Assembly: GCF_014023125.1 (NCBI RefSeq)
Contig: NZ_CP048914.1
Location: forward strand, 1,516,698-1,580,697
Direction of reading: 5' to 3'
DNA length: 64,000 nucleotides
Source: Candidatus Xianfuyuplasma coldseepsis
Lineage (GTDB): Bacteria > Bacillota_I > Bacilli_A > Izemoplasmatales > Izemoplasmataceae
Both the position numbers and the translations under genes were made by a program. Positions 1 through 64,000 of this stretch are shown here, one piece after another. The first letter of the stretch is position 1, and each line of letters starts with the position of its first letter. A model generated the notes under the pieces. The model saw nothing but the letters and a program-made list of their open reading frames with translations. It was not told where the DNA came from and searched no databases.

Positions 1-8
1 TTTTATAC

Positions 9-37
9 TTGACAATAGACGAGATATTATGTAATAT
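9..37 (+). promoter_or_regulatory. Promoter of the PadR-DUF2812 operon
   Basis: TTGACA at 9-14, a 17-nt spacer and TAATAT at 32-37 form a near-consensus sigma-A promoter. The perfect palindrome CGATATATCG at 47-56 lies about where transcription would start and is a plausible PadR operator. The operator assignment is inference. Confidence 0.75.
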
Positions 38-82
38 ATAGATGTACGATATATCGAGAGCCGATATAAAAGGAGGAATACG

Positions 83-409
83 ATGACAACGAAAATCCTA
101 AAACTTACACCACTCACAGAAGCTACTTATTATACTTTACTTGCACTAAATGAGCCATTGCACGGATATGGAATCATCAAAAAAGTGGAGGAAATGACAT
201 CGGGTAGACTCATATTAGCTGCGGGTACGTTATATGGTGTGTTGACAAGTTTGCAGAAGTATCAGTTAATTGAATTAGATCATGAAGAAGAAGACAATAA
301 AAAAAAGAAGGTCTATCGAATAACGCCACTCGGACGTGATTTATTAGACTATGAACTACGGCGACTTGAAGAAATGGTCGCGAATGGAAAACGAGGTGTA
401 TCAAAATGA
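83..409 (+). CDS. PadR family transcriptional regulator
   Basis: Small winged-helix transcription factor. The wHTH covers about residues 10-95, with the family segments HGYGIIKKVEE and GTLYGVLTSLQK; at 108 aa it is the short PadR form without a long C-terminal dimerisation arm. The ATG follows AGGAGG by 6 nt. Its TGA overlaps the ATG of the downstream DUF2812 gene, the usual partner of such regulators in Firmicutes, so it probably controls its own operon through the palindrome at the promoter. The inducer cannot be read from the sequence. Confidence 0.9.
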   Translation: MTTKILKLTPLTEATYYTLLALNEPLHGYGIIKKVEEMTSGRLILAAGTLYGVLTSLQKYQLIELDHEEEDNKKKKVYRITPLGRDLLDYELRRLEEMVANGKRGVSK

Positions 410-942
410 AAAAAGTTGTTCGCAAATTGTATTTTGCATGGCAGATTGAGGAGGAACGAGCATTTCTTGAAGACATGGCGAAACAAGGATGGTTTTTAGA
501 TAAGGTTCGGTTAGGGAAGTACGAGTTTTACCAGAGTGAACCCAAAGACGTAATCTATGATATGGATTTTCAAATTGTGAATAAAAAGACCATTGATGAT
601 TATTTAAGTCTTACAGAAGACTGGGAACTAGCGGATAATTATGGCGCTTGGTTTTATTTCTATAAAGAACGAGTAGCGGGGGAATCTGAATCGCTCTATA
701 GTGATAATGATTCTAAACGACAAATGTTTGGCCGATTACTCGCATTTTTGGGGATTGTTGGATTACCGTTATACATCAATATTTTTGTGATCTTTCCTAG
801 TCAAGCACCAGAAGACATGCAACCTTTTACGTTTTATTATTTCTTCCGAATCATCACCGTGATATTTATCATTCTTCATGGATTATCGGTGTTACATGTA
901 GTTCATAGTTATCGTAAGTATCGCAATCATATTTCACAATAA
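406..942 (+). CDS. DUF2812 domain membrane protein
   Basis: A 178-aa protein with an N-terminal soluble DUF2812 domain (about residues 1-90, beginning KLYFAWQIEEERAFLEDMAKQGW) and two predicted membrane helices near 110-130 and 145-167. DUF2812 proteins are commonly encoded with a PadR regulator, as here, with a 4-nt ATGA overlap showing translational coupling. The biochemical role of the family is not established; membrane-stress or drug sensing is a guess from context. A strong palindromic terminator follows immediately. Confidence 0.85.
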   Translation: MKKVVRKLYFAWQIEEERAFLEDMAKQGWFLDKVRLGKYEFYQSEPKDVIYDMDFQIVNKKTIDDYLSLTEDWELADNYGAWFYFYKERVAGESESLYSDNDSKRQMFGRLLAFLGIVGLPLYINIFVIFPSQAPEDMQPFTFYYFFRIITVIFIILHGLSVLHVVHSYRKYRNHISQ

Positions 943-964
943 AAGGCAGCTGAGCTGCCTTTTT
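941..964. terminator. Bidirectional terminator between DUF2812 gene and pdxR
   Basis: Stem AAAAGGCAGC/GCTGCCTTTT around a short centre, A-rich on the left and T-rich on the right, so it can end both converging transcripts. The stop codon of the minus-strand gene lies within its edge. Confidence 0.85.
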
Positions 965-2264
965 ACATGTTATAAAAGAGGGTTTTAACCAAACGCGGGA
1001 TGTCATGGTTGCTAATCCCTGAATAAGGGAAGATGACGCTGTTTGAATGTTGAATAATCTCGTACTGTAAATGGTGACGATCACAGTTTTTTATGAAGGT
1101 GTTCATATGTTTTTTGGTGGTAAAATCTAGTACAACGTGGAGATTGCTGTCCGTACCTCGAATGCCAAATGATTTGTGGCGATTATGCTTATTAAGAGCT
1201 TGTTTCATGATTTCATTTTTCTCTTTATACAAGTTGTACAGTTTTTTGGTGTGACGTTGAAATAGTCCTTCTTTCATAAACTGTGCAAGCGATAATTGTT
1301 CGAGTTTGGATACCCCTTGACTGAAATCATTGTAGCGTTCTTTGTAGATGTTGTATAGCGAGATGGGAAGGACCATATAACTAACACGGATGGACGGGAT
1401 GATGGATTTACTAAACGAACCAATGTAGATGACCCGTTCGCCGTTATCATAACTGTGTATCGATGGAACACTGTAACTGTTATAACGGATGAAGAAATTG
1501 TAATCATCTTCGATAATGTACGAATCATTACGATGTGCCCATGTGATTATCTTGTTCCGTTCTTGGGCCTTTAATACCTCACCTGTGGGGTAGATATTGC
1601 TAGGGGAAATATATAAGAAATCAGCTTTTAAACGTGCAATTTCAGTTGTTGATTGCCGTGGTTTTAAGGTATAACCAAAACTACGGAAAATATTCATTGC
1701 TTTCTTAAACTCTGGTGCGAGATAGGTCACCGTCTTCTTATGGGTAATGCTCAGTAAGATTTGTAGTAATGACTGAATCCCTGGACCTATAATGATTTGA
1801 TTGACATCGCATTTTACATCGCGTTCTTTCAAAATATACTTCCTGATTTCTTCACGTAAAGGTTCTTCTCCGCGAGGATCAAGATTGGTGAACAGTAAAT
1901 CACTTTGATAGTTAAATACTTTGTTTACGGTGGCTTTATACGATTTGATGTCAAATAAATCAGTTGTCAGTTTGTTGTTTTCCTTTACGGGGTGTTCAAT
2001 GGGATCGACATAAGGATGAAATTTACCCTTGTCAAGATTATGAACATCCATAACAATAAACCCACTTCTTGGAACGCTTTTGATATAGCCTTCGACAACG
2101 AGTTGATTGTAGGCTTTTTCAACAGTAGTTGTGGAAATGTCCATTCGTTTTGACAACGAACGTATACTCTCCAATTTATTATTTTTCTTCAGTTCGTTAT
2201 GAATAATCTTGTCTTTTATATCTTCATATAACGCTTGATATAAGGGAATGTTTATCGATGACAT
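963..2264 (-). CDS. pdxR: MocR/GntR-type regulator with aminotransferase domain, probable PdxR
   Basis: 433 aa: GntR winged helix at about 1-75 followed by a class I aminotransferase-like domain (about 110-430). PLP-binding features are intact: Lys286 in SFSKS, Asp254-Tyr255 in EDDYN and the PSNIYPTG loop near 221. Such MocR proteins act as PLP-responsive transcription factors, and those beside pdxST (PdxR) activate PLP synthesis. Here it lies 3' of pdxST on the same strand behind a terminator, rather than divergent as in many genomes. The start has GAGGTGG 4 nt upstream. The name PdxR rests on family plus neighbourhood. Confidence 0.8.
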   Translation of the reverse strand: MSSINIPLYQALYEDIKDKIIHNELKKNNKLESIRSLSKRMDISTTTVEKAYNQLVVEGYIKSVPRSGFIVMDVHNLDKGKFHPYVDPIEHPVKENNKLTTDLFDIKSYKATVNKVFNYQSDLLFTNLDPRGEEPLREEIRKYILKERDVKCDVNQIIIGPGIQSLLQILLSITHKKTVTYLAPEFKKAMNIFRSFGYTLKPRQSTTEIARLKADFLYISPSNIYPTGEVLKAQERNKIITWAHRNDSYIIEDDYNFFIRYNSYSVPSIHSYDNGERVIYIGSFSKSIIPSIRVSYMVLPISLYNIYKERYNDFSQGVSKLEQLSLAQFMKEGLFQRHTKKLYNLYKEKNEIMKQALNKHNRHKSFGIRGTDSNLHVVLDFTTKKHMNTFIKNCDRHHLQYEIIQHSNSVIFPYSGISNHDIPRLVKTLFYNM

Positions 2265-2351
2265 GTGACCACCTCTATATTTTCATTATTTTATTTTTTA
2301 TAATATGCACACTTCTATTATAATACGAAATCATAGATTCTAAAAGGACGA

Positions 2352-2377
2352 ATAAAAAAACCACCATTCGGTGGTTT
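2352..2377 (-). terminator. Terminator of pdxST
   Basis: On the minus strand, AAACCACC-GAAT-GGTGGTTT followed by a T run. The pdxT stop codon lies at the start of the stem. Confidence 0.85.
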
Positions 2378-2954
2378 ATTGTTGACACATGTCAATAAAA
2401 TATTGATGGATGGATGTATCGGTTGTTAATTCGGGATGAAATGCAGTTGCTAATTGATTGTGTTCACGTACGGCAACGATTTTATCGTTCACGATAGATA
2501 GGACTTCAACCGTATCACCATATTCGGTTACATGTGGAGCACGGATGAACACGAATGGTACATTCTGGGTTGAAGCGAACGTTCCCGTCGTGCGGAAACT
2601 ACCTAGTTGTCGTCCGTAGGCGTTTTTCTTTACCGCGATGTTCATTGTTCCAAGAAAGTCAGAATGATAATTATCAACCGTTTTGGCCAATAACAGCATT
2701 CCGGCACATGTGCCAAAGGTCGGTAGACCATTTTGGATAAGTTCTTTTATGGTTGTTGTCATATCAAGATCGTTTAACAATTTAAACATGGTGGTGCTTT
2801 CACCACCTGGTAAAATGATACCATCCATTGGTAATAATAAGTCTTTTTTCTGTCGTATCTCAAAGGAATCAACACCAAGTCGATGAAGCATCTTCGTATG
2901 TTCGATGAAGGCTCCTTGCAAGGCGAGGATACCGATGGTTGGTTTATTCGCCAC
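2376..2954 (-). CDS. pdxT: Pyridoxal 5'-phosphate synthase glutaminase subunit PdxT
   Basis: 192-aa class I glutamine amidotransferase that hydrolyses glutamine and channels ammonia to PdxS in the cytosolic, DXP-independent PLP synthase complex. The triad is visible: Cys83 in FGTCAGM, His173 and Glu175 in FHPEL; the GGESTT loop at 50-55 forms the oxyanion region. Normal length for the family. The start is GTG, 11 nt inside the end of pdxS, so the two are translationally coupled. A terminator overlaps its stop. Confidence 0.95.
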
Positions 2955-3822
2955 GATTCCGCATCAACAATGCAATTTCTTCTTCGTTAATGCCCACCAT
3001 TGCTTCACCAAGGCCTTCAGAAACGGTTGCTAACAATGTGGCATCTGTATAGTTTGTAACGGCTTGTACAATGGCTTTTGCACGTTGTGCTGGATTTCCT
3101 GATTTAAAGATTCCTGATCCCACAAAGACACCTTCTGCACCGAGTTGCATCATCAGTGCCGCATCGGCAGGAGTTGCCACTCCACCGGCAGCAAAATTAA
3201 CGACAGGTAATGTGCCATGTTCGTGAACATATAATAATAAATCATAAGGGACTTGTAGTTCTTTGGCTTTATCAAATAATTCATCTTGACGTAATCCTTT
3301 TACTGCGCGCATTTGCGATTGTATTAATCGCATGTGGGTTACTGCTTGGACAACGTCTCCAGTTCCAGGTTCGCCTTTGGTACGGATCATGGCAGCACCT
3401 TCATTGATACGACGGAGTGCTTCTCCTAAGTTTTTTGCACCACAGACAAAGGGAACTTTGAAAGCAGTTTTATCAATATGGTATTGATTGTCTGCTGGAG
3501 ATAGCACTTCAGATTCATCGATGTAATCGATTTCTAAGGCTTCTAATATTTGTGCTTCTACAAAATGACCGATACGAACTTTTGCCATTACGGGGATGGT
3601 GACGGCTTCTTGGATCTCTTTGATTAGTTTTGGATCACTCATGCGTGATACGCCACCAGCAGCGCGGATATCCGCAGGAATGCGCTCTAAGGCCATTACG
3701 GCACAAGCACCAGCTTCTTCCGCAATTTTTGCTTGTTCTGCATTGGTGACATCCATGATGACACCACCTTTTAACATTTGAGCTAATTCTTTATTTAATT
3801 GATAACGTTCTTGTTGCATCAT
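2944..3822 (-). CDS. pdxS: Pyridoxal 5'-phosphate synthase lyase subunit PdxS
   Basis: 292-aa TIM-barrel synthase that joins ribose 5-phosphate, glyceraldehyde 3-phosphate and ammonia from PdxT into PLP. Catalytic Lys81 (MAKVRIGH) and Lys149 ([11 protein letters not shown]) fall at the same numbers as in the Bacillus enzyme, and Asp24 in VIMDVTN is present. The tandem ATG start follows TAGGAGGT. TATAAT about 35-40 nt upstream on the minus strand is a likely -10; the MocR protein at the 3' end of the cluster is its probable regulator. Confidence 0.97.
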
Positions 3823-4007
3823 AATACCTCCTACTATTCAGTTTTGCACCTATATTATATACCCAAATTGACTGGTGATAAAGATACAGATTTTAATGAT
3901 TTAAAGTGGTCACATACTAGTGTCAATATAGAACGAGGACTTTTTGCTAGGTCTGGATAAAACGTCTATGGTACAATGGAAGTAGATGATGCGAAGGATG
4001 TGATTGT

Positions 4008-4691
4008 ATGTGCGGACGGTTCGTTGTTAGTTATACCTATGATGAATTGGTATCTTTCTTGCAAGGGGCATTTGATATCCAGGAAGTCGATTTGATTGAT
4101 TGGGAACCTCGCTATAATGTTGCTCCGGGACAAGAGGTACTCAGTGTTATTCATGATGGCAAACAATATCGTGCGGGGACATTGCGCTGGGGCTTTGTAC
4201 CATCTTGGAGCAAGGATTCTAATAGTGGTTATAAAATGATCAACGCACGAGGAGAAACGATAGATAAAAAGCCTTCCTTTAAAGAATCGTTTCAACAGAA
4301 GCGATGTGTTTTGCTTGCCGATGCTTTTTATGAGTGGAAACGAGTCGGATCGAGTAAACAACCGATGTGTATTCAAATGAATGATCAACGGATGTTTTTG
4401 CTAGCCGGTTTGTGGAGCCGAACGATACAAGAAGACGGTTCGGCACTATTTACAACGACCATCGTCACGACATCGAGCAACTCTTTAATGGAAGATGTTC
4501 ATGATCGGATGCCTGCGATATTGAGTGTAGAAGATGCGATGACATGGCTGGATAGTAGTACACCAATAGGTGATGTTAAAGAATTAATCCATCCGTATGA
4601 TAGTGATCAAATGATGATGTATCCTGTTAGTACAATGGTAAATAGTGTGAAGAATGATTCGATAGAATGTATGATTCCATTACAAAAATAA
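4008..4691 (+). CDS. SRAP/HMCES family protein (YedK-like)
   Basis: 227 aa, the SOS response-associated peptidase-like fold that crosslinks to abasic sites in single-stranded DNA and shields them. All hallmark residues are present: Cys2 exposed after removal of Met1 (MCGRF), Asn79 (INARGET), Glu109 (FYEWKR) and His165 (VHDRMPAIL). Full length for the family. It is a single gene ending at a bidirectional terminator and is convergent with a flavodoxin-like gene. A weak TACAAT lies upstream, but I see no LexA-type site. Confidence 0.93.
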   Translation: MCGRFVVSYTYDELVSFLQGAFDIQEVDLIDWEPRYNVAPGQEVLSVIHDGKQYRAGTLRWGFVPSWSKDSNSGYKMINARGETIDKKPSFKESFQQKRCVLLADAFYEWKRVGSSKQPMCIQMNDQRMFLLAGLWSRTIQEDGSALFTTTIVTTSSNSLMEDVHDRMPAILSVEDAMTWLDSSTPIGDVKELIHPYDSDQMMMYPVSTMVNSVKNDSIECMIPLQK

Positions 4692-4714
4692 AACCAGATT
4701 CTTGGAATCTGGTT
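4692..4714. terminator. Bidirectional terminator
   Basis: Perfect stem AACCAGATT/AATCTGGTT with loop CTTGG, flanked by A and T runs, between the convergent SRAP and flavodoxin-like genes. Confidence 0.8.
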
Positions 4715-5132
4715 ATTGTTTAACACCTTTTACGTATATTTGTTTGTCAACGATGGTATTGCACCCATCAATTAATCCTTTGAAACTCTCGAAATAGTGT
4801 TTGTATCCACCGTCGCAAGAACCGATAATGGTTACGTTTTTATCATGGAAGACATGTTCTTTAAGAAATGTGCGCATGAATGCATTGACACGACCGGCCC
4901 ATACGGGGGATATTAAGATGATATGATCGTATTTTTTAAAATCGATGTCGAGCGGTTGATAGGCAACTTCTTTGTTGGATACTGTTAAAAAACCGTATAA
5001 TAATAACTGGAATGGGTACCATTTTGGTGGTGTTTTTGCAGGTTTTATCTCAAATACATCACCCTCAAATGCTTTGGCAATGGTGAGGCTTCGTTTATGT
5101 TTGCTGAGTGAGTGGACAATAATGGCGTTCAT
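4713..5132 (-). CDS. Flavodoxin-fold protein
   Basis: 139 aa with the flavodoxin-like alternation of strands and helices: an N-terminal strand MNAIIVHSLS, a central strand YDHIILISPVWAGRVN (the typical flavodoxin second loop) and VTIIGSCDGG. Members bind FMN and act as NAD(P)H-dependent reductases or protoporphyrinogen-type oxidases. The phosphate-binding loop (SLSKHKRS) departs from the classical T/S-x-T-G-x-T motif, so the exact cofactor and substrate are uncertain. Its ATG follows an AGGAGGG site and it is divergent from rlmN. Confidence 0.75.
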   Translation of the reverse strand: MNAIIVHSLSKHKRSLTIAKAFEGDVFEIKPAKTPPKWYPFQLLLYGFLTVSNKEVAYQPLDIDFKKYDHIILISPVWAGRVNAFMRTFLKEHVFHDKNVTIIGSCDGGYKHYFESFKGLIDGCNTIVDKQIYVKGVKQ

Positions 5133-5229
5133 AGTTTCCCTCCTGTTCTATTTTGATTATAGCAAATATGATGCTTTCCGTATACATTTTTTAGATTTTT
5201 GGTATAATACTTTTATTGGACGTGATACA

Positions 5230-6261
5230 ATGAATAACTTTTATGATTATACCCTTGATGGATTAACCGAAGAATTGTTGAAGCATGGTTTTAAAGCGTT
5301 TAATGCGAAGCAGTTGTTCGATTGGGTATACAAGAAACGAGTACAAGACAATGATAAGATGACAAACCTGAGTAAGACATTACGTCAGTTTTTAAACAAG
5401 CATATGTGGTTTTCGGAGGTAGTCGTCAACCAGCATCAAGTTAGTCATGATGGGACGGAAAAATTCTTGTTTGAACTCGACGATGGAAACATAATTGAAA
5501 CAGTGCTAATGCGTCATAATTATGGCAATAGTGTCTGTGTCACAACGCAACTTGGGTGCAATATTGGCTGTACGTTTTGTGCATCGGGTTTGCAGAAGAA
5601 AAAACGCGATTTAACGGCAGGTGAAATTGTTGCTCAAGTAGTGAAGGTGCAAGATGTTTCGCAAGAGCGTGTTAGTCATGTTGTCGTTATGGGTATTGGT
5701 GAACCGTTTGATAATTATGAGAATACCATGGCTTTCATCGATATTATTAATAGCCCCCATGGGCTTGAAATTGGGGCAAGACATATCACGGTATCAACGA
5801 GTGGTATTGTCCCGAAAATTAGACAGTTTAGTAATGAACCCAAACAAGTAAATTTGGCGATTAGTTTGCATGCATCCAACGATAATATGCGCACTAGTAT
5901 CATGAAAATCAATAAAGTGTATCCGCTTGTAGATGTGATTGAAGCAGCGAAAGAATATGTCGAAAAAACCAATCGTCGAATAACATTTGAATACATATTA
6001 TTACAAGGTGTCAATGATCAACTGTGGCATGCGGATGAGTTGGTTCAGTTGCTTCGGGGGATGAACTGTTATGTGAATTTAATTCGGTATAATCCCGTGG
6101 ATGAATTCTCCTATCAAGGAACGGAAGAAGCGGTTGCAAGAGCGTTTCATAAACGACTGATGGATCAGGGCATAACGGCAACGTTACGACATGAAAAGGG
6201 TGGCGACATCGATGCTGCATGTGGCCAATTACGCAGTAAAAAATTAACGAGAATCGAGTAG
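5230..6261 (+). CDS. rlmN: Dual-specificity rRNA/tRNA adenine C2-methyltransferase RlmN
   Basis: 343-aa radical SAM enzyme that methylates C2 of A2503 in 23S rRNA and A37 in some tRNAs. The iron-sulfur triad is C110-x3-C114-x2-C117 (CNIGCTFC) and the catalytic C-terminal cysteine is about C332 in DIDAACGQL. The reading frame is open further upstream, but that stretch is antisense to the flavodoxin-like gene; ATG 5230 gives a normal RlmN N-terminus and sits behind an extended -10 promoter (TGGTATAAT, about 5200-5208) with a very short leader. The stop lies inside the terminator. Confidence 0.95.
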   Translation: MNNFYDYTLDGLTEELLKHGFKAFNAKQLFDWVYKKRVQDNDKMTNLSKTLRQFLNKHMWFSEVVVNQHQVSHDGTEKFLFELDDGNIIETVLMRHNYGNSVCVTTQLGCNIGCTFCASGLQKKKRDLTAGEIVAQVVKVQDVSQERVSHVVVMGIGEPFDNYENTMAFIDIINSPHGLEIGARHITVSTSGIVPKIRQFSNEPKQVNLAISLHASNDNMRTSIMKINKVYPLVDVIEAAKEYVEKTNRRITFEYILLQGVNDQLWHADELVQLLRGMNCYVNLIRYNPVDEFSYQGTEEAVARAFHKRLMDQGITATLRHEKGGDIDAACGQLRSKKLTRIE

Positions 6262-6273
6262 ATTCTCGTTTTT
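6246..6273 (+). terminator. rlmN terminator
   Basis: Stem AACGAGAATC/GATTCTCGTT with a 5-nt loop followed by a T run; the stop codon of rlmN is in the loop region. Confidence 0.9.
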
Positions 6274-6293
6274 GTTTGCGTTAGAGAGGAAAA

Positions 6294-6332
6294 TGATATA
6301 TAATATGAGTGAACTCATATAAGTACACTCAT
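6294..6332 (+). promoter_or_regulatory. Promoter and operator of the TetR-ABC operon
   Basis: TATAAT at 6299-6304 overlaps the inverted repeat ATATGAGT-GA-ACTCATAT (6303-6320); a further half-site CACTCAT follows at 6326-6332. The dyad covers the -10 and the expected start of transcription, the classic position for autorepression by the TetR protein encoded next. The assignment is inferred from position and symmetry. Confidence 0.7.
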
Positions 6333-6348
6333 TTTGAAAGGAGGAACC

Positions 6349-6978
6349 ATGGCTAGAATATCAAAAGAAGATCAAGCACGCATCCGTAATGACATTTTAG
6401 AAGTAGCAAGTGTGAAGTTTCAGGAAGCAGGATTTGAACATGTATCGACCAAAGCAATTGCGAAAGAAGTTGGGATTGCAGAGGGAACATTGTTTAATTA
6501 CTTTGATTCGAAGACGCATTTGTTCCTAGAAGTGTTCAGTGAACAGTTTATCCTTGAGAATGGAACACTTACGTTTGATGTCAATTTGGATGAACATCTT
6601 GTCGATGCGATTATGAAACATTTGGAAAAACTAATGAAGATGATGTTGCGTTTACCCAAACCAATTTTAACCGAGTTGATGATGGCATCGGTTCGGATGG
6701 CGAAAAAGCATCCGAAACAGTTCAAACGGTTTGCTGAGTTAGACTTTAAGTACATTGAAGAGATGGAACAATTTTTGACGAGATTACAAACACATCATGT
6801 CATTAAAGAGGTGAATCCCCGACTGTTAAGTGAGATGATTTATGGTGTTGTTATGTATGAATTCTTAATCTATCTATACGAGAAAGAAGTAACAAAAGAT
6901 GATATGAAACACAATATACGAACGAAACTAGACCTCTTATTACAGGGGTATTGCCAAGGAGGAGAACATGGGAATTAA
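6349..6978 (+). CDS. TetR family transcriptional regulator
   Basis: 209 aa with the TetR HTH at about residues 10-55 (STKAIAKEVGIAEGTLFNYFDSK) and a helical ligand-binding C-terminal part. The frame extends 5 codons upstream to a TTG, but AAAGGAGG lies there, so the ATG at 6349 is the start. Its 3' end overlaps the next ATG by 11 nt, placing it in one operon with an ABC exporter that it most likely represses through the dyad upstream. The inducer is probably the exported compound. Confidence 0.9.
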   Translation: MARISKEDQARIRNDILEVASVKFQEAGFEHVSTKAIAKEVGIAEGTLFNYFDSKTHLFLEVFSEQFILENGTLTFDVNLDEHLVDAIMKHLEKLMKMMLRLPKPILTELMMASVRMAKKHPKQFKRFAELDFKYIEEMEQFLTRLQTHHVIKEVNPRLLSEMIYGVVMYEFLIYLYEKEVTKDDMKHNIRTKLDLLLQGYCQGGEHGN

Positions 6979-7669
6979 ATTGGAACAAGTTACAAAAATC
7001 TATACGACTGGTGAAGTGGAAACCGTCGCGTTGAAAGATGTCGATTTAACTATTAATGATGGCGAAGTAATTGTCTTATTAGGCCCTTCAGGAAGTGGGA
7101 AAAGCACACTGTTAAATGTATGTAGTGGACTAGATAATCCTACGAGTGGAACGATTACCATTGATAACGATGTGATTAGTTCGATGAACAGCAAGCAACT
7201 GACAAAGTTTCGACGGAATAATTTAGGCTTTATCTTTCAACAATATAATTTATTACAAACATTAAGCGTTCGTGAAAATGTCGAAGTGGGACGGGAAGTA
7301 TCCCAAGATCCGTTTACGGTAGAAGAAATTGTTGAACAAGTGGGGTTGACACCGAATATTGATAAGTATCCCTATCAGCTAAGTGGTGGGGAACAACAAC
7401 GGGTGAGTATCGCACGGGCAGTGGTTAAAAAACCAAAAATCATGTTTTGTGACGAACCGACAGGAGCTCTTGATGAAGACAATGCCAAAGAGATTTTAAG
7501 TGTGATCCAGCAACTAAACGAAACCTTTCAAACAACCGTGGTATTGATTACGCATAATCCCAATATTGGTGTCATCGCTGATCGCATTGTCAAACTAAAT
7601 AGCGGTCAGGTCGTTGAGGTGATAACCAATGCGAACAAAAAACGTGCCAGCGATATTGTTTGGGGTTAA
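6968..7669 (+). CDS. ABC transporter ATP-binding protein, MacB/LolD type
   Basis: 233-aa ATPase with all motifs intact: Walker [10 protein letters not shown] (39-47), Q-loop Gln91, signature LSGGEQQ (138-144) and Walker B IMFCDEP (158-164). The sequence is closest in style to the LolD/MacB/BceA group that pairs with FtsX-like permeases, and the next gene encodes one. RBS AGGAGGAG precedes the ATG. Role: energising a membrane machine for drug, peptide or lipoprotein handling; the substrate is not deducible. Confidence 0.93.
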
Positions 7670-7671
7670 TC

Positions 7672-10041
7672 ATGTTATTTCGTAACGTACTTCGAACGTT
7701 AAAAAAACAATATGTTCAATTACTGTTACTAGGGATCATGATTACCCTTAGTAGCTTTATCTATACCACAATGGATTATGGTGTAACAGGGATTCAAGAT
7801 GCGACAGAGGCGTATTTTGATGATAAGAATCAAGAAGCCTTTGCCATATCAATGGCGGATTTATTATTAGAGGATGAATTTACCTATGTCATAGGAACTT
7901 GCGGTGTAACGCAAGAACTCTATACATTAAGCGCCTTAGAACAAGTCAATGCTGATTGTTTTTATGATATTATCAACCAACGGAAGCAATTGATTCTACA
8001 TGAGTACAGCGGAATTACCATCGAATTACGGGAGTATAAAAATGTCTTTTATGACTTACAAGGGGACTCGCACCGATTACGGGTCTTAAAGGATTCTCAA
8101 GAGATTAATCTGTCCTATATCGTAAAAGGGACAAAACCAACAAACAACGACGACATTGCCATCTCTGAAATCTATGCATCATTAAATAATCTAGAGATTG
8201 GTGATTCGTTTACTCTAAATGATACGACCTATACGATTACCGGATTTGTACTCTTTCCCGACTATTCGTTAGCGCTTCTATCCAATGACTTTATTTTTGA
8301 TAATCAGACACAGACAATTGCCTTGATGACGGATCAGGGGTTTGAACAATTATCCGAGTACGTTGGATTTGATTGGATGGGTGCGTATCAAGCAGGAATG
8401 ACGGATCAAGAATTTACCGATACCGTGATCAAAGATTATCCTGGTAATGACAATTTGCCATTCATCACTAGTATTGTTTTAACGGTGAATAATATGCGAA
8501 GTGGAGCAATCTATGGTGAAATCGAAGGGGGCCAAGTGATGGGCCTCGGGTTATCGATTTTAATTGCTTCCATTGCAATCTTAATTGTTGGTATCATGGT
8601 GTCGAAAGTATTGCAGTCGCAACGAGGACCAATCGGGATATTGAAATCGATGGGGTATACGAATACCCAAATAGCGAAACCCTATATCTTCTTTATTGGG
8701 ATGTTATCATTGCCAGCCATTTTAATGGGGTACTACCTCGGTACCTTGGGTGCTGAACCCTTACGAAACATGTATCTACTGTTTTATTTATTACCAAGTG
8801 AACCAATCGAGTTAAATCTTGTAACATTTATGATTGCTGTACTTGTTCCACTGGGATTTATTATGTTGGTCGGGTATCTTGTTATTAAACAAATCCTCAG
8901 TAAAAAACCGGTAGAACTCTTAAATCCACAAATATCCAAGAGTGCTAGTTTCATCACAAAGAGGGTTTCCCCACTACTGAAACGACTCAACATCATTCAT
9001 AAAATTCAAAGTATATTATTGTTTCGCAACTTTGTAAAATTACTGGTCTTTGTGATGGGGATGTTTTATGCGGCATTTCTCATTTATCTAAGTTTGAGTA
9101 TGATTGGTATCTTTGATCGCTCCATTAATACCTATTATGACAACACCCATCACAATTATATTGGCTATTGTGATTATGTGACGCCTTGTCTCGAGGCAGA
9201 GGGGACACAAGAAGAGGTCATTGAATTACCGAGTGTACTCGTCGATCAGGAAGATGCTTATCTCGTTGGATTGTCACCGGAATCTAGTCTTCATCCATTA
9301 CTCAATAAGAAGGGTGAGACGATTACTTCAGACATCGAAGATGGACTTGTCATTTCCGAATCCTTACGACTACTGGGTGGATTCAAGGTTGGAGACGAGA
9401 TTGATGTGGAGATTGCTGGTGAAACATTATCGACAACAATCATCAATGTTTCGTACGAATATACTGGAAAAGCTTATATCGATAAGACTACATTATCAAA
9501 CTTGCTAACAGATAATACAGACACTGATTTTTACAATGCGATATACTCAGAAGAGGAACTTCATGACAACGATTTCCTCATCGTTGTCAGCAATCAAGAT
9601 GTCGTTGATCAATCACAAAGCATGTCAAATATGATGAACATGATAACCTATATATTAACGGGTGTTTCATTTATCTTAGGAGCAATTATTGTCTATATTC
9701 TAACTGTGATGACCATTGAAGATAATTTCTACAATATCTCGTTATTTAAAGTGATTGGCTATAATAAACAAGAAATCAACAAAATGATTCTTGGCGGCTA
9801 TTTTATATACGGTTTTGGTATCTTTGTTGTGACAATACCAATCGCCATTCTTGCGTTTTCACTCATGGAACGACTCATGGCACAAGTATACAGTGTCATC
9901 ATGCCCTTTGACGTTCAGTTGTGGCATATCTTTGTCGGTGTTGGACTATATGTGATTATTTTTTACATCGGTGCCATTGTCGCGAAACGTCATTTGGATA
10001 AAATCAGCTTACAGGAAGCGATGAAAATGTATCAAGTATAA
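7672..10041 (+). CDS. FtsX-like ABC transporter permease
   Basis: About 789 aa with one N-terminal membrane helix (about 10-35), a large extracytoplasmic region, FtsX core helices near 290-420, another helix near 455-480, a second extracytoplasmic domain and a C-terminal FtsX core near 650-780. This duplicated layout is typical of permeases working with the MacB-like ATPase encoded just upstream. ATG 7672 follows the ATPase stop by 2 nt; a TTG four codons earlier is possible. The extracytoplasmic loops contain a few cysteines (GTCGV, CDYVTPC) that could form disulfides. Confidence 0.88.
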   Translation: MLFRNVLRTLKKQYVQLLLLGIMITLSSFIYTTMDYGVTGIQDATEAYFDDKNQEAFAISMADLLLEDEFTYVIGTCGVTQELYTLSALEQVNADCFYDIINQRKQLILHEYSGITIELREYKNVFYDLQGDSHRLRVLKDSQEINLSYIVKGTKPTNNDDIAISEIYASLNNLEIGDSFTLNDTTYTITGFVLFPDYSLALLSNDFIFDNQTQTIALMTDQGFEQLSEYVGFDWMGAYQAGMTDQEFTDTVIKDYPGNDNLPFITSIVLTVNNMRSGAIYGEIEGGQVMGLGLSILIASIAILIVGIMVSKVLQSQRGPIGILKSMGYTNTQIAKPYIFFIGMLSLPAILMGYYLGTLGAEPLRNMYLLFYLLPSEPIELNLVTFMIAVLVPLGFIMLVGYLVIKQILSKKPVELLNPQISKSASFITKRVSPLLKRLNIIHKIQSILLFRNFVKLLVFVMGMFYAAFLIYLSLSMIGIFDRSINTYYDNTHHNYIGYCDYVTPCLEAEGTQEEVIELPSVLVDQEDAYLVGLSPESSLHPLLNKKGETITSDIEDGLVISESLRLLGGFKVGDEIDVEIAGETLSTTIINVSYEYTGKAYIDKTTLSNLLTDNTDTDFYNAIYSEEELHDNDFLIVVSNQDVVDQSQSMSNMMNMITYILTGVSFILGAIIVYILTVMTIEDNFYNISLFKVIGYNKQEINKMILGGYFIYGFGIFVVTIPIAILAFSLMERLMAQVYSVIMPFDVQLWHIFVGVGLYVIIFYIGAIVAKRHLDKISLQEAMKMYQV

Positions 10042-10067
10042 AAAACTACCATTTGGTAGTTTTTTTT
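10041..10067 (+). terminator. Terminator of the TetR-ABC operon
   Basis: Stem AAAACTACC/GGTAGTTTT, loop ATTT, followed by a run of eight T. Confidence 0.9.
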
Positions 10068-10124
10068 GTTGTATCCATTCCGAAAAATGATACAATTATA
10101 TTGTTTAGAAAACGAGGTCATACA

Positions 10125-11027
10125 ATGAGAAATATTGCACGGGTTGTCTTGATCACAGCAGGCCTTATTTGGGGGTTTGGATTTATTGGAAACAAATACA
10201 TATTGGACAGTGGTTGGACGGATGTTCAATTGCTTTTTGTGCGGTTTGTTTCAGCTTTTGTATTTATTACATTGTTTTACTTCAAGCGAATTATAAAAGC
10301 AAATCGTGTTGTTATAAAACAGGGATTAATTCTCGGTGTATTTTTGTTCTTTGGATTTTTCTTTCAAACCTGGGGTTTGGAATATACAACGGCTTCCAAT
10401 AATGCGATTATCACTGCGGGATACATTGTAATCTTACCCCTGATTGTCTATCTCTTTGATCGAATAAAAGTACCGCGTAACACCATTATGGCAGCGCTAA
10501 TTACGATGGCTGGGATTGTCATTATATCGGTTGATTTTACCGAGTTCACCATTGGAATCGGAGATGTATTAACCTTTTTAGGTGCGGTATTTTGGGCGAT
10601 TCACATCTTTATATTAGGACATCAAACGAAAAAGCATGATTTGTTTGTCTTGCTTGCGGTTCAATTGTTTGTCTTTTCTGTGTTTATCACAACCATCATG
10701 ATTCTTGGTGATGGATTTCCAACCATAGCTCGGGGATATGACGATCGATTTAACTTATATGGTGTTGGATTATTACTCGGTTTTACGGCATCTTTCTTAG
10801 CGTTCACAATGCAAGCGTTTGGACAAAAGTATACGAATCCGACGGAGGCGGCAATCCTAATATCGACAGAAAGTGTGTTTGGTCCGATATTTGCCATGTT
10901 GTTTTACAGTGAACCGTTCTCAATTACGCTTCTCATTGGAATGATTTTGGTCTTCGGAGGCATTGTACTCAGTGAAACAGGTGGTAATCTATTCAAACAA
11001 CGAAACAAAACAAAACAAGCAGGATGA
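10125..11027 (+). CDS. EamA/DMT family transporter
   Basis: 300-aa integral membrane protein with ten predicted helices in two EamA repeats (about 8-140 and 150-290), the drug/metabolite transporter fold. The conserved GFGFIGNKYIL and TWGLEYTTASNNAII segments are recognisable. The frame reaches 24 codons further upstream, but that part overlaps the preceding terminator; ATG 10125 lies after a weak GAGGT and about 36 nt behind TGATACAAT (extended -10). Substrate unknown; relatives export amino acids or metabolites. Confidence 0.88.
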   Translation: MRNIARVVLITAGLIWGFGFIGNKYILDSGWTDVQLLFVRFVSAFVFITLFYFKRIIKANRVVIKQGLILGVFLFFGFFFQTWGLEYTTASNNAIITAGYIVILPLIVYLFDRIKVPRNTIMAALITMAGIVIISVDFTEFTIGIGDVLTFLGAVFWAIHIFILGHQTKKHDLFVLLAVQLFVFSVFITTIMILGDGFPTIARGYDDRFNLYGVGLLLGFTASFLAFTMQAFGQKYTNPTEAAILISTESVFGPIFAMLFYSEPFSITLLIGMILVFGGIVLSETGGNLFKQRNKTKQAG

Positions 11028-11041
11028 CATCCTGCTTTTTG
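11018..11041 (+). terminator. Terminator of the EamA gene
   Basis: Stem AAGCAGGAT/ATCCTGCTT with loop GAC and a T run; the TGA stop is in the stem. Confidence 0.88.
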
Positions 11042-11053
11042 ATTGCGTATTGA

Positions 11054-11082
11054 TTGGTGGAATCGTCATGTTTTAGTACAAT
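11054..11082 (+). promoter_or_regulatory. Promoter of the luciferase-like oxidoreductase
   Basis: TTGGTG, 17-nt spacer, TACAAT, about 42 nt upstream of the ATG. Confidence 0.6.
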
Positions 11083-11124
11083 ATGAATGTGGTTAATTGT
11101 GAATCCTTGTGAAAGGAGAACTCA

Positions 11125-12153
11125 ATGAAAAAGAAATTTGAATTAGGGATTACAACATTCGCAGAAGTTGTACCAAATCCCAAAACCAACAAAACGATAT
11201 CGTATGATGAGCGAATTCGTGATGTTGTGGAAGAAATTGAACTAGCCGATCGTTTAGGATTGGATTATTTCGGTGTTGGTGAACATCATCGGAAAGATTT
11301 TGCTGCAAGTGCACCTCATATGATTTTAGCAGCTGCGGCAAGAAATACCAAGAATATTATCCTTGGTAGTGCGGTGACGGTTCTTAGTAGTGAGGATCCA
11401 GTTCGCGTGTACCAAAATTTCGCCACCTTAAATGCCTTGTCCAACGGACGAGCAGAAATTATGGCTGGACGTGGATCGTTTATCGAATCGTTTCCGTTGT
11501 TTGGATTTGATTTGAAAGATTATGATCAACTGTACGATGAGAAGTTACGCCTGTTATTGCAAATTCGTGATCAAGAGATTGTGTCGTATGATGGCGAGAT
11601 GCGCTCATCGATAGATAACCTTGGTGTATATCCCCGAACAGAACAACCGCTTCGGATTAGCGTTGCGGTCGGTGGCACGAGAAGTAGTGTTATTCGCGCT
11701 GCAAAATTAGGACTGCCATTGTTTATTGCGATTATTGGTGGGGAACCACTTCGGTTTAAACCGTTAATTGACTTGTATAAAGAAGTGTATATCGAGTCAG
11801 GTCATCCAAAAGATGAGATGTTTATTAGTATTCATTCCCACGGATATATTGATATGGATCAAGATAAAGCTGTTGAAGACTTTTTCCCGTCCATTGAACC
11901 AATGATGAGTAAAATTGGTCGTGAGCGCGGATGGGGTCCCTATACAAAACGAACATATGAACATGCGATTAGTATGGCGGGAGCGCTTTATGTTGGTACG
12001 CCAGAATATGTTGCAAGAAAGATATCTTTATTGAAAAATCAATTGGGTGTGAATCGCTTTGCGCTTCATGTACCAATTGGATTCATGGAACATGAGAAAG
12101 TCCTGCAAACGATTGAATTGTTTGCGACAAAAGTTCGACCATTAATACAATAA
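11125..12153 (+). CDS. LLM class flavin-dependent oxidoreductase
   Basis: 342-aa TIM-barrel protein of the bacterial luciferase-like family. Landmarks are the N-terminal strand FELGITTF, the DYFGVGEHH segment that contacts flavin in this family, and RAEIMAGRGSF. These enzymes use reduced FMN or F420 for monooxygenation or reduction; relatives in Firmicutes are annotated only generically. AAAGGAGAA precedes the ATG. It is a monocistronic unit with its own promoter and terminator. The substrate is unknown. Confidence 0.88.
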   Translation: MKKKFELGITTFAEVVPNPKTNKTISYDERIRDVVEEIELADRLGLDYFGVGEHHRKDFAASAPHMILAAAARNTKNIILGSAVTVLSSEDPVRVYQNFATLNALSNGRAEIMAGRGSFIESFPLFGFDLKDYDQLYDEKLRLLLQIRDQEIVSYDGEMRSSIDNLGVYPRTEQPLRISVAVGGTRSSVIRAAKLGLPLFIAIIGGEPLRFKPLIDLYKEVYIESGHPKDEMFISIHSHGYIDMDQDKAVEDFFPSIEPMMSKIGRERGWGPYTKRTYEHAISMAGALYVGTPEYVARKISLLKNQLGVNRFALHVPIGFMEHEKVLQTIELFATKVRPLIQ

Positions 12154-12179
12154 AACGAGTGAATTTCACTCGTTTTTTT
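12153..12179. terminator. Bidirectional terminator
   Basis: AAACGAGTGA-ATT-TCACTCGTTT with flanking A and T runs, between the oxidoreductase and the convergent acetyltransferase. Confidence 0.88.
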
Positions 12180-12684
12180 GTATTGGTAGTTCATAATATT
12201 TCATGGTTTCGCCCCATATGTCAATGGTCTTTTGATAGATATATCCAATTTTCTCTAGTACACGCTGACTAGCGATGTTGCGAATATCTGCTAGTCCGAC
12301 AAGGGTGGTGAAATCAAATGTTGATGCGACTTGTTTCATCATCAAAGCGGCTTCGGTTGCGTAACCATACCCAAAGTAATCAGGATGCAGAATATACTTA
12401 ATTTCGTTGGTATTGAATTCGGGAACGAAGTTGCATCCACAGTATCCGATAATACGTAAATCATTGTGAAGTCGAATGGCATAAACAACATGTCTTTTGT
12501 CGATGGAAAAACTATTTATAAAATAGTTCAACCACTTGTGAACTTGCTCTTCTGTGTAGGGTTTACCTCCTGGTAAATACTGACATGTTTGTTGGTTGGA
12601 TAATATCCGATATAAGTCTTCAAAATCATGCGCGTTAAATGGTTGAAATGTTAAGCGTTTTGATTGCAAAGTGGTTAGATCCAT
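12166..12684 (-). CDS. GNAT acetyltransferase, RimJ/RimL type
   Basis: 172 aa of the GNAT fold: an N-terminal strand SKRLTFQPFNAHDFEDLYRI as in RimJ/RimL proteins, the acetyl-CoA loop around FGYGYATEAA and the typical ADIRNIASQRVLEKIGY stretch. This group acetylates protein N-termini, amino acids or antibiotics. A GGGAGG site precedes the ATG, and GTATAAT on the minus strand upstream suggests its own promoter. The specific acceptor cannot be told. Confidence 0.88.
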   Translation of the reverse strand: MDLTTLQSKRLTFQPFNAHDFEDLYRILSNQQTCQYLPGGKPYTEEQVHKWLNYFINSFSIDKRHVVYAIRLHNDLRIIGYCGCNFVPEFNTNEIKYILHPDYFGYGYATEAALMMKQVASTFDFTTLVGLADIRNIASQRVLEKIGYIYQKTIDIWGETMKYYELPIQKNE

Positions 12685-12755
12685 GTGATACCTCCCTTGT
12701 TGATAGCTTCATTATACGACATATGAGAGGATAATGTAATGGACAACTTTACTGT

Positions 12756-13376
12756 TTATGTCGTTTTCAGTGATTGTTGCTTGTATTGTTTATGTCGGTT
12801 ACTTTGAATGGACGTAATGAAGCGCATCGTAAAGTAGAATCCGAACAATGCGATATACAATAGCTGATTTTCATTGGCGATTAGGATGACATGCAGTCCA
12901 ACGAGGAGAAAGAACACATAAGCAGTTTTGTGCAGTGTTTTCCAGGTTTTATACGACATTTTACGTCGTACTTTTTGGAAACTGGTGATGAATAAAGGAA
13001 TCATCATCAGGTACGCCAACAGTCCTAGAAGAAACGATAATGTCACCGATCCATACAATAACTCCATAAGGTAATATTCGACGTATCCAAATGCGTGAGG
13101 AAACATTAAAATGCTACCGATTATGGCTAGTTCGGCACGAACAGTAAATAGTTTTTTGCGAACAGTATTACGTTCCAAAAGACCACTGAATAGAACAACG
13201 ATAAAGAACGCAATGGGGACATATCCGAGATTGACAATGTTTGGAACTTCTCTTGTGGTAAACAACACAACGACAATCGCCATTGCGTAAAGTGTTGTAT
13301 TGTGTTTGTGAATCTCTTTTGAGAACAAGATGGACACAATAAAAAGGATAATCGTACTATACAATATAACAATCAT
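12756..13376 (-). CDS. YedZ/MsrQ-like ferric reductase-type haem membrane protein
   Basis: 206 aa with about six membrane helices and the ferric reductase-like transmembrane layout. Candidate haem-ligand histidines sit in MFPHAFGY and in LHKTAYVFFLLVGLHVIL, preceded by the characteristic RRKMSYKTWKTLHK loop. Relatives pass electrons from cytosolic flavin or quinol across the membrane. Its ATG overlaps the TAA of the upstream acidic secreted protein (TAATG), so the two are translationally coupled. No MsrP-type molybdopterin partner is nearby, so MsrQ function is unlikely. Confidence 0.8.
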   Translation of the reverse strand: MIVILYSTIILFIVSILFSKEIHKHNTTLYAMAIVVVLFTTREVPNIVNLGYVPIAFFIVVLFSGLLERNTVRKKLFTVRAELAIIGSILMFPHAFGYVEYYLMELLYGSVTLSFLLGLLAYLMMIPLFITSFQKVRRKMSYKTWKTLHKTAYVFFLLVGLHVILIANENQLLYIALFGFYFTMRFITSIQSNRHKQYKQQSLKTT

Positions 13377-13651
13377 TAATCATCATCCTCCCATTCCCAC
13401 TCCCATTCGTCTTCTTGTTCCTCATAATCGTCATCATCATAATCATCATCATAAAATAGTGTCGAAACTCCAGCCAAACTATTAAGGGAAAATGACGAGG
13501 ATATCGAAGATGAGGCAACTCCATCAATTCTTGTTTCAAGTGTACTAGCTCCGGCGATAGAGTCGACACCCAGTGGCGTCGAGGTATCCGTTGTTAACAT
13601 CGTAAAACCTGTTAATACTAATAAAAATCCGAAAACAATGACGGTTTTCAT
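13376..13651 (-). CDS. Small secreted protein with acidic, tryptophan-rich tail
   Basis: 91 aa that I do not recognise as a family. Residues 1-20 form a hydrophobic signal peptide or anchor. A serine-rich middle contains two similar stretches (SIAGASTLETRID and SLAGVSTLFYD), and the last 24 residues are almost all Asp, Glu, Tyr and Trp, ending EWEWEWEDDD. ATG 13651 is chosen because AAGGAG lies about 9 nt before it; a TTG 8 codons earlier lies within the RBS. Coupling to the haem membrane protein suggests a partner outside the membrane, perhaps a cation binder; this is inference. Confidence 0.7.
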   Translation of the reverse strand: MKTVIVFGFLLVLTGFTMLTTDTSTPLGVDSIAGASTLETRIDGVASSSISSSFSLNSLAGVSTLFYDDDYDDDDYEEQEDEWEWEWEDDD

Positions 13652-13731
13652 GCAAACCAACTCCTTCGTATACAAATATATACAACGAGATGAATTGTTA
13701 TTCTCCTTTAAATTAGAAATAATCTAAAAAA

Positions 13732-13761
13732 TAAAAAAAGACCTTAAAAATGGTCTTTTTT
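13732..13761 (-). terminator. Terminator of the DUF2785 gene
   Basis: On the minus strand AAAAAGACCA-TTTTTA-aggtctttttt: a short stem followed by a long T run, overlapping the 3' end of the DUF2785 gene. Confidence 0.75.
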
Positions 13762-14584
13762 AGCGTAACGTTACATGTTCTTTTAAGGTTGCTTCAATGT
13801 GTTCACGCAGCGCTTGATGTTGTTCTCTTCCGTGTAGGGCGAAGTATAGAGAACGAAGGATATTGCGGACATTGTTTTTTATATAATATGCTGCGGGATA
13901 CGTTGTTGGTTTCGTATAAGATCCTAGTTGCGAAATCCAACTTTTCCAATACTCTTCTTCAAGTATGTTTGCATCTAGTGCATTCATAATGGCTACTACC
14001 ATTCGTTCATCTTCATCATGTGAAAAGTAGTAGTGATTGATTTTAAACTTATTTTGAATGGCATTTAGCATGGATTTAAAAATCGTTTCGTTGAAGTCTT
14101 CTACTTTAAACAATTGTGCGAATAAATCCGCACTATGAGCGATGCTGTGCATGAACCCAACCGTCTCATTGTAACCATCTAAAATTGTTTCTTGTTGGAA
14201 GTAACTCATAAATGCGGTGGATAGTTGTTTGATGTATTTGACTGGGATGATGTGATCGCGGTTGTGAACGTGAACTAAAATAACCAATTGCAAAACGGTG
14301 AATGAACGAATCAAGACACTGTATTCGATAATGTTGTCGAGATCAAATAGAAGATATTCAGGTCCAATTAGCTTGTCTAAAACTGCTGTAAGTTCGTCTT
14401 CTGTTAAGTGTTTGTCGTGTAATAGATGAGCGAGAGCGGGATAGACGAGTTCGTCACGTATCTGTGGGTCTTTAATGCCAATGTCTTCCAGTAGATCCAA
14501 TACTAATTCGAATTTGTTGACATCTTTGAACGCGTACCCAGATTGTTTTTGATCCTTTAAGAATTGTAATTGTTTTTCTTCCAT
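13760..14584 (-). CDS. DUF2785 domain-containing protein
   Basis: 274 aa, soluble, mostly helical. The segment NETVGFMHSIAHSADLFAQL matches the conserved 'G-x2-H-x-x-A-H-x-A-D' core that defines DUF2785 proteins in Firmicutes; no biochemical role is established. Single gene, with an RBS GGAGGT 5 nt before the ATG and its own terminator. The histidine/aspartate core suggests a metal or catalytic site but this is inference. The family assignment is from motif memory. Confidence 0.7.
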   Translation of the reverse strand: MEEKQLQFLKDQKQSGYAFKDVNKFELVLDLLEDIGIKDPQIRDELVYPALAHLLHDKHLTEDELTAVLDKLIGPEYLLFDLDNIIEYSVLIRSFTVLQLVILVHVHNRDHIIPVKYIKQLSTAFMSYFQQETILDGYNETVGFMHSIAHSADLFAQLFKVEDFNETIFKSMLNAIQNKFKINHYYFSHDEDERMVVAIMNALDANILEEEYWKSWISQLGSYTKPTTYPAAYYIKNNVRNILRSLYFALHGREQHQALREHIEATLKEHVTLR

Positions 14585-14648
14585 AATGCACCTCCATACC
14601 TATTATATATAAGAAATGGAATCAACTCTACTGTTTCTTGAAAAAAAC

Positions 14649-14680
14649 AAAAAAGAATACTTGGGTAGGTATTCTTTTTT
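14649..14680 (-). terminator. Terminator of the antiporter operon
   Basis: Stem AAAAGAATAC/GTATTCTTTT with an 8-nt loop and T runs on both sides. Confidence 0.8.
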
Positions 14681-14703
14681 GTTTGTGTATGATAAATATG
14701 ATG

Positions 14704-14994
14704 TTAAGCAATTTGGAGAGAAGAGAATAGTTCTTTGAAGACGGCTTTTTCGAAGGCGGAATCACGATTCAGTTCGACTTTGTTTAGATATCCTTCGGAA
14801 TGATGCGATGCATGTTCAACGATTTTCCCATCAATGCTTATTAAAATGTCGTAATCGAACCAGTAATGGTTGTCATCTTCGTATAAGAAGTGCAGTTGCA
14901 TTGAATTGTCATCCTCGTAGTTGACTTGTAGTTTGGCTAATTTTCCATTGAGAAAATCAGTGGTTATTTTTGATAGACGGCTGTATTTTTCCAT
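14704..14994 (-). CDS. Hypothetical small protein in the antiporter operon
   Basis: 96 aa, not recognised. It is hydrophilic, with alternating strands (LQVNYEDDNSMQLHFLYEDDNHYWFDYDILISID), no signal peptide and no membrane helix. Its start lies 31 nt inside the end of the upstream cation antiporter gene, so the two are co-transcribed and coupled; a cytosolic accessory or regulatory subunit of the antiporter is a reasonable guess only. Confidence 0.65.
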   Translation of the reverse strand: MEKYSRLSKITTDFLNGKLAKLQVNYEDDNSMQLHFLYEDDNHYWFDYDILISIDGKIVEHASHHSEGYLNKVELNRDSAFEKAVFKELFSSLQIA

Positions 14995-16253
14995 GATTTC
15001 ACCTTCTCTACTTTGGATTCAATTTCTTGTGCTTCCCCAGCTTTAAAATATGCTAGTTTTACTAGTACGGGTCCTGTTAGAGCGAATACGAGAACAGCAG
15101 CAAGAACAACGTTTTGAATAATCGATGCGGCTTCAATATTTACCGCAGAAACAGTATTGTATGTGGCGATAGAGAGACCGATTGCAACACCTGATTGTGG
15201 CAATAATCCAATCCCTAAGTATTTTTTTACAACCGAACCAGATTTTACCATTGTCGCACCTAGGAATGCACCGGCAAACTTACCAACTACTCGACCGAGA
15301 ATATAAACAATTCCGACAAGTCCGGCAGCGAAAACAACATCGAATTGCAGTTGTGCGCCAGCTAATGTGAAGAAGGTGATCATGATTGGTGGGACAAAGA
15401 ATCGAATGGTCTCTTCTTCCAGAATATAACACTCTTTATTAATCAAGTTGGTGACAACGGTACCTGCAAGCATTGGTGTTAGAATCGGTGAAGCTCCAAA
15501 GAGAAGTGCGGCTCCAGTTGTGAGGAATACCGTGATAACAACAACATTTAGGCTTTTTTCTTTGCGATCAGAACCGCTAGAAATATTTCGTACGGCAAAG
15601 CCACTGATAAGTCCAATTGCGATACCCAGTACTGCGCTGATACCAATTTCAATCAATGGTTCTCGAAGTAAATGCAAGATGTTTACTTCGCTTGTATCGG
15701 TGCCAAGAAGACTCATACTGATCGAAAGAAGTAGACCAAACAAGATAACACCTACTGCATCATCCAATCCAACAACTGGTAAAATTGTATCCGTAAGCTC
15801 GCCTTTTGTACGATACTTTTTGTTCAGCATCATGATTTCAGCGGGACTAGTAGCCGCTGCAATTGCCCCTAAAATTAGTGCGATTGGTAAATCAACGAAG
15901 AACTGTAACGCAAAGATGACAAGTCCAGTTGTTGCAACGGCTTGAACAATCGTAATGATTACAATTTTAGTTCCTGATTTTCGTAATTTACCAAACCATA
16001 GTTCGTTCCCTACTTGAAACGCAATAAAACCAAGTGCAACATCGGTAATTATTGACACTTGATGAACGTCGTCAAGTGAAATAATACCTGTGATTGGACC
16101 AAGGAATAATCCGGCAACAAGGTATCCTGTAATAGCAGGGATTTTCATCATTTCAAACAAACGACCCATGAATAACCCGGCAAATATAATAATCCCGAGG
16201 TTGACAATCGCGTTTGCGAGATCGCCTGAAACGGCAGCATTTAATAACATCAT
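14964..16253 (-). CDS. CPA2-type cation:proton antiporter
   Basis: 429 aa with about 12-13 membrane helices of the Na+/H+ exchanger (KefB/NapA-like) family. The first half carries ITGYLVAGLFLGPITG and GFIAFQVGNELWFGKL; the conserved acidic pair expected in the ion path is replaced by a VVGLDDAVGVI (two Asp) segment around residue 165. It lacks the C-terminal RCK/TrkA domain found in Kef channels. GGAGTG precedes the tandem ATG. A good promoter is about 100 nt upstream, flanked by a TetR-like dyad. Which cation is exchanged is unknown. Confidence 0.85.
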   Translation of the reverse strand: MMLLNAAVSGDLANAIVNLGIIIFAGLFMGRLFEMMKIPAITGYLVAGLFLGPITGIISLDDVHQVSIITDVALGFIAFQVGNELWFGKLRKSGTKIVIITIVQAVATTGLVIFALQFFVDLPIALILGAIAAATSPAEIMMLNKKYRTKGELTDTILPVVGLDDAVGVILFGLLLSISMSLLGTDTSEVNILHLLREPLIEIGISAVLGIAIGLISGFAVRNISSGSDRKEKSLNVVVITVFLTTGAALLFGASPILTPMLAGTVVTNLINKECYILEEETIRFFVPPIMITFFTLAGAQLQFDVVFAAGLVGIVYILGRVVGKFAGAFLGATMVKSGSVVKKYLGIGLLPQSGVAIGLSIATYNTVSAVNIEAASIIQNVVLAAVLVFALTGPVLVKLAYFKAGEAQEIESKVEKVKSWKNTAVYQK

Positions 16254-16353
16254 ATTTTATCACTCCATTATGTGTATGAATCACCTAAAACCCATTTAAT
16301 AGATGATTCTGTCTCGTTGCAATGTACATTATTTGACGTAGCAACCACTAGTG

Positions 16354-16381
16354 ATTATACTCCTGAAAAAAGAAAAATCAA
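16354..16381 (-). promoter_or_regulatory. Promoter of the CPA2 antiporter operon
   Basis: Minus strand TTGATT (16376-16381), 16-nt spacer, TATAAT (16354-16359). The leader to the ATG is about 95 nt. Confidence 0.7.
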
Positions 16382-16402
16382 GGGGTTTTTTAAAGAAAAA
16401 AA

Positions 16403-16416
16403 TGACTGATTAGTCA
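16403..16416. promoter_or_regulatory. Dyad TGACT-GATT-AGTCA, copy 1
   Basis: A perfect inverted repeat 22 bp upstream of the antiporter -35 box; a third half-site (TGGTCA) follows. The same dyad recurs at 16516-16529, so it is probably a binding site of the adjacent TetR protein. Confidence 0.6.
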
Positions 16417-16515
16417 ATTACTGGTCAAAGATATTTATACTGTGCGCTAAAGTGGTATTAAAAAAAATTCAAAAAAATATTATGGCTTTATAAAGGTAAA
16501 AAACCATATTTTGAG

Positions 16516-16529
16516 TGACTACTTAGTCA
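16516..16529. promoter_or_regulatory. Dyad TGACT-ACTT-AGTCA, copy 2
   Basis: The same 5-bp arms and 4-bp spacing as copy 1, about 110 bp upstream of the tetR promoter. Repetition of an exact dyad in one intergenic region supports an operator. Confidence 0.6.
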
Positions 16530-16560
16530 GTTTTTAAAATGTAAGTGCTACCATTTATAT

Positions 16561-16612
16561 TATAAATATTATACTATAATATTTATATGGTCAATGTAAA
16601 GGTTTACATTGA
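16561..16612. promoter_or_regulatory. Two tandem perfect inverted repeats upstream of tetR
   Basis: TATAAATATTATA (16561-16573), one C, then TATAATATTTATA (16575-16587) form a 13-bp dyad. TCAATGTAAA (16591-16600), GG, TTTACATTGA (16603-16612) form a 10-bp dyad. Neither is followed by a T run, so they look like protein-binding sites or cruciforms and not terminators. Confidence 0.6.
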
Positions 16613-16641
16613 TTAAAAGACATAAAAATTTGTTGAAAAAG

Positions 16642-16670
16642 TTGACAAAATCATTACACAGGAGTACAAT
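16642..16670 (+). promoter_or_regulatory. Promoter of the second TetR gene
   Basis: TTGACA, 17-nt spacer, TACAAT; 31 nt before the ATG at 16702. Confidence 0.8.
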
Positions 16671-16701
16671 TACAAGCGGTCGAATGAAAGAAGGAATTAT
16701 A

Positions 16702-17289
16702 ATGAGCATAGTGAAACGACAACATATTATTGAAGTAGCGATGAAATTATTTGTTGAGCATGGATTTCACGCTACGCCGACGTCGCAAATTGCTAAGAAA
16801 GCAAAAGTCAGTGTGGGGACGTTGTTTAATTATTTTCCAACAAAAGAGGATCTAATTGAAGCGATTTATATTCATATAAAATTACATTCAAAAGCTACTT
16901 TTTTAGAATTGTTGGAAGTTAAGCAAAATGTTCATGACACCCTACAATCAATGTGGCATGCAATTATCCAGTGGGGAATTGAAAATCCCAATGAATTTCG
17001 TTACTTGGAATTGTTTTGCCACTCACCGTTTAAAAATACGTATCGTACTGAAAAATCGTTAGAGGCCTATAAACAATTTCAAAACGAAATTATGAAAAAA
17101 GTAATCCCCTCAACGATTTGTGGAGATTACCCTGAATATGTACTTACTTATATCGATAATTCATTACATGCCACGACAAGATACCTACTTGAACATGATG
17201 TGGAGAATCCCAATGAGTTCATTAATACGACGTTTGATTTGGTGTGGAAAGGATTATCCTTTCATGGAAACGATAAAGAAGGCTATTAA
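16702..17289 (+). CDS. TetR family transcriptional regulator
   Basis: 195 aa. HTH at about residues 10-50 (TSQIAKKAKVSVGTLFNYFPTKEDLI), then a helical effector domain. The frame is open for 31 more codons upstream, but a consensus promoter sits inside that stretch and AAGGA lies 7 nt before ATG 16702, so the shorter protein is called. It is divergent from the CPA2 antiporter and separated from it by the dyad-rich region, which suggests it controls both. A weak hairpin with a T run (about 17274-17306) follows its stop. Confidence 0.88.
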   Translation: MSIVKRQHIIEVAMKLFVEHGFHATPTSQIAKKAKVSVGTLFNYFPTKEDLIEAIYIHIKLHSKATFLELLEVKQNVHDTLQSMWHAIIQWGIENPNEFRYLELFCHSPFKNTYRTEKSLEAYKQFQNEIMKKVIPSTICGDYPEYVLTYIDNSLHATTRYLLEHDVENPNEFINTTFDLVWKGLSFHGNDKEGY

Positions 17290-17334
17290 AGTCTTCTTTT
17301 TTATTTTGTTACTATTCGCTGATACGCTAGAGTA

Positions 17335-17343
17335 TGATATAAT
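17335..17343 (+). promoter_or_regulatory. Extended -10 promoter of rsgA
   Basis: TATGATATAAT with the TG extension and no clear -35 box, 30 nt before the rsgA start. Confidence 0.55.
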
Positions 17344-17372
17344 GTATATGGATTTACGAAAGGTGTGTTGTT

Positions 17373-18248
17373 TTGAAACAAGGTCGAATCATTAAATTAA
17401 TCGGGGGTCTGTATACGGTTCGTTGTGAATTGGGGATCAACTATGAGGTTAAGGCAAGAGGAAAATTCCGTCATATTAATGAAAGCCCCAAAGTCGGGGA
17501 TATCGTTACATTTGATAATGATTTCATTATGACAGTAGAAGAACGAGAGAATAATCTTGTCCGACCACCTGTAGCAAACGTTGATCAGGCATTATTAATC
17601 AATAGTACAAAAGAACCAAATTTCAGTTTTCATTTACTGGATCGTTTTTTAATGTTAATAGAGAACGAGGATATCACACCGGTTATTGTTGTTACAAAGA
17701 TTGATTTGTTAACGCAAGACGAGTTGAACCAATTAAAAGAACAATTAGCCTACTATGAAACGTACTACAAAGTTGTTTATTTAAGTTCGAAAACAAAAGA
17801 GAACATTGAAGAACTCAAGCATCTGTTTGAAGGTAAAATTAGTGTCTTTGCTGGACAAACAGGTGCCGGAAAAAGTAGTTTATTGAACGCGTTAAATCCT
17901 CATTTTGATCTAGAGACAAATGAGATTTCTAAAGCGCTTGGTCGCGGAAAACATACGACTCGCCATAGTGAATTGTTGGACGTCTTTGGGGGCTTAGTCG
18001 CTGATACACCAGGATTTAGCAAATTGGATTTTTATGACATTGAACTGGAAAATGTACCGGTTAACTTTGTTGATTTCTTTGAACGATCAAATCAATGTAA
18101 GTTTCGTGCATGCACCCATATTAATGAACCCAAATGTAAGGTTCAAGAAGATGTAAAAAACGGTAATATCTTACCGTCCCGATATGAGAATTACAAGATA
18201 ATATATGATGAAATTAAGAACCAAAAACCAAAGTATAGGAGTGAGTAA
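17373..18248 (+). CDS. rsgA: Ribosome small subunit-dependent GTPase RsgA
   Basis: 291-aa circularly permuted GTPase that checks late 30S maturation. Order of parts: OB fold (1-70), G4 motif VTKIDLL near 110, G1 P-loop GQTGAGKSS near 165, G3 DTPG near 212 and a C-terminal zinc site CKFRACTHINEPKC. The start is TTG: AAAGGTG lies upstream and no in-frame ATG precedes the OB fold. First gene of an rsgA-rpe-thiN operon, the same order as in Bacillus. Confidence 0.95.
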   Translation: MKQGRIIKLIGGLYTVRCELGINYEVKARGKFRHINESPKVGDIVTFDNDFIMTVEERENNLVRPPVANVDQALLINSTKEPNFSFHLLDRFLMLIENEDITPVIVVTKIDLLTQDELNQLKEQLAYYETYYKVVYLSSKTKENIEELKHLFEGKISVFAGQTGAGKSSLLNALNPHFDLETNEISKALGRGKHTTRHSELLDVFGGLVADTPGFSKLDFYDIELENVPVNFVDFFERSNQCKFRACTHINEPKCKVQEDVKNGNILPSRYENYKIIYDEIKNQKPKYRSE

Positions 18249-18250
18249 CA

Positions 18251-18883
18251 ATGATTATTGCCCCATCGATATTAAGTGCTGATTTTGGGAACTTACAGGA
18301 GAGCCTTTCCCAAGTGAAAAGTGCCAAATGGATTCATGTGGATGTCATGGATGGCCATTTTGTCCCCAATATTACCATTGGGCCAGTTGTTGTCAAAGGG
18401 TTACGTTCTTATACAGATCAAGTACTTGATACACATCTTATGATTGATAATCCTCTTCAGTATGCGAAAGCATTTGTGGAAGCAGGAAGTGATCGAATCA
18501 CATTTCATTATGAAGCGGTAAATGATCCTTTAAAAGTGATTCGAGAAATAAAGCAACTAGGGGTACCAGTAGGTATCTCAATCAAACCGAAAACCGATGT
18601 GAAAAGCTTATTGACCATATTAGAAGATGTTGACTTGGTATTGGTGATGAGCGTTGAACCTGGATTTGGTGGACAATCGTTCATGCCTGAAGCTGTAGAA
18701 AAGATTAAGGAACTTACAACATTAAAAAAAGTCGTGAAGAATAATTACTTGATTGAGGTTGATGGTGGAATCAATAAAAACACTGCAAAATTATGTAAAG
18801 AAGCTGGTGTAGACGTATTGGTTGCTGGTTCGTACATCTTTAATAGTCCCAATCCAGAATCACAAATAGAAGATTTAAGATGA
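18251..18883 (+). CDS. rpe: Ribulose-phosphate 3-epimerase
   Basis: 210-aa TIM-barrel enzyme interconverting ribulose 5-phosphate and xylulose 5-phosphate in the pentose phosphate pathway. The N-terminus MIIAPSILSADFGNL, metal-ligand motif HVDVMDGHFVPN and phosphate loop VEPGFGGQSF are all present; the second signature is IEVDGGI near the C-terminus. Starts 2 nt after rsgA with its own GGAGTGAG site and overlaps thiN by 4 nt. Confidence 0.96.
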   Translation: MIIAPSILSADFGNLQESLSQVKSAKWIHVDVMDGHFVPNITIGPVVVKGLRSYTDQVLDTHLMIDNPLQYAKAFVEAGSDRITFHYEAVNDPLKVIREIKQLGVPVGISIKPKTDVKSLLTILEDVDLVLVMSVEPGFGGQSFMPEAVEKIKELTTLKKVVKNNYLIEVDGGINKNTAKLCKEAGVDVLVAGSYIFNSPNPESQIEDLR

Positions 18884-19491
18884 CGTGTTATATATTTACA
18901 GGACCTTGTAATTACTCGCTTAGTGAATTGAATGAGTTCGATAAAACTGATTATATAATTGGTGTTGACCAAGGAGCGAAATATCTCGCTTCCAACAACT
19001 TGCATATGCACCTTGCTATTGGTGATTTTGATAGCATCAATGACAATGATCTTGATGTTATAAACACGCACTCTGAAGAGATTCAAACCCACCCGATCAA
19101 GAAGGATTATACCGATACTCACCTCGCGATATTAGAAGCCCATAAACGAGGTTATGAAGAAATCATACTATATGGTGGTGTTGGAAATCGATTTGATCAT
19201 TCCTATGCTAATATGTTGTTGCTTCGATTAGGCAATATTACAATTGTTAACGATACAACCAAGATGTACATACTACAACCAGGAACATATACTATTAAAA
19301 ACGAATTTCCCTATATATCTTTTTTTGCATTAGAAACGGTAGAACGTTTATCATTACAAGGATTTTTATATCCGCTTGAGAATATCCAATTAACCCCTTA
19401 TGATCCCCTTTGTATTTCCAATCAGGGATCTGGTCGTGTTACATTTGGTAGTGGCTTATTACTCGTCGTTCACCAACGTGACACCAAATGA
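18880..19491 (+). CDS. thiN: Thiamine pyrophosphokinase
   Basis: 203 aa; transfers pyrophosphate from ATP to thiamine to make the cofactor TPP. Recognised by VDQGAKYLASNNLHMHLAIGDFDS (substrate and Mg sites), DYTDTHLAI and the GGVGNRFDH motif. ATGA overlap with rpe, end of the rsgA operon, followed by a terminator. No thiamine riboswitch is visible in front of the operon. Confidence 0.93.
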   Translation: MTCYIFTGPCNYSLSELNEFDKTDYIIGVDQGAKYLASNNLHMHLAIGDFDSINDNDLDVINTHSEEIQTHPIKKDYTDTHLAILEAHKRGYEEIILYGGVGNRFDHSYANMLLLRLGNITIVNDTTKMYILQPGTYTIKNEFPYISFFALETVERLSLQGFLYPLENIQLTPYDPLCISNQGSGRVTFGSGLLLVVHQRDTK

Positions 19492-19517
19492 AAAAAGCAC
19501 TCAAATGAGTGCTTTTT
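19492..19517 (+). terminator. thiN terminator
   Basis: Stem AAAAAGCACTC/GAGTGCTTTTT with loop AAAT. Confidence 0.9.
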
Positions 19518-19539
19518 CATTAAGAAAGGGGGGAGATTT

Positions 19540-19614
19540 ATGAAGAAAATTGCGATATTTCATAAAAAAAACCGTAAACGGTTTTTTGTCAACTGTTTAA
19601 GCGCGTTTTACTAA
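19540..19614 (+). CDS. Possible 24-codon ORF antisense to the rpmB 3' end
   Basis: ATG preceded by the strong site AAAGGGGGGAG at about 7 nt spacing; encodes a basic peptide beginning MKKIAIFHKKNRKR and ending SAFY before TAA. It overlaps the terminator and last codons of rpmB on the other strand, so its sequence is constrained by those elements and may be accidental. Translation would depend on read-through of the thiN terminator. Confidence 0.2.
   Translation: MKKIAIFHKKNRKRFFVNCLSAFY
19562..19587 (-). terminator. rpmB terminator
   Basis: Minus strand AAAAAACCG-TTTA-CGGTTTTTTTT hairpin with T run just beyond the rpmB stop. Confidence 0.85.
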
Positions 19615-19788
19615 TCCGCTTCGGAGTGCTCTTGCAGATACGTAAACTTTTTTGACAGTACCATCTTCATCGATGATACGCACTTTTTGTAAGTTGGCTT
19701 TCCAACGTCTTTTTGTAGCCGTTAATGAGAACGGACGTGAGTTTCCACTCATTCCTCTTTTTTTCGTAACATAACATTCTCGTGCCAT
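19597..19788 (-). CDS. rpmB: 50S ribosomal protein L28
   Basis: 63 aa, full length for the short bacterial form: MARECYVTKKRGMSGNSRPF start, RRWKANLQKVRI and VSARALRSGLVKR near the end. No zinc-binding CxxC pair, so the zinc-independent type. AAGGAGGT lies before its ATG. It is transcribed against its neighbours, as in Bacillus, where it also lies between the thiN and fakA (yloV) regions. Confidence 0.97.
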   Translation of the reverse strand: MARECYVTKKRGMSGNSRPFSLTATKRRWKANLQKVRIIDEDGTVKKVYVSARALRSGLVKRA

Positions 19789-19942
19789 ATTTGTACCTCC
19801 TTCTAACGGATTTCAGCATTATTATTGTATCACACTAATAGTAAAAATCAAGTAATAAATACAATTTTTTTTTAAAAGCGTGAAGTTCGTCAAAATGGTT
19901 GTGTTTCACGTATAATATAAATATAGAAAGGACGTGATTCTG

Positions 19943-20518
19943 ATGGTGTCATTCTATGATCTATTTATGGTCCCCCTTGAAAAACGTGGAATCCGTAAAA
20001 CACGACAAAAACTGTTACAAGAAGCATGCGGTACTGTCCTAGAAATTGGTGCTGGTACAGGAGTGAATGTGAAGTATTATCAACCAACATGCATCGATGA
20101 GTTAATTATTACCGATCAAAAAGTAGGGAAACATTTAAAACAAAAACACCAGCCTCATATATCGTTTAAAGAAGCCCGTGCAGAACATCTTCCTTTTGAT
20201 GATAATACCTTTGATACGGTAGTCCATACATTGGTGTTCTGTTGTGTCAATGATGTTGATCAAGGGTTGCAAGAAGTCAAGCGTGTTTTAAAGCCTGATG
20301 GTAAGTTATTGTTTATTGAACATGTCCTACCTCATAAACAGGGATTACGTCGATTATTTCGTTCGATTAATCCGTTATGGCGACTATTTAGTAGTGGATG
20401 TTCCTTAACCAAAGATTTTAAGAAGAGTTTGAATGAAAATGGATTTGACATTCAGGAACAAGGACAATTCATGAACACGGTATTTATCTATGGAACAGCG
20501 ACACATAAGCGGTCTTAA
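19943..20518 (+). CDS. Class I SAM-dependent methyltransferase (UbiE/phospholipid methyltransferase-like)
   Basis: 191 aa with motif I LEIGAGTGVNVKYY near 33, an acidic post-I region, DTVVHTLVFCCV and ALKPDGKLLFIEHV (motif III). The GHxxP..L style ending resembles UbiE/PMT-type lipid methyltransferases. A GTG three codons upstream is only 1 nt from AAAGGA, so ATG 19943 (10 nt away) is the better start. Standalone gene between rpmB and fakA; the substrate is unknown. Confidence 0.85.
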   Translation: MVSFYDLFMVPLEKRGIRKTRQKLLQEACGTVLEIGAGTGVNVKYYQPTCIDELIITDQKVGKHLKQKHQPHISFKEARAEHLPFDDNTFDTVVHTLVFCCVNDVDQGLQEVKRVLKPDGKLLFIEHVLPHKQGLRRLFRSINPLWRLFSSGCSLTKDFKKSLNENGFDIQEQGQFMNTVFIYGTATHKRS

Positions 20519-20678
20519 TGCTACTGTTGTTTGATTATCAAAATATGAGTGACTTTTCATATGTTTTTGGCTTCATGAAGCGAAAGCTTAAATTGTTGCA
20601 TTTCAAAAATTTGTATGGTAAAATAATGAAAGTTATAAATAGTAGTATATTTTGTTTTAAAAAATTGGAGGAAAGCCT

Positions 20679-22343
20679 ATGAACCCAACTGTAATTGATG
20701 GAAATCTACTGAAGTTATTAATTACAAATGGAACGATTGCTTTACGCAATGATCATCAGCGGATTAATGAATTGAATGTATTTCCTGTACCAGATGGAGA
20801 TACCGGTAGTAACATGCAGTCAACGATGATGAGTGGTGTGAAAGCAATTGAATCACTTGAAAATGAAACAGTAGAAAAAATCGCTAAAACCTTATCAAGA
20901 GGTTTATTAATGGGAGCTAGGGGAAATAGTGGAGTTATATTATCGCAACTCTTTAGTGGGTTTGCAAAAGTATTTAAGGGAAAAGAAACTTGTAATACCA
21001 AAGAGTTTGTCGAAGGTATGGTACAAGGTGTAAAACAAGCATATGGGGCCGTAATCAATCCTGTTGAGGGGACGATTTTAACCGTAGCTCGCGAAGCTGC
21101 TGAAAAAGCATTAGAAATCGCAACAGATGAATCCGGTTTACACGACGTTATGAAAATCTATATTGAAGAAGCCTACGAATCACTAGAACGGACACCAGAA
21201 TTACTGGCTGTATTAAAAGAAGCAGGTGTTATTGATAGTGGTGGTGCTGGATTCAACGTGATTATCGATGGTATGATTATGGCGCTAGAAGGACAAATTT
21301 TAGAAGATTCTAAGTTTAATACTGTTCCAAGTGTTGCCCAAGAAATTGGGACGTATTCATCCACCGAAGACTTCGGATACTGTACCGAATTTATCGTTCA
21401 ATTAGCAGATGGAGAAAAGTTCAATAAAGATAAATTCACCAAACGAATCTCACGATTTGGAGATTCATTAGTCGTTGTAGCCGATGATCAAATTTGTAAA
21501 GTTCACATTCATACCAAAACACCTGGTGATGTCTTAAATTTTGGACAACAGTATGGAAATTTTGCAACATTAAAAATTGAAAATATGACATTACAACATA
21601 GTGAAACATTACTACACACCGAACACGAAGGTGGCGAAGAACAAGATTGTGGTCATCAACATGCTCATTACGATGGACCTCATTCCAAATATGGAATCAT
21701 TACCGTTGTCAATGGTAAAGGGTTAAAAGAAACCTTTAAAGAAATGGGTGTTAGCTGCATTATCGATGGTGGGCAAACGATGAACCCATCAACAGAAGAC
21801 TTTATCAATGCGGTTGAAAAAATCAAGTGTGAACATGTTATTATCATTCCGAATAATGGAAACGTCATGTTATCAGCACAGCATGCAGCACAATACATGG
21901 AAGACCGTAGTATCACGGTATTACCAGCAAAAACGATTGCTCAAGGTTATGCATCATTAACTATGTTTGATGCCAATCAAGACTTGGATGAAAATGTTGC
22001 TGAGATGCGAGATTTAATCCAAGCTGTTAAGACCGGTGAAGTAACCTACGCCGTTCGTGATACCGAGTATAAAGGTGTCAAAATCACTAAGGATGAGTTT
22101 ATCGGAATTGCCAATGGTGAAATTGTTACCAGCAATGTGAAACGAATTGATACCGTATGTCATCTAGTTCAAGAATTATTGGATGATGACAGTGAAATTA
22201 TCACGGTTATGTACGGAAAAACGGTCGAAGAAAAAGAACTGGAAGAAGTCATGCTTTGCATTGAAACCCATCATCCAGATGTCGAAGTAGAAGTGATTGA
22301 AGGAAATCAAGATATCTACTCCTACATTATCGCTGTAGAGTAA
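20679..22343 (+). CDS. fakA: Fatty acid kinase catalytic subunit FakA (DAK2 domain protein)
   Basis: 554 aa: N-terminal DhaL-type kinase (1-205, with NVFPVPDGDTGSNM and ARGNSGVILSQ), a middle domain with FGYCTEF and KVHIHT (the Cys and two His that bind zinc in FakA), and a C-terminal EDD-like domain. With a FakB partner it phosphorylates fatty acids taken up from outside; acyl-phosphate can enter lipid synthesis through PlsX, encoded 2 kb downstream. No FakB is in the window. The usual asp23-family gene upstream is absent. A His/Cys-rich insert near residue 310 is unusual. Confidence 0.9.
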   Translation: MNPTVIDGNLLKLLITNGTIALRNDHQRINELNVFPVPDGDTGSNMQSTMMSGVKAIESLENETVEKIAKTLSRGLLMGARGNSGVILSQLFSGFAKVFKGKETCNTKEFVEGMVQGVKQAYGAVINPVEGTILTVAREAAEKALEIATDESGLHDVMKIYIEEAYESLERTPELLAVLKEAGVIDSGGAGFNVIIDGMIMALEGQILEDSKFNTVPSVAQEIGTYSSTEDFGYCTEFIVQLADGEKFNKDKFTKRISRFGDSLVVVADDQICKVHIHTKTPGDVLNFGQQYGNFATLKIENMTLQHSETLLHTEHEGGEEQDCGHQHAHYDGPHSKYGIITVVNGKGLKETFKEMGVSCIIDGGQTMNPSTEDFINAVEKIKCEHVIIIPNNGNVMLSAQHAAQYMEDRSITVLPAKTIAQGYASLTMFDANQDLDENVAEMRDLIQAVKTGEVTYAVRDTEYKGVKITKDEFIGIANGEIVTSNVKRIDTVCHLVQELLDDDSEIITVMYGKTVEEKELEEVMLCIETHHPDVEVEVIEGNQDIYSYIIAVE

Positions 22344-22345
22344 AC

Positions 22346-22370
22346 AAAAGAGGAGAAATCCTCTTTTTTT
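22346..22370 (+). terminator. fakA terminator
   Basis: AAAAGAGGA-GAAA-TCCTCTTTT hairpin with a GNRA tetraloop and T run; the recG -10 element follows 5 nt later. Confidence 0.92.
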
Positions 22371-22371
22371 A

Positions 22372-22380
22372 TGGTATAAT
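22372..22380 (+). promoter_or_regulatory. Extended -10 promoter of recG
   Basis: TATGGTATAAT placed directly behind the fakA terminator, 23 nt from the recG ATG. Confidence 0.6.
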
Positions 22381-22403
22381 TAGTTCGTAAGTCAGGTGAT
22401 AAA

Positions 22404-24416
22404 ATGAGCCGTTTAGAATCGATCAAAGGCATTGGGCCACGGATGAAGGATAAACTAAATCGTAATCAAATTTACGATGCTTTTGACTTAATCCGTCGCT
22501 TCCCAAAACGGTACGAAGTATATCATTTAACAACATTAAAAGATGCCGCAGATGGTGCTCGAATTACCATTGAAGCAAAAGTGACAAGTGTCCCGACAGT
22601 CGCATACATTCGCAAGAACTTCAACCGCTTAAGTTTTCAAGTTGTGATTGAGGGAAGACCGTTTAAAGTCGCTATTTTCAACCGTGACTATCTTCGCAAC
22701 ATCCTTGATATTGGTGAAGATATCGTGCTAACGGGATCGATGGATCGAACGAAAAACACGTTTACTGCAACCACATTAAAACTAAAACGCAACTTCAAAA
22801 ATGAAATCGAACCCATCTATAATATTGATGGTATTAGCGATAAGCAATTTCACAAATTTGCCAACCAAGCGATGGATGATTATGCATCATTTATTGATGA
22901 TGATTTACCGCAAGAGTTACAAGAAAAATACAAACTCATCCCCTACCATGAACTACTGCGTATTGTCCATCAACCGCATACGATGAAAGAACTCGATAAG
23001 ATAACACGACGGATCAAATATGAGGAGTTATTTAAATTCCAACTAAAAATGCAATACACCAGATTAAAAAACCGATCAAAAAAATCGTATTTAAAAGCTT
23101 ATGATTTGCAGGCGGTAAAAGATTTTATTGCGTCACTTCCTTATGAACTGACAAACGACCAAAAACGCGCAACCAATCAAATCATTAAAGATATCAAATC
23201 ACCGTATATCATGAATCGATTATTACAAGGTGATGTTGGTAGTGGTAAAACCGTCGTAGCAGCTATTACCGTCTTGGCCGTATTATCAAGTGGATATCAA
23301 GTGGCGATGATGGCTCCAACCGAGATTCTTGCGAAACAGCATTATCGTACATTTTATAAGTGGTTTGAACATCTGCCCTATGACGTATTATTACTGACGG
23401 GAAAACTAACGGCTACTGAACGTAGTGAAATTCTTGATAAAGTTAAGCATCAAGATAATGTGTTATTGATTGGTACTCATGCACTATTTAGTGATGATGT
23501 ACACTACGATAATTTAGGGTATGTCATCACGGATGAGCAACATCGCTTTGGTGTTGAACAACGAAAAAAACTACGTGAAAAAGGATATCAACCTGATGTC
23601 TTATACATGAGCGCAACCCCCATCCCCCGAACACTGGCCATTAGTTTGTTTGGTGATATGGACATTACCACGATTCGTGAAAAACCAGCGTCACGACAAG
23701 CAGTTGAGACCAAATTGTTTTCCCTGAAACAAATGGATCTTGTCTATATGTTGATGGAAGAAGAATTGCGGAAGAATCACCAAATTTATGTAGTTACACC
23801 ACTTATTTTAGAAAGTGAAACGACGGATTTATCCAATGCCCAAAATGTATTTCGACAACTTCGCAATCATTTCAAAGACTACTCGATTGGATTGATGCAT
23901 TCAAAAATCAAGCAAGATAACAAAGAGCAAGTGATGAAGTTATTTGAGGAAAATAAGATCAATATTCTTGTTAGTACAACCGTCATTGAAGTTGGTGTCG
24001 ATATCGCCAATGCAACGATGATGGTCGTCTTTGACAGTGATCGTTTTGGATTAAGTCAATTACACCAATTGCGAGGACGCATTGGTCGCAGTACGATTAA
24101 AAGTTACTGTCTCTTACTCCATCGTGACGATGACGAAGTCAAAGAACGACTAGAGATTATGGAAACAACGGATGATGGCTTTGCCTTAAGTGAACAAGAT
24201 TTACGTTTACGCGGTCCAGGAGAGTTCTTTGGGTATCGCCAAAGTGGAGATATGAAGTTTGAACAAGCCGATATTGTTCAAGATGCACACATATTGGAAA
24301 TCGCCAAACAAGATGCGCTTGATATATTGCAACAAAAAGACAATTACTATAATCCCAAATATCAACCGTTATTCAAGTATCTAAAAGCACAATTACGAAA
24401 AACGAATCTCGATTAA
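22404..24416 (+). CDS. recG: ATP-dependent DNA helicase RecG
   Basis: 670 aa, full length. Wedge/OB domain at 50-150, then helicase motor: motif I GDVGSGKT near 276, the DEQHRFG motif II near 376, SATPIPRT (motif III), QLRGRIGRS (motif VI) and the C-terminal FFGYRQSGD (TRG) element. It drives regression of stalled replication forks and Holliday junction branch migration. The order fakA-recG-plsX matches Bacillus apart from missing genes. Confidence 0.97.
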   Translation: MSRLESIKGIGPRMKDKLNRNQIYDAFDLIRRFPKRYEVYHLTTLKDAADGARITIEAKVTSVPTVAYIRKNFNRLSFQVVIEGRPFKVAIFNRDYLRNILDIGEDIVLTGSMDRTKNTFTATTLKLKRNFKNEIEPIYNIDGISDKQFHKFANQAMDDYASFIDDDLPQELQEKYKLIPYHELLRIVHQPHTMKELDKITRRIKYEELFKFQLKMQYTRLKNRSKKSYLKAYDLQAVKDFIASLPYELTNDQKRATNQIIKDIKSPYIMNRLLQGDVGSGKTVVAAITVLAVLSSGYQVAMMAPTEILAKQHYRTFYKWFEHLPYDVLLLTGKLTATERSEILDKVKHQDNVLLIGTHALFSDDVHYDNLGYVITDEQHRFGVEQRKKLREKGYQPDVLYMSATPIPRTLAISLFGDMDITTIREKPASRQAVETKLFSLKQMDLVYMLMEEELRKNHQIYVVTPLILESETTDLSNAQNVFRQLRNHFKDYSIGLMHSKIKQDNKEQVMKLFEENKINILVSTTVIEVGVDIANATMMVVFDSDRFGLSQLHQLRGRIGRSTIKSYCLLLHRDDDEVKERLEIMETTDDGFALSEQDLRLRGPGEFFGYRQSGDMKFEQADIVQDAHILEIAKQDALDILQQKDNYYNPKYQPLFKYLKAQLRKTNLD

Positions 24417-24418
24417 TA

Positions 24419-24427
24419 TGATATAAT
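24419..24427 (+). promoter_or_regulatory. Extended -10 promoter of plsX
   Basis: TATGATATAATG immediately after the recG stop, about 22 nt before the plsX ATG. Confidence 0.55.
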
Positions 24428-24449
24428 GAAATACAGTAGAGGTGATACG

Positions 24450-25448
24450 ATGATTAAAATAGCAATCGATGCAATGGGTGGCGATTACGCACCCAAAGAA
24501 CAAGTTCAAGGAGCCATGTTGGCGATAGAGAAAATTGATGATATTGAATTGACATTGTATGGTGATGAAACCACAATTCGACAATATTTAACCGATGATA
24601 CCCGTATTACGATTGTTCAAACAGACGGTGTCATTAATATGGGGGAAAAAGACCCAATATCAGCAATTCGTTCAAATCGAAACAGTTCGATGGCACAAGC
24701 ATTGACATCCGTTCGTAAGGGGGAAAATGATGCGATCGTATCCAGTGGAGCAACGCAAGCACTGATTGCTGGTGCTCATATTTTAGTTGGTCGCCTAAAA
24801 GCCATGAAACGAACGGCAATTGCACCGTTGATACCGACCGTCAACAACACATCAACGATTTTACTCGATGCCGGTGGCAACATCGAAATTAAACCAGAAT
24901 ACATGCTTCATCAGGCCTATTTTGCTCATATCTATGCGAAGGAGGTCCTCGGTGTAGAAGAACCGAAGATCGGATTGATCAACCTTGGAACGGAACCGGG
25001 AAAAGGACGGCCGCTTGATAAAGAAGTATTTGAGTTGTTTGAACAAGATGACATTCTTAATTTTGTCGGAAATGTTGAACCAAAATTGGTCTTAGATCCT
25101 CCCTGTGATATCCTAATCAGTGATGGATTCACGGCGAATATTGTGATGAAAACAATTGAAGGAACCGCCAAGGGACTTGGGACGATTTTAAAACAGGAAC
25201 TATCCCGTGGAATCTTCGGAAAACTAGGAATGCTTCTATCGATTAAGAATCTCAAAGGATTCAAGAAACGATTAAGTGCTGAAGAAATTGGTGGAGCAAT
25301 GATTTACGGACTTCGTGGAGTCGTTGTCAAAGCCCAAGGAGCCAGCAAGGCCAATGGCTTCTACAATGGTATTCGCCAAGCTGCCCAAATTGTTCGTAAT
25401 GATGTACTCGGTAAAGTGACAGCCGTCATCGAAAGGGAGCTGGAATAA
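24450..25448 (+). CDS. plsX: Phosphate acyltransferase PlsX
   Basis: 332 aa; interconverts acyl-ACP and acyl-phosphate, feeding PlsY in phosphatidic acid synthesis. Recognised from IAIDAMGGDYAPKEQV at the N-terminus, GATQALIAGAHI and the C-terminal EIGGAMIYGLRGVVVKAQGAS. The upstream ATG at 24426 is part of the -10 box; ATG 24450 has AGAGGTG before it. The stop abuts the rnc start with no spacing. The fabD, fabG and acpP genes that normally separate plsX from rnc are missing. Confidence 0.95.
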   Translation: MIKIAIDAMGGDYAPKEQVQGAMLAIEKIDDIELTLYGDETTIRQYLTDDTRITIVQTDGVINMGEKDPISAIRSNRNSSMAQALTSVRKGENDAIVSSGATQALIAGAHILVGRLKAMKRTAIAPLIPTVNNTSTILLDAGGNIEIKPEYMLHQAYFAHIYAKEVLGVEEPKIGLINLGTEPGKGRPLDKEVFELFEQDDILNFVGNVEPKLVLDPPCDILISDGFTANIVMKTIEGTAKGLGTILKQELSRGIFGKLGMLLSIKNLKGFKKRLSAEEIGGAMIYGLRGVVVKAQGASKANGFYNGIRQAAQIVRNDVLGKVTAVIERELE

Positions 25449-26129
25449 ATGAAACAACTGCAACAGTTCTTTGATTTATCCTTTAATAATCCAGCATTGC
25501 TTGAAACCGCATTAACTCATTCTAGTTATGCCAACGAAAACAATTGTGAAAGCAATGAACGACTGGAATTTATTGGCGATGCTGTACTGGATGTCATGAT
25601 GGGGAAGTACCTCTATGAAAAGTATCCCGACTACAACGAAGGAAATTTAACCAAATTACGGGCAAAAAATGTTTGTGAAAGCGCGCTTGTTGAATACGCA
25701 AAAGCCTGTCAACTAAATGAATATTTACGTCTGGGGAAAGGCGAAGAAAAAAGTGGTGGTCGACAACGGACTGCCTTACAAGCTGATGCTTTTGAAGCTC
25801 TTATTGGAGCCGTTTATATGGATAAAGGACTTACCGAGTGTTACAAAATATTCAATCACGTTGTCATTCCTCTTGTCGAAGAAGATCGCAGTGACGACTT
25901 CGTTGACTACAAATCGTATTTACAGGAATTGGTCCAGTCGGATAAACGGACGTTGGAATACCGGATTGTCAATGAGTACGGGCCTTCCCATGATAAGACC
26001 TTTGTCACCCGGGTGTACATGGACCAGATTTTGATGGGGGAAGGCGAAGGAAAAACAAAAAAAGAAGCCGAGCAAAAAGCAGCTGAAATGGCGCTAAAAA
26101 AGCTTGCAATCAGGTCAATAAAATTCTAA
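25449..26129 (+). CDS. rnc: Ribonuclease III
   Basis: 226 aa. The RNase III signature NERLEFIGDAVLD is at 36-48 (metal ligands Glu40 and Asp44), a second acidic cluster DAFEALIGAVYMD near 115, and the double-stranded RNA-binding domain at about 155-225 (KSYLQELVQ ... KKEAEQKAAEMAL). Processes rRNA precursors and duplex RNAs. Coupled to plsX; an intrinsic terminator ends the operon. Confidence 0.96.
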   Translation: MKQLQQFFDLSFNNPALLETALTHSSYANENNCESNERLEFIGDAVLDVMMGKYLYEKYPDYNEGNLTKLRAKNVCESALVEYAKACQLNEYLRLGKGEEKSGGRQRTALQADAFEALIGAVYMDKGLTECYKIFNHVVIPLVEEDRSDDFVDYKSYLQELVQSDKRTLEYRIVNEYGPSHDKTFVTRVYMDQILMGEGEGKTKKEAEQKAAEMALKKLAIRSIKF

Positions 26130-26157
26130 AAAGATTATTGGAAAATAGTCTTTTTTT
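26128..26157 (+). terminator. rnc terminator
   Basis: AAAAAGATTATT-GGAA-AATAGTCTTTTT with one G-U pair and a T run. Confidence 0.88.
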
Positions 26158-26169
26158 TCCTTTTTTTTA

Positions 26170-26178
26170 TGATATAAT
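26170..26178 (+). promoter_or_regulatory. Extended -10 promoter of dnaD-nth
   Basis: TATGATATAATG, 23 nt upstream of the dnaD ATG. Confidence 0.55.
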
Positions 26179-26201
26179 GGAAGTCCAAGCGAGGTGAGGA
26201 C

Positions 26202-26834
26202 ATGGACATTAGTAACTTAAAATCAATGATACGTAAAAACATTGTCGACTTTTCAGAGTTGGTTTTAAACAACTATCAAAATATCGGACTTGATGAGGTC
26301 GATGCGATTATCATTATCAAATTGAATTATTTATTAAATCGCAATATCACCTTTATTCATCCGCAAAAATTATCCAACATGTTATCCATTTCCGCACAAA
26401 CCACCACCAAGCGAATCAATAATTTAATTGACGCTGGATACATTACCATGGAGTTGGTGAAAAACGACCATGGGAAAGAAACCGAAAGTTTTAATTTGGA
26501 CAACGTCATTGAACGAATTATGAAAGCAGATTTCGAAGATAAAATGCTGCATGCAAAAGAAGATAATGTGGAATCACGCTTGGTTCAGTTATTTGAATCC
26601 GAATTTCGCAAACCATTATCGGTACTGGACATTCAAACAATCACAAAGTGGTTGAATGATGATCACTATACATATGAAGAGATTAAAAACGCATTATTTG
26701 AAGCAAGTAAAGCCCGAAAACACAGTATTAAATATGTGGATGGAATTTTATTGCAACAAACCGCAGAAGAACCACAACAAAAATATAATCAAACAACACT
26801 GATTAAGGATCTAAAGAAGATATGGACCGAGTAA
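26202..26834 (+). CDS. dnaD: DnaD-like primosomal protein
   Basis: 210 aa: an N-terminal winged-helix domain (about 1-110; LSISAQTTTKRINNLIDAGYITME) and a C-terminal DnaB_2/DDBH2 domain (about 125-185; SRLVQLFESEFRKPLSVLDIQTITKWL ... YVDGIL). DnaD remodels DnaA-bound DNA and loads the helicase at origins and restart sites. The pairing with nth, which starts 13 nt inside this gene, is conserved in Bacillus and supports the name. Confidence 0.88.
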   Translation: MDISNLKSMIRKNIVDFSELVLNNYQNIGLDEVDAIIIIKLNYLLNRNITFIHPQKLSNMLSISAQTTTKRINNLIDAGYITMELVKNDHGKETESFNLDNVIERIMKADFEDKMLHAKEDNVESRLVQLFESEFRKPLSVLDIQTITKWLNDDHYTYEEIKNALFEASKARKHSIKYVDGILLQQTAEEPQQKYNQTTLIKDLKKIWTE

Positions 26835-27463
26835 AAACGATTCTTCATGTGTTGAACGAAATGTTTCCAAATGCACAATGTGAACTGGTTCACAACAATG
26901 GGTTTGAACTATTAATCGCGGTTATGCTCAGTGCTCAAACAACCGATAAATCCGTAAATCTTCTTACGGATTCTCTTTTTAAGAAATACCATACACCACA
27001 AGACTTTTTACAGGTTCCACTTGAAGAATTGGAACAAGATTTACGCCGTATTGGACTGTATAAAAACAAGGCAAAAAATATTCAGAAAATGTGTCAAATC
27101 TTGTTGGATCAATTTGATGGGGAAGTACCGAGTTCACAGGTGGAACTAGAAACCCTACCGGGTGTCGGTCGTAAAACCGCAAACGTCGTCTTAAGTGTCT
27201 GGTTTGGGGTTCCGCGAATTGCCGTTGATACGCATGTAGAACGCGTCAGTAAACGACTGAAACTAGCCTATCTGAATGATAATGTTCACCAAGTTGAAGA
27301 AAAATTGATGCGTAAGATCCCTCGTGATAAATGGAGTGATACCCATCACAAAATGATTTTCTTTGGACGATATCATTGCACCGCGAGAAATCCAAAATGC
27401 GACGAGTGCCCATTACAAGACTTGTGTCGATATCCGAATATAAATGTACGTAAAAACGGTTAA
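26822..27463 (+). CDS. nth: Endonuclease III
   Basis: 213-aa bifunctional DNA glycosylase/AP lyase for oxidised pyrimidines. HhH motif LPGVGRKTANVV with catalytic Lys118, catalytic Asp136 in AVDTHVERVS, and a complete C-terminal 4Fe-4S cluster ligand set C186-x6-C193-x2-C196-x5-C202. Overlaps dnaD and ends at a strong terminator. Confidence 0.97.
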   Translation: MDRVKTILHVLNEMFPNAQCELVHNNGFELLIAVMLSAQTTDKSVNLLTDSLFKKYHTPQDFLQVPLEELEQDLRRIGLYKNKAKNIQKMCQILLDQFDGEVPSSQVELETLPGVGRKTANVVLSVWFGVPRIAVDTHVERVSKRLKLAYLNDNVHQVEEKLMRKIPRDKWSDTHHKMIFFGRYHCTARNPKCDECPLQDLCRYPNINVRKNG

Positions 27464-27480
27464 TATAACCGTTTTTTTTA
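27453..27480 (+). terminator. dnaD-nth terminator
   Basis: AAAACGGTTA-ATA-TAACCGTTTT followed by T; the nth stop is inside the stem. Confidence 0.92.
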
Positions 27481-27635
27481 TGACATATTTGTCAGTAAGA
27501 GGAGATGAAAGTCGGAAAAATATGTTGAAATAAATGTAAAAAATACACACCAATTACGATAATGTGCGGATTTTGATTCAGGTTTTTCATTTCGATGTTT
27601 TTTTCAATAAGATATTATCCGAATGTGAAAGACAC

Positions 27636-27645
27636 TTGTATACAA
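27636..27645. promoter_or_regulatory. Palindrome TTGTATACAA over the -10 of the HTH-TPR gene
   Basis: Perfect 10-bp palindrome that includes a TACAAT -10 element, about 20 nt before the ATG at 27665. Possible autoregulatory operator; no -35 box stands out. Confidence 0.4.
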
Positions 27646-27664
27646 TAGTAGATGGAGGTGGATT

Positions 27665-28939
27665 ATGAGTATACAAAGCTTAAAACATCGAATCCATAAA
27701 CGCATGGAATTACAGAAATACAAACAGGATTATTCTGATATTGGGAGTTTCATCAAACGCAAACGGAAGGAGCTGAATATCACACAAGATGAAGTTTCAA
27801 ATGGTATATGCAGCATCAGTTACTTGTCGAAAATCGAAAACAATCAAATAGTACCAAGTTCATTCTATATTCAAGAAATCATGGACAAGTTGGATATTGA
27901 TGAAGCAATCTATTCCGTTAGTTTGCGGGATAAACAATATGTCAGCGAGATGATTCAAGCATTTTTCTATCGTAACGAATCACTATTAGAATCGCTGTAT
28001 GATGATATCAAAGATGTGGAGCACAATGTTGTTATCAATCTATGTAAATTAGGATATACGGTATATCATCATCTCGAAGACACCAACCAATACGTGATGA
28101 TGTTGGAACATGTTGTAAACAATATGACCGAAGAAGAAATCCGACTTTATTTGTTGTTTTCTGCTCTCTTTTTTATCGATCGTGAAGATTATAAGAGCGC
28201 ATTGGAGTTTGTCCTTCTACAAGAGACGTTACCACAGGAAAATCCGATGATTAATGGGTTGTTTAAGGATGTTTCCTATCAAGTGAAAGTGCGATTACGA
28301 ATGACGATTTCTGCTGCTGATGATTACCGTGATGCAATGAATATTTACCAAGCTCACAATAATATCAAGCGTTCATTAGAGTTAACACTACAAAAAGCCC
28401 AAGCTAATGTTAAGGAGCATCCTCAAAAAACATTGAAGATGATTGATACGATTCCATTGGAACTATTGCGACAACAGAATCAAGATTGGTATTACTACTT
28501 AAAGGCTTTGGCATTGTATAATCTTGATAAATACCAAGATGCAACCTTGTCGTTGAAGAGTATTCGAGAAAACTCCACATACTATATGCGAAAAATGACA
28601 CTCCTACTACGCATTTGTCAAATCGAATGTGATGATGAGATGACATCTCAAATCATCGCCATGCTGCATCAATATCAACCAAATAAACAAGAACTTACTT
28701 GTAAAATATATTATCATTATCTAGTAGAAGAATCCGATTCTCAAAAACAGTATTTACGTGATGTGGCAATTCCGTTTTCGATTCGAGTTGGTGATTATGA
28801 TAAACTCGAAGAGTATACCAATGCATTGATGGAGATTTGTATTGAGCATGCTCGGTATAAAGAGGCAACACAGCACTATAATAAGTATCAAAAAGAATTA
28901 TCTAAAATTCAAAAAATCCTGTATCAAAAAACACCTTGA
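27665..28939 (+). CDS. HTH-XRE regulator with helical repeats (RRNPP-like)
   Basis: 424 aa. A canonical XRE helix-turn-helix at about residues 20-80 (IGSFIKRKRKELNITQDEVSNGICSISYLSKIENNQIVPS) is followed by some 330 residues of antiparallel helices consistent with TPR repeats. This is the architecture of RRNPP-type, peptide-responsive regulators, but no small peptide gene is adjacent. GGAGGTGG precedes the ATG. It is distinct in sequence from the paralogous pair near 38-40 kb. Monocistronic, ends at a hairpin shared with mrp. Target genes are unknown. Confidence 0.75.
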   Translation: MSIQSLKHRIHKRMELQKYKQDYSDIGSFIKRKRKELNITQDEVSNGICSISYLSKIENNQIVPSSFYIQEIMDKLDIDEAIYSVSLRDKQYVSEMIQAFFYRNESLLESLYDDIKDVEHNVVINLCKLGYTVYHHLEDTNQYVMMLEHVVNNMTEEEIRLYLLFSALFFIDREDYKSALEFVLLQETLPQENPMINGLFKDVSYQVKVRLRMTISAADDYRDAMNIYQAHNNIKRSLELTLQKAQANVKEHPQKTLKMIDTIPLELLRQQNQDWYYYLKALALYNLDKYQDATLSLKSIRENSTYYMRKMTLLLRICQIECDDEMTSQIIAMLHQYQPNKQELTCKIYYHYLVEESDSQKQYLRDVAIPFSIRVGDYDKLEEYTNALMEICIEHARYKEATQHYNKYQKELSKIQKILYQKTP

Positions 28940-28953
28940 AAACTCAAGGTGTT
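28926..28953 (-). terminator. Terminator of mrp, shared hairpin
   Basis: AACACCTTGA/TCAAGGTGTT with a 4-nt loop; the T run is on the minus strand, so it mainly serves mrp. Confidence 0.85.
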
Positions 28954-29947
28954 ATAGTTCTTTCATGATTTTATTAGCTAAACCAAGATAATCAATACCA
29001 ATCGGTTCTTTCATTCCAAAAATACTTAGATGATCTTGTGGTTGTCCAATCGGAATAGATTGCAATACTTTTGTTTTTAATTTGTCAGCAACGATTTTAC
29101 CGCCGCCTTCACCAAAGATGTTTAAACGATCTCCTTTGTGATCTAGATACGACATGTTTTCCACAACACCAAGTAGTTCATGCTTCAACTCTGTAGCAGC
29201 AAAACCTGCTTTTACAGCAATATGAGAAGCACTAGGATGTGGTGTCGTGACGATGATCATTTTACAGTCCGGAATGAAGTTTGTGATATCGAGTGCGACA
29301 TCACCTGTTCCAGGAGGAAGATCGACTAAGACGTATTCAATGTCATCACTCCAAATTACATCATAGAAGAAGTGGGTTAACATTTTTCCAAGCATCGGTC
29401 CACGCCACATAAGTGGTTTATCTGGCTGTAAGAAAAATTCGGTTGAAATCAATTCGATGCCATCGACATTATACGGTAGGATTTTTCCATCCTTTGTTCC
29501 TTTTGGTTGGGAAATGTCCATATCCAATATTGTAGGAATGCTACTTCCATAAATATCTGCATCAATAATTCCCACTTTTTTACCAAGTCGTTTTAAGGCG
29601 TATGCAAGATTTGCCGTAACGGTCGATTTTCCGACGCCACCCTTACCGGATGCTACACCAATGTATTTGACTTCACGAGAAAGGATACTATCATCTTTTT
29701 TATTAAGTTGATAATCTGCTTTTACCCCTTTAAAGCCGAGATCTAACTTGATTAACTTTGCAAGTTGACGCGTCATATAACGTTTGTACTCGTCTTTATC
29801 ATCATCCAAACCGATAATTAACGTTACGGATTGTTTTTCTTCATCGATATCGAGATGTTTAATACCATTTGTTTCTGCTAATGTTTTTTCACAAGATGGA
29901 TCCACTAATTGATTGATGTGATCGCGTACTTGTTCTTTTGTATACAT
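28952..29947 (-). CDS. Mrp/SalA family iron-sulfur carrier-type ATPase
   Basis: 331 aa: N-terminal DUF59/MIP18 domain (1-85) and a MinD-like P-loop ATPase with the deviant Walker A ASGKGGVGKST (about 99-109), YGSSIPTIL switch and DLPPGTGDV Walker B. The CxxC pair that binds a bridging cluster in ApbC/Nbp35 proteins (usually after VENMSY) is absent (MSYLDHKGDRLNIFG), as in SalA-like members. ATG 29947 has GGGTGA before it and is preferred to a GTG three codons earlier. The promoter is buried in a perfect dyad. Confidence 0.88.
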   Translation of the reverse strand: MYTKEQVRDHINQLVDPSCEKTLAETNGIKHLDIDEEKQSVTLIIGLDDDKDEYKRYMTRQLAKLIKLDLGFKGVKADYQLNKKDDSILSREVKYIGVASGKGGVGKSTVTANLAYALKRLGKKVGIIDADIYGSSIPTILDMDISQPKGTKDGKILPYNVDGIELISTEFFLQPDKPLMWRGPMLGKMLTHFFYDVIWSDDIEYVLVDLPPGTGDVALDITNFIPDCKMIIVTTPHPSASHIAVKAGFAATELKHELLGVVENMSYLDHKGDRLNIFGEGGGKIVADKLKTKVLQSIPIGQPQDHLSIFGMKEPIGIDYLGLANKIMKEL

Positions 29948-29955
29948 AATAATCA

Positions 29956-29982
29956 CCCAAAAGTAATTATAGTACTTTTGGG
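29956..29982. promoter_or_regulatory. Perfect dyad spanning the mrp -10 element
   Basis: CCCAAAAGTA (29956-29965) and TACTTTTGGG (29973-29982) flank a 7-bp centre that holds, on the minus strand, TATAAT. The arm nearest the gene also supplies part of the GGGTGA ribosome-binding site. An operator at this position would block the promoter. Confidence 0.6.
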
Positions 29983-30001
29983 CGAAAATGCAACTAATAC
30001 A

Positions 30002-31144
30002 CTAAATTATCACGGGTTTAAATTCCTGTGTATACAACGCAGTTTTACTCGCGATAGAATAGACTTTTGCAACACGTAATTCGATATCGATATAAGGATG
30101 CAATCCTTCTTTGATTTTTGTATAAATCGGGACATCAATATCTTTCTTGATTGCATTCAAATGACCTTGTCCATTCGTGTTCATTCCTAACACACGAATG
30201 TATTGTGGACGAAACGATGTAATCTCGGAATCGGTCACGTTGCATAGAATATGAGCAATCATTCGTTGCAACTTGGAGATAGGATATCGCTTGCTGATCA
30301 ACTGTTGAATGAAACTATCAATACTATCAAATGTATGAATCGTTTTCATACGGTTTTCTAATCCTTCAACAACATGTGCGTATTGCTGCAGTGATTCAGC
30401 ACTTTCACGATGAACAATTGATTTCAATGTTGGTACAAAATCATCGTATGTGACGATCGAATGGTTGTCAAATGTACGTGCAACATCCTGTGGTACATAC
30501 ATCGAGATATCTTGCTGATCTCGTAATAATTGACGGATCGCAGTCGCACTCTGGATATCCGTATGTTCCGTGATGTGATCAAAATAGCCCGTTTTTATTC
30601 GTTGAATTGTATGGAATGTAATACTAGAATGTAGTTCGTTACCTGCAATAATATACTGAATACCAAGAATATTATTAGGTTTATCATAATCGCTGTTAGG
30701 GTGAACGGCTGACATCGCCATATCGCTTGCGGTTGGATAGGAGTAGCCTTCTTGGAGATAAGTGTGCAATTTCTGATTGTATGAATCACTTTGCAATACA
30801 TCACCATATTGCTTTAATTGCTCAATATCATTAGATTCACTACCAAAATACACATCTGTAACACCGAGTTTATCCAATATTGCAATCGATGAAAAGGCAA
30901 ATCGATTGGCATTTTGTACACTCCAAACAAATGGTAGTTCAACAACCAGATCAATGCCATTACTAAGTGCCCACTTTGTCCGAGTGAACTTATCTACAAT
31001 CGCTGGTTCTCCCCGTTGGGTAAAATACCCAGACATAACCGCAATCAAAACATCACATTTACTTTGTCGTTTGACTTCGTTAATGTGATGAAGATGTCCA
31101 TTGTGAAGTGGATTGTACTCCACGACAATACCTACAATTTTCAT
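30002..31144 (-). CDS. tmcAL: tRNA(Met) cytidine acetate ligase TmcAL
   Basis: 380 aa (YlbM family). Makes N4-acetylcytidine at the wobble base of elongator tRNA-Met from acetate and ATP. The nucleotidyltransferase-like N-terminus VGIVVEYNPLHNGHLHHI carries the HxGH motif, followed by MSGYFTQRGEPAIVDKF and a C-terminal helical tRNA-binding part. It is divergent from the yceD-rpmF operon, an arrangement also seen in Bacillus (ylbM-ylbN-rpmF). Confidence 0.95.
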   Translation of the reverse strand: MKIVGIVVEYNPLHNGHLHHINEVKRQSKCDVLIAVMSGYFTQRGEPAIVDKFTRTKWALSNGIDLVVELPFVWSVQNANRFAFSSIAILDKLGVTDVYFGSESNDIEQLKQYGDVLQSDSYNQKLHTYLQEGYSYPTASDMAMSAVHPNSDYDKPNNILGIQYIIAGNELHSSITFHTIQRIKTGYFDHITEHTDIQSATAIRQLLRDQQDISMYVPQDVARTFDNHSIVTYDDFVPTLKSIVHRESAESLQQYAHVVEGLENRMKTIHTFDSIDSFIQQLISKRYPISKLQRMIAHILCNVTDSEITSFRPQYIRVLGMNTNGQGHLNAIKKDIDVPIYTKIKEGLHPYIDIELRVAKVYSIASKTALYTQEFKPVII

Positions 31145-31170
31145 AGAATATCCTTTCTTGGGGATACCAA

Positions 31171-31199
31171 TTGACTTTCTGCTATAATATAAGTATAAT
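31171..31199 (+). promoter_or_regulatory. Promoter of yceD-rpmF
   Basis: TTGACT, 17-nt spacer, TATAAT; 24 nt before the ATG of the YceD gene. Confidence 0.8.
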
Positions 31200-31222
31200 T
31201 GATACGCTTGGAGGTGTCAAAG

Positions 31223-31681
31223 ATGAAATGGACGATTCATGAACTTATGAAACATGCGAAAACAGATAATCAAATCAATACGGTTGTTGATTTGTCCCAG
31301 TTTATCGATGGAACCGATATTATCTCGATCTCAGATGTCAAAGTACAAGGAGAATATGAGGTCTTTGATCAAGAAGAATTTGTCTTTTATCTTGAAATTG
31401 AATGCGAGCTGATTCTTCCCTGCGCCATTACCCTAAAAGAGGTCCATTATCCGATGCATATTGAGACAGAAGAAGTCTTTACAACATTCAAAGACGATGA
31501 TTCTCATTATATTGAGGGAATAACTATTGACTTATTGCCGATAATATGGTCTAATATATTATTGGAAATGCCAATGCGCGTTATAAGCGAAGGAGCTTAT
31601 GATGAAGTGACCTATGAAAATGATGAATTTGAAGAGGAAGTAACCAACGTATTTGCAGACCTAAAAAATTACGACAAATAG
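31223..31681 (+). CDS. YceD/DUF177 family protein
   Basis: 152 aa of the DUF177 family, whose members are encoded next to rpmF and are needed for normal 23S rRNA levels in some bacteria. ATG 31223 has GGAGGTG upstream; an alternative start 8 codons earlier would fall on the -10 box. Features: acidic C-terminus and the family's [19 protein letters not shown] strand with one cysteine. Followed 11 nt later by rpmF. Confidence 0.85.
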
Positions 31682-31692
31682 GAGTGACTCAA

Positions 31693-31890
31693 GTGGCAGT
31701 ACCATTTCGAAGAACTTCAAAAACTGCGAAACGCAAACGTCGTACACACTACAAACTAAGTGTTCCTGGTATGGTTGTATGTCCAAACTGTGGAGAAATG
31801 AAATTAGCACACCGTGTTTGTAAAGAATGTGGGTACTACAACGGTCGCGTAGTTGTTGAAGCGAAAGAAGACGAAGTAGTCGAAGACTAA
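31693..31890 (+). CDS. rpmF: 50S ribosomal protein L32
   Basis: 65 aa beginning with AVPFRRTSK after a GTG start; AGGAG lies 8 nt ahead. Zinc-ribbon type with two pairs, CPNCGE and CKECGYY, so the zinc-dependent form. C-terminal acidic extension [10 protein letters not shown]. Co-transcribed with the YceD gene, as is usual. Confidence 0.96.
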
Positions 31891-31900
31891 CTTCCAAAAG

Positions 31901-31925
31901 AAAACGCTGGATGCAGCGTTTTTCT
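31901..31925 (+). terminator. rpmF terminator
   Basis: AAAACGCTG-GATG-CAGCGTTTT and a T run. Confidence 0.92.
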
Positions 31926-31954
31926 TTTACAATTTTTTCATTTCATGATAAGAT
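31926..31954 (+). promoter_or_regulatory. Promoter of rsmH
   Basis: TTTACA, 17-nt spacer with TG extension, TAAGAT; begins directly at the end of the rpmF terminator. Confidence 0.65.
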
Positions 31955-31978
31955 AACATCGACAAAGAAGGTGCAACT

Positions 31979-32908
31979 ATGGTAGAACATATTTCAGTTT
32001 TATTACAAGAAAGCTTGACGTATTTGAATATTAAAGAAGATGGAATTTATGTAGACTGCACCCTCGGTGGTGGCGGTCATTCTTCAGCGATACTAAGCCA
32101 GTTAACGACAGGTCATCTGTATGCATTTGATCAAGATCAATATGCGATTGATCGAGCTACCGAAAAACTACAAAATATATCCCCAAACTTCACAATCATC
32201 AAGTCTAATTTTCGTCATCTTGCATCCGAACTTGAGAAACTTGGTGTCACTGCCGTTGATGGAATATTATATGACTTAGGAGTTTCGTCGTTTCAATTTG
32301 ACTTACCAGATCGGGGATTCAGTTATAATTACGATGCACCACTCGATATGCGGATGAACCAACAGCAAAATCTTACTGCAGAAACCATCGTCAATACCTA
32401 TGATTTTCATGAGTTGATGAAAATCTTGTATCGTTATGCAGACGAATCCTATGCGAAACAAATCGCGAGACAAATCGAAAAAGATCGACAAGTTCAACCA
32501 ATTAAAACAACATTTGAACTGGTGGATGTCATCAAACGTGCATTGCCACAAAAACGACTAAACAAAAAAGGTCACCCAGCAAAGAAAACATTTCAAGCAC
32601 TTCGTATTGCAGTGAATGATGAGTTGCGAGTGTTTGAAGAATCACTTGAGCAAGCATTTCCACTATTAAATGTGGATGGTCGAATCGTTGTCATCTCTTT
32701 CCATTCTTTAGAAGATCGAATTGCGAAAACGATGTTTCGCGAACAGACGACAATCAATATCCCCAAACATATTCCAATTACACCCGATCTTGAACCGGAT
32801 TTCGAATTACTTCATCGGAAGGTAATTTTACCTTCACAAATGGAGTTAGAGCAAAACAATCGTGCTCACAGTGCCAAATTACGGGCAATAAAAAGAGTGA
32901 AAAAGTAA
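31979..32908 (+). CDS. rsmH: 16S rRNA m4C1402 methyltransferase RsmH
   Basis: 309 aa. SAM motif VDCTLGGGGHSSAIL near 24, FDQDQYA and the internal family insertion GHPAKKTFQALRIAVNDELRVFEE, then VISFHSLEDRIAK near the C-terminus. Normally between mraZ and ftsL in the division/cell-wall cluster; here it is alone, followed by tRNA genes. That isolation fits a lineage that has lost or dispersed the dcw cluster, though the rest could be elsewhere. Confidence 0.96.
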   Translation: MVEHISVLLQESLTYLNIKEDGIYVDCTLGGGGHSSAILSQLTTGHLYAFDQDQYAIDRATEKLQNISPNFTIIKSNFRHLASELEKLGVTAVDGILYDLGVSSFQFDLPDRGFSYNYDAPLDMRMNQQQNLTAETIVNTYDFHELMKILYRYADESYAKQIARQIEKDRQVQPIKTTFELVDVIKRALPQKRLNKKGHPAKKTFQALRIAVNDELRVFEESLEQAFPLLNVDGRIVVISFHSLEDRIAKTMFREQTTINIPKHIPITPDLEPDFELLHRKVILPSQMELEQNNRAHSAKLRAIKRVKK

Positions 32909-32918
32909 AGGCAAATTA

Positions 32919-32947
32919 TTGACACAAAAATGGCTTTGTGATATTAT
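32919..32947 (+). promoter_or_regulatory. Promoter of tRNA-Gly(GCC)
   Basis: TTGACA, 17-nt spacer, TATTAT. The end of the spacer, CTTTGTGA, is repeated in the next tRNA promoter. Confidence 0.88.
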
Positions 32948-32967
32948 GTTTTTGCTACCAAAAAACT

Positions 32968-33041
32968 GCAGTAGTAGTTTAACGGTAAAATACAACCTTG
33001 CCATGGTTGGGTTGGGGGTTCGATTCCCCTCTACTGCTCCA
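32968..33041 (+). tRNA. tRNA-Gly (anticodon GCC)
   Basis: 74 nt with an encoded CCA end. The acceptor arm GCAGTAG pairs with CTACTGC; anticodon stem CAACC/GGTTG encloses loop TTGCCAT with GCC at 33000-33002; the T loop contains GTTCGATTC. Confidence 0.97.
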
Positions 33042-33074
33042 TTTTGGTCGCAAAACAAAAAATATGATTCGATA

Positions 33075-33103
33075 TTGACACGATATCCGCTTTGTGATAT
33101 CAT
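33075..33103 (+). promoter_or_regulatory. Promoter of tRNA-Gly(TCC)
   Basis: TTGACA, 17-nt spacer ending CTTTGTGA, TATCAT: nearly a copy of the promoter of the preceding tRNA gene. Confidence 0.8.
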
Positions 33104-33118
33104 ACAATAGACACTTAC

Positions 33119-33192
33119 GCAGGTGTAGTTTAATGGTAGAACCTCAGCCTTCCAAGCTGATTGTGAGGGTTCGATTCCCTTCACCTGCTCCA
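33119..33192 (+). tRNA. tRNA-Gly (anticodon TCC)
   Basis: 74 nt, CCA encoded. Acceptor GCAGGTG/CACCTGC; anticodon stem TCAGC/GCTGA with loop CTTCCAA (TCC at 33151-33153); T loop GTTCGATTC. Confidence 0.97.
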
Positions 33193-33202
33193 GTTGAAAA
33201 TT

Positions 33203-33229
33203 AAAGACCTTTATGAGGTCTTTTTTTTT
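33203..33229 (+). terminator. Terminator of the tRNA-Gly unit
   Basis: AAAGACCT-TTATG-AGGTCTTT followed by a long T run. Confidence 0.9.
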
Positions 33230-33319
33230 GAGAATATTTGTCAAAACATGTATTTGATTATGATATAATTACATTAGTCTGTAATCCTATATTATAAATA
33301 AAAGAAGGGATGTAAAGGA

Positions 33320-33883
33320 ATGGACAAAGAGCAACTCATTTTAGAAATAAAGGCTTGTCAACCATCATATGGTAGTTTAGTACTTAGCCGCTTAATTGAT
33401 TTTATACTTTTGGTAGTATTAATTATTATTGCATACTTTATTAGTTATCCAGATGGAGATCTTTTTAATTCAAGTTCTTATCTATTGTTTGTGGCTCTCA
33501 ATGTCTTATCACTATTCATTGTGTTTGTGCTTCCAATTCTAATACTGAAGGGACAAACTATTGGTGAGAAAATTATTGGTATCAAGTTTTACAGTCTTAT
33601 TACATTTGAAGTGATTGGGCGAGAGCGCTTTATGAATTTGCTTGGTGCTGCTGTTGCAACAAATTTGATACATAATGATGCATATGAATCACTGCATGAT
33701 TTGATAAATCCAATGCAAACATTAAGAATGAAACGGCTTGGGTATATTTATATAAATATGAAGTTGTTTCAAGAACTTCTGAAAAACGTACCTGATATGC
33801 CAAAAATCATAAATCCTGATTTTGGAAAAACAATAGAAGAAATTAACGCAGAAATTGAAGAATATTTCAATAATATCGAATAA
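33320..33883 (+). CDS. RDD family membrane protein
   Basis: 187 aa. The RDD region covers about residues 15-105 with two or three helices: SRLIDFILLVVLIII, a middle hydrophobic helix and VFVLPILILKGQTIGEKIIGIKF with the typical GxTxGEKIIGIK. A hydrophilic C-terminal tail of 80 residues is acidic. An extended -10 (TATGATATAAT near 33260) precedes it. RDD proteins are of mostly unknown function; some have been linked to Na+/Li+ antiport. Confidence 0.8.
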   Translation: MDKEQLILEIKACQPSYGSLVLSRLIDFILLVVLIIIAYFISYPDGDLFNSSSYLLFVALNVLSLFIVFVLPILILKGQTIGEKIIGIKFYSLITFEVIGRERFMNLLGAAVATNLIHNDAYESLHDLINPMQTLRMKRLGYIYINMKLFQELLKNVPDMPKIINPDFGKTIEEINAEIEEYFNNIE

Positions 33884-33964
33884 AAGAAACCATTGGATGT
33901 GTGCAAATAAAATCAAATGGTTTCTTCTATCACTTCACTTAAAGAAGGATAGAATTCATGTAAT

Positions 33965-33994
33965 GAAAAAAAATAAGGCCGCTTGGCCTTATTT
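33965..33994 (-). terminator. Terminator of ppa-osmC
   Basis: Minus strand AAATAAGGCC-AAGC-GGCCTTATTT with T run; overlaps the OsmC stop. Confidence 0.88.
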
Positions 33995-34384
33995 GAATAT
34001 GTAATCGAACTCCATGGTTGCGATGTTGTTAATCATAGCACTAATACTACAATAACGTTCTGCTAGTTCGAGTGATTTAATAATTGCTTGTTGTTTCTTT
34101 TCAGTAACTCCAGTAAAAGTGATTGTCGTTTTAACATAATTTAACAGTGTTGGAACTTCTTCCCGCTTGGTTGCATAGACATCATAATGAACGGTGTCAA
34201 AGGTGAGACGTTTTTTTGTTGCAATGCCAAGAAAGGTTGCATGTAAACAAGATGCATAGCCCCCCAAAAACATCTCGTATGGCGCGAAGCCATTGCCTTT
34301 AAAACTTATATTTGTTTCACTATTCTCCGTTTGTAATTGTCCGTCGTGATTTGCTTGAAATAAAACTTGTACTTGATTTGCCAT
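33989..34384 (-). CDS. OsmC/Ohr family protein
   Basis: 131 aa, OsmC fold. The two redox cysteines of the peroxidase site are present: one in FLGGYASCLHATF (about residue 46) and one in ERYCSISAM (about residue 112). Family members reduce organic or lipid hydroperoxides in the cytosol. Lies 15 nt behind the pyrophosphatase gene with its own TAGGAG site, so the two share a transcript. Confidence 0.85.
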   Translation of the reverse strand: MANQVQVLFQANHDGQLQTENSETNISFKGNGFAPYEMFLGGYASCLHATFLGIATKKRLTFDTVHYDVYATKREEVPTLLNYVKTTITFTGVTEKKQQAIIKSLELAERYCSISAMINNIATMEFDYIFK

Positions 34385-34399
34385 ATGATAAACTCCTAA

Positions 34400-34894
34400 C
34401 TATTTTTTCGCTTTATCATACCGTACTTTGCATTCTTGAATCAACTCTAATGCATCAATTTTATCGTAGAATTCCTTCACTTCAACAACTTTGTTTTGCT
34501 GTAAATCTTTGTATGTGTGGAAGAAGTGACGAATTTCTCGCTTCGTATGTTCTTGGATGTCTTCCACTTCATTAATATGGCTAAAACGCGGATCGGAGTT
34601 CATGACACCTATGATTTTTTGATCTGGTTCGCCATTATCCACCATATCAAGATAACCAACAATACGGGCATCAACGACACAGCCAGGGAATGTCTTTGAA
34701 GAGGCTAAGACTAAAATGTCAAGCGGATCTCCATCTTCGGCTAATGTGTTTTCAATGTATCCGTATTCTGCGGGATACGTCATTGGTGAATATAATACCC
34801 GATCCAACTTAATCCGGTTATTGGCTTTATCAATCTCGTATTTGTTTTTTGTTCCCATCGGGATTTCAATGATTGCTTCATAAATTTTGTCCAT
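34400..34894 (-). CDS. ppa: Inorganic pyrophosphatase (family I)
   Basis: 164 aa. Hydrolyses pyrophosphate and pulls biosynthetic reactions. Metal and substrate residues are in EIPMGTKNKYEIDK, PAEYGYIENTLAEDGDPLDILVL (signature D-x-D-P-x-D-x-L) and PGCVVDARIVG. The frame continues 46 codons upstream, but ATG 34894 has AAAGG ahead and a TATAAT (minus strand, near 34917) that would be inside the longer version. First gene of ppa-osmC. Confidence 0.95.
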   Translation of the reverse strand: MDKIYEAIIEIPMGTKNKYEIDKANNRIKLDRVLYSPMTYPAEYGYIENTLAEDGDPLDILVLASSKTFPGCVVDARIVGYLDMVDNGEPDQKIIGVMNSDPRFSHINEVEDIQEHTKREIRHFFHTYKDLQQNKVVEVKEFYDKIDALELIQECKVRYDKAKK

Positions 34895-35061
34895 AGTAAA
34901 ACCTTCTTTCTCACACCTATTATACGTGCTATATGAAAGATTTTCAATACAAAATGGAAATTGATGAAAACGGTGTAAAAGTGTGGAATAGTGAAGAATA
35001 TCGATAGGTTTTTTTCGTCGAATATGATACAATTAAACATGGAAAATAGGAGGTGAATAAT

Positions 35062-36432
35062 ATGGACAATCGATACATTGAAGAAATTATTGAGTTACTT
35101 CGAAATGGAACAACTGATGAGATTCGTCGTGGTATCATGGATTACCATCCCTATGAAGTAAGTGAAGCATTAGTCGAAATGAGTGAAGCGGAACGAGCGA
35201 AGTTTTACTCGGTGTTTCAAGGAAAAGACATCAGCGCGATTATGGGGTATCTAGATATTGAGGATTTGGTACTCTTTTTCGAAGAAATGAAACCGCGCTA
35301 CATTGTCAATATTATTCAAGACCTGGATATTGATGATGCCGTTGATGTTATGCAAGCCTTACCTGAGGAAGATCGTGCTGCTTATTTGAAACTGATGACA
35401 CAAGATAACCAGTCTAAAATCCGATCTCTTCTAAAGTATCAAGAAGATACCGCGGGATCGATCATGACTACGGAATATATCGAAATCGATATGGAAGACT
35501 CCGTGGAACAAGCAATGAAAAAACTGATCGCTCAAGCTGTCGATGCAGAGACAATTAGTACACTTTATGTAACGGATAGTAAAAATGTTTTAGTTGGAAC
35601 ACTATCCTTGCGTGAAATCATTCTTGCACGAAAAGGACAAGTCATAAAAGATATTATGAATGCACGGATTATCAGTGTACCATCGACGATGGACCAAGAG
35701 GAAGTTGCAGCCATATTTAAAGACTATGACTTTACATCTTTACCGGTTGTTGATAAACTATCGAGAATGTTAGGAATCATCACAATTGATGATATCGTTG
35801 ATGTCATCGACGAAGAAGCAGTTGAAGACTATTCGCGTCTAGCAGCTGTTAGTGACGTTGATATCGATAGTGAAAATGAAACGATTTGGATGAGTGCTAA
35901 GAAGCGATTGCCTTGGTTACTTGTCTTAAGTATATTGGGTTTCGCTACATCAACCATCATTGCCCAGTTTGAAACTACGTTAGCTGCCGTACCGACAATA
36001 GCTTTATTTATGCCGATGATCTTGGGGATGGCTGGGAACACCGGAACGCAAGCTCTTGCTGTAACTGTACGAGGACTTAATAATAATGAGTTTGATTCAA
36101 AAAACGAAATTGGGCGTCATTTACTACGGGAACTCGGTACCGGTTTACTAAATGGTGTAATTATAGGTGTTATATTGTTTGCCGTGACCTATGGTTTCTT
36201 GGCGATTTCACAAAACGCCAATGCATTCTCCATAACACAAGCTGTTAGTTTAGCTATCATGGTGAGTCTCACAGTATCGACATTTGCTGGAGCGTTAATC
36301 CCAATTGTCATTAACTCATTTAAAGTTGATCCGGCTGTTGCTAGTGGACCATTTGTAACAATGGTTGTCGATATTCTCGCTATCAGTGTATATTTTACTC
36401 TCGCTACAGTTCTTATTATTAATACATTATAA
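35062..36432 (+). CDS. mgtE: Magnesium transporter MgtE
   Basis: 456 aa in the standard order: N domain (about 1-125), two CBS domains (about 130-250) that close the pore when Mg is bound, and a C-terminal membrane domain of five helices (about 285-455) with PTIALFMPMILGMAGNTGTQALAVTVRG in the pore. AGGAGGTG precedes ATG 35062; a GTG three codons earlier falls within that site. Monocistronic; no M-box riboswitch is seen in its short leader. Confidence 0.95.
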   Translation: MDNRYIEEIIELLRNGTTDEIRRGIMDYHPYEVSEALVEMSEAERAKFYSVFQGKDISAIMGYLDIEDLVLFFEEMKPRYIVNIIQDLDIDDAVDVMQALPEEDRAAYLKLMTQDNQSKIRSLLKYQEDTAGSIMTTEYIEIDMEDSVEQAMKKLIAQAVDAETISTLYVTDSKNVLVGTLSLREIILARKGQVIKDIMNARIISVPSTMDQEEVAAIFKDYDFTSLPVVDKLSRMLGIITIDDIVDVIDEEAVEDYSRLAAVSDVDIDSENETIWMSAKKRLPWLLVLSILGFATSTIIAQFETTLAAVPTIALFMPMILGMAGNTGTQALAVTVRGLNNNEFDSKNEIGRHLLRELGTGLLNGVIIGVILFAVTYGFLAISQNANAFSITQAVSLAIMVSLTVSTFAGALIPIVINSFKVDPAVASGPFVTMVVDILAISVYFTLATVLIINTL

Positions 36433-36433
36433 T

Positions 36434-36478
36434 AAAAACACCTCCATACTATTGGTATAGTATTAAGGTGTTTTTTTT
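36434..36478 (+). terminator. mgtE terminator
   Basis: Long hairpin: outer AAAACACCT/AGGTGTTTT, inner ATACTAT/ATAGTAT with TGGT loop, then a T run. Confidence 0.85.
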
Positions 36479-36531
36479 AGTATCCACTATATGGGGTTCA
36501 CTTCACACAAAATTGTTTTTGTATAACTATG

Positions 36532-36945
36532 CTAAGACAATTTCTTAATCATTCTAATGTGATCTATCTCGGCTTCCTGAAAAATATCGCCTTCAGCGAT
36601 GTACCCAAGATGATCGTAAAAATCTTTAATATATAACTGTGCATTTAAAACTAGGGTGTTAATACCCTTTGTTTTAGCATACGACTCTATCGCATCCATC
36701 AATGCCGTCCCAACACCGTGTTTCCGGTATTGTTTCAACGTTGCTACGCGACCTACTTTGTTATGATATAACCGTGCAGCCCCAACAATGGTGTCATCAA
36801 TATATGCATTAAATAAGACACATTCATGATCCAATCCATCAAATTCAATTGCCCAATCAATCTCTTGCTCAATGATGAATACTTGCCCACGTATCATAAA
36901 GTGTTCAACCAATTCCTTCTGAGTGTTTGCTATAATTACCTTCAT
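36532..36945 (-). CDS. GNAT acetyltransferase
   Basis: 137 aa, ElaA-like GNAT: N-terminal EHFMIRGQVFIIEQEIDW, the AcCoA site RKHGVGTALMDAIESYA near 80 and the ending FYDHLGYIAEGDIFQEAEIDHIRMIK. GAGGTGATG precedes its ATG. The acceptor is unknown. Divergent from the EIIB-like/HPr operon. Confidence 0.87.
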   Translation of the reverse strand: MKVIIANTQKELVEHFMIRGQVFIIEQEIDWAIEFDGLDHECVLFNAYIDDTIVGAARLYHNKVGRVATLKQYRKHGVGTALMDAIESYAKTKGINTLVLNAQLYIKDFYDHLGYIAEGDIFQEAEIDHIRMIKKLS

Positions 36946-36995
36946 TTCATCACCTCATTGAAGTACCTCATACTATGTTTATTATACTGAATAAT

Positions 36996-37010
36996 GTTTC
37001 AAAATGAAAC
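36996..37010. promoter_or_regulatory. Inverted repeat GTTTCA-AAA-TGAAAC upstream of the EIIB-like/ptsH operon
   Basis: A 6-bp dyad lying where the -35 region would be for the extended -10 TGTGGTAAAAT that follows at about 37016-37026. Possible operator or activator site; inferred from position only. Confidence 0.4.
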
Positions 37011-37044
37011 GGAATGTGGTAAAATATTTCAAGAGGTGAGTATT

Positions 37045-37383
37045 ATGTGGTACTACTATGTAGGTGGTATAGTCGTTGTATTAGCTATATTGATTTTTAC
37101 GGTATTAGCAATACGATCAAAGACCCCCAAAAAACAACCAATGGATATCAATGCATTTACGGATATCCTTTCAAAATACAATGTTATGTCAATAGATTTT
37201 ACACGCAATAAAATTGTTATCAAGTTTGATGATATAGACATTGTCGATCCCAATCAACTTCAAGAAGCCGGAGCAAAAGGGATCAGTATTGTTGGTGATG
37301 TAATTAAGTTTTATATCGATGGTACTCCAGAGGATAACCGGCTATTATTTGAACAACTGTCCAAAACTATAAAAAGGATGTGA
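37045..37383 (+). CDS. Membrane-anchored EIIB-like protein lacking the phosphorylated cysteine
   Basis: 112 aa: one N-terminal membrane helix (about 4-24), then a domain that follows the glucose-family PTS EIIB pattern: ILSKYNVMSIDF, KFDDIDIVDPNQLQEAGAKG and VGDVIKFYIDG. The cysteine that carries the phosphoryl group in EIIB is absent; the TRL/TRLRV segment is degenerate (DFTRNKIVIKF). ATG 37045 follows AAGAGGTGAG; the longer frame would begin 17 codons earlier within the promoter. HPr starts 4 nt after the stop. Probably a regulatory or docking protein and not a sugar permease part. Confidence 0.6.
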   Translation: MWYYYVGGIVVVLAILIFTVLAIRSKTPKKQPMDINAFTDILSKYNVMSIDFTRNKIVIKFDDIDIVDPNQLQEAGAKGISIVGDVIKFYIDGTPEDNRLLFEQLSKTIKRM

Positions 37384-37387
37384 TCGT

Positions 37388-37645
37388 ATGCATCGAGATT
37401 TTATCATTACAAATGAACAAGGTATTCATGCCCGACCCGCAACAAATCTTGTTCAAAAAGCCAATCAATTTAAATCAACTATTTCCCTTACCTTTAATGG
37501 GGTAACAACAGACTTGAAATCGATTATGGGAGTACTGAGCCTTGGTGTTACAAGAGGCTCATTAGTTAGTATCCATATTACGGGAGAAGACGAACTTGAA
37601 GCGATGCAAGAAATCACAAAACTTATAAACACAATTAATATGTAA
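37388..37645 (+). CDS. ptsH: Phosphocarrier protein HPr
   Basis: 85 aa. The phosphorylation site is His15 in GIHARPAT, and the regulatory serine is present in LKSIMGVLSLG (Ser about 46), so HPr kinase regulation is possible. It relays phosphate from EI to sugar EIIs. It is not followed by ptsI here, unlike in many Firmicutes, and is instead coupled to the EIIB-like gene. Confidence 0.94.
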   Translation: MHRDFIITNEQGIHARPATNLVQKANQFKSTISLTFNGVTTDLKSIMGVLSLGVTRGSLVSIHITGEDELEAMQEITKLINTINM

Positions 37646-37724
37646 CATTACACAATATACAAGTGGGGGATACTTGCAGTTGCCTGGATGTGTTTACACG
37701 GATCATATGTAATTATTTCAAACA

Positions 37725-37754
37725 CAAAAAAAGCGCAATTTTTTGCGCTTTTTA
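37725..37754. terminator. Bidirectional terminator after ptsH
   Basis: AAAAGCGCAA-TTTT-TTGCGCTTTT with A and T runs; serves ptsH and the convergent regulator gene. Confidence 0.88.
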
Positions 37755-37758
37755 TTAT

Positions 37759-38667
37759 CTATAAGTCTATTACATCTTCAAAGTTCATATTGAACTTATT
37801 TTCTATGGATTTTTTGTAATCATCCAATTTTTTACTTTTCCCCTCAATGTATAACTGTAAAAGTGCTTTTTTCGCAGATTCAATTGCCCCAATCTTATCT
37901 TCAGTATCCCATTTTGCATACGCATTGATTAGAAAGAGAGAAGACAAGGCAAACGAGATTTCATTATTGAGACAAAACTCAATTCCTTGATTGGTGATTT
38001 CTATTGTTCTTTTGAATTTTTGTTGTCGTCCAAGAATCTGCCCTAAAACAAGATAAATACTGGGTAATAGTGTGGTATCCTGACCTAGAGGTAGATTATA
38101 TTGTGATTCTGTTAACATTTTATACATTAACTCAGCAGGTTCATAATTATCAATTTTTGAACTGATTAAAATCATTTGAAATAGAATGTTTAGTTCAATG
38201 ATATTAAAAGATTCATTATTCTGACATTCTGGATAATTTATCATTTTTGAATACAATTCAAGAACATGTACATCGGAAACCATATTAAGATTGTGCTGGA
38301 TAAATAACATACAAAAATCAAAGAATAGTTTATTGTACTTTGACACGAAAATTGCTTCTCTTATATCTTTAGCCAACTTGTATGCATCATCGAACTTTCT
38401 TTGTTTTATTAGATTAAAGATGTTGTTTATTTGTTCAAGTTGACTATCAGATTTTTTAAGGAAAAGTAGATGTAAATCACTAATACTGTAGTTCAATCGA
38501 TCAGCTATTTGAACTAATATATCATTTGGTATTGAGGTGTCTCCTCTTAAATACCTTTTGTATTGACTTAGAGAAATGATTCCATCACAGAGGTCTTCTC
38601 TAGACATGTTTCGGTCTAATCTTAAGCCATCAATAAATAGACCAAACTCACGTGCATTTGTAGACAT
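37759..38667 (-). CDS. HTH plus helical-repeat regulator A, RRNPP (PlcR/Rgg-like)
   Basis: 302 aa. HTH at about 8-65 (FIDGLRLDRNMSREDLCDGIISLSQYKRYLRGD), then about 230 residues of paired helices consistent with TPR repeats. Length and layout match PlcR/Rgg peptide-binding activators. A paralogue (regulator B) lies 0.7 kb away and shares RNMSREDL-x2-GIISL. AGGAGGTG precedes the ATG. Its start is only 85 nt from, and divergent to, a 43-codon secreted peptide gene, the arrangement expected for a regulator and its pheromone. The pairing is inference from architecture; the fold call is from pattern recognition. Confidence 0.75.
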   Translation of the reverse strand: MSTNAREFGLFIDGLRLDRNMSREDLCDGIISLSQYKRYLRGDTSIPNDILVQIADRLNYSISDLHLLFLKKSDSQLEQINNIFNLIKQRKFDDAYKLAKDIREAIFVSKYNKLFFDFCMLFIQHNLNMVSDVHVLELYSKMINYPECQNNESFNIIELNILFQMILISSKIDNYEPAELMYKMLTESQYNLPLGQDTTLLPSIYLVLGQILGRQQKFKRTIEITNQGIEFCLNNEISFALSSLFLINAYAKWDTEDKIGAIESAKKALLQLYIEGKSKKLDDYKKSIENKFNMNFEDVIDL

Positions 38668-38689
38668 TTGAAAAACACCTCCTAATGGG

Positions 38690-38717
38690 TCATATATGAA
38701 CTTTATTTATCAAATAA
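38690..38717. promoter_or_regulatory. Two dyads between regulator A and the peptide gene
   Basis: TCATATATGA (38690-38699, perfect palindrome) and TTATTT-ATC-AAATAA (38703-38717). The second covers the -35 region of the peptide promoter (weak TTTATT, 17-nt spacer, TAGAAT at 38725-38730). Weak -35 boxes overlapped by a dyad are typical where an activator binds. Confidence 0.5.
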
Positions 38718-38752
38718 CATCTTATAGAATATAAGCAAGGAGTTGATATAAT

Positions 38753-38884
38753 ATGAAAAAAGCAATCGCAATCTTATTAGTTTTAGCAGCTATTATAACA
38801 TCTGGTGGGGGAGTCAATGTATTTTCTGATGCTGGAGATGAATATGTAGATGATGTAACTGAATTGCTTCCAATCAGATACTAA
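38753..38884 (+). CDS. Small secreted peptide, candidate pheromone precursor
   Basis: 43 codons, ATG to TAA, with AAGGAG 10 nt upstream. Residues 1-20 are a Sec-type signal (MKKAIAILLVLAAIITSGGG); residues 25-36 are acidic; the C-terminus is ELLPIRY. The size, signal, acidic spacer and C-terminal LP-x-x-aromatic end resemble PapR, whose last residues are the mature PlcR pheromone (ADLPFEF type). It is divergent from an RRNPP-like regulator. Not homologous by any search I could run; the pheromone role is inference. The coding call itself rests on RBS, signal and codon pattern. Confidence 0.65.
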   Translation: MKKAIAILLVLAAIITSGGGVNVFSDAGDEYVDDVTELLPIRY

Positions 38885-39036
38885 AAATATTATACTATTT
38901 CATTCTACAACAGTTTAGTAAATTTTCATAGACGCATTACTAACAAAAAAATGAAAAACTATTGATTAAGAACGTATAAACTACAGTTTTTTGTTTTTTA
39001 TTATGCAAAATTTTAAACAAATAGGAGGTTTTTAAT

Positions 39037-39315
39037 ATGACAGCTTTGCAAGAACTTACAATAGAATATGATGGAATGTTAGGTACCATTAAACAATATT
39101 CATGTGATCCATACGTAATGAGCTACTTAAATAAACTTAAAAATGCCATGGTAAATGAAGATTATTCAATGATACAAATTATGATCCAAAAACTTAATGA
39201 GTGGTATGAAGAAAATATTAATGCCATAGAAGAAAATCGTTGGGTAATAAATTTAGATTCCCATCATAAAACACAGAGACTTATTAAAGAGTTTATGTTT
39301 AAGTTTTCGAATTAA
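39037..39315 (+). CDS. Orphan 92-aa protein in the peptide-regulator locus
   Basis: Not recognised. Predicted mostly helical and soluble, with no signal peptide; two cysteine-poor helices (LQELTIEYDGMLGTIKQYS and MIQIMIQKLNEWYEENINAIEENRW). A very strong site ATAGGAGG precedes the ATG. It follows the peptide gene by 152 nt on the same strand and ends at a terminator shared with regulator B. It could be a target or immunity-type protein of the locus. The long AT-rich 5' region has a possible hairpin but no certain promoter. Confidence 0.65.
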   Translation: MTALQELTIEYDGMLGTIKQYSCDPYVMSYLNKLKNAMVNEDYSMIQIMIQKLNEWYEENINAIEENRWVINLDSHHKTQRLIKEFMFKFSN

Positions 39316-39342
39316 AAAAGAGACGATGTCTCTTTTTTATTT
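39314..39342. terminator. Bidirectional terminator
   Basis: AAAAAAGAGAC-GAT-GTCTCTTTTTT between the 92-aa gene and regulator B. Confidence 0.9.
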
Positions 39343-40236
39343 GAATTCAACTAAGTCTTGCTCAAGCAATTCAAACGTCTTGTAAATTGTTTTTTTGTAG
39401 CCTTCTTTTATACTATAGTTATCAGAAATGTTTAGCAGAGCAAACATTTTTTGGAGAGATGTTCTATATCTGTAATCATCATATAGCTTCTTTTCAGCAA
39501 CGGCTTTGTAATAAAATAAATTTATCATAGGCAAAAAATTATCAGAGACTATGAAAGTATTTTGTGCTGATTGTAAAAGATTTAGTGCTTTTTCGTGCTC
39601 ATCGACGATTCCTAGACATTTTGCAGTTATGATTCGAAAAGGAATTGTTGTATTATCGGTATTAGATCCATTATTTATTTCATTCTGCACAATTTTGTAG
39701 AAAAAATTGGCTATTCTATAATCTTTTTGTAAAGTAAGGTAGTTTACTAAATAAATCAAAGCCGATTTTTCAACAAATGTAAGTACATCTTTTTTAAGAA
39801 CATTTGGATAATCAATCAAAAGTATAAGTTGTGTCGAAGCCTCATTGTAGGTTAATCTATCTTGTTTTACGGATAGAAGTAAGTTAACAAATTCATAGAA
39901 TTTTTTATTTGTCTCATTGTCAAGATCTGTTTTTTCAATAGAACTGAATAATTCATATGCTATTTTCAGATCATCTACATATACTTTTCTGTAAATCTCT
40001 ATTAATTTTTTATATAGTTCATCAGACGCTGAGTAAAAATTACCAAATAGTTGGGTTTCTGATAGTTCTAATCTCTCTAAGAACTGAATTAGAACATTAC
40101 TATTGATAGTTGTTTCTCCTTTTATGAATCGGTAGTAGTGTCTAAGGGAGATGATTCCTTCAACAAGGTCTTCACGTGACATGTTGCGAGATAGTCGTAG
40201 TTGATCGATGAATTGAGCGAATTCATAGTTGTTCAT
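39337..40236 (-). CDS. HTH plus helical-repeat regulator B, paralogue of regulator A
   Basis: 299 aa with the same layout as regulator A: HTH at about 5-60 (FIDQLRLSRNMSREDLVEGIISLRHYYRFIKGE) and a helical C-terminal 230 residues. The paralogy is clear in the HTH, weaker in the ligand region, so the two may recognise different or partly overlapping peptides. It starts only 19 nt behind trpS with AGAAGGAAGG as RBS and no terminator between, so it is probably transcribed with trpS and thus under the trp T-box. No peptide gene lies beside it. Confidence 0.72.
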   Translation of the reverse strand: MNNYEFAQFIDQLRLSRNMSREDLVEGIISLRHYYRFIKGETTINSNVLIQFLERLELSETQLFGNFYSASDELYKKLIEIYRKVYVDDLKIAYELFSSIEKTDLDNETNKKFYEFVNLLLSVKQDRLTYNEASTQLILLIDYPNVLKKDVLTFVEKSALIYLVNYLTLQKDYRIANFFYKIVQNEINNGSNTDNTTIPFRIITAKCLGIVDEHEKALNLLQSAQNTFIVSDNFLPMINLFYYKAVAEKKLYDDYRYRTSLQKMFALLNISDNYSIKEGYKKTIYKTFELLEQDLVEFK

Positions 40237-40255
40237 AGCATACCTTCCTTCTTTT

Positions 40256-41254
40256 TTAGCGTTTGCGTCCTAAACCAATGCGGTTCATTAACTTGAAGAG
40301 TTTCTTTTGAGATACTTTGTATGCAGCATCTCGACCTTTGTCAAAGATGTCATCTAGTTCCTTGGAATTGATGAGTTCGTTGTATCTGTCTTGAATCGGT
40401 TTTAATTCTTGATAGATAAGTTCTCCTAAGTCATCTTTGAATTCCTTGTACCCTTTGTCAGCATACATCGCTTCGATTTCGTCAAATGATTTATTGCCAA
40501 TCAATGAGTAAATCGTCATAAGATTTGATATACCAGGTCGTTTTTCGGGATCGTACGTAATCGTTCCAAGGGAATCGGTAACAGCTGAACGAATTCGTTT
40601 TTTAATGATGTGTTCCGGATCGAGTAAATTGATTCGGGATTTTTCATTGGCATCGGATTTGCTCATTTTTGCGGTTGGATCGGTGAGACTGTTTATTTTT
40701 GCACCAACTTCGGCAATGAGTGGTTCGGGTACGGTAAAGATATCGTTGTATTTGTTGTTGACACGTTGAGCGATGTCGCGAGTTAGTTCTAGATGTTGTT
40801 TCTGATCGCGTCCGACCGGAACAAAATCCGGATCGTACAGCAAAATATCGGCTGCCATTAATGTCGGATAAGTGAATAATCCAACGGTGACACCAGTTTC
40901 TTGTTTTTTGCTTTTGTCTTTGTACTGTGTCATTCGTTCGAGTTCACCAATGTAGGCATTGCATTGAAGTAAATATGCCATTTGCGCATGAGCGGGAACT
41001 TCAGATTGAATGAAAAGGTTCACGCGTTCGGGACGTAATCCGCAAGCAATGTATAGTGCGGCGAGTTCACGAATCAGTTTGCGTAACTCCTGTTTGTCTT
41101 TGTATACCGTGATTGCGTGTAAATCAGCGATAAAAATGAAAAATTCATAGTCCGGCAACTCATCTTGTAGTTTTACAAAGTTTTTCACACTTCCAAGATA
41201 TGTTCCGATATTAAGGGATCCAGTCGGTTGGATTCCCGAGAGTATTCGTTTCAT
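40256..41254 (-). CDS. trpS: Tryptophan-tRNA ligase
   Basis: 332-aa class Ic synthetase. The HIGH-equivalent is NIGTY (15-19) and KMSKS is at 196-200; GRDQKQHLELTRD and the N-terminal LSGIQPTGSLNIG are typical. Full length. ATAAGGAGG precedes the ATG. Expression is controlled by the T-box in its leader; regulator B is downstream in the same transcription unit. Confidence 0.97.
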   Translation of the reverse strand: MKRILSGIQPTGSLNIGTYLGSVKNFVKLQDELPDYEFFIFIADLHAITVYKDKQELRKLIRELAALYIACGLRPERVNLFIQSEVPAHAQMAYLLQCNAYIGELERMTQYKDKSKKQETGVTVGLFTYPTLMAADILLYDPDFVPVGRDQKQHLELTRDIAQRVNNKYNDIFTVPEPLIAEVGAKINSLTDPTAKMSKSDANEKSRINLLDPEHIIKKRIRSAVTDSLGTITYDPEKRPGISNLMTIYSLIGNKSFDEIEAMYADKGYKEFKDDLGELIYQELKPIQDRYNELINSKELDDIFDKGRDAAYKVSQKKLFKLMNRIGLGRKR

Positions 41255-41274
41255 ATTAATAGTCCTCCTTATAA

Positions 41275-41496
41275 AATAAAAAAGTTCGTCCTTGGTAAAG
41301 GACGAACTTGTAAGTCCGTGGTGCCACCTTTGTTCTAGAGTACTCTAGCACTTGGTACCATTAACGCTGGTTAACGGGTAGGATTAGTACCACTCATGGG
41401 TCCATTCCGATACGTTGTATTGTTTGGCTTTCACCATTCCAAACTCGCTAGGTATACAAGGGGTGTATCGTACTCTGTCCAGTCGTTGTGTTGATT
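41275..41496 (-). promoter_or_regulatory. Tryptophan T-box leader of trpS
   Basis: On the minus strand a T-box riboswitch: stem I region with AGCGAG and GGAATGGTGAAAGCC loop, specifier bulge GAA-TGG-ACC (Trp codon TGG at 41402-41404), T-box sequence GGTGGCACCACGG (41316-41328) and terminator AAGTTCGTCCTT-TACC-AAGGACGAACTT (41282-41309) with T run. A promoter TTGCAT-N17-TATCAT (-10 at 41503-41508) lies in the end of pepF. Uncharged tRNA-Trp would favour antitermination. Confidence 0.92.
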
Positions 41497-41514
41497 GCTT
41501 TTATGATACAACAA

Positions 41515-43275
41515 TTATTCCTTCAATGCAACCTCTAATTCATCCAATAAACTGTTTAAGCGGTTTACAACGGCAAAGAACGGATCTTTGGTTGTTAAAT
41601 CAACGCCAGCTTTTTGAACTTGCATAACAGGATAATCATTACCACCGGATTTTAGTAGTTCGATGTGGTGTTTGATATTCGTTGGATCCTCTTTGACGAG
41701 TTCATATAATTTTAGTGACGCTGCAAAGCTGGTTGCATATTGATAGACGTAAAACGGTGTATGGAACAAGTGGGGGATGTATGCCCAAACATATTCTTTC
41801 CCGTTTTCTTCGGTAATATCGATATCATAGTACTGTTTGTATAAATCAACCATGATTTGCGATAATGCTTCGTGTGTAATTGGGGTTCCTTGTTCCGCTA
41901 ACTCATGTGCTTTTAGTTCGTATGCAGCAAACAAGGTTTGGCGGTAGAAAGTACCGAGAATATCATCGATGGATTGTTGCAACAGCATGATTTTATCTTC
42001 TTTTGTCGTATTACTGTTTTGAATGAAATAATCTAGAAGATTGTGTTCGTTAAATGTTGATGCAATTTCTGCGACGAAAATGGTATAGTTTTGGGTTGCA
42101 ACAGGTTGATTCTCACTGGAAAATTGAGAATGCATCGAGTGTCCGGCTTCGTGGGCAACTGTGAATACATAATTCAAGGTATCATCGTAGTTTAGCAAAA
42201 TGAAAGGATGTTCGTTTACTGCACCCCAGCTGTAGGCTCCGGTTTGTTTTCCATCTTGTTCGTATACATCGACATAGCCATCTTCGAGTGCAGATTTTGC
42301 TTTGTCAATAAACTCTTGATCCAGGTGGTTAATAGATTTAAAGAAGATGTCTTTTGCTTCTTCATACGTGAACTTGGAGTTGCTTGAAGCAAGTGGCATG
42401 AAGCGATCATATGTATGATGTTTCTCTAGACCTAAGTAATCTTTGCGAAGATTGTAATATCGTTTGATGGGGTCGGTGTTGGACGTAGCAACTTCGACTA
42501 AATTGTGGTAGACATCTAGAGGGATGTTATTACCAAATAGATACGATTCCAAACTGGAAGAATAGTTGCGGTTTTTCATCCGTGCAATATTGCTTTGGAG
42601 AATCGTGTTGTAAATTTGAGCATAGGAGTTTTTGTGATCTTTGTATTGGCTGAAAATCGCTTCAAAGACTTTGCGTCGATCTTCTGGCGATTTCAGATCC
42701 GCGAGGTAGCTGCGGTAGTTTCCGCTGGTAATCACAACCTTCTCACCATCTTCAAGTTCTACTTCCTTCGGTTCGTTATCAGCAATGCTTAGTGCTGTAT
42801 ACACTTCACTACCTTTACTGGTTAACTGACTAAAGTTGGCGATGATGGATTCACTTTTTTGATCAAGTACATGTTCTTGGTTGCGGAATAGTTTCTCAAT
42901 GGAGAATTTGTATTCATGCAATGTTTCATCTTGTTCAATAAACGAATCGATAGTATCTTTACCAATCCCAAGTAATTCCGGTGATTCAAACGCGGTTTTT
43001 TGACGTAATTTACTTAGTAAAAATTGCATTTTTTGAACTCTTGCGGCGTTTTCTGTGACTTTCTTGTTTAGGTCTGATTTTAGTGCTGCATATTGATAGA
43101 CTTTGATTAATTTCGTACCGAGTTCCTTCTGATACGTATAGTATTCTTTGAAGGTTTTAAATTCATGTAGTTTTCCTTGGTAGGAGGCAAGTGTGTCGAT
43201 TAATTGTTCGACATGATCGTACTCTTTTTGCCACTCTTCTAAGGTCTTATATAAGTTCTCTAATTTCCATTTCAT
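41515..43275 (-). CDS. pepF: Oligoendopeptidase F
   Basis: 586-aa M3 metallopeptidase that cleaves cytosolic oligopeptides of about 7-17 residues. Zinc site HEAGH at 375-379 (FTVAHEAGHSMHSQF), third ligand Glu expected about 25 residues later (EIASTFNE). Family length is normal. AAGGAGG precedes the ATG. Oligopeptidases of this type can degrade imported signal peptides, of possible relevance to the neighbouring peptide locus; this is speculation. Confidence 0.95.
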   Translation of the reverse strand: MKWKLENLYKTLEEWQKEYDHVEQLIDTLASYQGKLHEFKTFKEYYTYQKELGTKLIKVYQYAALKSDLNKKVTENAARVQKMQFLLSKLRQKTAFESPELLGIGKDTIDSFIEQDETLHEYKFSIEKLFRNQEHVLDQKSESIIANFSQLTSKGSEVYTALSIADNEPKEVELEDGEKVVITSGNYRSYLADLKSPEDRRKVFEAIFSQYKDHKNSYAQIYNTILQSNIARMKNRNYSSSLESYLFGNNIPLDVYHNLVEVATSNTDPIKRYYNLRKDYLGLEKHHTYDRFMPLASSNSKFTYEEAKDIFFKSINHLDQEFIDKAKSALEDGYVDVYEQDGKQTGAYSWGAVNEHPFILLNYDDTLNYVFTVAHEAGHSMHSQFSSENQPVATQNYTIFVAEIASTFNEHNLLDYFIQNSNTTKEDKIMLLQQSIDDILGTFYRQTLFAAYELKAHELAEQGTPITHEALSQIMVDLYKQYYDIDITEENGKEYVWAYIPHLFHTPFYVYQYATSFAASLKLYELVKEDPTNIKHHIELLKSGGNDYPVMQVQKAGVDLTTKDPFFAVVNRLNSLLDELEVALKE

Positions 43276-43360
43276 GTGTAATTCCTCCTTACAACTTTCT
43301 ATATTATACCATAATTGGAAATTATAAAAAAGAAAACGCTACCAAAAGATATATTTAGTA

Positions 43361-43388
43361 TTGCAACTTATTTATAGTGTGTTATAAT
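43361..43388 (+). promoter_or_regulatory. Promoter of spx
   Basis: TTGCAA, 16-nt spacer, TATAAT; leader about 47 nt. Confidence 0.7.
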
Positions 43389-43440
43389 AAGAGTGCAAGG
43401 TTGGTTTCTTATAAAAATTATAAAAAAGAGGTGATACAAC

Positions 43441-43914
43441 ATGATTACTATTTATACTACTCCAAGTTGCTCTTCTTGTAGAAAAGCAAAAAAATGGTTT
43501 GAAGATCACCGTATTGAATATCGTGAAAAAAATATTTTCAATATTCAATTAACAAGAGACGACATTGTTGCTATGTTACGAAATACAGATAGTGGATTTG
43601 AAGATATTATTTCGACGCGTTCGAAAGTATTCCAAGAACAGAATCTTGATATCGACGACATGACAATGAGTGAACTTACAAACTTTATTATTAATAATCC
43701 GAGTGTATTACGTCGGCCTATCATTATCGAGGATCAAAAAATGCAAGTTGGTTACAACGAAGATGAGATCCGTACCTTTATTCCCCGCCGTTTACGGGAA
43801 ATAATTATGTGTACAACCTGTGATAAAGGCGATGATTGTGATTATAAAAATGCACTAAATATCTACTTTGAAGAATTGCGTGATAAAGAACGAAGTGGAG
43901 TACATCAAAACTAG
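43441..43914 (+). CDS. spx: Redox-sensing regulator Spx with a cysteine-rich C-terminal extension
   Basis: 157-aa ArsC-fold protein that binds the RNA polymerase alpha C-terminal domain. The redox switch C10-S-S-C13 is intact, and FEDIISTRSKVFQEQ and LRRPIIIEDQKMQVGYNEDEIRTFIPR match Spx. It is about 25 residues longer than Bacillus Spx (131 aa); the extension has CTTCDKGDDCDY, a second CxxC-x5-C group that could bind metal or form another disulfide. AGAGGTG precedes the ATG. Confidence 0.88.
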   Translation: MITIYTTPSCSSCRKAKKWFEDHRIEYREKNIFNIQLTRDDIVAMLRNTDSGFEDIISTRSKVFQEQNLDIDDMTMSELTNFIINNPSVLRRPIIIEDQKMQVGYNEDEIRTFIPRRLREIIMCTTCDKGDDCDYKNALNIYFEELRDKERSGVHQN

Positions 43915-43938
43915 GTTAACTGAATGGTTAGCCTTTTT
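43913..43938 (+). terminator. spx terminator
   Basis: AGGTTAACT-GAAT-GGTTAGCCT with two G-U pairs and a T run. Confidence 0.75.
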
Positions 43939-43979
43939 GTATTCCTAAAAAAGAAAGCGTTTACGAGGAGCCCAATTGG

Positions 43980-44008
43980 TTGTAATTTTTAACTAAACGA
44001 TTTATAAT
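43980..44008 (+). promoter_or_regulatory. Promoter of gap
   Basis: TTGTAA, 17-nt spacer, TATAAT; 38 nt before the ATG. Confidence 0.8.
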
Positions 44009-44046
44009 ATATGTGGAATTAAAAAAAATTAGGAGGAATTTTATAA

Positions 44047-45063
44047 ATGGCTATTAAAGTTGCTATTAATGGATTTGGTCGTATTGGTCGCTTAGCTTTC
44101 CGATTAATGAACGAAGATCCAGATTTTGAAATCGTTGCATTAAACGATTTAACAGATGCAGAAACCCTTGCATACTTACTAAAATATGATACTGCTCAAG
44201 GTCGTTACAAGTCAGACAGCATCCATGTTGATGGAGATTCTATCGTTGTTGAAGGGAAACCCGTTAAAGTCTATGCACAACCAGATCCTGAGAACCTTCC
44301 ATGGGGAGACTTAGGCGTTGAAGTTGTCTTAGAATGTACTGGATTCTTTACGACAAAAGACAAAGCTGAAAAACACATTAAAGCTGGAGCGAAAAAAGTC
44401 GTTATCAGTGCACCTGCAAAAGGCGATTTAAAAACCGTTGTATTTAACGTTAACCATGACATCTTAGACGGAACAGAAACCGTTGTAAGTGGAGCTTCTT
44501 GTACGACAAACTGCTTGGCACCAATCGCTCAAGTATTGGATGACAATTTTGGTGTTGTAAAAGGATTCATGACAACCGTGCATGCGTACACCAATGACCA
44601 AAACACATTGGATGCACCTCACAAAAAAGGAATTTTTGCACGTCGTGGACGCGCTGCAGCTGCGAACATCGTACCAACAAGTACCGGTGCAGCAGTAGCT
44701 GTTGGTAAAGTATTACCACAATTGAATGGAAAATTAGATGGAATCGCGTTGCGTGTTCCAACGCCAACAGGATCTTGTGTCGACTTAGTTGTTGAACTCG
44801 AAAAAGAAACAACCAAAGAAGAAATCAATGCTGCTGTCAAAGCTGCTGCAAATGAGTCTCTTGGTTATACTGAAGATCCAATCGTTTCCAGCGATACAAT
44901 CGGAATGACATTTGGTACATTGTTTGATGCAAACATGACCAAAGTTATGACGGTTGATGGGAAACAACTAGTTAAAGTATTAACATGGTACGACAATGAA
45001 ATGAGTTATACGGCTCAAATGATTCGCACCATGAAATTCTTAGCTGAAAACTTAAAAGACTAG
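44047..45063 (+). CDS. gap: Glyceraldehyde-3-phosphate dehydrogenase
   Basis: 338-aa glycolytic enzyme. NAD-binding [11 protein letters not shown] near 9, catalytic Cys152 in SCTTNCLAP and the [16 protein letters not shown] segment. Asp (NDLTDAE near 33) at the NAD-recognition position points to NAD use and a glycolytic role (GapA type). TAGGAGGAAT ribosome site. Codon choice is regular, as expected for high expression. Monocistronic; other glycolytic genes are not beside it. Confidence 0.97.
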
Positions 45064-45071
45064 TTCTTTAT

Positions 45072-45099
45072 AAGACTTGCTGAAGCAAGTCTTTTTTTT
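45072..45099 (+). terminator. gap terminator
   Basis: AAGACTTGC-TGAA-GCAAGTCTT and a T run. Confidence 0.92.
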
Positions 45100-45160
45100 A
45101 ATTGAACCGTGAAACAAGTCTAATAATTATGACTATTTTTCAATATTGATATCAGCGATT

Positions 45161-45171
45161 TGTGATATAAT
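45161..45171 (+). promoter_or_regulatory. Extended -10 promoter of recD2
   Basis: TGTGATATAAT, 17 nt before the ATG. Confidence 0.55.
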
Positions 45172-45187
45172 AAAGACGGTGATTTTT

Positions 45188-47527
45188 ATGGAATACATCC
45201 AAGGAATCGTAAAGGCGATCATCTTCCATAGTGAGGAAAACTCGTATACGATTATTAAAATCAAAGTAACCGATAGTTCCGAACAATTAAACTTGTTTGT
45301 TTTTGATGATACCGACTATGTTACAGTAACAGGATATTTTCCGGTACCAATGCGCGGGGAAGAAATTAAGTTCTTCGGAACATTCAAAGAACATAGTAAA
45401 TATGGACTACAATACGTTGTTAAAAACTATGAGAAACTATCGGATACCTCGATTCCTGGTTTAATTGAATACCTATCGAGTGACCTTTTTAAAGGGGTTG
45501 GAATTAAAACCGCGGAACGAATTGTCAATCACCTTGGTAAAGATACAATTCAACAAGTATTGGATGATAAAAATGTCTTGGAAGGTGTCCCAAAATTATC
45601 ATCTAAGTTGATAGATGTCATTCACCAGGGATTAATCGACAATAAAGCGGCAGAACATACACTAATTCAACTGTATGGATATGGTATTACACCAAAAATG
45701 GCGATAAAGATTTTTCAGTTTTATCAAAATGAGACAATCGCAATCATCCAACAAAATCCCTATCAACTGATTTATGATATTGAAGGGATTGGCTTTGAAC
45801 GTGCGGATATCATTGCCAAAAGCCTAGGCTTTGAGGACGATCATCCCCTCCGTATTAAAGCCATGATCATGTATTTGTATCAATTGATGGGCATCAATTA
45901 TGGTCATACATTCTTATACAAAGATCAGTTGTTAGACTACCTGGATTCTGCGCTCAATAAACGCCAATTTTTAGTCGAACGGGAAATAATTGAAACCTAC
46001 CTCCAAGAACTGATAGATGAGAAGATACTATATATCGATGATGATGTTATAAAACTAGGTAGCATTCAATATGCAGAATCACAAATTATCTCACGTGTAA
46101 AACAAGCCATAAGTCAAGATGAGGATGAGGTTGATAAAAAAACGATTGATAACCTGATAAAACTGTTTGAATCTCGTGATGATATTGTATTTACTACGTT
46201 GCAGAAACAAGCCATTCATAAAGCCATTAGTAGTAATCTCTTTATACTAACTGGGGGACCAGGGACGGGTAAAACAACCGTTATCAATGCCATTGTTTTT
46301 GTATATGCGAAATATCATCAAATCCCAATTACATACAATGATCCATTGTTTGAGATTAAATTGATTGCGCCAACTGGTCGAGCGGCAAAACGAATGAATG
46401 AGGCAACCAACATCTATGCCGAAACAATTCATCGATTTTTGGGGTATGGATTTGACGGGAAATTTATTCATAATAAAGAAAATCTTGTTGATGCGGATGT
46501 CATCATCATCGATGAAGCATCGATGATTGATGTCTTTTTGGCATCACAGTTATTACAATCGATTCCCGATGATACCAAAATTATTATCGTTGGCGATGAA
46601 GACCAACTACCAAGTGTTGGTCCAGGACAAGTTCTAAAAGATTTAATCGATACAGATATGGTTGATTACGTCAAATTAAATACGATTCATCGTCAAGCAG
46701 AATCGTCTAAAATTATTGACCTTGCATATGATGTCAATCATGGACGAATTCCCCGTGACATGAACGATGTATTTGATGATCGGATGTTCGTTAGTGAACA
46801 AGTACCAAATTTTACCAATCGCTTGATAAGTAGTGTAACCTATCTTCAAAATCAAGGGTATGATTTAATTGAAGATATTCAAATTCTGATTCCAATGTAT
46901 AAGGGTTCAACGGGAATCGATTATGTAAATAAAACGATTCAAGAGCAGTTTAATACCAACAATGAAAATACCTTGGAACACGGGGATCGTATTTTTAAGA
47001 TTGGGGATAAAGTAATTCAGTTAACGAATCAAATCGAAGACCAGATTATGAATGGCGATCAAGGAATTGTTGTAGGAATCACTAGTGAGGATCAAGTCGT
47101 TGTTGATTTCTTTGGTAATGAAGTGGTTTATAAAAAAGGTGATTTGATTAATTTGAAACATGCGTATGCGATGAGCATTCATAAGTCTCAAGGTAGTGAA
47201 TATAAAGTTGTGATTATGCCAGTATTTAAAACCTATTCGATTATGTTAAAACGAAAGTTGTTGTATACTGGAATTACCCGGGCGAAAGAAAAGCTGATTG
47301 TGATGGGTGATATCCGTGCATTTGAATATGGTGTTACACGAATTGAAGAGGAACGCCAAAGTACACTCAAGGATGATATTGTTGCTGTGGTATTAACGAA
47401 AGAAGAGGTTACGACGAAGGACATATCCTCGCTAGATATTCGCCATTTGGATTTACCATTTGATACCTTTGGAGAGAGTTTAGGAACGTTATCTCCCTAT
47501 GATTTTATGGACGAAGAAAAAGAATAA
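45188..47527 (+). CDS. recD2: RecD2-type ATP-dependent DNA helicase
   Basis: 779-aa 5'-3' SF1 helicase (YrrC). An N-terminal OB/helix-hairpin region about 1-200 (LFKGVGIKTAERIVNHLG), Walker A LTGGPGTGKTT near 357, DEASMID (motif II), the GDEDQLPSVGPG motif III, a SH3-like DRIFKIGDKVIQLTNQ and the C-terminal YAMSIHKSQGSEY motif V and YTGITRAKEKL motif VI. ATG 45188 follows GGTGA; the longer frame begins 14 codons earlier on the promoter. Standalone gene upstream of the alaS leader; linked with alaS in Bacillus too. Confidence 0.94.
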   Translation: MEYIQGIVKAIIFHSEENSYTIIKIKVTDSSEQLNLFVFDDTDYVTVTGYFPVPMRGEEIKFFGTFKEHSKYGLQYVVKNYEKLSDTSIPGLIEYLSSDLFKGVGIKTAERIVNHLGKDTIQQVLDDKNVLEGVPKLSSKLIDVIHQGLIDNKAAEHTLIQLYGYGITPKMAIKIFQFYQNETIAIIQQNPYQLIYDIEGIGFERADIIAKSLGFEDDHPLRIKAMIMYLYQLMGINYGHTFLYKDQLLDYLDSALNKRQFLVEREIIETYLQELIDEKILYIDDDVIKLGSIQYAESQIISRVKQAISQDEDEVDKKTIDNLIKLFESRDDIVFTTLQKQAIHKAISSNLFILTGGPGTGKTTVINAIVFVYAKYHQIPITYNDPLFEIKLIAPTGRAAKRMNEATNIYAETIHRFLGYGFDGKFIHNKENLVDADVIIIDEASMIDVFLASQLLQSIPDDTKIIIVGDEDQLPSVGPGQVLKDLIDTDMVDYVKLNTIHRQAESSKIIDLAYDVNHGRIPRDMNDVFDDRMFVSEQVPNFTNRLISSVTYLQNQGYDLIEDIQILIPMYKGSTGIDYVNKTIQEQFNTNNENTLEHGDRIFKIGDKVIQLTNQIEDQIMNGDQGIVVGITSEDQVVVDFFGNEVVYKKGDLINLKHAYAMSIHKSQGSEYKVVIMPVFKTYSIMLKRKLLYTGITRAKEKLIVMGDIRAFEYGVTRIEEERQSTLKDDIVAVVLTKEEVTTKDISSLDIRHLDLPFDTFGESLGTLSPYDFMDEEKE

Positions 47528-47555
47528 GTATGGCTATAAAAAGGAGATAAACCAT

Positions 47556-47584
47556 TTGCTATTTGAGTATAGATTGTGTATAAT
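47556..47584 (+). promoter_or_regulatory. Promoter of the alaS operon
   Basis: TTGCTA, 17-nt spacer, TATAAT, just upstream of the T-box leader. Confidence 0.75.
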
Positions 47585-47590
47585 ACAAAT

Positions 47591-47805
47591 GAAATCAATG
47601 CGGAAGCCGAGTATAGAGTTTAACATCTTTAGAGAGTTCGTGGACGGTGCAAACGAACGATGACGATTCTAGAAGCTACTTCCAAGAGGTTCTAAACCAA
47701 CCCGTATCTCTGCGTTAAAGAGTTGAGTGTCTACAATAGTAGAAATTAAGGTGGTACCACGGATATAATGTTCGTCCTTTGAATAAGGATGGACTTTTTT
47801 TTGAA
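47591..47805 (+). promoter_or_regulatory. Alanine T-box leader of alaS
   Basis: T-box riboswitch: specifier GAA-GCT-ACT with Ala codon GCT at 47675-47677, T-box GGTGGTACCACGG at 47750-47762, and the terminator GTTCGTCCTT-TGAAT-AAGGATGGAC (47770-47794, two G-U pairs) with eight T. It links operon expression to uncharged tRNA-Ala. Confidence 0.93.
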
Positions 47806-47821
47806 TAAGGAGTGATTTACG

Positions 47822-50449
47822 ATGAAACAGCAAACAACCAATGAAATTCGCCAAATGTGGCTGGATTTCTTTAAAGACAAACATCACAAAGTAGAAGAAA
47901 GTGCTAGTTTAATACCTAATAACGATCCAACATTATTATGGATTAATGCAGGCGTCGCACCACTAAAAAAATATTTTGATGGTCGTGTCATTCCTAGTAA
48001 TCCACGGATTGTGAATGCTCAGAAATGTATTCGTACCAATGATATTGACAATGTTGGCAAAACAGCACGGCATCAAACCTTTTTTGAAATGCTTGGAAAT
48101 TTTAGCATCGGGGATTACTTCCGAGATGAAATCATTCCGTGGGCATACGAATTATTATTTGATGATGCATGGTATGGTTTTGCACAAGAGAACATCTATA
48201 TTACCGTCTATCCCGATGATCAGGATACATATGATGCGTGGGTGAAAGCAGGAATTGCAGAAGATCATTTAATTCGTTGTGAGCATAATTTCTGGGAAAT
48301 TGGTGAAGGACCATGTGGGCCTGATACAGAGATCTTTTACGACCGTGGTGAAGCATACGGGCCATTTGATTTATCGCTTGTTGAGCATGATATTGAAAAC
48401 GATCGATTCATTGAAATCTGGAATATTGTATTTTCTCAGTTCAATGCAAAGAATGGTTTATCACGCGATGAGTATCCCGAGTTACCTTCTAAAAATATTG
48501 ATACCGGAATGGGGCTTGAACGAATGGCGTGTGTCATTCAAGATGTCCCAACCAATTTTGAAACCGATACGTTTATGACCATTATTCATGGGATTGAACG
48601 GTATGCAAACCAACCATATAATGGTCAAATGTCCTACAAAGTCATCGCCGATCATGTCCGTACGGTAACCTTTGCGGTGAGTGATGGCGCAGTCTTGTCC
48701 AATGAAGGTCGAGGATATGTTCTTCGTCGTCTATTGCGTCGCGCAATCAAGCACGGAAAATCCCTTGGAATAAATCACCCATTCTTGTTTGAGTTGGTGG
48801 ATGATGTAATTGCAGCAATGGGGGACTTCTATACATACTTAACAGACCAAAAACAATTGGTTCAGAAAGTTATTCGTTTGGAAGAAGAAAAATTCTTTGA
48901 AACATTGTCTCAAGGGGAGAAAATTCTCGACGAAATTATCACGACAAACGCATCAAAAACCTTATCTGGAGAACAAGCTTTTACGTTATATGACACGTAT
49001 GGATTTCCACTTGAATTGACAATGGAAATGGCAGAAGAAGCTGGGTTTAGTGTGGATGTGGATGGATTCCATCATGAAATGAACAAACAAAAAGAACGGG
49101 CACGTAGTGCGCGTAAGAATCTCGTTTCAATGAACCATCAAAACGAAGCATTCATTAATTTTAAAGAGCAAGATGAATTTACAGGATATCACCACCTAAG
49201 AGAAGAAACAACCGTCCTTAAAGCGTTTGAAGAGGGAGTTGTGTTAGCACAAACTCCATTCTATGCAGAAAGTGGTGGCCAAGTGGCCGATCAAGGGGTA
49301 CTTCGTACCGATGATCAAGAATACGTCGTACAGGATGTCCAAAAACTACCAAATGGACAATTTATTCATTTGTTAGATCATCATGATCTTCGTGATGGTG
49401 ATCCGATTACAGCAATCGTTGATGAAGAAACCAGACGGTTAACGATGTACAATCATTCCGCCACACACTTATTGTTTGCTGCATTGCGTGAAGTAGTTGG
49501 AAGTCACGTTAGCCAGCAAGGTTCAAATGTAAGTAGTGAAGCCATGCGTTTTGACTTCAATAACTATGATAATCTAGACGATGACACATTACTTGAAATC
49601 GAACGTATCGTTAATCAACACATTCAAGAAGCCAAGGATGTCGATATTTCTGAGCAAACCATTGAGGATGCAAAAAACATGGGAGCAATTGCTGAATTTG
49701 GCGAAAAATACAGTGATAAAGTTCGTGTGGTCAACATGGGAACGACAATTGATTTGTGCGGTGGAACACATGTTGAAAATACCGGTGATATCGAGAAGTT
49801 TGCAATTGCATCAATCGAAAGCAAAGGATCCGGTATCTATCGGATTAGCGGTCATGCGAATGCATCAATTGACAATATTCGGCAACAGTTTGTAGGCTTC
49901 CATAAAGAAATGGATAAACTCGAAGAAAAAGCACACAAAATTGTTGAGGAAGCACATGGAAAAGGAATCGAGTTATCGTTTGAGTTCAAACGAAATAGTA
50001 CGATTATTGGCAGTTATCAAGATGTTATTAATAAACGTAACGAGTTTGCAGAACTTGGTCAAATAGTACGGGATTTAGATAAAAAGTATCAAGAATTATC
50101 GAAACAGCAAACGATGGAAAATACCGATCAGTATCTCGCTCAGAAAGTTGGTAATACACTAGTGATTAAAACCCAGGATATCGATAAGAATAGCCTGCGT
50201 CCACTTGCCGATTCTCTGATGGATCATCTCACGGGAGGATTTGTCTTCATTGCCAATATCACTGGTGACAAAGTAACCTTTATTGCAAAGAGCCAGAATA
50301 AGAAACTACATGCTGGTCAAATTGCCAAACAGGCTGCAGTCATCTGTGGTGGAAATGGTGGTGGTCGACCCGATATGGCACAAGCTGGGGGGAAGGATAT
50401 CACAAAAGTGGATGACGCCCTACATGCCGTGAAAGAGTTGATTCAATGA
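47822..50449 (+). CDS. alaS: Alanine-tRNA ligase
   Basis: 875 aa, full length: class II catalytic core (1-240; motif 2 region RHQTFFEMLGNFSIGDYF), tRNA recognition (240-460), editing domain with zinc ligands HSATHL and CGGTHVENTGDI (about 560-680) and the C-Ala domain with GGNGGGRPDMAQAGGKD near the end. ATAAGGAGTG precedes the ATG. Overlaps ruvX by 4 nt (ATGA). The ireB gene that usually stands between them is absent. Confidence 0.97.
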   Translation: MKQQTTNEIRQMWLDFFKDKHHKVEESASLIPNNDPTLLWINAGVAPLKKYFDGRVIPSNPRIVNAQKCIRTNDIDNVGKTARHQTFFEMLGNFSIGDYFRDEIIPWAYELLFDDAWYGFAQENIYITVYPDDQDTYDAWVKAGIAEDHLIRCEHNFWEIGEGPCGPDTEIFYDRGEAYGPFDLSLVEHDIENDRFIEIWNIVFSQFNAKNGLSRDEYPELPSKNIDTGMGLERMACVIQDVPTNFETDTFMTIIHGIERYANQPYNGQMSYKVIADHVRTVTFAVSDGAVLSNEGRGYVLRRLLRRAIKHGKSLGINHPFLFELVDDVIAAMGDFYTYLTDQKQLVQKVIRLEEEKFFETLSQGEKILDEIITTNASKTLSGEQAFTLYDTYGFPLELTMEMAEEAGFSVDVDGFHHEMNKQKERARSARKNLVSMNHQNEAFINFKEQDEFTGYHHLREETTVLKAFEEGVVLAQTPFYAESGGQVADQGVLRTDDQEYVVQDVQKLPNGQFIHLLDHHDLRDGDPITAIVDEETRRLTMYNHSATHLLFAALREVVGSHVSQQGSNVSSEAMRFDFNNYDNLDDDTLLEIERIVNQHIQEAKDVDISEQTIEDAKNMGAIAEFGEKYSDKVRVVNMGTTIDLCGGTHVENTGDIEKFAIASIESKGSGIYRISGHANASIDNIRQQFVGFHKEMDKLEEKAHKIVEEAHGKGIELSFEFKRNSTIIGSYQDVINKRNEFAELGQIVRDLDKKYQELSKQQTMENTDQYLAQKVGNTLVIKTQDIDKNSLRPLADSLMDHLTGGFVFIANITGDKVTFIAKSQNKKLHAGQIAKQAAVICGGNGGGRPDMAQAGGKDITKVDDALHAVKELIQ

Positions 50450-50862
50450 AAGTATTGGGTCTTGATTTAGGAAATCGTACGATTGGAATTGCGATTAGTG
50501 ATAAACTTGGATTTTTAGCACGACCAGTTGAAACGTACCGTTTTGACGACCGTGATTTTCCAGCTGCAAAAAACTATATTGTGCAATTTGTCGAGGAGAG
50601 TCACATCACAGAGATTGTTTTGGGATACCCAAAAAATATGGATGGTTCTGTGGGTGAACAGGGGCAGATTAGTGAGCGATTCAAAAAGCTATTAGAGGAT
50701 GAACTTGATATACCAATCATCTTATGGGATGAACGATTAACGTCAAAGATGGCTTCCTCGATGATGAAGGAACAAAAACTGCAACGAAAAAAACGAAAAC
50801 AAACGATCGATACCATGGCAGCAACGATTATTTTGCAAGGGTATCTCGATCGTAGAAAGTAG
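50446..50862 (+). CDS. ruvX: Putative pre-16S rRNA nuclease / Holliday junction resolvase RuvX (YqgF)
   Basis: 138-aa RNase H-fold nuclease. Catalytic acidic motifs LDLGNRTIGIAISD (Asp7), IVLGYPKNMDGSVGEQ (second motif) and ERLTSKMA plus the final DTMAATIILQGYLD (last Asp) are all in place. Processes the 5' end of 16S rRNA. Coupled to alaS and followed by the DUF1292 gene. Confidence 0.95.
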   Translation: MKVLGLDLGNRTIGIAISDKLGFLARPVETYRFDDRDFPAAKNYIVQFVEESHITEIVLGYPKNMDGSVGEQGQISERFKKLLEDELDIPIILWDERLTSKMASSMMKEQKLQRKKRKQTIDTMAATIILQGYLDRRK

Positions 50863-50869
50863 GAATAAA

Positions 50870-51127
50870 ATGGATGATAAACGATTGTTTATACAAGATG
50901 AACAAGGGAACGAAGTGGAATATGAAATTATATTGACGTTCACCAGTACTGAAACCAACATCAACTATGTTGTCTACAAAGAACTAGGAGAAACCGATGA
51001 AGTTCTCGCTGCACGTTACGAAGAGACTGATGATATGGGTGGGACACTACTCGAACTTGAAACCGATGAGGAATATGACATGATTCAAGAAGTGATTGAT
51101 TCCTTTTTCACAGAGGACGAGGAATAA
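50870..51127 (+). CDS. DUF1292 family protein (YrzB-like)
   Basis: 85 aa, strongly acidic, with the DUF1292 pattern: FIQDEQGNEVEYEIILTF, NYVVYKELGE, AARYEE and LLELETDEEYDMIQEVID. Conserved directly after ruvX in Bacillus and relatives; its function is unknown. GTAGGAATAAA precedes the ATG with a moderate RBS. It overlaps only a longer reading of the next gene. Confidence 0.88.
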   Translation: MDDKRLFIQDEQGNEVEYEIILTFTSTETNINYVVYKELGETDEVLAARYEETDDMGGTLLELETDEEYDMIQEVIDSFFTEDEE

Positions 51128-51131
51128 GTCC

Positions 51132-51758
51132 TTGTCGATTCCTTATGTAACAAAACTAAATCCAAAAGAAACCAACCCAATATTGGTTTTTTTACGCACG
51201 TACGCAAATGAACATGATATACCGATAATAACCGAAGATGGAATTCGTTTCTTACACCAAATATTACAATTAAAACAGGCGAAGAAAGTCTTGGAAATCG
51301 GTAGTGCTATCGGTTATAGTGCGATTGCAATGGCGTTGAAAAACGATGTACAGGTGTGGACCATTGAGCGTGAAGCAGACATGGTAGAACAAGCGAAACG
51401 AAACATCAAGCATGCAGGTTTAGAGAACCAAATAACCATTATTGAAGCCGATGCATTAGAGATCGATGAAACAACGCTTCCCTCTGTCGATGTAATCTTT
51501 ATCGATGGTGCAAAAGCACAATCAGCGCGGTTCTTCAGCAAGTTTCAAAACTTGCTACCGGTGGGTGGAGTAATTGTCACCGATAATCTGTTATTTCATG
51601 GCTTAGTTCACGGCGATACAACCGGTAAAAGTCGTAATTTAATACGTTTGGTAGAAAAAATCGATGATTTCAATCATTTTCTAATTGAACAAGAGCAGTT
51701 TGACACCGTCATATACGAACTTGGTGATGGTATGAGTGTCAGTATCAAAAAGGAGTGA
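51132..51758 (+). CDS. trmR: tRNA 5-hydroxyuridine O-methyltransferase-type protein (YrrM/TrmR)
   Basis: 208-aa class I methyltransferase of the O-methyltransferase 3 family. SAM motif VLEIGSAIGYSAIAMAL near 55, acidic DVIFIDGAKAQS near 130 and TDNLLFHGLV match TrmR, which methylates hydroxyuridine at position 34 of tRNA. The two U32 genes that make the hydroxyuridine follow directly. The start is set at TTG 51132 (GAGGAA about 9 nt ahead); an ATG 12 codons earlier would overlap the DUF1292 gene. Start certainty is moderate. Confidence 0.85.
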   Translation: MSIPYVTKLNPKETNPILVFLRTYANEHDIPIITEDGIRFLHQILQLKQAKKVLEIGSAIGYSAIAMALKNDVQVWTIEREADMVEQAKRNIKHAGLENQITIIEADALEIDETTLPSVDVIFIDGAKAQSARFFSKFQNLLPVGGVIVTDNLLFHGLVHGDTTGKSRNLIRLVEKIDDFNHFLIEQEQFDTVIYELGDGMSVSIKKE

Positions 51759-51762
51759 TTCA

Positions 51763-52659
51763 ATGAAATTAGCAGTTACCCCCTTTAACGTCGCAAGTGT
51801 TCCCGCTTTGCTTGAGGCTGGAGCGGACATTATCATCGCAGGTAATGGCCACTTTGCGAATCGATTGACAACTTCATTCTCAAACATTGAGTTGCGGGAA
51901 ATTCGTGAGATAACAAAGAATCAAAACAAAGAACTCTATATCCAGGTGAATATGATTGTTCACAACAAGGATCTAGAAGAACTAAAACTGCATCTTAGTT
52001 TTCTTATGGATCTTGATGTTGACGGGATAATTTTTGGAGACATTGCAGTCCTTCAAATTGCTCGTGAACACCATTTTGAGGAGAAATTAATTTACAATCC
52101 AGAAACCCTTAATACAAACTATTATGATGCCATATTTTGGCAGCGCAAAGGAATCAAAGGAATCACCATTGCCAAAGAAATTCCATTGGAAGACATGCGT
52201 GCATTTCACGAGCAGTCTACCATTGAACTGTCATTGATAGGGCATGGCCATTTAAACATGTTCCAATCTCGGCGTCCTTTAATCGAAAACTATTTTAAAT
52301 ATAATCAAGAAGACCATCGACAATATATTGAAAACCGTAATTTACGTCTAGTTGAAGAGATCCGAGAGGAATCCTATCCGATTTTTCAAGACGATCATGG
52401 AACACATATCTTTCGAGATAAAGTCATGGCCTCATATGAAGAAATAGATGCATTGAAGGACTTGGTTGATGTCTTTATTATTGATGGTATTTTTAAGGAT
52501 ACAGCATATATTAAAGAAACGATTCAACACTATCGGTTCTTGCTAGATCATCCCAATTCTAAGAAAGCAAAACAATTTGCTAAACAGTATCAAGATGATC
52601 ATGATACCGGCTTCTTACATAAAAAAACCACCTACGAGAAAGGTGGTAGTGACGAATGA
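51763..52659 (+). CDS. U32 family protein TrhP1 (YrrN), tRNA hydroxylation
   Basis: 298-aa U32 family protein, lower-complexity partner of the next gene. The N-terminus MKLAVTPFNVASVPALLEAGADIIIAGNGHFA is the U32 strand-helix start, and the C-terminal LKDLVDVFIIDGIFKD is recognisable. It lacks the cysteine cluster of TrhP/YrrO. In Bacillus the YrrN-YrrO pair hydroxylates U34 of tRNA using prephenate-derived chemistry. AAAAGGAGTG fixes ATG 51763; 4-nt overlap with the next gene. Confidence 0.85.
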   Translation: MKLAVTPFNVASVPALLEAGADIIIAGNGHFANRLTTSFSNIELREIREITKNQNKELYIQVNMIVHNKDLEELKLHLSFLMDLDVDGIIFGDIAVLQIAREHHFEEKLIYNPETLNTNYYDAIFWQRKGIKGITIAKEIPLEDMRAFHEQSTIELSLIGHGHLNMFQSRRPLIENYFKYNQEDHRQYIENRNLRLVEEIREESYPIFQDDHGTHIFRDKVMASYEEIDALKDLVDVFIIDGIFKDTAYIKETIQHYRFLLDHPNSKKAKQFAKQYQDDHDTGFLHKKTTYEKGGSDE

Positions 52660-53840
52660 AAAAACCAGAACTACTTGCCCCTGCTGGGGATTTGGAAAAA
52701 CTGAAAATCGCCATTATGTATGGTGCGGATGCTGTCTTTATTGGTGGGAAACAATTTAGTTTACGAGCCCGTGCTTCCAATTTTGGGATCCAAGAGATCA
52801 AAGAGGCTTGTGAGTTCGCTCATAAACACGGGAAAAAAATATATGTCACAACCAACATCATTCCTCACAACGATAATATTGATGGGCTTGATGACTATCT
52901 TATCGAGTTGGAACGTGTTGGTGTAGATGCAATTATTTGCGCTTCTCCAGTTGTTATTGATACGGCAAAAAAACACACCAATCTCGAGGTTCACATCTCA
53001 ACACAGATGTCATTGACAAACCACTACAGCGTAAACTTCTGGCAATCAGAAGGTGTGAAACGCGTCGTGTTAGCTCGTGAGTTATCTAAAGATGAGCTTC
53101 GGGTGATGCGTGAAAACACCACATGTGACTTAGAAGTGTTCATTCACGGTGGCATGTGTGTTAGTTACTCTGGGCGTTGCACCTTGTCAAACAATCTGAC
53201 GGACCGAGATGCAAATCGTGGTGGATGTGCCCATAGTTGTCGTTGGAATTACGACCTTTATGATGGAAATACGAAATTGAATGATGATATGTACTTCTCC
53301 ATGAGTTCAAAGGATTTACAAACCGTGCATCATATTAGTGATTTGATTGATATCGGTATTGATAGTCTCAAAATCGAGGGACGGATGAAATCAATCCATT
53401 ACATTGCTACAGTCGTGCACACCTATCGTCATTTAATTGACAGTATTTGTGATGATATGGATGTCGATTTGCCACGATACCTACTAGAAATCAAAAAAGC
53501 GGAAAATCGTTTATCATCCCACGGCTTTATGGATGGAATGACAACCATTCACGAACAACTATATAATCTTCGTAGTGAACAACCAACACAAGAGTTTATT
53601 GGGCTTGTTATTGACTATAATCCGAACACCTTGATGGCAACTGTTGAACAACGCAACAAATTTGTTCCAGGTGATGAAGTGGAAGTTTTTAGTCCGTCGA
53701 TGGAAAAACTTAAGTTTAAGGTCGAAACTATCTGGGATGAGGATGGTACTGAACTGGATGCGGCTCGCCATCCAAAGCAACATGTTAAAGTGTTGATTCC
53801 ATTCCCGGTTCATCCATATGACATGATTCGCAAGTTATAG
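52656..53840 (+). CDS. trhP: U32 family tRNA 5-hydroxyuridine synthase TrhP (YrrO)
   Basis: 394-aa U32 protein. ELLAPAGDLEKLKIAIMYGADAVFIGG is the family start; the iron-sulfur-type cysteine set is in HGGMCVSYSGRCTLSN and GGCAHSCRW (about 165-195); SLKIEGRMKS and a C-terminal beta domain complete it. Together with the preceding gene it forms the ho5U step that TrmR then methylates. ATGA overlap upstream. No terminator of its own except the hairpin in front of udk. Confidence 0.92.
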   Translation: MKKPELLAPAGDLEKLKIAIMYGADAVFIGGKQFSLRARASNFGIQEIKEACEFAHKHGKKIYVTTNIIPHNDNIDGLDDYLIELERVGVDAIICASPVVIDTAKKHTNLEVHISTQMSLTNHYSVNFWQSEGVKRVVLARELSKDELRVMRENTTCDLEVFIHGGMCVSYSGRCTLSNNLTDRDANRGGCAHSCRWNYDLYDGNTKLNDDMYFSMSSKDLQTVHHISDLIDIGIDSLKIEGRMKSIHYIATVVHTYRHLIDSICDDMDVDLPRYLLEIKKAENRLSSHGFMDGMTTIHEQLYNLRSEQPTQEFIGLVIDYNPNTLMATVEQRNKFVPGDEVEVFSPSMEKLKFKVETIWDEDGTELDAARHPKQHVKVLIPFPVHPYDMIRKL

Positions 53841-53905
53841 TATAATTTTATTGAAATTTACGTATTTTATAATATAATGAATGTAGAAACAGCTAAGATT
53901 TGACG

Positions 53906-53939
53906 AAAAGGAGTTTTCAAACTCCTTTTGTTAAGGAGT
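53906..53939 (+). promoter_or_regulatory. Two mutually exclusive hairpins in front of udk
   Basis: Segment 1 AAAAGGAGTTT (53906-53916) can pair with segment 2 AAACTCCTTTT (53919-53929); segment 2 (ACTCCTT, 53921-53927) can instead pair with segment 3 AAGGAGT (53933-53939), which is the udk ribosome-binding site. The first hairpin also looks like a terminator for the U32 operon. A TATAAT near 53874 could give a short leader that contains all three. Confidence 0.55.
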
Positions 53940-53946
53940 CGAGACT

Positions 53947-54579
53947 ATGAAAAGACCAGTTATCATCGCTGTTGCCGGTGGAAGTGCATCCGGAAAAACA
54001 ACTGTTGTAGAAAAAATTATTCAAGGATTTGATCGCCAAAACGTAACCGTCATTAAACATGATGACTACTACAAAGATCAATCCGACATGCCAATGGAAG
54101 AACGGATAAAAGTAAACTATGATCATCCGTTTAGCTTGGATAACGATCTGATGTTTAAGCACTTGTTAAAATTAATCCGTGGCGAACAAATTATCAAACC
54201 TACATATGATTTTGAAAATCACAACCGCAGCGATCAAACAGAATCCATCGTTCCGACAGAAATCATAATTCTCGAAGGAATTTTAATTATGGAAGATAAT
54301 CGAATTCGCGAATTATGCGACATTAAACTATTCGTCGAAGCCGATGATGACCTTCGCTTTATTCGACGATTAACGAGAGATATGGCGGAACGTGGTCGTT
54401 CAATGGAAAGTGTTATCAAACAGTATTTAAATACTGTAAAGCCGATGCACTTTGCATTCGTCAAACCAACGAAACGATATGCAGATGTGATAATTCCCAA
54501 TGATAAAGACCACGACGTTGCAGTGGATCTAATCATTACAAAAATAAAATCTATCATATCCGAGCAAAGTGTAGTATAA
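53947..54579 (+). CDS. udk: Uridine kinase
   Basis: 210 aa. Phosphorylates uridine and cytidine for pyrimidine salvage. P-loop GGSASGKTTV at 11-20, DDYYKDQSDMPMEERIKVNYDHP (substrate site) and DDDLRFIRRLTRDMAERGR lid region. AAGGAG is 8 nt from the ATG and can be sequestered in the hairpin upstream. Its stop region contains TATAAT, the probable -10 for greA. Confidence 0.96.
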   Translation: MKRPVIIAVAGGSASGKTTVVEKIIQGFDRQNVTVIKHDDYYKDQSDMPMEERIKVNYDHPFSLDNDLMFKHLLKLIRGEQIIKPTYDFENHNRSDQTESIVPTEIIILEGILIMEDNRIRELCDIKLFVEADDDLRFIRRLTRDMAERGRSMESVIKQYLNTVKPMHFAFVKPTKRYADVIIPNDKDHDVAVDLIITKIKSIISEQSVV

Positions 54580-54604
54580 TTTTTAAGATAATGGAGGAAT
54601 AAAC

Positions 54605-55072
54605 ATGGAAAACAATAAATATAAATTAACCGAACAAGGTGTTATCGATTTACAAGAAGAACTAGAAAAGTTAAAAACGGTTGATCGAAAACGAAATCTT
54701 GAAGCATTAAAAGAAGCACGCGCACAAGGGGATTTGAGTGAAAATGCTGATTACGATGCAGCGCGTGACGAACAAGCTCAAATTGAGTCTCGAATCAAAG
54801 AGATTGAAGGGATTCTAAAAAATTACGAGATCATCAAAAAAGATCGCTCTAAATTAGTTAATATTGGTAAAACCGTAACGATAAAAGTTGGCGATATGCC
54901 TGAACAAGAATATACGTTGGTAGGTTCATTAGAAGCTGATCCATTGAAAAAACGGATCTCAAATGAGTCGCCAATTGGAAAAGGAATCATTGGTAGTAAA
55001 AAAGGTGACACCGTCATTGTTAAAACTGAAACAGGACGAGACGTTAAAGTCACAATCGTTAACGTACAATAA
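54605..55072 (+). CDS. greA: Transcription elongation factor GreA
   Basis: 155 aa; rescues backtracked RNA polymerase by stimulating RNA cleavage. The N-terminal coiled coil (1-75) has the tip residues DLSENADYDAARDEQ with the acidic pair, and the C-terminal FKBP-like domain ends SPIGKGIIGSKKGDTV. TGGAGGAAT precedes the ATG. Same neighbour order as Bacillus (udk-greA). Confidence 0.97.
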   Translation: MENNKYKLTEQGVIDLQEELEKLKTVDRKRNLEALKEARAQGDLSENADYDAARDEQAQIESRIKEIEGILKNYEIIKKDRSKLVNIGKTVTIKVGDMPEQEYTLVGSLEADPLKKRISNESPIGKGIIGSKKGDTVIVKTETGRDVKVTIVNVQ

Positions 55073-55100
55073 GAGTGTCGTAGACATTCTTATTTTCATT
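55069..55100 (+). terminator. greA terminator
   Basis: AATAAGAGTGTC-GTA-GACATTCTTATT with one G-U pair; the T run after it is short (TTTCATTT), so termination may be partial. Confidence 0.65.
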
Positions 55101-55116
55101 TAGGAGGGATTAGACA

Positions 55117-55809
55117 ATGATTGGTATAATTGGTGCAATGAGTGAAGAAATTTCAGCTATCAAACTGCAAATGGAAAATGTGACGACCACATCATTAAGA
55201 GGTCGCATATTTTACTCCGGAATCATCCATGAGCAAGGCGTTGTGCTTGTGCAAGCCGGTATTGGCAAAGTAAATGCTGCGATAACAACAACATTATTAC
55301 TCGATCACTATCATGTTGATGCTGTTATAAACGTCGGTGTAGCTGGTGGACAACACGGGGTCCAGCACGGTGATATTATTTTGAGTTCTTCTGTGTTATA
55401 TCACGATGTAGATGTGACAAACTTTGGTAAATATGTTCACGGACAAGTCCCGGGACATGAACCTGAATTTTTCGCTGAACCATCATTAACGGTTGGATTT
55501 GAAAAGGTTCTAAAGGAACTTCATTTTGAATATAAAATTGGCCGAATAGCTTCGGGTGACCAGTTTGTGTATAGTACGGATAAAGTCCAAGAGATAAACA
55601 AACTTTATGACAACGTATTTGCAATTGAAATGGAAGCTTGTGCGATTGCTCATACTGCATCGATATTCCAAGTCCCATTCATTATTGTGCGTTCTATTAG
55701 CGATGTACTGGGGGACGATTCACAAGCAGAGGATTTTCAGCAATTCCTTGTCTCATCCTCAGATAAGGTTGCACATGTGATTCAACAGTATTTACAGGAG
55801 AAATTGTGA
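55117..55809 (+). CDS. mtnN: 5'-methylthioadenosine/S-adenosylhomocysteine nucleosidase
   Basis: 230 aa; removes adenine from MTA, SAH and 5'-deoxyadenosine, the by-products of SAM enzymes such as the several radical SAM and methyltransferase proteins here. MIGIIGAMSEEISAI carries Glu12; IASGDQFVYS, AIEMEACAIAH (Glu near 172) and SISDVLGDD (Asp near 195) are the purine site. TAGGAGGGA RBS. Its TGA overlaps the GTG of the next gene. Confidence 0.95.
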   Translation: MIGIIGAMSEEISAIKLQMENVTTTSLRGRIFYSGIIHEQGVVLVQAGIGKVNAAITTTLLLDHYHVDAVINVGVAGGQHGVQHGDIILSSSVLYHDVDVTNFGKYVHGQVPGHEPEFFAEPSLTVGFEKVLKELHFEYKIGRIASGDQFVYSTDKVQEINKLYDNVFAIEMEACAIAHTASIFQVPFIIVRSISDVLGDDSQAEDFQQFLVSSSDKVAHVIQQYLQEKL

Positions 55810-56459
55810 AAACTATTACGCTTGATAATGTAGTTATCCCAATAAATATAATAAAAACTAACAATAAACACACCTATTTTTACTTCCGCAAAGACGGTTA
55901 TATTGAAGTGAAAAAGTCCCGGTTTCAAACCGATGCTGACATTATGTTACACATTCGGAAGAATCAAAACAAGTTCATCAAGAAATTCAAGAATATGCAA
56001 GAAAGACATATGGAAAACACATCGTATTCAATTTGGGGTAACTCGTATCAAATCATTGAAAACAAAACGTTTATGATTGATCATAGTAATCAATTGTTGT
56101 ATCGTAATGATAGTATTGACCATGATCGTAAAAAAAACCAACTTGAAATCGATCTTGTGATGCGCGAATTAACCACATTAATTGAGAAGTTTCAACAACA
56201 TCCGTTGGTGGATTTAACCAATGTTCGTTTTACGGTTAAGTCGATGACATCACGGTATGGTAGTTGTAATAAACACCGTCGACGGATATCAATCAATCAA
56301 CACCTAATACGATTACCAAAAGAGTATTTGGAATATGTGTTTTTACATGAAGTAACCCATCTGACATATGCCCATCATCAAGATGCCTTTTATCAATTGT
56401 TTGAACAACTTTGTCCCGATTATAAGACATTACGTAAATCTATAAAAACTGTGTGGTGA
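55806..56459 (+). CDS. YgjP-like (DUF45) putative metallopeptidase
   Basis: 217 aa of the M48-related YgjP family: the zinc motif HEVTH is at 181-185 with a further His at 190/191, and SMTSRYGSCNKHRRRISINQHLIRLP is the family core. GTG start in a 4-nt overlap with mtnN (GGAG 5 nt ahead), so it is co-transcribed. The proteolytic role is not proven; other family members occur in type I restriction neighbourhoods, not here. Confidence 0.88.
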   Translation: MKTITLDNVVIPINIIKTNNKHTYFYFRKDGYIEVKKSRFQTDADIMLHIRKNQNKFIKKFKNMQERHMENTSYSIWGNSYQIIENKTFMIDHSNQLLYRNDSIDHDRKKNQLEIDLVMRELTTLIEKFQQHPLVDLTNVRFTVKSMTSRYGSCNKHRRRISINQHLIRLPKEYLEYVFLHEVTHLTYAHHQDAFYQLFEQLCPDYKTLRKSIKTVW

Positions 56460-56463
56460 GAAA

Positions 56464-58251
56464 ATGTTTCTACCAGTATCCAAACAAGACCTAATCGATC
56501 GAGAAATCCAACAATTGGATTTTGTTTTTGTTAGTGGGGATGCCTATATTGATCACCCATCATTTGGTGCCGCGATTATTTCACGATGGCTAGAACGTCA
56601 TGGATATACCGTTGGAATGATACCGCAACCACAAACAGACGAGGATTATAGTCAACTTGGCACACCACGATTAGGTTTTTTAGTTAGCAGTGGGAATATT
56701 GATTCGATGGTGAATCATTACTCGGTGTCTAAAAGGCGACGGAAGAAAGATTCTTATAGCCCTGGAGGAAAAATGGGTCTTCGTCCCGATTATGCAACGA
56801 TTGTGTATGGACAAACATTGCGGAAATTATTTCCTCACACGCCCATAATAATTGGTGGTATTGAAGCCAGCTTGCGACGTTTTGCCCATTATGATTATTG
56901 GTCAGATAGTGTCCGAAAAAGTATTCTTATTGATAGTAAAGCTGATTTGTTACTATATGGAATGAGTGAGAAGAGCATTATCGAAGTAGCTGATTCGCTC
57001 GATAGTGGATTGGCGATTCGTGACATTATTTTTGTACGGGGAACCGTCTATAAAACGAGTAAAGAATCATACCTTCCACAGAAACGTGTTAATCTACCGT
57101 CCTATGATGCAATTTTGTCGGATAAAAAAGAATATGCCAAGAGTTTTGCAATCAAATATCAACACATTGATTCGATTTCAGCAAGACCATTAATGGAAGC
57201 CTATCGATATCATTATATCGTACAAAATCCACCGCATGAACCATTAACTCAATCCGAGATGGATCAAGTATACGATCTACCATTCGAACGAGATGTACAT
57301 CCCATGCATGAAGCTGTTGGTCATGTACCAGCAATTGATGAAGTCAAGTTTTCAATTATTAGCAATCGTGGATGCTATGGTGGATGTAGTTTTTGTGCCC
57401 TAACTTATCATCAAGGACGAGTAATCCAAAGTCGTTCAAAAGAATCCATTGTTAATGAAGCGAAAATCATTACTGCAGACAAAGACTTTAAAGGGTATAT
57501 ACACGATATTGGTGGACCAACAGCGAATTTTTATGACATCGCTTGTACCAAACAAACCACTCATGGTGTTTGTTTGAACAAACAATGTTTGTCGGATAAA
57601 CCATGTTCACAGCTTGAGGTATCTCATAAGAACTATCTGGATATTCTCCGAGAAGTTCGTCAATTGAACCATGTTAAAAAAGTGTTTGTTCGTAGTGGTA
57701 TACGATACGATTATGTCCTTTATGATAATGATGAATCATTCTTCAAAGAGTTGGTTCAACATCATGTTTCAGGACAACTCAAAGTTGCACCAGAACATGT
57801 GAGTGATCGTGTATTGGATGTGATGAATAAACCACAACGAGACCTATACGATCGTTTTGTAAAACGATTCTATGAGCTAAATAAACGTTATAACAAAGAA
57901 CAATATTTAGTTCCATATCTAATGAGTAGTCATCCTGGAAGTACGTTACATGATGCAATTGAACTAGCGTGTTATGTTCGCGATTTGGGATATAACCCTG
58001 AACAAGTCCAAGATTTCTATCCAACACCGGGTACATTGTCAACAGCAATGTACTATACTGGTTTGGATCCGCGAACCATGGAACCGATATATGTCCCAAA
58101 AACCAAACATGAAAAAGCGATGCAACGAGCACTGATTCAATATCGCAATCCTAAAAACTATTATCTTGTAAAAGAAGCTTTGGAAACAGCAAACCGGACG
58201 GATTTGATTGGGTATGATGCTCGGTGTTTAATTGTACCAAATCGTAAATAA
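56464..58251 (+). CDS. YgiQ family radical SAM protein
   Basis: 595 aa. A YgiQ-specific N-terminal domain (FVFVSGDAYIDHPSFGAAIISRWLE) precedes the radical SAM core, whose cluster motif is CYGGCSFC (about 305-312), and a C-terminal cysteine set CTKQTTHGVCLNKQCLSDKPC. A DUF3362-like end is present (QYRNPKNYYLVKEAL). Function unknown. GTGGTGAG precedes the ATG. Part of the mtnN-DUF45 transcription unit. Confidence 0.92.
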   Translation: MFLPVSKQDLIDREIQQLDFVFVSGDAYIDHPSFGAAIISRWLERHGYTVGMIPQPQTDEDYSQLGTPRLGFLVSSGNIDSMVNHYSVSKRRRKKDSYSPGGKMGLRPDYATIVYGQTLRKLFPHTPIIIGGIEASLRRFAHYDYWSDSVRKSILIDSKADLLLYGMSEKSIIEVADSLDSGLAIRDIIFVRGTVYKTSKESYLPQKRVNLPSYDAILSDKKEYAKSFAIKYQHIDSISARPLMEAYRYHYIVQNPPHEPLTQSEMDQVYDLPFERDVHPMHEAVGHVPAIDEVKFSIISNRGCYGGCSFCALTYHQGRVIQSRSKESIVNEAKIITADKDFKGYIHDIGGPTANFYDIACTKQTTHGVCLNKQCLSDKPCSQLEVSHKNYLDILREVRQLNHVKKVFVRSGIRYDYVLYDNDESFFKELVQHHVSGQLKVAPEHVSDRVLDVMNKPQRDLYDRFVKRFYELNKRYNKEQYLVPYLMSSHPGSTLHDAIELACYVRDLGYNPEQVQDFYPTPGTLSTAMYYTGLDPRTMEPIYVPKTKHEKAMQRALIQYRNPKNYYLVKEALETANRTDLIGYDARCLIVPNRK

Positions 58252-58309
58252 TTTAGACATTGCAGTTATTATTTAGTATAATAATAACGAAGGAAATGAG
58301 GCGAATGAT

Positions 58310-58870
58310 ATGATTCAATATCTCTTAAAAACAACACGATTTATACCGAATGAGTTTCATCATTCCTTTTTTGATATTAATTTTCAATTGTTATACGATA
58401 AAGGATTCCGCTACATCATAACCGATCTTGACAATACCTTGATTTCGTATGATGAATCACAACCAACAGAAACCATTAAAAACACATTCATCAAATTACA
58501 AGAGATGGGGTTTACGCTCGTATTACTATCCAATAATCACACAGAACGAATTAACACCTTTTGTCACGAATTACACGTGGATGGTTTTGCGAATGCGAAA
58601 AAACCATTTAGATATGGATTTCAAAAAGCACTACGTAGTATGGATGGGGCGACAAAAGATAAAACTGTCATTATCGGGGATCAATTGATGACTGATATAT
58701 GGGGGGCAAATCGTTTTGGCTCGTACAGTATTTTGGTAAATCCGTTAAAACGTAAAACCGAAAAATGGTATACAAAAATGAATCGTAAGTTGGAAGCAAA
58801 AATGCTTCAAAGAATCCAACACAAACATCCATCAATCTATCAATCATTACAATTGTCAGAAAGGACTTAG
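58310..58870 (+). CDS. yqeG: YqeG family HAD phosphatase
   Basis: 186 aa, HAD IIIA family. Catalytic DLDNTL at 39-44 (nucleophile Asp39, acid Asp41), VLLSNNHTERI (motif II) and IIGDQLMTDIWGAN (motif III). Relatives act on phosphatidylglycerol phosphate or unknown substrates. First gene of a conserved yqeG-yqeH-yqeK-rsfS-yqeM operon; TATAAT lies in the gap upstream. Confidence 0.92.
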   Translation: MIQYLLKTTRFIPNEFHHSFFDINFQLLYDKGFRYIITDLDNTLISYDESQPTETIKNTFIKLQEMGFTLVLLSNNHTERINTFCHELHVDGFANAKKPFRYGFQKALRSMDGATKDKTVIIGDQLMTDIWGANRFGSYSILVNPLKRKTEKWYTKMNRKLEAKMLQRIQHKHPSIYQSLQLSERT

Positions 58871-58871
58871 C

Positions 58872-59966
58872 ATGGAAGAATTACATTGTATCGGTTGTGG
58901 TAGTGTCCTACAAAGCCACGATCCCAAAAAGCCAGGATTTATTCCAAGCAGTGCACTAGCTAAATCAGACGAAGACATCATTTGTCGTCGTTGTTTTCGG
59001 TTGAAACACTACAATGAAATCTTACCAATTGAAGTAACTCAAGATGATTTTTATGAAATCATTTCGAACATAGGTGAAACGGATAGTTTGGTCGTAATGA
59101 TTATTGATATCTTTGATATTGAAGGGTCGTTGATACCTCAAATAAATAAACTGACCAATCATAATGATTGTGTTGTATTAGTGAACAAGAGAGATTTGCT
59201 TCCGAAAAGTGTTAGTGAGCGTAAACTATTGCACCATTTACGTAAAATTTTAGCAGACTCTAATTTAAGACCATTAGAAATATTCATTATGAGTGCAAAA
59301 AGATATCATAATATCGACACTGTTATGGAAGCGATATCTAACATATCAGGGAATCGCGACATTTATGTTGTCGGTGCCACAAATGTAGGAAAATCCACTT
59401 TTATTAACACGTTACTAAAATCTTATGCCGCGTCATCAAATGATATCATTACGGTAAGCGAACATATGGGAACAACACTAAACGTTATAAAGATTCCATT
59501 TGACCACAATTATATCATCGATACTCCTGGAATCTATAATGATCATCAGATTGGTAATTATTTATCACCCGAATCCTTAAAAATAATTACACCAAAAAAG
59601 GAAATCAAACCGCGGAGCTTTCAATTGAATCCACAACAAACACTTTTTATTAATGGATTTGCGAGGATTGACTTTGTTGAAGGTCCATGGACGTCATTTA
59701 TATGCTATTTTGCACCGATGATAAAAATCCATCGTACAAAGTTAAGTAACGCGGATGATCTTTATAAAAATAGACGTTTTGACGTATTAAAGTATCCACT
59801 ACAAGAGGAATCGTTTGCTCTAATCCCGCATCAACTACAAATCCCTACAGGAAAACATGATTTGATTTTACCGGGATTGGGATTTATTACGATTATAGGT
59901 CCCGCCAAAATCATTGCCCATGTCCATCAAAAGACAATGCCATATATTCGTGAGGCACTAATATGA
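58872..59966 (+). CDS. yqeH: Ribosome biogenesis GTPase YqeH
   Basis: 364 aa, circularly permuted GTPase for 30S assembly. N-terminal zinc finger C6-x2-C9 and C38-x2-C41; G4 VNKRDLL near 98, G5 SAK, G1 GATNVGKSTFIN near 167 and G3 DTPG near 215; C-terminal RNA-binding domain. Starts 1 nt after yqeG and overlaps yqeK by 4 nt. The yqeI gene that usually follows is missing. Confidence 0.95.
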   Translation: MEELHCIGCGSVLQSHDPKKPGFIPSSALAKSDEDIICRRCFRLKHYNEILPIEVTQDDFYEIISNIGETDSLVVMIIDIFDIEGSLIPQINKLTNHNDCVVLVNKRDLLPKSVSERKLLHHLRKILADSNLRPLEIFIMSAKRYHNIDTVMEAISNISGNRDIYVVGATNVGKSTFINTLLKSYAASSNDIITVSEHMGTTLNVIKIPFDHNYIIDTPGIYNDHQIGNYLSPESLKIITPKKEIKPRSFQLNPQQTLFINGFARIDFVEGPWTSFICYFAPMIKIHRTKLSNADDLYKNRRFDVLKYPLQEESFALIPHQLQIPTGKHDLILPGLGFITIIGPAKIIAHVHQKTMPYIREALI

Positions 59967-60544
59967 TCAAGCGGATTATTGCAGATTTGGAAGTAGCTTA
60001 CGATCATAAACCACACCGACTTGATCATGTCTTTGGCGTTCGCGATATCGCCTTGAAATTTGGACGACAATTCAATTGCAATTTAGAATGGTTGGAAATT
60101 GCGGCATTATTACACGATATAACAAAATATGAATCAGAAGAATTTCATCGGACGATGATTAAACAATATTATGATGATGCAGAAATGATTCTCAATGAGT
60201 ACAATACCAACATCTTACATGCATTTAGTGCAGCGGTTGTTGCACGTACAAAATATGGAATAACCAATGAAGAAATTTTGAATGCTATTACCCATCATAC
60301 CATCGGTCGACCTGGAATGAGTATATACGAAGAAATCCTATTCCTTAGTGATTATATCGAACCGAACCGCACATATGAATCATGTGTTCGTGTACGTAAA
60401 ATTGCCGATCATGCATTTGTAAAAGCGATATATGTTGCCATGCAGGATTCGATAAATCACCATGAAAAACAACAAGCATTGGTCCCGAATACAGCCTATC
60501 AGGCACTACAATATTATCAACACAAATTGGAGGAACAAGAGTGA
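59963..60544 (+). CDS. yqeK: YqeK family HD hydrolase (Ap4A)
   Basis: 193 aa with the HD site: His22 (LDHVFGVRD), His51-Asp52 (ALLHDITKY), THHT near 109 and LFLSDYIEPNR. YqeK proteins split diadenosine tetraphosphate into ADP in an iron-dependent way. nadD, which often precedes it, is not here. ATGA overlap upstream, GTGA overlap downstream. Confidence 0.93.
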   Translation: MIKRIIADLEVAYDHKPHRLDHVFGVRDIALKFGRQFNCNLEWLEIAALLHDITKYESEEFHRTMIKQYYDDAEMILNEYNTNILHAFSAAVVARTKYGITNEEILNAITHHTIGRPGMSIYEEILFLSDYIEPNRTYESCVRVRKIADHAFVKAIYVAMQDSINHHEKQQALVPNTAYQALQYYQHKLEEQE

Positions 60545-60879
60545 AAAAAATCGAAGTTATTTTACAAGCGTTAGAGGATGTTAAGTTGCAAGATGTGGAG
60601 GTTTATGATATGAAAGAAAAATCCCCTTTCTTTGATTACTTAATCATTTCTAGTGCTACCAATAATCGACAATTACAAGCATCGATTCAACATGTAACCG
60701 ACAACCTAGCAAAGCATTCGTTTTCCCACCCGCGGATTGAAGGTAAAAATTCAAATAGTTGGATCTTAATCGATGCAAAGGATATTATTGTCAATGTCTT
60801 TACCAAAGAAGAACGTGAATTTTACAACCTAGAAAAAATGCTGGTAGAAATCCGAAAATTATCGCCACAAGAATTATAA
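60541..60879 (+). CDS. rsfS: Ribosome silencing factor RsfS
   Basis: 112 aa; binds L14 and blocks subunit joining in slow growth. Typical segments are DYLIISSATNNRQLQASIQHV, RIEGKNSNSWILIDAKDIIVNVF and EEREFYNLEKM (the invariant Y-x-L). GTG start coupled to the yqeK stop; AGGAACAAGA site. The next ATG overlaps its TAA by one base. Confidence 0.94.
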   Translation: MKKIEVILQALEDVKLQDVEVYDMKEKSPFFDYLIISSATNNRQLQASIQHVTDNLAKHSFSHPRIEGKNSNSWILIDAKDIIVNVFTKEEREFYNLEKMLVEIRKLSPQEL

Positions 60880-61547
60880 TGATATTTGATCGATTAGCAC
60901 CTTATTACGATCAATTTGTTGATCAGGACTTGAATGATCTCTATATTAAATACATCGATAAATTCGGAATAAAAGGAACCGTCATTGACCTTGGTACCGG
61001 GACAGGACCTCTTGCTGTAGATCTAGCTCAGAAAGGCTATTTTGTAACTGCAACGGATATTTCCACTGAAATGTTGGAACGAGCAAACAATAATGCGGTT
61101 CTATCCAATGTAAAAATTCATTTCTTTGTTCACAATATTGTGGATCCATTGCGTCAAGTCTATGATAATTTAATCATGTCCAGTGACGTTATAAATTACT
61201 TGGATAATAAGGAAGATGTTCTTCAAACATTCCAAAACATGTGTGCTGCAATGCATGAGAATAGTATCTTTATTTTTGACTTTATTCATACTGCTTATGT
61301 GGAAAAAATTCATAATTTCCAACAAGATATCCTCCTTGATGATGATGTATTACAGTGGCGCGTATCAAAGACCAATATACCAAATCAGATAAAACATACG
61401 CTACGATTTGGACGTGAGACAGAAACACATATTCAAACCACATTCCCTACAAGAGAGTATCGCCAATTACTACTGGATGCAGGGTTGACTGTGATTAAGA
61501 AAAAACGCACCGATGAACGAGTTATTTTTGTGTGTAAACGAAAATAA
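60879..61547 (+). CDS. YqeM-like SAM-dependent methyltransferase
   Basis: 222 aa. SAM motif I VIDLGTGTGPLAVDLAQKG near 37, ATDIS (motif II) and a core IMSSDVINYL. It occupies the place of Bacillus yqeM, the last gene of the operon. Target unknown. The stop is inside the terminator stem. Confidence 0.9.
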   Translation: MIFDRLAPYYDQFVDQDLNDLYIKYIDKFGIKGTVIDLGTGTGPLAVDLAQKGYFVTATDISTEMLERANNNAVLSNVKIHFFVHNIVDPLRQVYDNLIMSSDVINYLDNKEDVLQTFQNMCAAMHENSIFIFDFIHTAYVEKIHNFQQDILLDDDVLQWRVSKTNIPNQIKHTLRFGRETETHIQTTFPTREYRQLLLDAGLTVIKKKRTDERVIFVCKRK

Positions 61548-61556
61548 CTCGTTTTA
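61516..61556 (+). terminator. Terminator of the yqeG-yqeM operon
   Basis: 13-bp stem AACGAGTTATTTT/AAAATAACTCGTT followed by TTTT. Confidence 0.85.
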
Positions 61557-61558
61557 AA

Positions 61559-61587
61559 TTGACATTTATAAAAATAGAATATATAAT
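61559..61587 (+). promoter_or_regulatory. Promoter of the ArsR-DUF2087 gene
   Basis: Perfect consensus TTGACA, 17-nt spacer, TATAAT. Confidence 0.92.
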
Positions 61588-61628
61588 ATAAATTGATGAG
61601 TATAAAAATAAAAAAGGGGGAATCGTTT

Positions 61629-62171
61629 GTGGAGTACGAAAAAGTATTCAAAGTACTATCCGATAAATCACGCCTTAGGATACTTGCGACATTATTGAAG
61701 GAACCGATGTATGTCGAGTTATTAGCCAATCGATTAGATCTACATCCATCCACTGTATCGTTTCACTTGAAGAAACTTGAACGAGCTGGTATGGTTTCGA
61801 GTGTTAAAGAACAGTATTATGTCATGTACAGTATCAATAAAAAAGTGTTAAATATTAATGTGATGCAAATATTGTCAAGTATGAGAACATCGTCACAAAC
61901 AGAGGAAGAACGAGAAGAAGAATACAATCAAAAAATTTTATCGAACTTTTTTAAAGACGGTATACTTCAGTCGATACCTGTACAACTAAAAAAACGTAAG
62001 ATCGTACTAGAAAAGATTGCTCAATCATTTGATTGTAATCGTACCTATACAGAAAAAGAGGTAAATCACATCATCAGCGATTTTCATCCTGATTTTTGTA
62101 CAATACGACGTGAATTCATCATGAATAAAATGTTTACGCGAGAAAATGGAATATATCAAAAAATAAAATAA
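61629..62171 (+). CDS. ArsR-type HTH regulator with C-terminal DUF2087 domain
   Basis: 180 aa. HTH at about 5-75 (VLSDKSRLRILATLL ... LANRLDLHPSTVSFHLKKLERAGMV), then DUF2087 at about 115-175 (PVQLKKRKIVLEKIAQSF ... TYTEKEVNHIISDFHPDFCTIRREFI). GTG 61629 is chosen because AAGGGGG lies 8 nt before it; a TTG/ATG at 61593-61596 would be only a few nt from the transcription start. It has no metal-ligand CxC of classic ArsR. The effector is unknown. Confidence 0.85.
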   Translation: MEYEKVFKVLSDKSRLRILATLLKEPMYVELLANRLDLHPSTVSFHLKKLERAGMVSSVKEQYYVMYSINKKVLNINVMQILSSMRTSSQTEEEREEEYNQKILSNFFKDGILQSIPVQLKKRKIVLEKIAQSFDCNRTYTEKEVNHIISDFHPDFCTIRREFIMNKMFTRENGIYQKIK

Positions 62172-62193
62172 GCATATTTGCTTATTTTTTTTT
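62166..62193 (+). terminator. Terminator of the ArsR-DUF2087 gene
   Basis: AAATAAGCA-TATT-TGCTTATTT followed by a long T run. Confidence 0.9.
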
Positions 62194-62238
62194 ATAAATT
62201 ACCATCATTTATAAGTACTATCTATATGAGGTGATTGC

Positions 62239-62808
62239 ATGAAAGTGTACATCCAAAAATATGGAATTTATGCAGTTGTATTTGTGTTTGTAGTAGTGGT
62301 TATAGTAAGTATGATAAGAAAACCAGAAGAATCAGAGGAAGAGTTTACACCTTATATCGTCAATAATGAACAAGAGGTTAAAAAAACGTTCATATATGTG
62401 GACTTAAAAGGAGCTGTAATGTTTCCTGGTGTTTATAAGGTTGAACATAACAGTCGATTATTCCAGGTTGTTGAGAGAGCTGGTGGTTTGATAGCTAATG
62501 CTGATGGAAATGCGATTAATTTAAGTATGATCCTAAAAGATCAAGATGTAATCTACATCCCAACAAATGATGAAGAATATCCGAATATTCTCGATCAGAC
62601 AGATAACAATTATGGTGGTGTGATTAATATCAATACAGCGTCGCTAGAGGTGTTGCAAACTCTAAGTGGTATCGGACCAGCAACAGCACAAAGTATTATT
62701 GACTACAGAACGGAAAATGGTGCTTTTGTATCTATTGACGACATATTAAACGTAAGTGGTATTGGTGAGGCAACGTTTGCTGAAATTCAAGAATTTATTA
62801 CAGTTTAG
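62239..62808 (+). CDS. comEA: Competence DNA receptor ComEA
   Basis: 189 aa. One membrane helix (about 8-28), an SLBB domain (about 50-110: YVDLKGAVMFPGVYKVEHNSRLFQ) and a C-terminal double helix-hairpin-helix (125-189: INTASLEVLQTLSGIGPATAQSIIDYR ... VSGIGEATFAEIQEF). ComEA binds incoming double-stranded DNA outside the membrane in natural transformation. ATATGAGGTG site. The comEC gene begins inside its 3' end. Confidence 0.94.
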   Translation: MKVYIQKYGIYAVVFVFVVVVIVSMIRKPEESEEEFTPYIVNNEQEVKKTFIYVDLKGAVMFPGVYKVEHNSRLFQVVERAGGLIANADGNAINLSMILKDQDVIYIPTNDEEYPNILDQTDNNYGGVININTASLEVLQTLSGIGPATAQSIIDYRTENGAFVSIDDILNVSGIGEATFAEIQEFITV

Positions 62809-64000
62809 ATATCGATTTATATATATTGCTATTGCATTAACAATAGTTATATTAGTGTTGAGTAACTGGATATTCTTACTTCTTGTACCGCCATATGTTG
62901 TTTATATTGGTAAAAATCATAGGGATTTATTCAAAATAATCATAGTGATTTTAGCGATGTACTTAGTTTCAACAACTATTTTTAATGTTCAACAGATTGA
63001 AAATACTGGACAATACAAAGTAAAGGTTTTAAAATATAATAAAAAAGACGATTATTGTAGAATTATTGCTCGCTATAAATTAAAAACGGTCAATGTATAT
63101 ACAGATTGTGTAGTAGATGTTTTGATAGGGTCGACATACATAATTAAGGGCCAAGTTAGTGAATCTGACAAGGTAACAATCCCAAATACGTTTGACTATA
63201 AAAAATATCTTGCATCACAAAACATACGCTACATTGTATATGCGGAAACCTTAGAGTTTCACCGATCTGGTATTTCTATTTATCAGTTGAGTGAAATTGT
63301 CAATCAGTATATAGAAACGAACTTACCATTATCTAAAGGATATATTAAAACATTCCTTCTTGCAGATAAAAGTGAAATTGACCAGGAAGTAATTAACGGT
63401 ATAAATTACCTGGGGATTTCTCACCTTTTTGCAGTAAGTGGTTATCATATAGGTTTGCTTGTGATTGCACTGAGAAAGGTCTTGAAACGTGTTATTAACA
63501 ATGTAACAATAATAGATATTGTCATTAGTTTTGTATTAGTATTATATCTTATAATCACTTCATTTTCCGCATCTGTTACGAGAGCAGTTTTATTGTTTCT
63601 ACTAATGAAACTGAACAAACAATATAAATTGAGATATTCAGTTCTTGACATATTATCGCTAATTTATATCGGTTTACTGATCATGCGACCATACTATTAT
63701 AATAATATGGGCTTTGTATTAAGTTTCATAATAACGTATACTATTATTTTAGCGAAAAACATACTTGTCAATCAATCCAAATCAAACGCCATAATAATTG
63801 TTAGTGGGATCGCTTTTCTTGTGTCATTTCCGATAATACTAAATGCGAATTATCAAATTAATCTGTTTACATTAAATATGAATATTATTATGGTAATTAT
63901 AATGACAGTTGTAGTCCTTCCATTAACATATATAGCATTTATAGTACCTGTGTTAGATACATTGCTACATCGTATATATACTCTATTTGAAGCAATAGTT
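62777..64000 (+). CDS. comEC: Competence DNA channel ComEC, partial (5' part)
   Basis: Open from TTG 62777 to the window edge with no stop: 408 codons of a larger protein. GGTGAGG lies 6 nt before this TTG, which is 32 nt inside comEA; no ATG is in a better place. Two membrane helices come first (FIYIAIALTIVILVLSNW), then an OB-like extracytoplasmic part, then the Competence domain with LGISHLFAVSGYHIGLL, the hallmark of the DNA-translocation channel. It carries single-stranded DNA through the membrane. The C-terminal metallo-lactamase-like domain, if present, would lie beyond the window. Confidence 0.92.
   Translation, partial: MLKFKNLLQFRYRFIYIAIALTIVILVLSNWIFLLLVPPYVVYIGKNHRDLFKIIIVILAMYLVSTTIFNVQQIENTGQYKVKVLKYNKKDDYCRIIARYKLKTVNVYTDCVVDVLIGSTYIIKGQVSESDKVTIPNTFDYKKYLASQNIRYIVYAETLEFHRSGISIYQLSEIVNQYIETNLPLSKGYIKTFLLADKSEIDQEVINGINYLGISHLFAVSGYHIGLLVIALRKVLKRVINNVTIIDIVISFVLVLYLIITSFSASVTRAVLLFLLMKLNKQYKLRYSVLDILSLIYIGLLIMRPYYYNNMGFVLSFIITYTIILAKNILVNQSKSNAIIIVSGIAFLVSFPIILNANYQINLFTLNMNIIMVIIMTVVVLPLTYIAFIVPVLDTLLHRIYTLFEAIV

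Follow-up and report, generated by a model that had tools for sequence, protein, structure and literature searches.

Peptide quorum sensing of the RRNPP kind is known from Bacillota. The question raised by the present locus is whether two related regulators that enclose a gene for a tiny secreted peptide form such a system in a lineage close to the Mollicutes. The DNA analyzed (referred to here as the window, a stretch of 64,000 nucleotides) belongs to the genome of Xianfuyuplasma coldseepsis zrk13 (1,958,905 bp, one contig). The first-pass annotation of the window had proposed a Mollicutes-related lineage, correctly, as the organism is zrk13, a deep-sea bacterium that lacks a cell wall and was the first free-living Izemoplasma brought into culture (PMC8397711). 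The four ORFs that it described are present at the positions first claimed, in the order Reg1 (minus strand), 43-codon ORF (plus), P4 (plus), and Reg2 (minus). Together with the control elements discussed below, the features of the locus are as follows.

37759..38667, minus strand: Reg1, a 302-aa HTH and TPR-type regulator; proposed pheromone receptor and activator
38687..38704, plus strand: operator GGGTCATATATGAACTTT, with a palindromic core at 38688-38701, overlapping the expected -35 position
38725..38730, plus strand: -10-like hexamer TAGAAT, 38 nt from the operator start
38737..38742, plus strand: ribosome-binding site AAGGAG of the peptide ORF, read from the sequence and conserved in relatives
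38753..38884, plus strand: candidate pheromone precursor, 43 aa, with a Sec-type signal
39037..39315, plus strand: P4, 92 aa, four-helix; a stand-alone homolog of the SpbK N-terminal domain
39337..40236, minus strand: Reg2, a 299-aa paralog of Reg1, convergent to P4; proposed second receptor or modulator

The locus block has a GC content of 28%, versus 30-41% elsewhere in the window, which prompted us to consider horizontal transfer. This explanation was rejected because seven genomes show complete synteny with PepF, trpS, HPr, GNAT, and MgtE. The gene order PepF-trpS-Reg2-P4-peptide-Reg1-HPr-GNAT-MgtE is common to these genomes, with Reg2 absent in one, and the locus is therefore ancestral rather than mobile. 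The relatives compared include Izimaplasma HR2 and ZiA1. A T-box leader (Rfam RF00230) lies 5' of trpS at window positions 41295-41495 on the minus strand.

The 43-codon ORF had been credited with a strong ribosome-binding site and a Sec signal, and both are present: the AAGGAG site lies 10 nt upstream and the N terminus is of the Sec type. Cleavage of the precursor is likely after A27 (between SDA and GDE), which would leave an acidic tail of 16 residues, GDEYVDDVTELLPIRY. In all nine close genomes that are readable here (9/9, zrk13 included), the interval between Reg1 and P4 contains, on the P4 strand, an ORF of 42-48 aa that begins with MKK and follows a similar AGGAG site. Because each of these genomes has one in the same place, the small ORF is more than a chance reading frame. 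Signal and spacing of the precursor are kept among the close genomes, while the mature part is hypervariable, acidic, and proline-rich. With tail boundaries placed by eye after A-x-A, all single-copy tails of the wider family are net negative (18/18) and 16/18 contain proline. We rejected ELLPIRY as a conserved active heptapeptide, as what the tails have in common is charge and proline and not a heptapeptide; its earlier designation as the active form is unsupported, being just one guess within a hypervariable tail. Searches of Pfam, NCBIfam, and PHROGs returned nothing convincing for the peptide. A short gene for a secreted-type propeptide that adjoins a receptor gene, one of the defining features of RRNPP(A) systems, is thus found both in the window and in relatives.

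The two regulators share 25% identity along almost the whole of their length and are thus paralogs, as the first-pass annotation had held. Reg1 carries an N-terminal HTH_3 match. In its AlphaFold2 model, built from a 10-row alignment (pLDDT 88.8), the HTH leads into a series of paired helices. The best matches of this model among solved structures (Foldseek) were PlcR with PapR, Rgg2, ComR, and PrgX, at TM scores of 0.4-0.6 and with a large whole-chain rmsd. By sequence, a profile of the Reg family reaches Rgg2 (E=6e-9) and ComR (E=1e-6), and searches of Pfam, NCBIfam, and PHROGs with the regulators gave matches at the HTH level only. The receptor feature of RRNPP(A) systems, TPR-type helical repeats that usually follow an N-terminal HTH, is thus predicted for Reg1, in agreement with the fold expected from the first reading of the locus.

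Reg1 homologs occur in 50/101 related genomes, and orthologs in close relatives are 41-55% identical. In a phylogenetic tree, the Reg1 sequences form one supported clade; those of Reg2, which is found at the same place in seven other genomes, mostly form another, with one Reg2 outside. Mean identity of Reg1 is 69% in the HTH and 44% in the TPR part, a contrast that would suit a receptor whose DNA site stays constant while its ligand varies. Reg2 evolves faster than Reg1, with corresponding values of 51% and 27%.

Homologs of P4 were found in 48/90 genomes of the order and in 19/392 of the phylum sample, a few of them weak. Contigs were scanned with a set of close P4 sequences, as the 14-row P4 alignment proved too diverse for this purpose. 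A divergent Reg homolog lies within 1.5 kb of 39 of the 45 P4 copies that have enough upstream sequence. Under a strict rule, a secreted-type ORF is present between Reg and P4 on the P4 strand at 31/39 of these loci, compared with 0/39 on the opposite strand and 4/3900 dinucleotide shuffles. Judged by eye, the number rises to 37/39; these counts include near-duplicate genomes, so that not all loci are independent. The small ORF is therefore kept beside homologous regulators in the close genomes and across the wider set alike, as a genuine peptide gene had been expected to be.

In one sister lineage, this ORF takes the form of a tandem array, e.g., with nine copies of DFDDRDEPEFINI or seven copies of LDFDDCGEPEFVH. 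The array peptides are near-identical and acidic, with the core D-F-D-D-x-x-x-P-E-Y/F-V. The divergence among copies within 14 arrays is 0.43 at synonymous and 0.009 at nonsynonymous sites, a ratio (pN/pS) of 0.02. The coding-selection signal sought by the first-pass annotation is thus present in these homologous multicopy precursors; the tail of the window's own precursor is too divergent for such a measurement. Many assemblies end just 5' of P4, which is what repeats would cause. Other arrangements of P4 also occur. One locus (L110 in G047, 4029-5251, minus strand) contains three tandem P4 genes and no Reg; two have C-terminal extensions, one of which ends in DNNPFDTDDAFDFPIKF and resembles the acidic pheromone core. 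A second P4 copy in zrk13 itself (L041:7087-7374, minus strand; G000:C1:1030101-1030373) has no regulator or recognizable peptide adjoining it.

The first-pass annotation had both regulators flanking the peptide gene; they do flank it, but only Reg1 shares with it the promoter region that bears the operator. This operator is conserved in 9/9 orthologous Reg1-peptide intergenic regions. It is a perfect palindrome in some, GGTCATATATGACC, and in one relative it has matching changes in both arms, GCTCACATATGAGC. The zrk13 genome contains five sites with ≤2 mismatches. Across the order, sites with ≤1 mismatch occur in 18/18 genomes of the five Reg1-clade genera versus 2/72 of the others. At 25/31 distinct sites, the distance from the operator start to the start of a good -10-like hexamer is exactly 38 nt, an offset at which the mean -10 score is 6.9 of 9, compared with 1.9-4.9 at all other offsets. 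Because of this fixed spacing, the operator centre would lie near -41. Class II activators bind near -41, and it is this geometry that suggests activation as the sign of regulation.

Position and codistribution point to Reg1 as the putative owner of the operator. Against this assignment, several operator-bearing genomes (e.g., G013, G023, G035, and G039), whose assemblies are incomplete, have no detectable Reg1 ortholog, which leaves room for another owner. Reg2 could also bind the same site.

The predicted regulon is genome-wide and extends beyond the window. Its recurring members are the peptide-P4 operon and, in nine genomes, a gene pair for a PEMT-like membrane protein and a GH3-family enzyme, which in zrk13 is followed in the operon by a GGDEF/HD-GYP protein. 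Four genomes have MreB-like operons among the targets, which also include a polysaccharide operon and genes for a MASE3-GGDEF protein and for secreted proteins. A c-di-GMP-I riboswitch follows the promoter in six operator-target leaders; zrk13 has four such riboswitches in total, of which two are in operator-target leaders. At one locus (L166, G000:C1:437000-449000), three MreB-like genes and an EAL gene lie as an operon behind an operator and a c-di-GMP-I riboswitch, in an organism that reportedly has no cell wall.

The abundance of c-di-GMP genes and riboswitches in this regulon would also suit a Reg1 that senses an internal cue, c-di-GMP or a metabolite, with the small ORF encoding a membrane or secreted peptide that has some other job; binding of the peptide by Reg1 is itself a proposal. 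We consider this improbable. The top fold matches of Reg1 are peptide-pheromone receptors, and its TPR part diverges faster than its HTH. The peptide gene is adjacent and divergent at nearly all loci, and the arrays retain many identical peptide copies.

The 92-aa gene was initially regarded as an orphan, a description that does not hold: P4 is related to SpbK and is a conserved third component of the locus. It matches the PADLOC spbK model (E=1.2e-20), and a P4 profile aligns with the first 90 residues of the SpbK chain in PDB entry 9phb (E=4.3e-15). Pfam, NCBIfam, and PHROGs gave nothing convincing for P4. AlphaFold2 predicts four helices (pLDDT 90.5), and Foldseek found no significant match to this model; because the published SpbK filament lacks density for the N-terminal domain (PMC12847820), there are few coordinates to match. 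The four-helix N-terminal domain of SpbK docks on the phage portal YonE (PMC12847820). P4 has this domain and lacks the C-terminal TIR NADase domain of SpbK, as it ends at residue 92 and TIR is absent from both P4 copies of the zrk13 genome. P4 is the most conserved member of the locus (mean identity, 73%); in the closest relatives it is 86-87% identical, matching the conservation of trpS and far above that of the regulators. Its partner is therefore probably invariant, and not the variable peptide. As a guess, P4 might act as an intracellular adaptor or brake within the circuit. Elsewhere in the class, in another family, a P4-TIR fusion and thus a true SpbK relative (L150:3512-4636, minus strand, G319) lies beside an HsdS-like restriction specificity gene, which ties the P4 domain to phage defense.

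The homology to the SpbK N-terminal domain, together with this fusion and its HsdS-like neighbor, raises the alternative that the locus is a defense module in which P4 senses a phage protein, as SpbK does the portal YonE, and in which peptide and regulators serve an antiphage response and not density sensing as such. This reading is improbable for the locus itself, which contains no TIR or other killing domain and shows vertical core synteny in seven genomes. Phage sensors usually diversify, yet P4 is conserved like trpS in the closest relatives, and the operator regulon consists of cell surface, MreB-like, and c-di-GMP genes. Least credible of all is a bacteriocin locus with an antimicrobial peptide, P4 as immunity protein, and Reg1 and Reg2 as regulators: the succession of a small secreted peptide and a small helical protein fits, but P4 is constant while the tail is hypervariable, the opposite of a paired bacteriocin and immunity protein, the short tails are acidic and rich in proline, P4 is homologous to the SpbK N-terminal domain, and the flanking genes PepF, trpS, HPr, GNAT, and MgtE include no dedicated exporter.

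In our judgment, the locus probably represents a new RRNPP subfamily that serves peptide quorum sensing in Izemoplasma, with Reg1 as a pheromone-dependent activator. The first-pass proposal of an undescribed RRNPP system in a Mollicutes-related lineage is thus supported by the predicted RRNPP fold, the conserved peptide ORF, and coding selection in the arrays. From the gene content, conservation, fold, operator, spacing, and regulon computed here, we infer export, import, peptide binding, and activation by Reg1, including its direction. The 43-aa precursor would be exported by Sec, and signal peptidase would release from it an acidic peptide that contains proline and is about 16-20 residues long. 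Perhaps after more trimming, this peptide would accumulate outside the cell and be reimported through an Opp transporter. Inside the cell, the peptide would bind the TPR domain of Reg1, which would then act at the palindrome and activate the peptide-P4 operon, giving positive feedback. Reg1 would also activate a scattered regulon comprising the PEMT-GH3-GGDEF/HD-GYP operon, the riboswitch-bearing MreB-like and polysaccharide operons, and secreted proteins. Reg2 probably serves as a second receptor and adjusts the response. The third component, P4, is conserved and is probably an adaptor that works inside the cell with a partner that does not vary.

A complete OppABCDF-like operon is present in the zrk13 genome (L171:4040-13799; G000:C1:1274039-1283798) and would provide the reimport permease characteristic of RRNPP(A) systems. 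The substrate-binding protein of this operon is unusually long (1069 aa), and a second long SBP_bac_5 protein (1124 aa) is encoded at L172:6832-10206.

More tentatively, the loci may form a three-component class, with a receptor, a secreted peptide, and a stand-alone SpbK-type domain that is almost obligatory; in this clade, the output would couple density to c-di-GMP control of shape and surface in wall-less cells. We would not yet bet on this extension. If it is true, the portal-detecting module of SpbK is a standard part of peptide communication, e.g., as a coreceptor or brake. The RRNPP surveys consulted make no mention of Mollicutes or Izemoplasma, and a literature search that covered few subscription papers found no publication on RRNPP quorum sensing in Mollicutes or on quorum sensing in Izimaplasma.

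Among known systems, PlcR-PapR of the Bacillus cereus group, which includes the best solved-structure match, is similar in its HTH and TPR regulator of about 285-300 aa, its Sec-exported precursor encoded beside the regulator (PapR, about 48 aa), and its global regulon with a palindromic box. The PlcR box, TATGnAnnnnTnCATA, that marks target promoters of the PlcR subfamily differs from the Izemoplasma operator, and the peptide gene is divergent here, whereas PlcR-PapR is codirectional. The Izemoplasma locus also adds an SpbK-N-like gene, a second regulator, and c-di-GMP-linked targets. Rgg-SHP and ComR-ComS of streptococci are linked to the present family through the profile matches to Rgg2 and ComR. 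Rgg2/Rgg3 are a pair of paralogous receptors with a divergent regulator-peptide arrangement, and the locus resembles them in both respects. The SHP and ComS precursors are not known to have a classical Sec signal; in contrast, the Izemoplasma precursor has a classical signal and an acidic tail.

Propeptides with several mature-peptide copies, up to eight, have been reported for RRNPPA systems, among them Rap-Phr, NprR, AimR, and PlcR (PMC11343458, PMC9765709), and the arrays therefore represent known pheromone-precursor behavior and no new kind. They differ in belonging to a Mollicutes-related order, in reaching nine copies, in their core (DFDDxxxPEYV), and in always occurring with P4, while the window's own precursor is single copy. 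Finally, P4 is homologous over its full length to the N-terminal four-helix domain of SpbK, the antiphage TIR protein of Bacillus subtilis ICEBs1, but it is a chromosomal core gene without a TIR domain, in what we propose to be a pheromone operon. The link found in dozens of genomes between an antiphage domain and a signaling operon prompts one to ask whether defense or signaling was the earlier use. That a cultured lineage without a cell wall has such a locus in its ancestral core suggests that peptide signaling of this kind persists along the evolutionary path to Mollicutes, and the regulon names c-di-GMP turnover, MreB-like filaments, and polysaccharide as candidate outputs. Compared with these systems, we rate the principle as known and the lineage, the third component, and the regulon as new.

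Follow-up and report, generated by a model that had tools for sequence, protein, structure and literature searches.

Does a 43-aa open reading frame (ORF) of Xianfuyuplasma coldseepsis zrk13, which was the first free-living Izemoplasma to be cultured (PMC8397711), encode a secreted signalling peptide, and is that peptide related to PapR, as the initial annotation proposed? The window, i.e., the whole stretch of DNA analysed, is 64,000 nt long and belongs to a genome of a single contig of 1,958,905 bp (G000; G and L numbers are our handles for genomes and loci). The following features of the locus are given in window positions.

37759-38667, minus strand: reg1, a 302-aa HTH + TPR receptor/regulator with a predicted PlcR-like RRNPP fold, divergent from the 43-aa ORF (Pfam, model and fold searches)
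38687-38701, plus strand: putative operator palindrome GGGTCATATATGAAC between reg1 and the peptide gene, present in 8/8 peptide promoters, with variant arms in some
38725-38730, plus strand: -10 hexamer TAGAAT, at offset +38 counted from the operator's first G
38737-38742, plus strand: Shine-Dalgarno sequence AAGGAG, ten bases 5' of the ATG (direct reading); all orthologues have a Shine-Dalgarno sequence here
38753-38884, plus strand: putative pheromone precursor ORF, 43 aa, ATG start, MKKAIAILLVLAAIITSGGGVNVFSDAGDEYVDDVTELLPIRY (direct reading)
38753-38833, plus strand: predicted Sec signal region, residues 1-27, with a signal peptidase I site between SDA and G (simple script rule)
38834-38881, plus strand: predicted secreted tail GDEYVDDVTELLPIRY, net charge -4 (by-eye alignment with the repeat units of relatives)
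39037-39315, plus strand: 92-aa gene, the next gene after the ORF, a stand-alone homologue of the SpbK N-terminal domain (PADLOC, PDB match)
39313-39339, plus strand: terminator-like hairpin after the 92-aa gene, 12 pairs and a T run (shuffles, mean 0.2)
39337-40236, minus strand: reg2, an orphan paralogous RRNPP-like regulator, 299 aa (sequence and model)
40256-41254, minus strand: trpS, after reg2, named from its own sequence

Two T-box leaders were also observed in the window, one preceding trpS (41295-41495, minus strand) and the other at 47589-47782 (plus strand).

The ORF is real. As the initial annotation described, its product begins with MKK and continues with a hydrophobic core and an acidic stretch to the C-terminal ELLPIRY, and ORFs of the same type were found at all reg1 loci with upstream sequence (8/8, own included): each encodes a 43-46-aa MKK propeptide with a hydrophobic core, is preceded by a Shine-Dalgarno sequence and is divergent from reg1. 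At a ninth reg1 locus, in G066, a propeptide of the same kind is cut by the contig end after 15 codons, and G067 has a complete 42-aa propeptide at a contig end, without its reg1. Secretion was called from N-terminal charge, the hydrophobic core and the (-3,-1) rule, and a signal peptidase site of the (-3,-1) type was found by a simple script rule in all nine complete orthologous propeptides. All nine also have a net negative stretch of the last 16 residues and at least one proline among the last eight. Searches of Pfam and NCBIfam gave nothing convincing for either the 43-aa peptide or the 92-aa protein. One phage tblastn match of the peptide was rejected, since it runs antisense to other ORFs of a faecal contig that has no annotation.

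The tails of orthologous propeptides vary by species around a common pattern, judged by eye, of aromatic-x2-aliphatic...hydrophobic-Pro. It had been suggested that a C-terminus that varied while the signal region was kept would speak against a pheromone. We found the opposite, in favour of a functional C-terminus: G009 and G067, which belong to the same genus, keep the tail GYGDLxPxLPVxxV while their signal regions differ, and the own tail TELLPIRY resembles the tail TEHLPLPVY of G001. G002, which has the receptor closest to reg1 (55% identical), nevertheless ends in an unlike tail, TPEGGNN, as would be expected of pherotypes. A core [YFW]x[DEGKR][ILVSTM] (aromatic-x-acidic-aliphatic) occurred in 19 of 22 tails, against a mean of 4.1 and a maximum of 11 in 2000 shuffles, a comparison that is descriptive since the motif was picked after viewing the tails; those of the own propeptide, G027 and L046a are without it. 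Two-cysteine tails, such as ADYCDIPTAQSELPQPCN, ADFCDVNDNDPLPYLCPQ and AEWCELPPQGEPIPTSC, were observed in propeptides divergent from RRNPP-like regulators at L016 (G023), L046 (G013, twice) and L051 (G001), and are possibly disulfide-closed pheromones. Also, L021 (G008) carries a tandem pair of propeptide genes with identical tails YVDFDDIDLPEVVVV.

The observation that argues most strongly for a locus encoding processed peptides came from more distant relatives. In 13 such family genomes, the gene at the homologous place is a tandem-repeat precursor, in which a signal region is followed by 3-9 units (counted by eye). These precursors were found by searching upstream of homologues of the 92-aa gene, and two of them are open at a contig end. 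The repeating unit is ~13 aa long, for example LGFDEFDDPEYVR, IGFEELEDPEYVR, LDFDNEDDLPEYVT, IDFDDRDEPEFIN or VDFDERDAPEYVG, and several units abut without spacer, so that the peptide of those species should not exceed 13-14 aa. The core of the unit, aromatic-acidic-acidic...Pro-Glu-Tyr-Val (F/Y-acidic...P-E-Y-V), aligns by eye with YVDDVTELLPIRY of the 43-aa product, and the active pheromone probably lies within this segment. Such tandem precursors nearly reveal the pheromone sequences.

The receptor side of the locus was examined by profile and structure searches. The N-terminal HTH of reg1 matched PF01381 HTH_3 in Pfam (E 3.7e-7), and its AlphaFold2 model (8 orthologues; pLDDT 88.8, pTM 0.79) was an all-helical TPR structure. 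The best PDB match of this model was PlcR-PapR 2qfc (Foldseek E 3.2e-7, TM 0.58-0.61), followed by ComR, Rgg2 and PrgX; VIA-align Z was 19.3 (2qfc), 18.4 and 17.9 for three PlcR entries, and 15.4 for the first unrelated TPR protein. The similarity to PlcR is a fold match with TM about 0.6 and identity of 16%, and the rmsd is large, about 10 A, so the domain arrangement differs. The sequence profile of reg1 reached Rgg2 and ComR solely in the DNA-binding part. Among the 49 family genomes searched, 8 further genomes had reg1 orthologues, and the seven that were aligned are 41-55% identical. A contig search with reg1 alone returned no relative, and the search with an alignment returned 8 loci, the named relatives there being Candidatus Izimaplasma and Izemoplasma records. 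Its paralogue reg2 is 25% identical to reg1 (E 2.5e-22), and the reg2 model (AlphaFold2, pLDDT 86.9) was closest to PlcR-PapR7-DNA 3u3w (Foldseek E 3.7e-6). It lies beside the module in most orthologous loci; in G027 (L041) the module has no reg2 between the 92-aa gene and trpS. No propeptide of up to 80 aa was found upstream of reg2 at the own or orthologous loci, and reg2 might respond to this signal as well.

These features agree with the composition of RRNPP/RRNPPA systems. The receptor is predicted to have a C-terminal TPR peptide-binding domain behind its HTH_3 domain, a secreted-propeptide gene is adjacent in 8/8 orthologous loci, and the genome has an oligopeptide importer, an OppABCDF-like run at G000:1272500-1286000 (genes at ~1274-1284 kb, permease and ATPase names read from the sequences), together with two SBP_bac_5 matches and a signal peptidase S26. 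Two very large oligopeptide-binding proteins were observed, of 1069 aa at L205 1540-4749 and of 1124 aa at L206 8332-11706; judged by eye, their extensions are coiled-coil or dockerin-like.

The promoter of the peptide gene has a fixed geometry. In 8/8 promoters a TANNNT hexamer stands at an identical offset from the palindrome, with 64-66 nt from the site to the ATG, and the composite operator/-10 pattern is also present in G066 and G067. The 20-nt spacers between operator and -10 are little conserved (mean identity 42%, versus 36% for shuffled spacers with a maximum of 43%). The centre of the operator would lie near -42, which points to the place of an activator overlapping the -35 region; because the operator sits between divergent genes, repression of reg1 or of both genes is also possible. 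Other propeptide groups were seen by eye to bear other palindromes at the same promoter place, of the types CGACATAT..GCGCTGT and ACGGAC...GTCCT (L049, L014, L021, L079 and L016, L067, L046, L015, L048), as if operator class and pheromone class went together.

A search of the 1.96-Mb own genome for the composite pattern with at most 1 mismatch found 3 sites, against 0.0039 expected. One is the pheromone promoter; the other two, and a weaker fourth site, are listed below.

G000 443041-443083, minus strand: composite site before two MreB/Mbl genes (Pfam and NCBIfam)
G000 411752-411794, minus strand: composite site before RDD, Wzz, CapB-type kinase and CpsB genes (Pfam and NCBIfam)
G000 6362-6404, minus strand: fourth site, before PEMT-like and GH3-like genes, -10 one base off, 3 mismatches

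Each of the mreB/mbl and Wzz-CpsB leaders opens with a c-di-GMP-I riboswitch (scores of 62.2 and 53.8 bits), and the own genome has 4 such riboswitches in total. With 40 further site regions from relatives, mostly with ≤2 mismatches and some with 3, 43 regions were scanned in all, and each of the 8 c-di-GMP-I matches in them (8/8) was located directly 3' of the operator site on the same strand. The mreB pair with its riboswitch follows the operator in G002, G029, G066 and G067, and the PEMT-GH3 pair does so in at least 14 genomes, the own among them (a judgement by eye on translated ORFs; the G066 contig ends within PEMT). In the drafts G003, G013, G023, G033, G064 and G065 the PEMT-GH3 site occurs without a full reg1 orthologue found, so the box may be recognised by a different regulator, or the draft assemblies may lack reg1. 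The reg1 switch appears to govern cell-shape and slime genes jointly with a second internal signal. A secreted small molecule made by the PEMT-like and GH3-like pair (G000:C1:4.2-6.4 kb, L088) would fit a public good. An additional candidate target site, G000:1062795, with 2 mismatches and the -10 one base off (hand count), precedes a 723-aa secreted protein. Operator-like sites at G000:1824934, 65276, 617378 and 1630099 were inside or at the edge of coding sequence and were not counted as targets.

The third component of the locus is the 92-aa protein. It matched the PADLOC spbK profile (E 1.2e-20, positions 33-122 of 308) and SpbK in PDB 9phb (E 6.8e-12, chain 26-112); it has the N-terminal helical domain of SpbK and, with 92 aa only, does not have the C-terminal TIR NADase domain. 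In the family search for its homologues, the open frames of 54 rows were 58-159 aa long, compared with 293 aa in an SpbK-length homologue. We found SpbK-N-like genes in 34 of the 49 family genomes, in 53 distinct copies. A small secreted ORF was directly upstream of 31 of 40 copies versus 4 of 138 control ORFs at the same loci, where copies were counted by an automatic rule among distinct ones with at least 400 nt upstream, and one of the 31 (L226) looks spurious. A second own copy (G000 1030104-1030370) is without an upstream propeptide. A tblastn search of the 92-aa protein against plasmids gave no match. The 293-aa SpbK-like protein (L232 3001-3882), with the same N-terminal domain and TIR-type length, derives from an unannotated faecal 'Bacteriophage sp.' contig, MT836075. 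It was also observed that 17 of 37 SpbK-N-like copies were ≤500 nt from a contig end (3.1 expected), as were 5 of 27 control riboswitches (2.4 expected), in a count that excluded finished genomes, repeat-contig rows and rows without known contig extent; repeats or strain variation seem to break the assembly at these loci.

In B. subtilis, the N-terminal region of SpbK forms a bundle of four helices and binds the phage portal YonE (PMC12847820, PMC11984713), and in ICEBs1 spbK and the RRNPP pair rapI-phrI occupy a single stretch (PMC8880864, spbK-rapI-phrI deletion). The steady link between propeptide and SpbK-type domain raises a concrete question, the origin of an anti-phage sensor. We offer a tentative and, as a whole, rather doubtful extension: receptor, precursor with 1 to 9 copies and SpbK-N domain might form one three-part signalling module native to Izemoplasmataceae, in which the small protein would be a working part of the circuit (e.g., a receptor partner, an antagonist or a sensor linking phage or envelope state to density); spbK-rapI-phrI might be a relic or a parallel, with SpbK having arisen by fusion of this companion to TIR; and the output might pass a second gate, the c-di-GMP riboswitches of the shape and slime genes, in a bacterium that has no wall.

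In our view, the 43-aa ORF very probably encodes the precursor of the pheromone in a PlcR-like quorum-sensing module of the RRNPP type, and we assign a probability of roughly 85% to the whole scheme, from precursor export, trimming and Opp re-import to activation of the pheromone gene and a regulon by reg1. It is suggested by what the sequences contain, namely gene order, conservation, operator geometry, riboswitch adjacency, receptor fold and repeat precursors; export, processing, import, binding, the direction of activation and the choice of reg1 or reg2 as operator binder are drawn by analogy with the RRNPP paradigm. In this scheme, the precursor would be exported by Sec and cleaved by signal peptidase I after SDA-27 or nearby, and other proteases would trim it to a C-terminal peptide within GDEYVDDVTELLPIRY. 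The peptide would be re-imported by the Opp oligopeptide permease and bind the TPR domain of reg1, and loaded reg1 would then bind GGGTCATATATGAAC, the centre of which would lie ~42 bp 5' of transcription starts. It would activate its own pheromone gene, a positive feedback, and also the MreB/Mbl pair, the Wzz/CapB/CpsB polysaccharide operon and the PEMT-GH3 operon. Population density (through transcription) and c-di-GMP (through leader RNA) would jointly act on cell shape and exopolysaccharide.

Several other explanations have to be weighed against this module. One is that the peptide is true PapR, with a 5-7-residue mature peptide LLPIRY, and that its PlcR-PapR system either came from Bacillus or is common to both lineages. 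The part of the initial proposal that held is functional: a Sec-type precursor that may act like PapR lies beside a receptor whose modelled fold is nearest PlcR (2qfc at rank 1, E 3.2e-7, Z 19.3), has a similar length and ends in hydrophobic-Pro-x-x-aromatic. Homology to PapR was not supported with regard to gene order, box, C-terminus and repeats. PlcR target promoters carry the PlcR box TATGNANNNNTNCATA; no such box was found in 38668-38752 even with 1 mismatch, and the window had 7 matches versus 5.58 expected. The pheromone gene of PlcR is downstream of its receptor (PMC9765709), whereas the gene studied here is divergent and upstream. The proposed 5-7-residue mature peptide of the LPFE(F/Y) type is likewise not supported, as the PapR peptide is ADLPFEF (PMC6568020) and the own end is LPIRY rather than LPFEF, orthologue tails differ widely, those of G002, G009, G012, G029 and G067 being without a terminal aromatic residue, and the repeat unit of relatives is about 13 aa. 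Because box, gene order and C-terminus are all unlike PlcR-PapR, the locus was filed as a PlcR-like RRNPP system and not as PapR, and true PapR is highly improbable. A search of one review (PMC4873490) gave no passage on divergent gene order or the PlcR box.

A pheromone system could also be wired differently, such that the peptide relieves repression by reg1, or reg2 is the main receptor, or the two are antagonistic like Rgg2 and Rgg3, which form an antagonistic regulator pair. The retention of an RRNPP-like reg2 without a propeptide of its own beside most modules fits this possibility; the fixed operator-to--10 spacing fits an activator instead, the recognition-helix stretches of reg1 and reg2 differ in the alignments, and G027 does without reg2 at this place, which makes such wiring unlikely. 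A secreted antimicrobial or toxic (bacteriocin-like) peptide, to which the 92-aa protein would confer immunity while the HTH-TPR protein would be an ordinary regulator, would account for a small secreted peptide with a hypervariable tail, for the small conserved protein directly 3' and for the paired-cysteine variants of some relatives. However, the tails are short and acidic, without an amphipathic or hydrophobic mature part, the receptor is PlcR-like, identical 13-mers occur in tandem, and the 92-aa family resembles the SpbK N-terminal bundle rather than a membrane immunity protein; this explanation is very improbable. Finally, being short and about 150 nt 5' of a conserved gene, the ORF might have arisen by chance or might serve the 92-aa gene simply as a leader peptide. 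There is hardly any likelihood of this, given that 8/8 orthologous loci keep the ORF with Shine-Dalgarno sequence and promoter, that variation is greatest where a pheromone would vary, and that the control rule picked out such ORFs before 4 of 138 other genes, compared with 31 of 40.

RRNPP signalling has been described from walled Bacillota, and our literature search found no report of it in Izemoplasma or Mollicutes-like bacteria. The RRNPP_detector survey scanned Firmicutes genomes, and the main text of the RRNPPA surveys searched does not name Izemoplasma, Mollicutes or Tenericutes; their supplementary data may list a match. Very probably, this tiny gene beside a peptide-sensing switch supplies the signal with which a free-living, wall-less inhabitant of the sea floor gauges its population density. 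As the host is cultured, free-living and wall-less, and its predicted regulon is compact (mreB/mbl, polysaccharide, PEMT-GH3) with two c-di-GMP riboswitches following one operator, the way in which density and c-di-GMP are combined can be tested directly.

With regard to known systems, the module shares with PlcR-PapR of the Bacillus cereus group an HTH + TPR receptor of closest fold, a short Sec-type precursor, a C-terminal pheromone with a hydrophobic-Pro pair and, presumably, the activation logic; it differs in the divergent gene, the operator GGGTCATATATGAAC, the C-terminus, the repeats in relatives and the extra SpbK-N-like gene. TprA2-PhrA2 of Streptococcus pneumoniae is similar in that the regulator is on the strand opposite the peptide gene (PMC5436883) and belongs to the five-TPR PlcR/TprA group (PMC12700828), but the peptide tested for PhrA2 was its C-terminal heptamer, VDLGLAD, and the regulon is an ABC/lcp locus, whereas the targets predicted here are mreB, polysaccharide and PEMT-GH3 genes. 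Repeated pheromones within one precursor are known for the AimR, NprR, PlcR and Rap groups with up to six copies (PMC9765709); the Izemoplasma relatives likewise have several identical copies in one precursor, and reach about nine units. In Clostridioides difficile, the RRNPP-type regulator RstA binds the flgB promoter, whose leader holds a c-di-GMP riboswitch (PMC6414698). RstA is a repressor, while in our case two loci of one genome share an exact layout of operator, -10 and riboswitch with the operator of the pheromone promoter. The likeness to SpbK of Bacillus subtilis ICEBs1 consists of N-terminal domain homology and a nearby RRNPP pair (rapI-phrI in ICEBs1); the 92-aa protein has no TIR domain, and a phage-defence role is not indicated. 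The initial annotation is confirmed as an observation; its interpretation is partly supported and extended, to a PlcR-like RRNPP system whose predicted regulon is unusual and to which an unexplained third component belongs.
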